Of a DNA stretch of 34,317 nucleotides, positions 1 through 34,317 are shown piece by piece (the stretch's first letter is position 1; every line of letters starts with the position of its first letter). The stretch is from Sneathiella sp. (GTDB taxonomy: Bacteria > Pseudomonadota > Alphaproteobacteria > Sneathiellales > Sneathiellaceae): contig JAIOYL010000013.1 in NCBI GenBank assembly GCA_021741195.1, forward strand, positions 1-34,317, written 5' to 3'. The position numbers and the translations under genes were made by a program. The notes below the pieces were generated by a model that saw only the letters and a program-made list of their open reading frames with translations, was not told the DNA's origin and made no database searches.

Positions 1-58
1 GAAAATAAGGCGTTAGACGCCGCATCTGCGCCTCGCTCAACATCAATAACTCACTCAT
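1..58 (-). CDS. IS5-family transposase, N-terminus only (runs off left edge)
   Basis: Reverse complement from 58 reads ATG AGT GAG TTA TTG ATG TTG AGC GAG GCG CAG ATG CGG CGT CTA ACG CCT TAT TTT = MSELLMLSEAQMRRLTPYF, the characteristic N-terminus of IS5-type transposases (MSELxxLxxAQMxRLxPYF); GGAGGTGCTGCCT Shine-Dalgarno just upstream. Not in the ORF track because it is truncated. Confidence 0.75.
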   Translation of the reverse strand, partial: MSELLMLSEAQMRRLTPYF

Positions 59-134
59 AGGCAGCACCTCCTTCGGCGCCTCCATTGAATCAACCTTCAA
101 AACATCATGCAAGAAATTTAATAGGTCCTGAGCC
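1..134 (-). mobile_element. IS5-like insertion sequence, one end (partial, extends beyond left edge)
   Basis: Transposase N-terminus plus candidate terminal sequence GGCTCAGGACCTATTAAATTTC (reverse complement of about 113-134) next to a CTAG; exact boundary not provable from one end. Confidence 0.45.
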
Positions 135-269
135 TAGTATATTGCATAGAACTCGACATGGGGCATGGTCACTTTCATTACAGTGAAATAGCGAAATACG
201 TAGACGGAAAAATAACAAAAATTACATAGCAAGAGAAAATTAGATATTTTTGGACGCTATCTAGTCCGC

Positions 270-1166
270 TCAATGCGGCAGGGGGCGGAAATGTTCCACG
301 AGAAAATCGATAAAGACGCGGACCTTGGGCGATAGATTGCGCTTGTCGGAATAGACGGCGAAGATATCGGAGGCTTCCTCCTCATAGTCGGGGAGGAGCG
401 TGACCAGGCGGCCCGCCGCGATGTCTGGATCCACCAGGTAGGAGGAAAGCTGGGCGATGCCGAGCCCGGCCAGCGTCGCGTGATAGACCGCATCGGCGCT
501 GTTGGCGTCGAAATTTCCTGTTGCGGCGAAAACCCAGGTCTCCTCGTTTTTACGAAAGTGCCAGTCATTCCAATGGGCTACCGTTGAAATGCGGAGGCAG
601 TTATGTAATTTAAGATCCTCTGGCGTTTCCGGCGCGCCGTGGGTCGCAATATAGGCCGGCGACGCGCAAAGAGGGCGCTTGCTGCTCGCGAGTTTGCAGG
701 CAACCAGCGAGGTATCGGTGATCTGTTCGGGAAAGCGGATGGCGAGGTCATAGTCGGAATCGGACAAGTCGATATGCCTGTCGGTCAGCTCGAGAGCCAC
801 CTTCAGTTCCGGATAGCTCGCGGTAAAGGCAGGCAACAGCGGCAAAAGCTGCGCCTTGCCGAAGGCCACGGTCGCGGCAATACGCAAATTTCCTTGCGGT
901 TTCCCGCTCATCGATTGCGCCAGTTCCTCGGCCCTGTGAACGCCCGCGGAAATCTCGGCGCAGCGCTCATAGAAACTGCGGCCTTCCAGCGTTGTGGAAA
1001 TCTGGCGGGTTGAGCGGTTCAGCAACCTGACCCCCAGCCGGTCCTCCAGCTGGCTGATCTGCTTGCTGACCGCCGAGGGGGTCAGGCCGAGGCTACGCGC
1101 CGTCGCGGAGAAACTGCCATGATCCACGACATTGGCGAACAGGATCATCTGGCTGGCGATATCCAT
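270..1166 (-). CDS. LysR family transcriptional regulator
   Basis: 298 aa; N-terminal HTH MDIASQMILFANVVDHGSFSATARSLGLTPSAVSKQISQLEDRLGVRLLNRSTRQ typical of LTTRs, followed by substrate-binding domain. Confidence 0.93.
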   Translation of the reverse strand: MDIASQMILFANVVDHGSFSATARSLGLTPSAVSKQISQLEDRLGVRLLNRSTRQISTTLEGRSFYERCAEISAGVHRAEELAQSMSGKPQGNLRIAATVAFGKAQLLPLLPAFTASYPELKVALELTDRHIDLSDSDYDLAIRFPEQITDTSLVACKLASSKRPLCASPAYIATHGAPETPEDLKLHNCLRISTVAHWNDWHFRKNEETWVFAATGNFDANSADAVYHATLAGLGIAQLSSYLVDPDIAAGRLVTLLPDYEEEASDIFAVYSDKRNLSPKVRVFIDFLVEHFRPLPH

Positions 1167-1230
1167 GGGACCTTTGTCTCCATCTATTCCTGCAGGGCAA
1201 AGCTGCTATAACCAATCTTGCCATTATCAA

Positions 1231-1268
1231 ATGCTGCACTGCCACATATATATGGTGCGTTGCAGCAT
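1231..1268. promoter_or_regulatory. Dyad ATGCTGCA-N22-TGCAGCAT, candidate LysR operator
   Basis: Perfect 8-bp inverted repeat (1231-1238 / 1261-1268) in the divergent intergenic region between the LysR gene and the ORF at 1318. Confidence 0.45.
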
Positions 1269-1317
1269 AAATATGGCTGCATCACATCTCTTACGCAAGT
1301 GTAAAAAGGAAATATCG

Positions 1318-1575
1318 ATGAATGAAAAGTTTCAAGGCGATCTTCCAAGACATGTCACCCTTGCGGAGATAGAGCGCGGCATTAGGGAGGGTCAACGGCT
1401 TCGGAGTGAAGAAATCCAGAGGCTGGGGGCATGCTTCAACGCACTGATCCGCAAAGGGTTTACTCAATCAGGACGCTACCTGCGCCAAGCCGGAGCCGTC
1501 CTCGTCACTGCCGTCGAGCGGCGCATGGAAGTGTTGGCGTCCCGTCACACGCGCGCGCGGGTGCATTATGACTGA
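1318..1575 (+). CDS. Small hypothetical protein (85 aa)
   Basis: MNEKFQGDLPRHVTLAEIERGIREGQRLRSEEIQ... starting at ATG 1318; stop overlaps the GNAT start at 1568. Upstream part of the 1132 ORF is unlikely to be coding. Confidence 0.6.
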   Translation: MNEKFQGDLPRHVTLAEIERGIREGQRLRSEEIQRLGACFNALIRKGFTQSGRYLRQAGAVLVTAVERRMEVLASRHTRARVHYD

Positions 1576-2116
1576 ACCGTTGAAGGTCATAAGCCCGCGG
1601 TTTCTGCCGGGGTTTCTGCCGCCGGTTTACCGTGAGCTCGCGCCAAAGGAACAGGACGCGCTTCTGCTGCACCTGCTCAGACTGGGCCCCTTGAGTCGGC
1701 ATATGCGTTTTGGCTATCCGGCCGGGGACGGCACGATCGAGCGCTATTGCAACAACCGCCATGGACGCGCGCCCGTCCTCTGCGGCGCCTTTATCGGCGG
1801 CGAGCTTCGCGGTGTCGCGGAGCTGCGCTTCATTTCGGAAAAATGGCCGTATTCTGCGGAAATTGCCCTCAGTGTCGAGGATGAGTGGCAGGATATGGGC
1901 ATCGGCACGGAGCTGATGTCGCGGGCGCTTCGCGCCGCGCGCCTCCATCATATTTCGGTGCTGGAAGTCAACTGCCTGCCCGAAAATACCCGTATGCGCC
2001 GGATTGCCGATAAATACGGCGCGGCCTTCTCCCACCAGACAGGCCTGATCAAAGGGGTTTTCGAACCTCTCGGGCCGGGTTACGCGTTGTCAGCCGCCTC
2101 AACACGACAACAGTGA
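1568..2116 (+). CDS. GNAT family N-acetyltransferase
   Basis: 182 aa; EIALSVEDEWQDMGIGTELMSRALRAARLHHISVLEVNCLPENTRMRRIADKYGA matches the acetyl-CoA binding core of GNAT enzymes. Confidence 0.85.
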   Translation: MTEPLKVISPRFLPGFLPPVYRELAPKEQDALLLHLLRLGPLSRHMRFGYPAGDGTIERYCNNRHGRAPVLCGAFIGGELRGVAELRFISEKWPYSAEIALSVEDEWQDMGIGTELMSRALRAARLHHISVLEVNCLPENTRMRRIADKYGAAFSHQTGLIKGVFEPLGPGYALSAASTRQQ

Positions 2117-2156
2117 CTTATCTGGTGACCCCGCCCGCCGCTCAACCTGTCATCCC

Positions 2157-2777
2157 TCAATAAAGGGAAGATTGCTGGCGGGCGGGGAGCTCGGCATCGT
2201 AAGCGTCGGCATCGAAGCCGGGCCTGGCACTCCGGGTCATCTCGCCTGCCGTCGGCACCTCGGCGCGGGAGATCATTGCGGCCGGATCCCAGAGTTTCGC
2301 GCGTTTGAGCGCGCGGGCGCATTGAAAATAGACCGCCTCGATCGTGACCAGCAGAACAGTGACTGGCGCCTTGCCGCCCACTGCGAAACTGTTGACAAGT
2401 GCGGGTTCCATGGTCAGGGTCACTCGACCGTTTATCCGCAATGTCTCCTCAATGCCGGGGATCAGGAACAGCAGCGCGACGCGCGGATCCTCAATAATAT
2501 TGCGCAATGTATCGAGCCGGTTATTGCCGCGCCGGTCCGGAATGGCGAGGGTTTTATCGTCAAGAATGCGGAAAAGCTGGCCCACGCCATCGCCGCGCGG
2601 GGAACAGTCAAGCCCGGCCTCCCCGGTGCTGGCCAGCGCAAAAAACGGCGCCCTCTCGATCCAGCGACGGTATTCCGGCGTCAGGCTCGTCGTCTCCTTC
2701 GCCAGTGAAATGGGGTTAACCGGACTATATAACGCCTCCAATGCGTCAATCGAGGTAATTTCATAAGACTTGGACAT
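2157..2777 (-). CDS. Pyridoxamine 5'-phosphate oxidase (PPOX-type) flavoprotein, MSMEG_1061-like
   Basis: 206 aa; RAPFFALASTGEAGLDCSPRGDGVGQ...IPDRRGNNRLDTLRNIIEDPRVALLFLIPGIEETLRINGRVTLT. Confidence 0.85.
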   Translation of the reverse strand: MSKSYEITSIDALEALYSPVNPISLAKETTSLTPEYRRWIERAPFFALASTGEAGLDCSPRGDGVGQLFRILDDKTLAIPDRRGNNRLDTLRNIIEDPRVALLFLIPGIEETLRINGRVTLTMEPALVNSFAVGGKAPVTVLLVTIEAVYFQCARALKRAKLWDPAAMISRAEVPTAGEMTRSARPGFDADAYDAELPARQQSSLY

Positions 2778-2853
2778 CGTTTTAACCTTCAGAACCGGGG
2801 AATGGCAAAATTTTATCTTTGCGCGTCAAATATACAAGCCGCGAGCATCGGCT

Positions 2854-3186
2854 TTATGACGGATTGAGGGTTTTCGCCCATCTTTCCGCCCATTGATCGA
2901 AGGTGGCGAGTTTTCGTGAAAGCTCCGCTCCCTGGTCCGTATAGGCGTAACCGCCCTCCCGGTGATCGACGAGCTTGAGCTCGCGCAAGGTTTTGAGCCG
3001 GGCGTTGAGGACAGTCGGGGAGATATCGTCGCAGCGCCCGCGTAAATCCCTGAAATTGAGACGACCGTGACGTAATTCCCAGAGAATGCGCAATGTCCAG
3101 CGCTGTCCCAGCACGTCGAACAGCACCATGACCGGCCGGCCGGTTGTTGATCCGCGCACCTGCACGCCGGGATTTTTGGCGGTCAT
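2854..3186 (-). CDS. HxlR family winged helix-turn-helix transcriptional regulator
   Basis: 110 aa; LGQRWTLRILWELRHGRLNFRDLRGRCDDISPTVLNARLKTLRELKLVDHREGGYAYTDQGAEL. Confidence 0.9.
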   Translation of the reverse strand: MTAKNPGVQVRGSTTGRPVMVLFDVLGQRWTLRILWELRHGRLNFRDLRGRCDDISPTVLNARLKTLRELKLVDHREGGYAYTDQGAELSRKLATFDQWAERWAKTLNPS

Positions 3187-3202
3187 GTAAAACCCTCTTG
3201 AC

Positions 3203-3235
3203 GCTACACAATATGTAGCATTATGTTGCTACATA
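3203..3235. promoter_or_regulatory. HxlR operator candidate: TATGTAGCA-N6-TGCTACATA plus an extra GCTACA half-site
   Basis: Perfect 9-bp inverted repeat 3212-3220 / 3227-3235, with an overlapping GCTACA (3203-3208) / TGTAGC (3214-3219) pair, lying between the divergent HxlR and CMD genes. Confidence 0.65.
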
Positions 3236-3259
3236 AGCCATAGCACAGGAGAGACTAAA

Positions 3260-3805
3260 ATGAAACAGGTTTTGCAGCCGATCGAAGCGCCATTTTCCCA
3301 GGAAATCAAAGAGATATTAAAGACTTACCCGCAGCGGAACGGCTATATCCTGAAACTGTTCCGCGTCTTTGCGAACAGCCGTCGTTTCCTTAAAAAGGGG
3401 ATTCCCAACCTTCTGGATAAGGAAAGTCCGCTGCCCATGCGCCAGCGCGAGATTGTGATCCTGCGCGTCACCGCAAACCGCAATTGCGAATATGAATGGG
3501 GCGTTCATGTCACCGCCTTCGCGGCGCATGTGAAATTCACGCCCGAACAGATCCGCGCGACACGGCTCGTAAAGTCCGACGCGCCCTGCTGGCCGGAGGA
3601 GGAGGAGCTTCTCATCCGGGTGGTCGACGACATCTGTGAAACGGCGAATTTAAGCGACGCCACGCTCGCAAAATTCCAGTCGGCCTGGAGCCTCGAACAA
3701 CAGCTCGAAATCATCGCGCTCTGCGGCGCCTATCACTCGGTCAGCTTTACCGCCAATATCGCGCGGATCGAGGGCGAGGAATTCGCGGCGACGTTTCCGG
3801 TGTAG
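3260..3805 (+). CDS. Carboxymuconolactone decarboxylase family protein
   Basis: 181 aa; PMRQREIVILRVTANRNCEYEWGVHVTAFAAHVKFTPEQI is the CMD/AhpD-like motif. Confidence 0.88.
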   Translation: MKQVLQPIEAPFSQEIKEILKTYPQRNGYILKLFRVFANSRRFLKKGIPNLLDKESPLPMRQREIVILRVTANRNCEYEWGVHVTAFAAHVKFTPEQIRATRLVKSDAPCWPEEEELLIRVVDDICETANLSDATLAKFQSAWSLEQQLEIIALCGAYHSVSFTANIARIEGEEFAATFPV

Positions 3806-3895
3806 CGGGTAATTTCGGCGGGAAAATATATACAAACACATCTATTTCACGTAAATTTAACCCTCAAAGCCCGCAATAATTGGGAGCGACAATAG

Positions 3896-4420
3896 ATGGG
3901 AATTCTGGATAGCTTTGTTGATCCGTTTTTCAAGGAAGATGGGGACGGAAGAACATTATACTTTCCGTGGGGGAACGGTGGATCTGCCATTGTTATCGAT
4001 TCTGATGAAACGAAACGGAAAATTCGAAACTTCCTCAAGCTGACCCATTTAGCGCTTTTCCTGGTCGCGATGGCCTGCATGATTTTATTCGGGGGCTGGT
4101 GGGCGCTTGCAATTGGCCCCATTTACGTGATCTGGTTCATTCTTGGAATTCGCAAACTGACCAAGGGCCTCCCAAGGTCCAATGAAAAGCTCGACGTATC
4201 AGAAATGAGGATCAAAAAAGCGCAAACCATTGGCTGGTTCTGGATTGTTTTAATGATACTGGGCAACATCTTTATTTTATGGAGCATGATTTGGTACTTT
4301 GAGGAAAGCACGCAACCTTACATGGGTATATTTTTAATAGTGGTTTTGATTTTTCTTCTCGTGTTTCTATTCTGGTTAGCGTTATTGAAAATGCAGCTTT
4401 CAAAAAAAGCTAAGAACTAA
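3896..4420 (+). CDS. Hypothetical multi-pass membrane protein
   Basis: 174 aa with at least three hydrophobic segments and an N-terminal DGRTLYFPWGNGGSAIVI motif. Confidence 0.75.
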   Translation: MGILDSFVDPFFKEDGDGRTLYFPWGNGGSAIVIDSDETKRKIRNFLKLTHLALFLVAMACMILFGGWWALAIGPIYVIWFILGIRKLTKGLPRSNEKLDVSEMRIKKAQTIGWFWIVLMILGNIFILWSMIWYFEESTQPYMGIFLIVVLIFLLVFLFWLALLKMQLSKKAKN

Positions 4421-5061
4421 AGTCCCAATAAATCCGGTAACTCACTCATATCCTTGAAAACTGTCGCGCCGGTGGTGGCGAGGTCGGCGCCGTCTTGATG
4501 GGGCGCGTAGCCGTAGCAGGGGATGCCGGCGCGGGCGGCCCCGGTCGCCCCCAAAACGCTGTCCTCGATGACAACCGCCTTGTTCGCCGGAACCGAAAAG
4601 GCGTCCAGCGCCGCCATGAAAAGCGCCGGATCGGGTTTCGAGGTTTTGAGCGTATGGGCGGAGAACATCGCGCCCTCGAAGCGCGGCAGAAGGCCGGTCT
4701 GGCCCAAGGTAATCGCCATTTTATCCTCGCTGCCGTTGGAGGCGACGCAAAAGGGCACTTCGGCGTCGTCGAGCCGGTCCAGGATATCGTGAATTCCCTC
4801 CATCGCCGGCACGCCACGCTTGAGAGCGGCAAATTCCTCGGCGTAAACCGCCGCGATCCAGCCCTCAGGGAGCATTGCGCCGAGCCTTAGCGCTTCCTGC
4901 TCGACATTCATCATGCTCCATCCGGTAAACATCCGGGTGCAGTCCTCCGTCGAGAGGGGGAGGCCGTGGCGGGTCAGGTTTTCGGCCAGAACCGCGTTGG
5001 AGGCGGGTTCCGTATCCACCAGCACGCCGTCGCAATCGAAAATGACAAGTTCGGGTGGCAT
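4417..5061 (-). CDS. HAD family hydrolase (phosphoglycolate phosphatase / beta-PGM-like)
   Basis: 214 aa; MPPELVIFDCDGVLVDTEP (motif I), CVASNG (motif II), KPDPALF and VVIEDSVLGATGAARAG (motifs III/IV). Confidence 0.92.
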   Translation of the reverse strand: MPPELVIFDCDGVLVDTEPASNAVLAENLTRHGLPLSTEDCTRMFTGWSMMNVEQEALRLGAMLPEGWIAAVYAEEFAALKRGVPAMEGIHDILDRLDDAEVPFCVASNGSEDKMAITLGQTGLLPRFEGAMFSAHTLKTSKPDPALFMAALDAFSVPANKAVVIEDSVLGATGAARAGIPCYGYAPHQDGADLATTGATVFKDMSELPDLLGL

Positions 5062-5064
5062 TAA

Positions 5065-6084
5065 TCAGCGCCTCCGGTTGGCCATGGCGATGCGCATCAG
5101 GGCGCGGCGGCAGAGCGCCTCATCGGGATAACCGGTTGTCTTGCAATCGATTTCGGCGTTCAGGGTGATATCGAGGCAGGTCGCAAAATGCACGCCCGGT
5201 TTCCCGCCGATCTGCGCCGCCGCCTTCTTCTGGTTGAAAAAGGGAATACCGGCTTTGCGGATCGCTTCCTCGGCCCGCCGCCCCCCATCGCGAAGGGCCG
5301 CAGCCTTGTGCAGGGATTTAAGCTGTCCCTGGATCATGCGTAAATATCCGATCGGGCTCTCGCCCGCCGAAAAGGCCTTGTTAAGCTGCCGTTCAAGGGC
5401 GTCAAGGTCGCCCAGCAAAGTGGAATCGATGATATCGAAGACATTCTGGGCGGAGGAATCGCCGATATTGGCGCGCACATCTTCCAGCGTGAGGGGCTCA
5501 TTATGGCCCCGCATATAAAGGACGAGCTTGCCGAGTTCCTGACGGGAGATGGCGCGGTCGCCTCCTAAATTCTGGCGGAGATAGTCGATCACTTCGCGAG
5601 ACGTATGGATCGAGGCGGCGGTGAGAACCTCCTGGATGAGGCCGCCCATACCGTCCGCATTGTCATGAAAACAGGGTGTCACGGCACCTTGTGGCGCGGT
5701 TTTGATCAGTTTGACCAACGCGCTGTCCTTGCGAAGATCGCCCGCCTCGATGACAAGAATGCCATCCTCGAGGCCGAGTTCGAGCAGCGGCTCGATATAG
5801 CTTTTGCTGTTGTTATTCGCGCCCCGGAGCCGCACGGCGCGCTCCCCGCCCATCATGGAAATGGCCGTTACCTCGTCCATCAGCTTGGCGGGATCCGAAA
5901 GGAGCTCCGCAGCGTCGAGCTCGCTGTAGCGGAACGGATCCTCGAGGCTGTCAATCACGCTGAGGCAGAGCGCGCGGGAGCGTTCGCGCACCAGCCCTTC
6001 ATCGGGACCGTAGACGAGGAAAATCCGCACCCGCTTGTCGCGGGCCTTTAAAAAGGAGGTGAATTGGCTGCCGGAAAGCTCCAC
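5065..6084 (-). CDS. holA: DNA polymerase III subunit delta
   Basis: RIFLVYGPDEGLVRERSRAL...; likely GTG start at 6084 (VELSGSQFTSFLKARDKR), immediately after the lptE stop; synteny leuS-lptE-holA. Confidence 0.9.
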   Translation of the reverse strand: MELSGSQFTSFLKARDKRVRIFLVYGPDEGLVRERSRALCLSVIDSLEDPFRYSELDAAELLSDPAKLMDEVTAISMMGGERAVRLRGANNNSKSYIEPLLELGLEDGILVIEAGDLRKDSALVKLIKTAPQGAVTPCFHDNADGMGGLIQEVLTAASIHTSREVIDYLRQNLGGDRAISRQELGKLVLYMRGHNEPLTLEDVRANIGDSSAQNVFDIIDSTLLGDLDALERQLNKAFSAGESPIGYLRMIQGQLKSLHKAAALRDGGRRAEEAIRKAGIPFFNQKKAAAQIGGKPGVHFATCLDITLNAEIDCKTTGYPDEALCRRALMRIAMANRRR

Positions 6085-6088
6085 CGGA

Positions 6089-6589
6089 TCAACGCCCGGA
6101 GAAAAAGACGGAAAGCTGCTGGTTGATCTGCTCGGCCGCGACGAGGGCCGCGCGCTTTTCCGCGTTATTGGCCGCCGACAGATTGGCGAATTCCGACTGC
6201 ACAACGTTATAGGAGGCGATATTCTGCGTCGAGCCTGAATAGATTACGTCCTGACCGGCGGCATCGGTCAGGCGGAACTTGCTGTTGAGCGTCAGATTAT
6301 AGCGGGTTTTGGTGGCGTCCTGCTGAATGGCAAGGCCGACTTTCTGAACCTCTATCGATATCACAAGACGATAGGCCGGTTGATCGGGGATGCCGCCCGG
6401 ATTGGCAAGATCAAGAAGCTCGTTGCGCAGGATCTGGCCGGTGCGCCCCTCAATCGGCTCGATATATATTTGCGCGAGCTTTTCGCGAACGTCCGTGCTT
6501 TGGGTTGTCTTGCCATAGAGTGGCTGAAAGCCGCAGGCCGTGGCCAAGCTGAGCATTAGAAAAACAAAACTTGTCCTAAATAACGACAT
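6089..6589 (-). CDS. lptE: LPS assembly lipoprotein LptE
   Basis: [30 protein letters not shown]: lipobox and the GFQPLYG motif; start overlaps the leuS 3' end. Confidence 0.92.
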
Positions 6590-9134
6590 TGACGATCCGG
6601 TTCGGCACGACGATGATTTTTCGAATGGTATTTTCACCGATGGCATTCTGGACTGATTTCTGGGCGAGCGCAATTTCTTCGACGATTTTTGCCTGCTCAT
6701 CAAGTGCAACCTCTATGGTGGCGCGCAGCTTGCCCTTGACCTGCACGGCCATGGTGACCTTGTCCTCGACGGTCAGCGCCTTGATCGCCTGCGGCCAGCG
6801 GGTCTCCACCAATATGGTGTCATGACCCAGCATCTGCCAGAGTTCCTCGGCCAGATGCGGCATCATTGGCGCCACCAGGTTGACGATGATTTCCATGCCC
6901 TCGCGCAAGGCCCATTTAGCACCCTCCGTGCCATCGCTCTTGAAGTCACCCAGCGCGTTCATAAACTCATATATCCGCGCGATGGCATTGTTGAAATGCA
7001 GATTCTCGATATTCTCGGTCACCTTGGCGACGGTTTTATGGGCGGATTTGCGAAGGTTTTTGGCAGCCTCCGGAAATTCCTCGGGCTCCGGCGCATGGAC
7101 CGGGCAGGCGGCCTCGATATGTTCAAGAATAAAACGGTGCAGCCGTTGTACGAACCGCCAGGCGCCTGTCGCACCGGCGTCGGTCCATTCCATGTCGCGG
7201 TCCGGCGGGCTGTCGGAAAGCACGTACCAGCGGGCGGCATCGGCGCCAAACTTGTCGATGATGGCGCCGGGATCGACAACGTTTTTCTTTGATTTCGACA
7301 TTTTCTCGATACCGCCGATGGTAACGGGCTTGCCGCTGATCAGCTCGACTAGGTCTCCCGCGTCATTATGGCCGACCTCTTCGGGGAGCAGCCATTCGCC
7401 TTTTTCGCTGCGATAGGTTTCATGGGTGACCATGCCTTGCGTGAAAAGCCCGGCAAACGGTTCATCGATATCGGACCAGCCGGTCACCTTCATGGCGCGG
7501 CTGTAAAAGCGTGAATAGAGAAGATGCAGGATCGCATGCTCGATCCCGCCGATATACTGATCGACCGGCAGCCAGTAATCGACTTTCTCGCGCTCCACCG
7601 GTTGATCGGCGCGCGGCGAGCAGAAGCGCGCGAAATACCAGGAACTGTCGACGAAGGTATCCATGGTATCGGTCTCGCGCGTCGCATCGCCGCCGCAACC
7701 GGGGCATTTTACATGCTTCCATGTGGGATGGTGGTCGAGCGGGTTGCCGGGCTTGTCGAAGGTGACATCGTCGGGCAGCTTTACCGGCAGGTTTTCCTCG
7801 CGCTCCGGCATGGTTCCGCATTTAACGCAATGGATCATCGGGATCGGGCAGCCCCAGTAACGCTGGCGCGACAGGCCCCAGTCCCGCAGGCGGTAATTGA
7901 TCTTCGCTGTGCCCTTGCCCATTTCCTCGAGCCGGCGGATAATCTCGGCTTTGGCGGCCTCGACTTCCATGCCGTTCAGGAAGTCAGAATTGATGATCTT
8001 GCCGGGGCCGGTATAGGCAGTATCACCGATTTCAGGGTCCGCATTGTCCGGCGCCACGACGGGAGTGACCTCAAGGCCGTATTTCCGTGCGAAATCAAGG
8101 TCGCGCTGGTCATGGGCGGGGCAGCCGAAAATCGCGCCCGTGCCATAGTCCATCAGCACGAAATTGGCGACATAGACGGGGAGTGTCTTGCCCGGGATAA
8201 ACGGATGCGCGACTTCAAGGCCCGTATCGACGCCCTTTTTCTCCGCCTTTTCAATGGCTTCCTCGCTGGTGCCCATGCGGTGGCATTCGGCGACAAAGTC
8301 CTTGATGGCGGGATTGTCTTTTGCAAGGCGCTGGGTCAGCGGATGATCGGCGGAAACCGCCATGAAGCTTGCGCCAAACAAGGTATCGGGCCGCGTCGTG
8401 TAGATTTCGAGAGGCTTGTCTTCGCCGATGATTTCAAAGGATATGCGCGCGCCCTGACTGCGGCCGATCCAGTTCTGCTGCATCAGGCGGACGCGATCCG
8501 GCCAGCGGTCGAGTTTCTCGAGGCTATCGAGAAGGTCTTCACTGTAGTCGGAGATACGAAACATCCATTGATCGAGCTTGCGCTTCTCGACCACGGCGCC
8601 GGATCGCCAGCCCTTGCCGTCGATCACCTGCTCATTGGCGAGCACGGTCATGTCGACCGGATCCCAGTTGACCCAACTCTCTTTCCTGTACACCAGACCC
8701 TTTTCAAAGAAATCGAGGAACAGCTTCTGCTGATGCCCGTAATAGCCGGGATGGCAGGTGGCGATCTCCTTGCTCCAGTCGAGCGAAAGACCCATTGCCT
8801 TCAGTTCGTCGCGCATATGGGCGATATTGGCATAGGTCCAGTCAGCGGGATGCACGCCCTTGTCGCGGGCGGCGTTTTCAGCGGGCAGGCCGAAGGCGTC
8901 CCAGCCCATGGGATGCAGGACATTGAAGCCTTGCGCCTTCTTGTAGCGCGCGACGACATCGCCCATGGTGTAGTTGCGGACATGGCCAATGTGGATGCGC
9001 CCCGACGGATAGGGAAACATTTCCAGCACATAGTATTTGGGAAGCGTGAGGTTGGCCTCGACTTCAAAACTGCGCTGCTCGGCCCAGACGGCCTGCCATT
9101 TGGCTTCTACTGTTTTTGCATTATAGCGGGACAT
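6576..9134 (-). CDS. leuS: Leucine--tRNA ligase
   Basis: 852 aa; [51 protein letters not shown] and [12 protein letters not shown] signature. Confidence 0.98.
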
Positions 9135-9238
9135 GGAGGGTTTCCCGTTTGTCTTGAATTGTTGTCAATAAATCCGGCCCGCACCGGGCTCCGCCGCCAA
9201 GACGGGACGGAACAGCTGTGGGCGGGCCATATATAAAG

Positions 9239-9781
9239 TTATTCGCCTTCGCGCGCTACCCTGAGTTCGCGTGCTTTCGAGAGAATGGCATTTTCGAGAT
9301 CCGTGATGACCTTCGGCGCCAGCGGGACGGCGATCCACTGGTTCGCCGTATCCAGATTCTGCTTGAAGGCCGTAACACGAATACCATCTGCGCGCAGCCG
9401 CCGGTCGAGGATATAGACGGTGACCTTGAACCGCTCGTTGGGCGAATCAGGGGAGGAATACCAGTCAGTGATGATCACGCCGCCAAACGGATCGGCAGAG
9501 GAGAGCGGCATGAAAGAGAGCGTATCGAGCGACGCCCGCCAGAGATAGGCATTGACCCCGAGGCCACCGCCGCCGCCGTTCCCGTCCTGAAGGGCCTTGT
9601 CATCGCCACCGAAAATGCCGCCCTTGCCGAAGATCGTGTCATCGTTTTTCTTGCCGGTCTGGTAGACGACGCCCCGGTTTGATTCCGGAAAAGTGGATTT
9701 CGCGCCCAGGTCAGAATCGCAAGCCCCGAGCAGAAGGGCAACGCAGCCTGCGGCCAAGGCGTAAATTTGTCGGCGTCTCAT
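9239..9781 (-). CDS. DUF3576 domain-containing lipoprotein
   Basis: MRRRQIYALAAGCVALLLGACDSD lipobox; VNAYLWRASLDTLSFMPLSSADPFGGVIITDWYSSPDSPNERFKVTVYILDRRLRADGIRV is typical DUF3576; start moved to 9781 (M55 of ORF). Confidence 0.88.
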   Translation of the reverse strand: MRRRQIYALAAGCVALLLGACDSDLGAKSTFPESNRGVVYQTGKKNDDTIFGKGGIFGGDDKALQDGNGGGGGLGVNAYLWRASLDTLSFMPLSSADPFGGVIITDWYSSPDSPNERFKVTVYILDRRLRADGIRVTAFKQNLDTANQWIAVPLAPKVITDLENAILSKARELRVAREGE

Positions 9782-10120
9782 ATTTATCAAAACCCTCACT
9801 ATGTTCTCGCTACTAAACGCTGGAAATGGGGCGAAATCAAGAAAGCAGAGTTTATGCCAGCTTTCCCGCTTTGAGAACAGCAGAAAATGGCAGTTTCTCC
9901 CGAATTCACCCGACCTGTCTTGGTATGTCTCCACTTCGACCATGACCAGATTGTGGCTTTTTGAGCACAGTCCGGCAATTTTGCCTAAATGAGTACCGTC
10001 TTGCGCTTGACCGGAGGGCCATTAACCCTCTTTACTCCGTCTTGACTAACAGGATCACTTGGGTCTTGCGTCTGTATATTAATCTATTTCTCTAGCTTTT
10101 ATGAGCAGAGGGGAGACAAA

Positions 10121-11188
10121 ATGAAAAAAGCAATCTTGGGTACAACAGCGCTTGTCGCCGTTGGTGTATTGGCTGCAGGGACCGCTTCTGCATCCGATAA
10201 AATCAAACTGGGTGTTGGCGGCTACATGCAGTCCACCTATTTCTACCAGAGTTCAGATGAGCCGGCTGGTACGGCGGACCGTATTCCTGACCGTGTAACG
10301 CAGGAAGGCGAAATCTTCTTCTACGGCCAAACGACTTTGGACAACGGCCTGAAATTCGGCGTCAATGTTCAGCTCGAAGCTTACACTGCAACAGACCAGG
10401 TCGACGAAACCTACATCTATGTTGACGGTTCCTTCGGTCGCGTCCTGCTCGGATCTGAAGACAGTGCCGGTTACCTGATGCATTACACCAGCCCGTCACC
10501 GGTGCCGATGTATTCCGCTGACTCCGCCAACATCTATCCGACGGGTCAGGGCAACACCACCCGTCCGAACATGTTCGCAGACCGGGACAAGATCACCTAC
10601 TTCACACCGCGCTTCGCTGGCTTCCAGCTCGGTGCATCCTATGTTCCGGATGGAAATTCCGAAACCGGTACTGGCGCAACCCAGTATCAGGCTCCTGCTT
10701 TCAAAGCCGGGCTTGATCGTGGTTGGTCGGCAGCCGCCAACTATGTCAACAAATTCGGTGGTGTTGACGTAGCTGGTTCTGCTGCTTACCAGCGGGCAGA
10801 CGTTTTCGGTGCCTCTGAAGACCAGAGCGAATACAGCTTTGGTGTTTCCGTTGGTGTCGCCGGCTTCACCGTTGGTGGTGGTTATGGCGCAGACAGGGAT
10901 ATCGGCGGTACCGCAGGTACGGACAGCGACGCATGGTCCGCTGGCCTGACGTATGGCATGGGTCCATGGTCTGCTGGTGTTCAGTATTCCAAGACGACTT
11001 TTTCCGCAACGGGCGTTGCTGATACCGACCAGTCAACCTGGATCCTCGGTGGTCAGTACACACTCGGCCCCGGCATCACAGCCTTCGGCGGTGTTCAGGT
11101 CGACGACAACGACCTGACAGCAAGTACGTCAACCCGGATGGCTGGCAAAACCAGCACCTTCTTCGTTGGTACAGCTCTCTCCTTCTAA
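10121..11188 (+). CDS. Porin (gram-negative, 16-stranded type)
   Basis: 355 aa; signal peptide MKKAILGTTALVAVGVLAAGTASA, alternating beta-strand pattern, C-terminal ...TSTFFVGTALSF ending in Phe. Confidence 0.92.
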   Translation: MKKAILGTTALVAVGVLAAGTASASDKIKLGVGGYMQSTYFYQSSDEPAGTADRIPDRVTQEGEIFFYGQTTLDNGLKFGVNVQLEAYTATDQVDETYIYVDGSFGRVLLGSEDSAGYLMHYTSPSPVPMYSADSANIYPTGQGNTTRPNMFADRDKITYFTPRFAGFQLGASYVPDGNSETGTGATQYQAPAFKAGLDRGWSAAANYVNKFGGVDVAGSAAYQRADVFGASEDQSEYSFGVSVGVAGFTVGGGYGADRDIGGTAGTDSDAWSAGLTYGMGPWSAGVQYSKTTFSATGVADTDQSTWILGGQYTLGPGITAFGGVQVDDNDLTASTSTRMAGKTSTFFVGTALSF

Positions 11189-11209
11189 TCTGAAGGAAAG
11201 TCGAAATAG

Positions 11210-11239
11210 GGAGGGCAGGTTTTCCTGCCCTCCTTTTTT
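11210..11239 (+). terminator. Rho-independent terminator after the porin gene
   Basis: Perfect 10-bp stem GGAGGGCAGG-TTTT-CCTGCCCTCC followed by TTTTTT. Confidence 0.92.
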
Positions 11240-11302
11240 GTTGTCCGCAGGTATCTGTTTGATTATTTTTATCGGCAACATTGTTCATTTGCGGGAAATA
11301 TT

Positions 11303-12139
11303 ATGGGCGGGATTATCTGGCTGGCTTCTTATCCGAAATCAGGAAATACCTGGGCGCGCCTGTTTTTGTATAATCTGCTGTTGAACCCGCAAGAACCGCT
11401 GGACATCAACCGTATTCGCCATCTTACCCTCATTGACGGACTGAAATCCTGGTATGAAAAGGCCGGAGGGCAACCGTATGATAAATATTCCATGGGGGAA
11501 GTGGCCCTCCTGCGGCCGAAGGTCCATGAACTTTTCGCAAAAAGCCAGCCTGACTCGGTTTTTGTCAAAACCCATTCGATGTTCGGCACGGTTTACGGCG
11601 TCCCGCAAATCACCCTGGAACAGACAGCAGGAGCCATTTATATAATCCGTAACCCGCTGGACGTGGTGATCTCCCTTTCCTCCCATTTCGGGCTGCCGAT
11701 CGAAGAGGCGATTACCATGCTCAACGATCCGGAGGGGGGCGGCGACGAAGCTCGCGGGTATGAGCATATCCGGCAGCTTTTCGGCTCCTGGTCGGGCCAC
11801 GCCAATTCCTGGTCCCATTTCGATCCCCGGCATATGCATGTGATGCGTTATGAGGATATGCTGGATGAGCCGGAAGAAGCCTTTGGCGGCATGGCGCGGT
11901 TTCTGGGATTAAATCCGCCAAAGGACCGCCTGGACCGGGCAATCGAGTTCTCCTCGTTCGATGTTGTCCGCCGCCAGGAGGAGGAGAAGGGGTTTAAAGA
12001 ACAATCCGACAAGAACGACAGGTTTTTCCGGGTTGGCAAGGCCGGTCAATGGAAAGACGTGCTGACGGATGATCAGGTTGATAGAATTGTAAAATGCCAC
12101 TATCCAACAATGAAGCATTTCGGCTATCTAAGGGACTAG
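11303..12139 (+). CDS. Sulfotransferase domain-containing protein (copy 1)
   Basis: 278 aa; SYPKSGNTW 5'-PSB loop for PAPS, YIIRNPLDVVISLSSHFG 3'-PB motif, FRVGKAGQWKDVLT C-terminal motif. Confidence 0.93.
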   Translation: MGGIIWLASYPKSGNTWARLFLYNLLLNPQEPLDINRIRHLTLIDGLKSWYEKAGGQPYDKYSMGEVALLRPKVHELFAKSQPDSVFVKTHSMFGTVYGVPQITLEQTAGAIYIIRNPLDVVISLSSHFGLPIEEAITMLNDPEGGGDEARGYEHIRQLFGSWSGHANSWSHFDPRHMHVMRYEDMLDEPEEAFGGMARFLGLNPPKDRLDRAIEFSSFDVVRRQEEEKGFKEQSDKNDRFFRVGKAGQWKDVLTDDQVDRIVKCHYPTMKHFGYLRD

Positions 12140-12175
12140 ACCGTAACTTTTGTATTCAAAAACGGGACCTTGACT

Positions 12176-13012
12176 ATGGGCGGAATTATCTGGCTGACCT
12201 CTTATCCGAAGTCGGGAAATACCTGGGCGCGGACCTTCATAAACAACCTGTTGCTTGATCCGGAAGAGCCTGTGGATATCAACACCATTTCCAGTCTTGC
12301 GCCAGGGGATGCCCGGAAATCCTGGTATGAAAAGGCGGGCGGGCAACCTTTCGACAGATATTCCATGGGACAGGTGATCGGGTTGCGGCCGAAAGTACAT
12401 CAGGTCATCGCGCAATCGCAAGAAGGCAGGGTCTTTGTTAAAACCCATTCGCTATATGGTAATATTCATGGCGTCCCGCAGATTACGCTGGAATATACGG
12501 CCGGGGCCATATATATCATCCGTAATCCGCTGGACGTCGTGATTTCGCTGTCGTCGCATTTTGGCCTTTCGCTGGAGCAAGCGATAGACCTGATGAATGA
12601 TCCGGAGGGCGGGCTGGATGAAACGCGGGAGGGCGGAAATATCCGGCAATATTTCGGCTCCTGGTCGGGCCATGCCAATTCATGGACGCATTTTAATCCG
12701 CAGCAGATGCATTTAATGCGCTATGAGGATATGCTGGATAAACCTTTTGAGACTTTTGGCGGCATGGCGCGGTTTCTGGGGATTGACCCATCCGATGGGC
12801 AATTGAAAAAAGCCATCGAGTTTTCTTCCTTCGATGCTGTTCGCCGACAGGAGGACGAAAAGGGGTTCAGGGAGCAGTCTGATAAAAACGAGAAATTTTT
12901 CCGGGTCGGCAAGTCCGGACAATGGAAAGACGTGCTGTCAGATGAGCAGGTGAACCGAATTGTCGATTGCCACCATCAGGCGATGAAGCGGTATGGCTAT
13001 CTTCCGGAATAA
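12176..13012 (+). CDS. Sulfotransferase domain-containing protein (copy 2)
   Basis: 278 aa from the MGGIIWLTSYPKSGNTW start; same motifs as copy 1, clearly paralogous. Confidence 0.93.
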   Translation: MGGIIWLTSYPKSGNTWARTFINNLLLDPEEPVDINTISSLAPGDARKSWYEKAGGQPFDRYSMGQVIGLRPKVHQVIAQSQEGRVFVKTHSLYGNIHGVPQITLEYTAGAIYIIRNPLDVVISLSSHFGLSLEQAIDLMNDPEGGLDETREGGNIRQYFGSWSGHANSWTHFNPQQMHLMRYEDMLDKPFETFGGMARFLGIDPSDGQLKKAIEFSSFDAVRRQEDEKGFREQSDKNEKFFRVGKSGQWKDVLSDEQVNRIVDCHHQAMKRYGYLPE

Positions 13013-13049
13013 CCGGCACTCTTAATAAACAACACCGGGAAAGTAATTT

Positions 13050-13886
13050 ATGGGCGGGATTATCTGGCTGGCCTCCTATCCGAAGTCGGGGAATACATGG
13101 GTGCGGACCTTCTTGCATAACCTGCTGCTCAATGCCGGCCGGCCCGCGGATCTCAACGAGCTGACGAAATTCACCATCGGGGATGGTAACAAGATCTGGT
13201 ACGAGCAGGTAACCGGCAAACCGTTCGATAGTTTTTCCGGGGAGGAAATTGCCGCACTTATCCCCAAGGTGCATCAGGCCTATGCCAGGACCCGGCCCGA
13301 TTCCGTTTTCGTGAAAACCCATGTCTGGCTTGGAAAGGCTCATGGCATCCCGTTGATCACGCCGGAATTTACCGCGGGCGCCGTCTATATCCTCCGCAAT
13401 CCGCTCGATGTCGTCATATCACTGTCGGATCACTACGGGCTCTCCATCGACGAGGGGATCGGGATGATGGCGGACCATGAGGCCTATAGTGCCGAGACAG
13501 ACCGGAAACTGCCGGACTATTTAAGCTCCTGGTCGGAGCATGTCACGTCCTGGCGGGCGATGGATAAATCGGCGCTGCATCTCATGCGTTATGAGGATAT
13601 GCTGTATAAGCCGGAAAAGACCTTTGGCGCGCTGGCAAAATTTCTCGGGCTCAAGCCGCCGAAGGAGCGGCTCAAGAAAGCGATCCGCTTCTCCTCGTTC
13701 GAGGCGTCACGGAAACTGGAAGCGGAGAAGGGATTTAACGAGCGGTCGGACAAGGCCGAGCGGTTTTTCCGGGTTGGCAAGGCGGGTCAGTGGAAAACGG
13801 TACTCACGCCGGAGCAGGTTGAAAAGATTGTGGCTGCGCATTACGACGTGATGAAGGAATTCAGGTATCTTCCGCCTAAGCATTAA
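13050..13886 (+). CDS. Sulfotransferase domain-containing protein (copy 3)
   Basis: 278 aa; MGGIIWLASYPKSGNTWVRTF, YILRNPLDVVISLSDHYG, FRVGKAGQWKTVLT. Confidence 0.93.
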   Translation: MGGIIWLASYPKSGNTWVRTFLHNLLLNAGRPADLNELTKFTIGDGNKIWYEQVTGKPFDSFSGEEIAALIPKVHQAYARTRPDSVFVKTHVWLGKAHGIPLITPEFTAGAVYILRNPLDVVISLSDHYGLSIDEGIGMMADHEAYSAETDRKLPDYLSSWSEHVTSWRAMDKSALHLMRYEDMLYKPEKTFGALAKFLGLKPPKERLKKAIRFSSFEASRKLEAEKGFNERSDKAERFFRVGKAGQWKTVLTPEQVEKIVAAHYDVMKEFRYLPPKH

Positions 13887-13997
13887 ACTGACTAATTTGC
13901 AAGAATGCTGCCGTTAATCCGCTCTATATGCAGAAATTTGATATCTAAAGGCATGAAAATGCAAAAACATAAGGGTTTAACAGAGAGGGGCGGAATT

Positions 13998-14693
13998 ATG
14001 ACGACACCTATGGATAAAATCGACCATGAAATCGCCACAAATTTCACCGGCATTCGCGCCCGTATCGCCAAAACGGCGCAAAAATGGCAGCGGGAAGCCC
14101 GGGACATTGACCTGATTGCGGTCAGCAAGCGCCAGCCCATCGAATATATGGAGGCCGCGCTTCGCGCCGGGCAGCGGCATTTCGGCGAGAACCGGGTGCA
14201 GGAAGCGCAAGGCAAATGGCCAGCGCTGAAAAGGCAATATCCGGATATCGAACTCCACCTGATCGGACCGCTGCAAACCAACAAGGCGCAGGACGCCGTG
14301 GCGCTGTTTGATGTGATCCAGACGGTCGACCGTTTGAAGCTCGCGCGGGTGCTCGCAAAGGAAATGCAGGCGGCGGGCCGCTCCCTGCCGGTCTATATCC
14401 AGGTGAATACGGGGAAAGAGCCGCAGAAGGCGGGGGTTTTTCCAGAGGATGCCGACGCCTTTATTGCCGAATGCCGTGACAGCCTCGGCCTCAATGTCGT
14501 TGGCCTGATGTGCATTCCGCCAGCGGAGGAACAACCGGCCCCACATTTTGCCCTGCTCGGGAAAATCGCCGCGCGCAACGGCCTGAAACTCCTCAGCATG
14601 GGGATGAGCGCCGATTTCGAGGTGGCGGTGCAGTTCGGCGCGACCTCGGTTCGGGTTGGAACCGCTCTTTTCGGGCTCCGCGACGACGCCTGA
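13998..14693 (+). CDS. YggS family pyridoxal phosphate-dependent enzyme
   Basis: DLIAVSKRQPIEYMEAALRAGQRHFGENRVQEAQGKW...LHLIGPLQTNKAQDAV...LSMGMSADFEVAVQFGATSVRVGTALFG; start chosen at ATG 13998. Confidence 0.95.
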   Translation: MTTPMDKIDHEIATNFTGIRARIAKTAQKWQREARDIDLIAVSKRQPIEYMEAALRAGQRHFGENRVQEAQGKWPALKRQYPDIELHLIGPLQTNKAQDAVALFDVIQTVDRLKLARVLAKEMQAAGRSLPVYIQVNTGKEPQKAGVFPEDADAFIAECRDSLGLNVVGLMCIPPAEEQPAPHFALLGKIAARNGLKLLSMGMSADFEVAVQFGATSVRVGTALFGLRDDA

Positions 14694-14695
14694 GC

Positions 14696-15208
14696 TTACG
14701 GCAGTCGGATATTGATCGCGGTTTCCGGGCCGATCGCCGCCAGCAGAGTTACTAAATCCTCCTTTTTGAGCGCGACACAGCCTTCCGTCGGCCCGTAATC
14801 TTCCGCCGCGACATGCAGGAAGATACAGCTCCCCGCGTCCGGAATGGCCGGGGCATCGTTATGGCCAAGCACGACGACGAGGTCATAGAGATCATCCTCA
14901 CGCCAGAGCCTCTCATGGCGGGCAGCGCAGGGAAGCCGGACGTGGCGGTTATACTCGGCATCATCAGGGTCATCGCACCAGCCATCGAGCGGTCCGATTT
15001 CCTGCCGGGGCAGCGCCGTGATGATATCGGGGACCTTGCCGGGGCGATAGAAAAGCCCGCGCAACGGAAAGCGTCCCGCCGGGGTCGCATGGTCGCCTTC
15101 GCGCTTTTCGGCAGTAATTCCCGTCTTGCCGAGGGCGCAGTCAAAGCGCAAGCCGCCGAACTTCAGCTCGCCGCGGGATGCGCCCTTTAAAATAACCTCG
15201 ATATCCAT
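14696..15208 (-). CDS. L,D-transpeptidase (YkuD) family protein
   Basis: 170 aa; VLGHNDAPAIPDAGSCIFLHVAAEDYGPTEGCVALKKEDL with His and GC catalytic motif. Confidence 0.85.
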   Translation of the reverse strand: MDIEVILKGASRGELKFGGLRFDCALGKTGITAEKREGDHATPAGRFPLRGLFYRPGKVPDIITALPRQEIGPLDGWCDDPDDAEYNRHVRLPCAARHERLWREDDLYDLVVVLGHNDAPAIPDAGSCIFLHVAAEDYGPTEGCVALKKEDLVTLLAAIGPETAINIRLP

Positions 15209-15260
15209 GGCGGCAGTTTAAGATAAATTCTGGCGGATGTCATTGTTTCCTGGGGAAGGT

Positions 15261-16076
15261 TTAGCGGGCCGGAGTGCGATTATAGTCCGTATAGTCGCTG
15301 GGCGCGGGGCGGATGCTTTCCATGGCGACAGCGGTTTTCTGGTAGGCGGCGCTCGCCTCTGGGGCGGCCACGGGTTTCGCGGGCGGGGCGAGCCGGAAGC
15401 TCTTGAAAACCGCGCTCAACTGCTCTTCGGTGAGATCCTGCGTCTGGATCGCTTTCGCCTTTTCGATATTCTGCAGGAAATTTGGCTTGGCTCCCTTCCA
15501 TTCCAGCCCGATCGGCGTCAACGCCGGCGCCTCAGCCGTCGTCACTACGGCTGGCGCAGGTTCCGGCGCCGTTGCCAGCGGAACAGCGGTGACTTCTGGC
15601 AGGGCGGCAGGGCCCACTTCCTCGGCCAACACGGGAACGCTCGCGAATTCCTCGGCAGCCGGAACGGCGGCGATGGCCTGCTCCGGCGGTGCATCGTCAC
15701 CGGAGGAAAAAAAGCCGATCACGGTGCCGCCGATATCCTTGCCGGTTGCCTCTTCGATGGTGGAGTTGATGAAGGACAGGGCAAGGCCGATGCTGCCGCC
15801 ATAGATCGTTCCGCCGATCATGCGGGCGCCGGGGCTGATCTCGTCCCCCGTGATCTCGCGATAAAGCGAGGAAATACCGGGAATATGCTGCAGCGGGTTG
15901 ATGATATCGAGGAAATCGCCGAAGCCGAAACCGTCCTCACCAAAGCCGTCGTCTTCCGCGACCTTCTTGCCGTCCGCGCCCATCTTCTCTTCCGGCACAT
16001 AACGGGCGACGGGGTCGTTCGGCAGGGCGCGTTCAAGATAGGCGTAGGGGTTGCTGGTGACGGCATTGATCGACAT
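15261..16076 (-). CDS. Hypothetical protein with a conserved-looking core (INPLQHIPGISSLYREITGDEISPGARMIGGTIYGG)
   Basis: Likely start MSINAVTSNPYAYLERALPND at 16076; glycine-rich core, Pro/Ala-rich C-terminal half. Confidence 0.75.
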   Translation of the reverse strand: MSINAVTSNPYAYLERALPNDPVARYVPEEKMGADGKKVAEDDGFGEDGFGFGDFLDIINPLQHIPGISSLYREITGDEISPGARMIGGTIYGGSIGLALSFINSTIEEATGKDIGGTVIGFFSSGDDAPPEQAIAAVPAAEEFASVPVLAEEVGPAALPEVTAVPLATAPEPAPAVVTTAEAPALTPIGLEWKGAKPNFLQNIEKAKAIQTQDLTEEQLSAVFKSFRLAPPAKPVAAPEASAAYQKTAVAMESIRPAPSDYTDYNRTPAR

Positions 16077-16196
16077 ATATCTCTCCTTGCGCCTAAACAA
16101 AGCAAGGACCATGCCAGAATCAGGTCTGAATATCGGTGCTATATCAACGGGTTTCGCGTCAAAGCCGGTAAAATCTGCCGCCGGTATAGAACCGGC

Positions 16197-17318
16197 CTAC
16201 AAATAATGCCCACTGCGTTTTTTCTTCGTCGCCAGGTAAAGTTCGTTATGGGTGTTGGACGGGAATTTATGCGAGACCCGCTCGGTCACGTCAATGCCAA
16301 AGCGCTGCAGCCCCTCGACCTTTTCCGGATTATTGGTCATAAGCCGGACTTTCCTGAAGCCGAGCAGCTTGAACATCTCTGCGGCTGGCTGGAAAACCCG
16401 TTCATCTGCATCGAAGCCAAGCCGTTCGTTGGCGTCGATGGTGTCAAACCCCTGGCTCTGCAGCTTGTAGGCGCGGAGCTTGTTGATCAGGCCGATACCG
16501 CGTCCTTCCTGGGCGAGATACAGCAACACCCCGCCGCCTTCATCATGGAGCGCCTTGAGCGCGCCGCGGAGTTGCTCGCCGCAATCGCATTTAAGCGAGC
16601 CGATAAGGTCGCCGGTAAAGCATTCCGAATGCAGCCGGGCGAGGACCGGTTCATGCCGGTTCGGATCGCCAACGACAATCGCCAGATGCTCTATCCCGCC
16701 GTCTTTCGGGCGAAAGGCATGAAATGTGGTATCTTCCGAGGCCTGCAACGGCACGCGGGCGGCGGCGACCGGTTTGAGCTGAGTTGCGGCGATCTCCTCG
16801 AATGCCGTGATATCGTCGATCGAGACGATAGAGAGATCATGCTCGGCGGCGGCTTTATTAATCTGATCCAGCGGCAACGGCGCGGCCAGCACCGAGGGCA
16901 GGAGGCGCGCGAGCTTGGCAAGCTTGATGGCGGTCGGAACCGAAGGCGGCAGGGCGCCTTTCAGCCGGGTGAAGGGGCCGCGAAAGGGCTGATCGAGGTC
17001 ATGAACAGCATCGGCCAGCGCCCGCATCAGCGGCGCATCCATCCAGTCCTCAATGATAAGGCGGACAGCCTCATCGCCTGTCGGCTTGATATGCAGGACG
17101 TTGGCGCGGTGGGCGGTCAGGGCCAGCACCGGCGTGCTGCCGCTTCGCGCTTCCAGGTCCGCAAGTTCCGCTGCATAGGCCATTTCGGTGGCAAGGACCA
17201 GCGAGGCGTCCCCGGCTCCCTGCACGATCACGCTCAGGCCCCGGCGCAAATCGGCAATGGCGCGGTCGACGGCGCGCAGGCGCTTCAGTTCATTTTTGTT
17301 TTTTTTATTCTCGCTCAT
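16197..17318 (-). CDS. ribA: GTP cyclohydrolase II with N-terminal degenerate RibB-like region
   Basis: ARLHSECFTGDLIGSLKCDCGEQLRGALKALHDEGGGVLLYLAQEGRGIGLINKLRAYKLQSQGFDTIDANERLGFDADER: GCHII zinc and catalytic motifs. Confidence 0.93.
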   Translation of the reverse strand: MSENKKNKNELKRLRAVDRAIADLRRGLSVIVQGAGDASLVLATEMAYAAELADLEARSGSTPVLALTAHRANVLHIKPTGDEAVRLIIEDWMDAPLMRALADAVHDLDQPFRGPFTRLKGALPPSVPTAIKLAKLARLLPSVLAAPLPLDQINKAAAEHDLSIVSIDDITAFEEIAATQLKPVAAARVPLQASEDTTFHAFRPKDGGIEHLAIVVGDPNRHEPVLARLHSECFTGDLIGSLKCDCGEQLRGALKALHDEGGGVLLYLAQEGRGIGLINKLRAYKLQSQGFDTIDANERLGFDADERVFQPAAEMFKLLGFRKVRLMTNNPEKVEGLQRFGIDVTERVSHKFPSNTHNELYLATKKKRSGHYL

Positions 17319-17624
17319 GATGCCCTGATTTCCGGTTGGCAATTTCGCCGCGTCTGACGAGTATTAGCAGGCCGCAGCGGATCGCGGCAAATATTAATGC
17401 ATTGTCGGCAAAATGACGGCTTCTTTTTTACGCGCTCCCGGGCCAGAATGAACATAGTGCACGATCACGCCGGTCGCGCCAGAGTTCACTTTCGCGTGAA
17501 AATTCCGGGCTTTAGGCGATACTTGCTCTTGAATACAGCCATATGGTACCAATTTCCAAGGTAGCGAATTAACAGGTCCTGGCCCGTGGGCTCGGCCATG
17601 AAACAGGATATGGGGACAGGATTG

Positions 17625-18314
17625 ATGACGGGCGGCAAAAAAATTCTTCTGGTTGATGATGATACCAGCCTTCGCGAAACCCTGGCGGAACAGCTTGATC
17701 TGCATGAGGAATTCATTACCCAGCAGGCGGAGAATGCAACCGAGGCGCTCAAGAAAATCAAGACAGGCCATTTCGACTTGATCCTGCTCGATGTCGGGCT
17801 CCCGGATATGGACGGGCGGGAGGCCTGCAAGCTGATCCGTAAAGCCGGCAACAAGGCGCCCATTATCATGCTGACGGCGCAGGACAGCGACAGCGACCAG
17901 ATATTGGGGCTCGAATCCGGCGCCAATGACTATGTCGCCAAACCCTTCCGCATTGGCGTGCTGCTCGCGCGCATTCGCGCCCAGCTTCGCCAGCATGAAC
18001 AGAGCGAAGACGCCGTCTTTACCATTGGCCCCTATAGTTTCCGCCCGGCGGCCAAACTGATGGTGCATAAGGAAACGGCCCAGAAAGTACGGCTGACCGA
18101 GAAGGAAACCTCAATCCTGAAATATCTCTACCGGGCGGGCAAGAAGGTGGTGACGCGCGATATCCTGCTGAACGAGGTCTGGGGGTATAATGCGGGGGTC
18201 ACGACCCATACGCTGGAGACCCATATCTACCGGCTCCGGCAGAAAATCGAGAAGGAGCCTTCCGCCGCGACCATCCTGATCACGGAAACCGGCGGCTATC
18301 GGCTGGTTCCTTAA
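17625..18314 (+). CDS. Response regulator transcription factor, OmpR/PhoB type
   Basis: KKILLVDDDTSLRETLAEQL receiver, LILLDVGLPDMDG phospho-acceptor, C-terminal winged helix VRLTEKETSILKYLYRAGKKVVTRDILLNEVWGYN. Start among several ATGs (17586, 17598, 17625); the last has AGG spaced upstream. Confidence 0.92.
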   Translation: MTGGKKILLVDDDTSLRETLAEQLDLHEEFITQQAENATEALKKIKTGHFDLILLDVGLPDMDGREACKLIRKAGNKAPIIMLTAQDSDSDQILGLESGANDYVAKPFRIGVLLARIRAQLRQHEQSEDAVFTIGPYSFRPAAKLMVHKETAQKVRLTEKETSILKYLYRAGKKVVTRDILLNEVWGYNAGVTTHTLETHIYRLRQKIEKEPSAATILITETGGYRLVP

Positions 18315-19612
18315 GAATTTTCTCGCAGAATCTGACCGGCGAGATAAAGGCTGCCGGTAATTAGTAAACGGCAGGGCTTTTCCGCGAGATCCGGCATCAA
18401 GGCTGCGACGGCGTCGTCAAACGAAGGCTTTTCCGTGGCGTCAAGCCCGGCTGCGCGGGCATAACCGGCGAGATCCGCCGCCGGTGTCGCCGCCGCCTCT
18501 CCCGGGATGGCGATGCAATGACCTTTTTCGATAATATCAGCGAGCTCCAGAAAAAAGGATTTCTGGTCCTTGGTGTTCAGCATCCCGGCGATCATAAAGG
18601 CTGGCTTGGGATCGGTCCGGTTCCAGAGCCGGAAGGTTTTCGCGATCTGCTCGCCTGCCGCAGGATTATGTCCGCCATCGAGCCAGATCTCCACATGCGG
18701 CGGCAACTGGTCTGCGAGCGCTCCCTTCGTCAGCCGTTGCATCCTTGCGGGCCATTCCACGGTGGCGAGGCCTTCGCCGATCTGCTCCGGGGTGACGGTG
18801 AAACCTGCCAGCAAATCGAGGCAGGCGACGGCGGTCGCGGCATTGGCGACCTGGTGCACGCCCTCAAGCGCGGGCATCGGAAATTTCCACGATCCGGACA
18901 GGCCGCGATAGTTCCAGCCTGCGTCTGTCGCCGCGCAGAACCATTCCTCGTTATATATATAGGCAGCCGCCGCCAGCGATCCGGCCGTATTCCTTAAAAC
19001 ATCAAGCGCCACCTTGCTTTGAGGACCGATCACCACAGGGACTTCCCGTTTCATGATGCCCGCTTTTTCGCCCGCAATGCCCGCCAGATCAGTGCCAAGA
19101 TACTCCGCATGATCGTGAGAGATTGGCGTGATTGCGGTCAAGGTCGGTCGTTCGATTACATTGGTTGCATCAAAGCGGCCGCCGAGCCCGGTCTCCAGCA
19201 GCAGGATGTCCGCCGACGTTTCGGCGAAGGCCGTGAGGGCGGCAATGGTCGTGATCTCGAAATAGGTGATGGGGGTCGGGCCGTTGGCTTTCTCGCAAGC
19301 GGCAAGCAGCTCGCTGAGCGCCTCCTCCCCGATAATTTTCCCGGCAAGACGGATACGTTCGGCAAAGCGCACCAGATGCGGCGAGGTATAGACATGCACC
19401 CGATAGCCCGCCGCTTCCAGCATCGCCCGGAGATAGGCAATCAACGATCCCTTACCGTTTGTCCCCGCTACATGCAGGACCGGCGGCAGACGGCGTTCGG
19501 GGTGATCAAGCTTGGCCAGCAGCGGCAGCATGCGGTCAAGTGAGAGATCAATGATTTTCGGATGCAGCTTCATCAGCCGCGCCAGAATCCGATCGCTGTT
19601 ATCTCTGCTCAC
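18311..19612 (-). CDS. folC: Bifunctional folylpolyglutamate synthase / dihydrofolate synthase
   Basis: 433 aa; HVAGTNGKGSLIAYLRAMLEAAGYRVHVYTSPHLVRFAERI and EWPARMQRL...WLDGGHNPAAG. Confidence 0.95.
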   Translation of the reverse strand: MSRDNSDRILARLMKLHPKIIDLSLDRMLPLLAKLDHPERRLPPVLHVAGTNGKGSLIAYLRAMLEAAGYRVHVYTSPHLVRFAERIRLAGKIIGEEALSELLAACEKANGPTPITYFEITTIAALTAFAETSADILLLETGLGGRFDATNVIERPTLTAITPISHDHAEYLGTDLAGIAGEKAGIMKREVPVVIGPQSKVALDVLRNTAGSLAAAAYIYNEEWFCAATDAGWNYRGLSGSWKFPMPALEGVHQVANAATAVACLDLLAGFTVTPEQIGEGLATVEWPARMQRLTKGALADQLPPHVEIWLDGGHNPAAGEQIAKTFRLWNRTDPKPAFMIAGMLNTKDQKSFFLELADIIEKGHCIAIPGEAAATPAADLAGYARAAGLDATEKPSFDDAVAALMPDLAEKPCRLLITGSLYLAGQILRENS

Positions 19613-19624
19613 GGCCTCTCGCGT

Positions 19625-20581
19625 CTATTTGGCGGATTTGGCGGCGTCCTTTTTAACCTCCGCCTTTGCATCAGATGCTTTTGGCGCGGCTTTCTTGCCG
19701 TTCGGCTTGGACTGTGTCGCCGGCGGCAGCTTGAGTTTCTGGCCCAGAAGGTCAATCAGCCGGGCGAGAGTCTCGCGCATGTCGCGACGATGGACCACCA
19801 TATCGAGCATGCCGTGATCAAGCAGGAATTCGGCGCGCTGGAAGCCGTCCGGCAGGGTTTCGCGGATGGTTTCCTCGATCACGCGAGGGCCTGCGAAACA
19901 GATAAGCGCGCCCGGCTCGGCGATCTGGATATCCCCCAGCATTGCATAGGATGCCGTGACGCCACCGGTGGTCGGATCGGTCAGCACGACGATGAACGGC
20001 AGGCGGTTTTCCTTCAGCCGCATGATCGCCACGGTGCTGCGCGGCATCTGCATCAGGGACAATATCCCCTCCTGCATGCGCGCGCCCCCGGCGGCGGCGA
20101 ACAGGATCAGCGGCGCTTTTTGCAATATCGCCAGTTTTGAGGCGGAGATAATGGCTTCGCCGACGGCAAGGCCGAGGGATCCGCCCATAAAGTCGAAATT
20201 CTGTACGGCGACCACCGCGGAATTGCCGCCAAGCTTGCCATGGGCAACCTTCATTGCGTCGATATCGCCGGTTTTGCTGCGGGCGTCCTTCATTCGCTCG
20301 GTATAGCGTTTGGAATCGCGGAATTTGAGCGGATCGACGGGCACCTCCGGCAGTTCAATCACGTCATATTTGGCGTCATCGAACAGCGCCTCGAACCGCT
20401 CCCGCGGGCTGATGCGCATATGATGGTCGCAATGGGTGCAGACATTCTGGTTGGCTTGCAGGTCGTTATGAAACAGCATCTGGCCGCAACCGGGGCATTT
20501 GACCCAGAGATTGTCGGGGATGTCCTGTTTTGTCGTCAGCTGCCGGAATTTCGGCAGAACCTTGTTTGTCAGCCAGTTCAT
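19625..20581 (-). CDS. accD: Acetyl-CoA carboxylase carboxyltransferase subunit beta
   Basis: 318 aa; zinc ribbon [28 protein letters not shown] and [15 protein letters not shown]. Confidence 0.97.
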
Positions 20582-21411
20582 GTTACGTCCTGTATCTTTT
20601 TGTCCACACTCCGGATACCGCCTGAAATCTCTGCCGTCAGTGCCAGAACCCGTTTTACCGCATCCGCATCATTGCGGCCTAGCGCCACCTGCTCGACCAG
20701 TGCCGTACCGACCACGGCGCCGTCGGCGATTTTTGCGATTTCCGCAGCCTGTGCGCCACTGCGAAGGCCAAATCCAACCGCAATCGGCAGATCGGTGGTC
20801 TTGCGAATGCGGGTGAGCGCCTTGGCCACATCGGCGGGTTTGGGCGCCGCGGCGCCTGTCGTCCCGGCAATCGAGACATAATAGAGGAAGCCCGACGAAT
20901 TGGCGAGAACCTTGGGCAGCCGCTTGTCATCGGTCGTTGGCGTTGCAAGGCGGATGAAATTGAGCCCGGCTTTGAGTGCGGGCAGGCAGAGCTCGGCATC
21001 CTCCTCCGACGGAAGATCGACGACGATCAGCCCGTCCACCCCGTTGGCCTTGGCATCAACGAGAAATTTATCGACTCCATAGGAATAGATCGGGTTGTAA
21101 TAGCCCATCAGCACGATCGGCGTGTCGTTATCGCTTATCCGGAATTCGCTGATCAGTTTCAGCGTTTTTCTCAAGGTCATTCCGGCGGCAAGGGCGCGCA
21201 GACCCGCCTGCTGGATCGCTGGCCCATCGGCCATCGGATCAGTGAAGGGCAGGCCAACCTCGATAATATCCGCGCCCGCGCCCGGCAGGCCCTTTATGAT
21301 CTCCAGCGACGTCTGGTAATTCGGATCGCCAGCCATGACATAGGTGACGAAAGCGGCGCGGCCCTCGGCCTTCAGGGCCTTGAAACGGCGGTCAATACGG
21401 GTCTCACTCAC
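20578..21411 (-). CDS. trpA: Tryptophan synthase subunit alpha
   Basis: 277 aa; [47 protein letters not shown]. Confidence 0.97.
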
Positions 21412-22619
21412 AATTCAACTCCCAGGGCCTTGGCGACAGTGAAGATGTCCTTGTCGCCGCGTCCCGAGAGATTGACGACGATGAGATGATCCTTAGGGAG
21501 CCCCGGCGCGAGCTTTTCCAGATAGGCGAGGGCATGGGCGCTCTCCAGCGCCGGGATAATCCCCTCCAGCTTGCAGCAGAGCTGGAAGGCGTCGAGCGCC
21601 TCCTGATCCGTTGCATTGACATATTTGACCCGGCCAACATCGTGCAGCCAGGAATGCTCCGGCCCGATGCCGGGATAGTCCAGCCCGGCGGAAATCGAAT
21701 GCGCCTCGGTGATCTGGCCGTCCTCATCCTGCAACAGATAGGTGCGGTTGCCATGAAGCACACCCGGCCGTCCTCCGTTGAGGGAGGCGGCATGCTTGCC
21801 GGTCTCAAGTCCATGGCCCGCTGCTTCAACACCAATGATATCAACGGATTCATCGTCAAGGAAGGGATGGAAGAGGCCCATGGCGTTCGATCCGCCGCCA
21901 ATACAGGCGAGCAGGGTATCGGGAAGGCGGCCTTCCGCCTCCATCATCTGGCGGCGGGTCTCCTCGCCGATGATCTTCTGGAAATCCCGGACGAGCTGCG
22001 GATAGGGGTGCGGCCCCGCCACCGTGCCAATGATATAGAAGGTATCCTCGACATTGGTGACCCAGTCTCTGAGCGCCTCGTTCATGGCGTCTTTGAGGGT
22101 GCGCGCGCCGGATTTTACCGGTATGACGTCCGCGCCAAGGAGTTTCATGCGGAAAACATTGGGTTTCTGCCGCTCGATATCCGTCTCGCCCATATAGATT
22201 GCGCATTTGAGGCCGAAGCGGGCGGCGACGGTCGCCGTGGCGACGCCATGCTGCCCGGCGCCGGTCTCCGCAATTATGCGTTTCTTGCCCATGCGGCGGG
22301 CGAGCAGGATCTGGCCCATGCAATTGTTGATCTTGTGGGCGCCGGTATGGTTGAGATCCTCCCGCTTGAGATAGATTTTCGCGCCGCCGTAATGTCCGGT
22401 CAGTCTTTCCGCGAAATAAAGCGGGGATTCGCGGCCCACATAATGCTTGAGCAGTCCGCCAAGCTCCCTGGCAAATTCCGGATCCCTTTTTGACGCCTCA
22501 TAGGCCTCATTCAGCTCGAGAATGAGCGGCATCAGTGTTTCGGCGACGAATTGCCCGCCGAAAATACCGAAATGGCCGGTTTCGTCGGGTCCGGTGCGAT
22601 AGCTATTCAGTTTCGACAT
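21408..22619 (-). CDS. trpB: Tryptophan synthase subunit beta
   Basis: 403 aa; [23 protein letters not shown]-lysine motif, [13 protein letters not shown]. Confidence 0.98.
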
Positions 22620-22645
22620 CGTGATTTTCGCCTCAATAGTCTCTT

Positions 22646-23302
22646 CTAATTCGTTTCAACAGCCTTGACCGCCGCCAGAAAGGCCAGAATCGCCGCCGGA
22701 TTTTTACGCCCCGGTTCGAACTCGACGCCGGACGAGGTATCGACGATCTTTGCGCCGCTGATGGTCACCGCCTCCGTCACATTTTCCGCTGTCAGGCCAC
22801 CTGCCAGCATCCAGGGAATGGAAATCTCCAGCCCCCGCATCATCCGCCAGTCGAAGACCAACCCGTTGCCGCCAGGCAAGGCATCGGCCATGGTTTTAGG
22901 CGCTTTCGCGTCGAACAGCAACATATCTGCGACGGTTTCATAGGCCTTCATCGCATTAAAATCCGCTTTTTCGGCGATAGGGATGGCTTTCATCACCTTG
23001 CGGCCGAATTTCTGCTTTATCGCGGCCACCCGTTCCGGCGTTTCCGATCCATGAAGCTGTATCCAGTCCAGTGATACGGCGTCCAGTACGGAACGGATCA
23101 GGGCGTCGTCCGGATCGACGAACAAACCGACCTTTTCAACATTGGCCGGGACAGCTGCCGCGAGACGTGCAGCCTCCTCCGGCGAGACATTGCGCGGGCT
23201 CGCGGGATAGAAGACGAAACCAACGAAGCTCGCGCCATTGTCAACGGCGGCGGCAACGGCGGCGGCGTCGTTCAGCCCGCAGATTTTCGCCCGGACAGTC
23301 AT
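22646..23302 (-). CDS. trpF: Phosphoribosylanthranilate isomerase
   Basis: 218 aa; [54 protein letters not shown]. Confidence 0.96.
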
Positions 23303-24013
23303 TCAGGCCGCCAGTTCCCCGACGATGGTATTCACGGCGGCGGCGGGATCCGCGGCGCTGGTGATCGGCCTGCCGATGACAAGGTAGCTCGCGCCATCAG
23401 TCATGGCCTCCAGCGGGGTCTTGACGCGCTTCTGGTCGCCCTGATCGGCGCCTTTTGGCCGGATGCCGGGCACGACCAGCTTGAAATCAGGCCCGCAGAG
23501 ACGGCGGAGCGCGAGAATTTCACGCGGGCTGCAAATTACGCCGTCGGCGCCGTTAGCTTGCGCGAGGGCCGCGAGCCGCAGCACCTGATCCTCCGCGCTG
23601 TCCATCACGCCAACCGCCTTGAGGTCCGCATCATCCATGCTGGTGAGCACGGTAACACCGAGGATCAGCGGGCGGGCCGGTCCGAATTCCGCCGAGGCAT
23701 CGGCGGCGGCGCGGATCATGGCGGGGCCGCCGCCTGCATGAATTGTCAGCATGTTGGGGGCCAGGAATTTCGCCGCGGCGCGCACAGCACCCGCCACTGT
23801 ATTGGGAATATCGTGAAACTTGAGATCGAGAAAGAGCGACGTCGTCTTGCCCGCAACCTTCATCACGCCTTGCGGCCCGCGGGAGGTAAAAAACTCCTTG
23901 CCGAGCTTGATTCCACCGGAAACAGGGGAGAGCGCGCGCCCCAGTGCGATTGCGGCGTCAAGATCGGCCGTATCAATGGCGGTAAAAACGGCATTCCGGG
24001 GCTGCTGTCTCAT
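23303..24013 (-). CDS. pyrF: Orotidine 5'-phosphate decarboxylase
   Basis: 236 aa; LFLDLKFHDIPNTVAGAVRAAAKF catalytic motif, PGIRPKGADQGDQKRVKTP. Confidence 0.96.
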   Translation of the reverse strand: MRQQPRNAVFTAIDTADLDAAIALGRALSPVSGGIKLGKEFFTSRGPQGVMKVAGKTTSLFLDLKFHDIPNTVAGAVRAAAKFLAPNMLTIHAGGGPAMIRAAADASAEFGPARPLILGVTVLTSMDDADLKAVGVMDSAEDQVLRLAALAQANGADGVICSPREILALRRLCGPDFKLVVPGIRPKGADQGDQKRVKTPLEAMTDGASYLVIGRPITSAADPAAAVNTIVGELAA

Positions 24014-24125
24014 ATTCCAGGCGTCCTTTCTTCTGTATTAAGGGTGAAATCTGCCGCGATAATAGAAGCTTTTGCCGAAATGAAAAGCGATAGACGCTGT
24101 TTTCGCGGATTTTTTGATCTAAAGC

Positions 24126-25064
24126 TTAACGGCTTCCCTCATAGGCGAGGATGGCGGCGGCGAGGTCTTCGAGGGCCGCGCCGGTCGATTTGAAGAGCGT
24201 GATTTCCTGCCCGGTTTCACGGCCCTTATGCGTCCCCCGGCAGAGATCGTACAAATCGGCGCGGATGTCGCTTTCTTTAATGATGCCCGCCGCGAGCGGC
24301 TGTACGATATCCCCCGCCTCATGCAGGCCGCCTTCGCGGGTATCGACAAACAGGCTCGCCGTTTTTACGGCCTTATCATCGGATTCGCGCATTTTCGGCG
24401 TGAAGGCACCGACGAGATCGAGATGCGCCCCGGCTTTCAGCCAGTCGCCATGGATCAGCGGCTCTGTCGACAGGGTGGCGCAGGAGATGATGTCGGCGCT
24501 CCGTGCGGCCGCTTCAAGATCGGGTGCCGGGGCCACCGTAAAGCCTTCTGCGGAAAGGGCTTTGGCAAGAGCCTCCGCCTTTTCCGGGCGGTGGTTCCAG
24601 ATTTTTATGGACTTCAGCGGGCGGACGGCGGCATGGGCGCGGATCAGGCAGGGCGCCATGGCGCCAGCGCCAACCATCAGCATTTCACTGGCATCCTTTC
24701 GCGCGAGATAGGAGGCGGCGAGGGCGGACGCCGCCGCTGTGCGCCGGATTGTGAGTTCTCCCGCATCCATCAGGGCGAGGGCGCTGCCATTTGTTGCATC
24801 GAACAGGAGATAATTGCCCTGCACCGAGGGCAGGCCGCGCGCGCCGTTTTCCGGCATGACCGTCACCGTCTTCAGACCCAGATAACCGCCCCGCTGCCAG
24901 GCGGGCATGATGAGAAGCGTGCCTTTCTGCGCATCCGTCTCGTCAAGCGTATGATGATGGCGGAGCGGCTGGGTGCAGCCGGTGACAAACATTTTTCGCA
25001 GGGCGGCAATCAGGCCGGGATAGGTCAGCGCGGCGGCAATATCGTCCTGGGTGAGAATACGCAT
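24126..25064 (-). CDS. Ornithine cyclodeaminase / mu-crystallin family protein
   Basis: 312 aa; GALTIRR-type region GELTIRRTAAASALAASYLARKDASEMLMVGAGAMAPCLIRAH, HLDLVGAFTPKMRESDD. Confidence 0.9.
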   Translation of the reverse strand: MRILTQDDIAAALTYPGLIAALRKMFVTGCTQPLRHHHTLDETDAQKGTLLIMPAWQRGGYLGLKTVTVMPENGARGLPSVQGNYLLFDATNGSALALMDAGELTIRRTAAASALAASYLARKDASEMLMVGAGAMAPCLIRAHAAVRPLKSIKIWNHRPEKAEALAKALSAEGFTVAPAPDLEAAARSADIISCATLSTEPLIHGDWLKAGAHLDLVGAFTPKMRESDDKAVKTASLFVDTREGGLHEAGDIVQPLAAGIIKESDIRADLYDLCRGTHKGRETGQEITLFKSTGAALEDLAAAILAYEGSR

Positions 25065-25070
25065 GAATTC

Positions 25071-25430
25071 CTATTGGCCTGCGTGATGTTCAAGCTGCCG
25101 GGGTTGAGAACCACCCGGGGCAGTTGGTTGTTCCGCCTTCGCCTTTTCCAGATCGCGGGCCATCGAGAGATTTTGGCCCTTCAGTTCGGCGATCTCCCGG
25201 CGATGCTGCCGGTTTTCACGACGGACGCCATGTCCGCGCAGCCAGGTCGAGAGAGAGCCCAGCAGAAGCCCGATAAAACCGGCTGCCAGCAACAGCGCAT
25301 AAAGCGGCAGATCGAAGGCGAAGGGCAGTGGATCAAGGGAGAACGTCACGACATGCCGGTTGGCGATGCTCAGTGCCGCGACAATCAGGGCAACAACAAG
25401 AAAAAGGATCCAGAAAACAAGCTTCAGCAT
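25071..25430 (-). CDS. LapA-like (DUF1049) membrane protein
   Basis: 119 aa, two TM segments, located directly downstream of ihfB as in proteobacterial synteny; VVTFSLDPLPFAFDLPLYALLLAAGFIGLLLGSLSTWLRG. Confidence 0.8.
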   Translation of the reverse strand: MLKLVFWILFLVVALIVAALSIANRHVVTFSLDPLPFAFDLPLYALLLAAGFIGLLLGSLSTWLRGHGVRRENRQHRREIAELKGQNLSMARDLEKAKAEQPTAPGGSQPRQLEHHAGQ

Positions 25431-25499
25431 GGTCAGCCTTCAGGGTCAGACAATCATTCCACCAGACTAACGGCATTCCGCGCCTGTGGCTATTCCTAT

Positions 25500-25781
25500 T
25501 CAGGCACCATTCAGGCGGTCACGGAGATCTTTTCCGCATTTGAAATAGGGCACATATTTCTTTTCCACCTGTACGGCTTCGCCGGTGCGGGGATTGCGCC
25601 CGACGCGGGCGGCCCGCTCCTTGGTGGAAAAAGCCCCGAAGCCGCGTAGTTCGACCCGGTCGCCGCGGGCGAGGGCGTCGGAAATCTCGTCAAAAATCGT
25701 GGTGACGATACGTTCCACATCGCGCTGGTAGAGGTGGGGATTGTTTTCCGCAATTAGCGTGATGAGTTCAGATTTGATCAT
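25500..25781 (-). CDS. ihfB: Integration host factor subunit beta
   Basis: 93 aa; [90 protein letters not shown]. Confidence 0.96.
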
Positions 25782-25837
25782 TCGATGCTCCCCGAAATTG
25801 TAATTTTTTCTCTTTGATAACCCGTTTTTTGTTTATT

Positions 25838-26743
25838 TTATTCAGGGTGCCAAAGGGAAAGCAGTCCGTCAAGTGTAAGTCGTTCTGATAAAACGGTTTT
25901 CCCCATCATTTCACTCAAAAGCCGGGCAATCAGCGGTTTCGGTTCGCTGTAATCGACGGTGCGAAGCGGCAGGCTCGACGGAATCTGGCGCGCTGATTCC
26001 AGCCAGCTCCGCGCTTCCTCAATGCCACCGATTTCGTCAATCAGACCGGATTGCTTACCTGAAAGACCGATCATCACCCGCCCGTCCGCGAGCTTGCGGA
26101 CCTCGTCTTCCTTCAGCGGACGGCGGGCAACCACAAGCGAGACGAACCAGTCATAGGTTTCGGTTACCATGCTTTGCAGGTTTTCACGCCCGGCTTCGGA
26201 AACCGGCTTGAACGGCGAGGGTTCGCCTTTCAGCGCCCCGGACGTGATGGCGGTGGCGGTCACGCCAACCTTTTTCATCAGTTCGGAAAATTCCGTGAGC
26301 TGGACGATAACGCCGATGGAGCCGATGATGGATGATTCGCCTGCGAAAATACGGTCTCCCGCCAATGCCGTCATATAACCACCCGAGGCGCCGACGGTGC
26401 CGATCACCGTCACCACGGGCTTCTTTTCGGCAACCCGGCGCAAGGCCTTGTAGAGCCGCTCGCTGCCGTAAGTGGAGCCGCCGGGGCTGTTGATATAGAC
26501 AATCAGCGCCTTGGCGGAAGGATCATCGATGATTTTGTCAATTGCCTCTTGCCGGCGGTCGTTCTCGACGATGATCTCGGCGATTTCGAGCTTCGCAACG
26601 TGGTCCGAGGTGTCTTCGCCCGAAAAATCATAGAAAATCCCGATCCCGATTAGGATAACGAGGACAAGGGCGACGATGCGCCAGAAATTCAGGCGCCGCT
26701 TGAGACGGCGCCTGTCGTGGGATGATCCGCTATCGACAGACAT
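25838..26743 (-). CDS. sppA: Signal peptide peptidase SppA (36K type)
   Basis: 301 aa; INSPGGSTYGSERLYKALRRV, GTVGASGGYMTALAGDRIFA catalytic motifs. Confidence 0.94.
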   Translation of the reverse strand: MSVDSGSSHDRRRLKRRLNFWRIVALVLVILIGIGIFYDFSGEDTSDHVAKLEIAEIIVENDRRQEAIDKIIDDPSAKALIVYINSPGGSTYGSERLYKALRRVAEKKPVVTVIGTVGASGGYMTALAGDRIFAGESSIIGSIGVIVQLTEFSELMKKVGVTATAITSGALKGEPSPFKPVSEAGRENLQSMVTETYDWFVSLVVARRPLKEDEVRKLADGRVMIGLSGKQSGLIDEIGGIEEARSWLESARQIPSSLPLRTVDYSEPKPLIARLLSEMMGKTVLSERLTLDGLLSLWHPE

Positions 26744-26796
26744 TTTATGAAATCCCCAGGGGATGCATTCTATCGATAGCGGCTGTCATGTCGGGA

Positions 26797-28536
<1,740 letters not shown>

Positions 28537-28670
28537 ATTTGATTTCCTTCAAGATCCTGATATCAGGCCAAACCGGTCGTCCGGCGGATCGATGGCCACT
28601 TGCTTCTCGGGAAATGGTACGCACGCGAGAGAAGCGTTTATATTGTGTGTCCCGGCGTGGTCGGAACGAT

Positions 28671-29303
28671 TTAGGGTCCTTTATGGGCGGCGTCAATAAT
28701 ACGGCAAGCCGCGTCAAGTGCCGCTTCTATATCCAATTTTGACGTATCTAGCAAGTGCGCATCAAGAGCTTTTTTCAAGGGCGCCGCGCCGCGGCTGCTG
28801 TCGCGGGCATCGCGAAGGCGCAAATCCTCCAGAACCGCCTCATAAGTTGTGGCTGTTCCCTTGCCAGTGAGCTCGTCAAAGCGCCGTCTTGCGCGCACCT
28901 CGGCGCTGGCGGTAACGAACAGCTTCACATCGGCATCGGGACAGACCACGGTGCCGATATCGCGGCCGTCCAGCACCGCGCCGCCTGCGCGTTTTGCAAA
29001 ATCCCGCTGATATTGCAATAGCTTGGCGCGGACACCCTCGTTGGCGGCGACGATCGAGGCAGCCTCGCCGGTTTTCTCATCGCGGAGCGCCGGATCATCC
29101 GGGGAGATATCGCCGACCTGGCGGGCGGCAGCGACGGCAGCCACCGGGTCGGTGGGATCCTGGCCCGATTTCAGCAACTTCAGGCCGACCGCGCGATAGA
29201 GCGCCCCGGTATCGAGATACTTCAGGCTATATTTTTTTGCGATTCGCCGCGCCAGCGTTCCTTTTCCGGCAGCGACCGGACCGTCAACAGCAATAATCAT
29301 CAC
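28671..29303 (-). CDS. cmk: (d)CMP kinase
   Basis: 210 aa; IIAVDGPVAAGKGTLARRIAKKYSLKYLDTGALYRAVG, LDGRDIGTVVCPDADVKLFVTASAEVRARRR. Confidence 0.97.
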   Translation of the reverse strand: MMIIAVDGPVAAGKGTLARRIAKKYSLKYLDTGALYRAVGLKLLKSGQDPTDPVAAVAAARQVGDISPDDPALRDEKTGEAASIVAANEGVRAKLLQYQRDFAKRAGGAVLDGRDIGTVVCPDADVKLFVTASAEVRARRRFDELTGKGTATTYEAVLEDLRLRDARDSSRGAAPLKKALDAHLLDTSKLDIEAALDAACRIIDAAHKGP

Positions 29304-30649
29304 GCCGCGCCGTCACTGATATCGCCGCCAAGCTGCCGCATGAGGGCGGCGAAACCGGGAAAGCTTGTCTCCATGACGCGGCCATCGTCGACCGTTACCG
29401 GGTTTTTCGCTGCCATACCCATTACCAGGAAAGACATGGCAATACGGTGATCAAGATGTGTTGCGACAGCCGCGCCGCCGTTCGGCGCTGTCCCGTCTCC
29501 CTCAATAATCAGGCCGTCCTCGAGCTCTTCAAGCCGGACGCCGCAAGCGTCCAGCCCGATGGCCATGGTCGAGAGCCGGTCCGATTCCTTGACCCTGAGT
29601 TCGCGCAAGCCCCGCATCACCGTCTTTCCGGCCGCGAAAGCGGCGGCGACGAACAGGACCGGATATTCATCAATCATTGACGGCGCTCGCTCGGACGGCA
29701 CCTCGATCCCCTTAAGCGTACTGCCGCGCACGCGAATGTCGCCGGCCCGTTCCCCGGCCTCCTCGCGGATATTCATCACCTCAATATCGGCACCCATCTC
29801 TTTCAGGGATTCGAACAGGCCGTCGCGCAAGGGATTGAGGCCGACATTGGTTATCGTCACATCGGAGCCGGGCAGAATTGCGGCAGCCACGGCAACGAAG
29901 GCGGCGGAGGACGGATCGCCCGGGACGATGATATCGGTGGGAGTGAGTTCCTGCTGGCCGGCAAGCTCGATCACCCGGCCACCCTCCTTCCGGGGCGTGA
30001 CGGCGACTTCCGCGCCGAAATGCCGGAGCATGTTTTCCGTGTGATCACGGGTCAGCCGGGGTTCGGTTATCCGCGTAATTCCCGGCGTATCGAGCGCCGC
30101 CAGCAGCAAGGCGGACTTCACCTGGGCAGAGGCGACGGGAAGTTCATAGTCGATCGGCATCAGCCTGCGGCCGGTGATTGCGAGCGGAAAGCGGCCGCCG
30201 GAGCGGCTCGTGATCAGGGCGCCCATTTCCTCAAGCGGCCTTGCGACCCGGCTCATGGGGCGCTTGTGCAAACTCGCATCGCCCGAGAAGAAGGTGATGA
30301 AGGGGCAACTGGCGACCAGGCCCATCAGAAGCCGTGCGGCGGTGCCGGAATTGCCCATGTCGAGGACCCGGTCCGGCTCCGCCAGCGCGCCGACACCGTT
30401 GCCGGTTACCTGCCACTGCCCCGCCTCGTCCCGTGCGACCGTTGCGCCGAGGCGGCGCATGGCCGCCGCCGTGCGGAGAACATCCTCGCCTTCCAGCAAG
30501 CCGTTGATGCGGGTTTTGCCGGCGGCCAGCCCGCCGAAGATCAGCGCCCGGTGGGAAATCGACTTGTCGCCCGGCACGGTGATGGTGCCGGTAAGCGGGC
30601 CCGAGCGGCGGGCCATTACGGGAAGGGGAGCGGAAGAATGTGAGGTCAT
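29300..30649 (-). CDS. aroA: 3-phosphoshikimate 1-carboxyvinyltransferase (EPSP synthase)
   Basis: 449 aa; PGDKSISHRALIFGGLAAGKTRINGLLEGEDVLRTAAAMRRLGA, MGNSGTAARLLMG. Confidence 0.97.
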   Translation of the reverse strand: MTSHSSAPLPVMARRSGPLTGTITVPGDKSISHRALIFGGLAAGKTRINGLLEGEDVLRTAAAMRRLGATVARDEAGQWQVTGNGVGALAEPDRVLDMGNSGTAARLLMGLVASCPFITFFSGDASLHKRPMSRVARPLEEMGALITSRSGGRFPLAITGRRLMPIDYELPVASAQVKSALLLAALDTPGITRITEPRLTRDHTENMLRHFGAEVAVTPRKEGGRVIELAGQQELTPTDIIVPGDPSSAAFVAVAAAILPGSDVTITNVGLNPLRDGLFESLKEMGADIEVMNIREEAGERAGDIRVRGSTLKGIEVPSERAPSMIDEYPVLFVAAAFAAGKTVMRGLRELRVKESDRLSTMAIGLDACGVRLEELEDGLIIEGDGTAPNGGAAVATHLDHRIAMSFLVMGMAAKNPVTVDDGRVMETSFPGFAALMRQLGGDISDGAA

Positions 30650-30848
30650 GGATAGCTGGCCAGAAATTGCGATTGAGGCTTGAAAATACCGTCGGTTTTA
30701 GCAAGCTTTTTCCCGGCTGTCACATAAAGCTGCGGCCAAATGCAAGAAACTTTTGACAGCGGTGCGTTATTCTGGCAATTCACCCCCTTTGGTAGTGAAT
30801 TTGGGCGTTATCGGATCGCCCCGTAACCAACATGATTATGAGGTGACA

Positions 30849-31223
30849 ATGGCAAAACCGGAATGGGGCGAAAAGCATCGGTGCAGTTCTTGCGGGAAGC
30901 CGTTCTACGACATGAAGAAAACGCCGATCATTTGCCCGGCCTGCGGCGCGGAAAACACAGCGGAACGGCTGTTGAAACCGCGGCGGTCATCAGGCCCGTC
31001 GGCTGCTGAGAAGAAAGCGGTGGCCGCCGCCGCGGCGCTCGCGAAGAAGAAGGCGGCGGATTTGCTGGCGAATGATGACGATGACCTGATTGATGATCTC
31101 GATGATGATGATATCGACGATGATCTTGTCGATCCGGATACGGTCGATCTCGCCGACGACGATGATGACGACGATGATCTTTCCGGTGTTGTTATCGCGC
31201 CAAAATCAGACGACGAAAGCTGA
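30849..31223 (+). CDS. TIGR02300-like protein: zinc-ribbon N-terminus with Asp-rich acidic tail
   Basis: MAKPEWGEKHRCSSCGKPFYDMKKTPIICPACGAEN with FYDxxK motif; tail NDDDDLIDDLDDDDIDDDLVDPDTVDLADDDDDDDDL; divergent to aroA. Confidence 0.88.
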   Translation: MAKPEWGEKHRCSSCGKPFYDMKKTPIICPACGAENTAERLLKPRRSSGPSAAEKKAVAAAAALAKKKAADLLANDDDDLIDDLDDDDIDDDLVDPDTVDLADDDDDDDDLSGVVIAPKSDDES

Positions 31224-31307
31224 TTTTCGGGCGCCTGCATTTTTGACTTGAATCTGAAAGGGCTTCGGCATAGGTTCCGAACCCTTGGCGGGTCCGCCCG
31301 CAACAAT

Positions 31308-31383
<76 letters not shown>

Positions 31384-31701
31384 ACCCCCCTCACGGGGGG
31401 AAATTCCCTTAATTATTTGATTTCAATATCTTTAATATTTCGACTGATCCGGTTTGGCGATACAGTTGAAGTGCGAAAGACATGGCTAAAATTCCGGGAT
31501 TATACAACGCGGCAAAAAATGGAATTTAAGAATTGTCATCCCTAAGGACATTTTAGACGCGAATTCGAGTCATACAGAAATCTGCCAATCAATTGGCACT
31601 TCCGATCATGCAGAAGCAAAACAACTAGGGTGTGAACTCAATTCTATCTCTTGATTTTCTGCGGTATTTTTGATTCAAGGCTTCTAAAAGAGGAGCATTG
31701 A

Positions 31702-31815
31702 ATGGCACGATTTGATCTGAGCGATGAAGAATGGGCGATTATTGAGCCGTTATTACCCCGGCATGGTCGGAGTCCTGCGCGGTCAGGCGGCACTGATCAC
31801 CTTAGAGCACAATAA
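31702..31815 (+). pseudogene. IS5-family transposase remnant, truncated after about 30 codons
   Basis: ATG at 31702 reads MARFDLSDEEWAIIEPLLPRHGRSPARSGGTDHLRAQ*; the first ~25 aa are typical of IS5-type transposases and then diverge to an early stop. Confidence 0.75.
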
Positions 31816-31909
31816 AACTATTTTCCTGTTTACCTGTTGAATCTGTTATCGGAAAACTATATGTAAAAAAAGTTCTGATATTCTGATTTTTCTTGTTTGT
31901 GAGTAGCTT

Positions 31910-32260
31910 TTGGCAAAAGTTCGGCGAAAATTAAACTGGCGCGGAAAAGGCGTAGGCATTTTCATGGCTCTTGCTTTTGCGCTTAATATTTTTGCGGTCA
32001 TGCCTGCTGCCGAAAGTCACGAAAAAGGCGAAGACGCCTCTCATCATATGATCTCGGCGACAGGCGATTTCTCCAAGGCCCCGGCGAAGTCGCACCATAA
32101 TCATATGGAGAAATGCGGCGTTGCTTCCTGTGCGATTGGGTTGCCAGCTTACTTCTCCGTTACGACAACTGCATTCGGGACGAAAACACCGTTTAATACA
32201 ATCGTCGCACAAGTGACGTTGCGCCATCTCACTCCTCTGGACCGCCCACCAAAAAATTAG
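31910..32260 (+). CDS. CutF-like small exported His/Cys-rich protein (candidate copper-sensing leader protein)
   Basis: 116 aa from TTG 31910 (in-frame TAG at 31904); basic N-terminus + hydrophobic segment (GVGIFMALAFALNIFAVMPAA), His/Met/Cys cluster SHHNHMEKCGVASC, C-terminus TPLDRPPKN; directly upstream of copper proteins. Confidence 0.65.
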   Translation: MAKVRRKLNWRGKGVGIFMALAFALNIFAVMPAAESHEKGEDASHHMISATGDFSKAPAKSHHNHMEKCGVASCAIGLPAYFSVTTTAFGTKTPFNTIVAQVTLRHLTPLDRPPKN

Positions 32261-32409
32261 TTCCTATTTAAGGCAGTGAACAATCACGGAGCGTTGCCGT
32301 GTTTGTATTCCCTTGCCTTACCCAATTCTCAATATTGAAAATCGAACCTGTCTCCAGGCCAGAAGTCTTTGGCCAATGCCCTGCATGCGGAGACTTGATT
32401 AGGAACTAA
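32257..32409 (+). promoter_or_regulatory. Candidate translational control element: helix TTAGTTCCTA / TAGGAACTAA joining the upstream ORF stop codon to the cupredoxin Shine-Dalgarno
   Basis: 32257-32266 is the exact reverse complement of 32400-32409 (10 bp); extends past one T.T mismatch with 5 more pairs (32268-32272 / 32394-32398, one G.U). Contains stop TAG (32258-32260) and SD AGGA (32401-32404). Confidence 0.65.
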
Positions 32410-32412
32410 ACA

Positions 32413-32970
32413 ATGAAGATTAAGCGTACATTCTTGTCCGGTGTTGCCGGAGTAACCCTCACAACTGTTTTGGCCTTGAGCTCTGCGATTGCTTTGGCAT
32501 CCGGTACTCATCATGGCGGTCATGGCGAGAAATCCGCCATTGGCGTTCCCGGCGAAGCGGTGGACGTCACGAGAACCATCGACGTCAAGATGCATGACAA
32601 TTATTACGAACCGGAAGAGATTGCCGTCAAAAAGGGAGAAACCGTTCGCTTCAAGATCGTGAACGCGGGCGAGCTCGTTCATGAGTTCAATATCGGCACC
32701 GCAGCCATGCATGCGGGGCATCAGAAGGAAATGATGATGATGATGAAGCATGGAGTGCTGGAAGCCGACAAGATAAACCGCGGCATGATGAAGATGGATA
32801 TGGGAAATGGCAAAACCATGGAACATAACGATCCGAACAGTACGCTGTTGGAGCCCAAGGAATCTGCCGAAATTATCTGGAAATTCACGGATGATGCCGA
32901 GCTGGAGTTCGCCTGCAACGTTCCTGGTCATTACGCCTCCGGGATGATGGGCGACGTTCACTTTGAATAA
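32413..32970 (+). CDS. Cupredoxin domain copper-binding protein, Met/His-rich
   Basis: 185 aa; signal peptide, VRFKIVNAGELVHEFNIG and CNVPGHYASGMMGDV supply His, Cys, His, Met type-1 copper ligands; Met-rich insertion HAGHQKEMMMMMKHG. Confidence 0.88.
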   Translation: MKIKRTFLSGVAGVTLTTVLALSSAIALASGTHHGGHGEKSAIGVPGEAVDVTRTIDVKMHDNYYEPEEIAVKKGETVRFKIVNAGELVHEFNIGTAAMHAGHQKEMMMMMKHGVLEADKINRGMMKMDMGNGKTMEHNDPNSTLLEPKESAEIIWKFTDDAELEFACNVPGHYASGMMGDVHFE

Positions 32971-32975
32971 CATGT

Positions 32976-33004
32976 CCGCGCAGCCTTCACGGGCTGCGCG
33001 GTTT
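32976..33004 (+). terminator. Strong hairpin between the cupredoxin and multicopper oxidase genes (attenuator, RNA-processing or terminator-like)
   Basis: Perfect 10-bp stem CCGCGCAGCC-TTCACG-GGCTGCGCGG followed by only TTT. Confidence 0.55.
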
Positions 33005-33033
33005 CACATCATAAAAACAACAGGAACAGCAAA

Positions 33034-34317
33034 ATGAGAAGATCATTTATGCAGGCCCTTCAGCTCGGAGTTTTGGCCACTGCAGTTGCTTTAATCATCC
33101 CGGCTTCAAGCATTGCGGGAACCTATGATCTGACGGTCGACAGGGTTGTTATCGATACCGGCGACTTCCAGAAGGAAGGGATCGGGTATAATGGTAAATC
33201 GCCGGGACCCGTTCTCCGGTTCGAAGAAGGCGAAGATGTCACCATCAATGTGACGAATAATCTTGATGAATCCACGTCAATCCACTGGCACGGTCTTATC
33301 CTCCCCTTCCAGATGGATGGTGTGCCAAAAATCAGTTACCCCGGAATTGCGCCCGGCGAGACCTTTACCTACAATTTTCCGGTCAAGCAATCCGGCACCT
33401 TCTGGTTCCATAGTCATTCCGGCTTTCAGGAACCGGATGGCGCCTATGGAGCGATTGTGATTGAGCCGAAAAAACGGGACCCTTTTCGCTTCGATAAGGA
33501 CTATGTTGTCCAGTTCACCGACACCCACCCGCATTCGGGAAAACGGATCTTGCGTAACCTGAAAATGACTGCGGATTACTACAATCGAAAACAGCAAACC
33601 CTGGGTGACTTCTTTTCCGACGTCAGCAAAAACGGCTTCGACGCCACCGTCTCGGACAGAATGGCTTGGGGCGATATGCGGATGATGCCGACAGATATTG
33701 AGGATGTGCAAGGCTTTACGCCGCTTATTAACGGCAAAGGGCCCGAACAGAACTGGACAGGTCTTTTTGAGCCCAGGGAACGTATCCGCCTGCGGCTCAT
33801 TAATTCATCCGCCATGACTTATTTCGACGTCCGCATTCCCGGCCTCAAAATGACGGTTGTGGCAGCGGATGGAAACAACGTGCAGCCCGTCACTGTCGAT
33901 GAACTTCGCCTGGGCGTTGCCGAGACCTATGACGTGATTGTGCGGCCCATGGAGGACAAGGCCTATACCATCTTCGGCGCGAGCATGGGCAGGACGGCTT
34001 ATGCGAGGGCCACTCTCGCGCCGCGTGACGGCATGGTGGCTGAAATCCCGGACATGACGGCGAGCCCCCTCCTTACGATGGCGGACATGGGCATGGATCA
34101 TGGCAATATGGCCGGAATGGATCATAGCAGCATGAAGAGTATGGATCAGTCGCCAATGAAGGGAATGGACCATTCCAATATGAAAGGAATGGATCAGGAG
34201 GAAGACAGTTTTTATGCAAATGGCAGCGGTCTTGTTCCCGCAGCGGCAAATGGCGGCAAGTTCCTCTCATACGCGGACCTCAAGGCACAGAAACCTCTCT
34301 TTGCGGACCGGGAAGCC
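33034..34317 (+). CDS. copA: CopA-type multicopper oxidase, copper resistance (C-terminus beyond window)
   Basis: Open reading frame from ATG 33034 to the right edge (428 codons, no stop): RR-containing signal, [61 protein letters not shown], Met-rich region. Missing from the ORF track because it is truncated. Confidence 0.93.
34078..34200 (+). repeat. Degenerate in-frame Met-rich repeats in the multicopper oxidase
   Basis: [41 protein letters not shown]: recurring GMDHxxMK units (ATGGAYCAT...ATGAAR). Confidence 0.85.

Follow-up and report, generated by a model that had tools for sequence, protein, structure and literature searches.

The window analyzed here, a 34,317-nt stretch of Sneathiella sp. 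DNA, carries at its end, on the forward strand, a leader ORF followed by copI and copA. The leader (the copI upstream ORF; 31910..32260) begins with TTG and encodes 116 amino acids, with a basic N terminus and then a hydrophobic segment resembling an export signal (a conserved arrangement, read from the sequence alone), a Cys motif, C69-G-V-A-S-C74 (codons at 32114..32131), which we propose to bind metal, and a Pro-Pro C terminus, in which Pro113-Pro114 (32246..32251), the proposed arrest site, lies 39 residues past Cys74. Its stop codon, TAG (32258..32260), is followed after a gap of 152 nt by copI (32413..32970; ATG at 32413), encoding an exported Met/His-rich cupredoxin that matches Cupredoxin_1 and Copper-bind. 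This product is CopI-like, matching NCBIfam NF051440 (CopI) with an E-value of 2.5e-55 and a score of 187 bits, under the equivalog cut-off of 280; a search of the PDB with the copI sequence gave no match. copA (33034..34317), encoding a copper-resistance multicopper oxidase, passes the TIGR01480 cut-off (506 bits; cut-off, 479) despite being truncated by the contig end. The original prediction had placed a cupredoxin first and a multicopper oxidase after it, as is indeed the case, and its coordinates for the leader ORF, the TAG, both arms of the helix described below, and the copI ATG were exact to the base. Upstream of the operon are a tRNA-Ala (31308-31383), a truncated ORF (31490-31654) matching DUF6538 (E 8.8e-7), which we take to be a domain typical of the tyrosine integrase N terminus, and the beginning of an IS4/5-type transposase (31702-31812; match below the cut-off); the operon seems to adjoin remnants of an integrated element (31308-31812).

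The end of the leader and the start of copI are complementary to each other. The left arm, TTAGTTCCTA (32257..32266), which holds the TAG, is the perfect complement of the right arm, TAGGAACTAA (32400..32409), which holds the AGGA Shine-Dalgarno (SD) sequence of copI (32401-32404). A 211-nt fold of this region had an energy of -60.4 kcal/mol, compared with a mean of -46.0 for shuffles (S.D. 4.1; z -3.5, with 0/200 shuffles as good) and contained the 10-bp stop-to-SD helix that had been predicted, closing a structure with further hairpins at 32269..32320 and 32350..32394, the second of which (GTCTCC ... GGAGAC) adjoins the SD and has the same stem letters in close relatives. The helix had also been thought to continue past a T.T mismatch (32268-32272 with 32394-32398): this extension exists as sequence, with five pairs, one of them G-U, but the minimum-energy fold puts 32269-32276 in the first internal hairpin. 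No Rfam family matched the region at E <= 1. An attenuator was considered and rejected, the only terminator-like hairpin being a weak one with a poor T tail (32285-32301) and hairpin counts being near the shuffle expectation.

In individual folds, most loci showed pairing of the leader end and the copI SD, the letters differing between loci. The arm pairs TTAGTTCCTA/TAGGAACTAA, TAATTTGATATC/GATATCAAATTA, CTTGATC/GATCAAG, CCTGAAAATAAT/ATTATTTTCAGG, and GTCTCCTGAA/TTCAGGAGAC have changed letters while keeping complementarity, and in GTTTTATTCC/GGAATAAAAC the helix is lengthened, both arms being longer. Fixed-column covariation, looked for in a MAFFT alignment of the most closely related loci, was little informative; because close relatives share arms and distant ones shift register, we relied on a permutation of partners. 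The sample comprised 86 loci (20 from the genus and 66 of 80 from contigs of other genomes), reduced to 51 non-redundant clusters, and the duplex energy between 42 nt around the leader stop and 27 nt around the copI start was computed for each own pair and for permuted partners, all energies reported here being those of isolated duplexes or short local RNA stretches. Own stop x SD pairs averaged -14.3 kcal/mol versus -10.2 for permuted ones (z -10.9, 0/20,000), a test that takes the clusters as independent, some of which share ancestry below the similarity threshold. The excess was found both in Sneathiella (z -5.1, 13 clusters) and in the other genomes (z -8.6, 38 clusters). The copI starts of distant loci were picked by an SD rule that could favor G-rich windows, which the permutation retains, and a few leaders, among them candidate L068, may be misassigned. 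The pairing is thus conserved in relatives through wholesale compensatory change, as the original prediction required.

Sliding windows centered the pairing excess on stop x SD; it vanished when the left window lay at least 30 nt upstream or, with one exception, when the right window lay at least 18 nt into copI. Right-arm windows within copI at +108 and +135 gave low raw energies with a small self-specific excess (z -1.6 and -3.4, respectively), and these energies mostly reflect composition, the z of -3.4 remaining unexplained. In a same-operon control of 37 loci, the copI stop paired with the copA SD at z -1.6 and the leader stop with the copI SD at z -9.8. Overlap of the helix with the stop codon had been called unusual; it is instead the usual arrangement, seen in 28 of the 38 strong helices, and 36 of these 38 reach into the stretch that a ribosome with the first proline in its P site would cover. 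Pairing is weak (weaker than -13 kcal/mol) in 13/51 clusters, e.g. L064, L073, and L019. In leaders with long tails beyond the Pro-Pro (L056, L092, L096, and L105), most of the arm lies before the stop and nearer the prolines, a pattern that so few cases can only suggest. In L015, L016, and L116, the left arm takes in the Pro-Pro codons themselves (CCTCCT...), which would then double as arrest-motif codons and anti-SD.

Several comparisons indicate that the leader is a coding gene. Twenty copI copies occur in 18 of 25 Sneathiella genomes, and each of the 20 has in front of it an ORF that carries a Cys motif and ends in Pro-Pro; at 66 of 80 copI loci of many other, mostly alphaproteobacterial, genomes, too, an ORF with a Pro-Pro end lies upstream. 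Purifying selection acts on this ORF, pairwise dN/dS being about 0.14-0.30 in nine of ten comparisons and 0.64 in one mosaic pair. Among 14 aligned leaders, the invariant residues are His37, Glu67, Cys69, Gly70, Cys74, Pro109, Pro113, and Pro114, the Cys motif and the Pro-Pro end dominating the invariant and near-invariant positions, and most closely related Sneathiella-type loci have the TTG start at the same codon. The distance from the last motif Cys to the Pro-Pro is 39 residues in 13/13 Sneathiella-type clusters, and in 45 of all 51 clusters it falls within 37-43, whereas the tail beyond the Pro-Pro can be as short as two or as long as about nine residues; this fixed spacing despite a variable tail fits the Pro-Pro, and not the C terminus, as the reference point.

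A leader profile search within the genus gave significant E-values only for copI-linked copies, searches at family and order level gained one further genome, and a tblastn comparison of the leader with plasmids gave no match. The leader is not universal upstream of copI: it was found in a few of nine gammaproteobacterial genome loci inspected, and no copI leader was found in the Hydrocarboniclastica and P. mandelii plasmids. The Azospirillum oryzae plasmid NZ_CP054622.1 carries at 824-1228, where no gene is listed, an unannotated copI leader ORF (L125) with the end ISPPRRPPKARA. Some Sneathiella leaders are mosaic: in L006 and L010, the N-terminal half is shared with L051 and the C-terminal half with L012, as though a recombination point lay between the sensor and arrest regions. 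L051 itself comes from contig NZ_CAKMNW010000073.1 of Candidatus Nitrotoga sp. M5, by name a betaproteobacterium; its copI is 83% identical to that of the window, and its leader ends in HHLTPLDRPPKI, nearly the C terminus of the window leader, which may reflect either horizontal transfer or contamination.

By Pfam, the 116-aa ORF is not a DUF2946 protein: it had no match to DUF2946 (PF11162) or to any other Pfam or NCBIfam model above a cut-off, its genome gave no PF11162 match, and among 14 relatives only one matched PF11162 (E 0.0043). Nor does it have the CXXC and RAPP motifs with 45 intervening residues of DUF2946/CruR proteins, having instead C-x4-C, DRPP, and a Cys-to-Pro-Pro distance of 39. 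By contrast, the window ORF fits the published rule-based description of CutF-like proteins (PMC9973294) in being shorter than 150 aa, in having Pro-Pro in the last 15 residues (P113-P114 of 116), and in having copI 152 nt downstream, with copA next; its basic N terminus and hydrophobic segment may correspond to the N-terminal signal peptide of that description. As with Rhodobacter capsulatus CutF, an RNA structure masks the downstream SD, according to the prediction and the comparative evidence. The ORF does not have the CxxxC of R. capsulatus CutF, although variant Cys motifs were accepted for CutF-like proteins in the 2021 paper (PMC8456105). Profile comparison linked most copI-leader groups, mainly over the region from the Cys motif to the Pro-Pro (e.g. 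probabilities of 96 for Sneathiella/Thalassospira and 93 for Thalassospira/PPPR group), and gave no sequence link between the Minwuia leader group and the others.

In the literature consulted, the experimental work on copper-sensing nascent-chain leaders has resolved only two, whose outputs differ: SD unmasking for CutF (PMC9973294) and Rho termination for CruR (PMC9426467). In R. capsulatus, copper-dependent translation of cutO requires the CutF signal peptide, Cys motif, Pro-rich end, and an SD-hiding stem-loop (PMC9973294). The window locus shares with cutFOG (PMC9973294, PMC8456105) a small Cys-motif protein, here putatively exported, with C-terminal prolines ahead of a periplasmic copper-defense gene, an RNA structure masking the downstream SD, and a similar Cys-to-Pro-Pro spacing (42 in CutF, as computed here from published residue numbers, and 39 in the window leader), but it differs in having C-x4-C instead of CxxxC, copI and then copA downstream instead of cutO and then cutG, and a gap of 152 nt with a multi-branched RNA instead of 40 bp with a simple stem-loop. 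CruR of Bordetella pertussis (PMC9426467), a DUF2946 protein for which arrest has been shown (PMC12992588), is likewise a copper-responsive leader with a Cys motif, Pro-Pro near the C terminus, and a long intergenic region, the copper response being on our side a proposed one; it differs by its RAPP and CXXC motifs, its 45-residue spacing, Rho-dependent termination, and the lowering of expression by copper. CopL of Xanthomonas, likened here by description only, is a cis-acting small ORF on which copper-regulated expression of a downstream copA multicopper oxidase depends, and the discussion in PMC9973294 describes no RNA mechanism for it. In SecM, MifM, VemP, and ApdP, a stalled leader ribosome likewise uncovers where the following gene starts, but these leaders monitor protein export, not metal, and use other arrest motifs.

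Our results make it probable that the locus is a CutF-like, nascent-chain-controlled translational switch in which a ribosome stalled at the Pro-Pro opens the copI SD. When no ribosome is at the leader end, the stop-codon region would, as the comparative evidence and folding indicate, pair with the copI SD, some 140 nt further downstream, and close a multi-branched RNA that masks the copI start site. With the Pro-Pro in the ribosome active site, the presumed geometry would place the Cys motif just out of the tunnel, in or beyond the translocon, where copper bound to it may, by analogy with R. capsulatus CutF, lengthen the pause. The paused or terminating ribosome would then sit on the left arm, freeing the SD for translation of copI and then copA. 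We infer the copper dependence, its sign, and the stalling from the published work on CutF and CruR (PMC9973294, PMC9426467). In the window, the modeled cost of opening the SD is 10.2 kcal/mol in the free RNA and 2.4 with a ribosome at the stop; masking the leader through the stop codon, which approximates a ribosome at the Pro-Pro, gives 5.0, and masking only to 18 nt before the stop-codon end leaves the cost unchanged. Over the 51 clusters, the mean cost falls from 7.1 to 4.35 kcal/mol (Wilcoxon p 2.6e-8), and masking a comparable stretch elsewhere gives a smaller drop (mean 6.3 kcal/mol). Stalling-driven opening has been argued to be probably limited to short intergenic regions (PMC9973294), which counts against the switch; the gap here is 152 nt, bridged in our folding model by the long-range helix. 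Also counting against it are the weakly pairing clusters and the leader C terminus, D-R-P-P-K-N, which is not the demonstrated RAPP arrest motif. The CutF-like interpretation of the original prediction is supported in part, namely for its RNA half, by the conserved pairing, the selection on the leader, and its Cys-motif and Pro-Pro residues.

The helix would by itself suffice for plain translational coupling, any ribosome at the stop opening the SD, with the leader setting stoichiometry or ordered expression and sensing no metal; we consider this unlikely, as it leaves unexplained the invariant Cys motif, Pro-Pro end, and near-fixed spacing in very divergent leaders, as well as their exclusive linkage to copI. 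The related leader architecture, and an intergenic region of 162 nt in CruR, near the 152 nt here, would also be compatible with control as it operates in CruR (PMC9426467), where copper relieves a C-terminal leader stall and Rho terminates transcription between the leader and the next gene. Such control, however, neither requires nor explains self-specific stop x SD pairing and would have copper turn off a copper-defense operon, and the window ORF lacks CXXC, RAPP, and a DUF2946 match, so that we give it little weight.

It is very improbable that the leader protein instead serves CopI/CopA as a periplasmic copper chaperone, with the RNA pairing being incidental. A chaperone was the initial proposal for CutF (PMC8456105), and the leader is a small, putatively exported Cys/His-rich protein, but the stop x SD pairing is strongly selected, and with CutF, trans-complementation failed and a stem-loop mutation made the protein dispensable (PMC9973294). 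Scarcely credible at all is that the complementarity is an artifact of composition, Pro codons (CCT/CCC) being inherently anti-SD-like: the left arm does include the Pro-Pro codons in the lineages of L015, L016, and L116, but as the main explanation composition is refuted by the permutation, which keeps all arms and swaps only partners, by the loss of the signal on shifts of about 20-30 nt, and by the negative same-operon control.

Self-specific stop x SD pairing also appeared, so far as a preliminary result, in DUF2946 (CruR-type) leaders. In 24 non-redundant DUF2946 loci of the same class, with start codons chosen automatically, the leader end paired with the SD of the next gene with a z of -5.3 at the stop and of -7.0 at 10 nt before it, a signal that fades out some 40 nt upstream; the published CruR model, on the other hand, has no such pairing. 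Within this set (L165-L194), L170 and L176 each reach -24 kcal/mol for stop x SD. One Sneathiella genome (G041) carries both a copI leader (L021) and, elsewhere, a true DUF2946 leader (L194), and the two leader types are therefore distinct genes in one cell.

The novelty lies in a closing helix that reaches from stop codon to SD over about 150 nt, and in how generally it occurs. The main text of the 2023 CutF paper (PMC9973294) does not use the words cupredoxin, plastocyanin, or Copper-bind, and we found no account of a copI leader or such a helix in the literature searched, which covered few subscription journals. We regard as evenly balanced the broader proposal that the stop-codon-to-SD helix is a shared output device of metal-sensing nascent-chain leaders, comprising the divergent copI-leader family and the DUF2946/CruR type, in which a terminal anti-SD, in some lineages the Pro-Pro codons themselves, would bridge up to about 150 nt or more and a stall would mean "on," the metal setting the sign by lengthening or relieving it. 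The output rule, a leader end complementary to the next SD, is readable from sequence and holds over dozens of divergent operons, and it may aid in finding and annotating such leaders, e.g. the unannotated one in the Azospirillum plasmid record. It widens SD unmasking to include long intergenic regions and implies a second layer in DUF2946 operons; if the pairing there holds, the Rho-based CruR model would gain an SD-masking layer in these bacteria, and a stalled ribosome as the "on" state would be common to both leader types.
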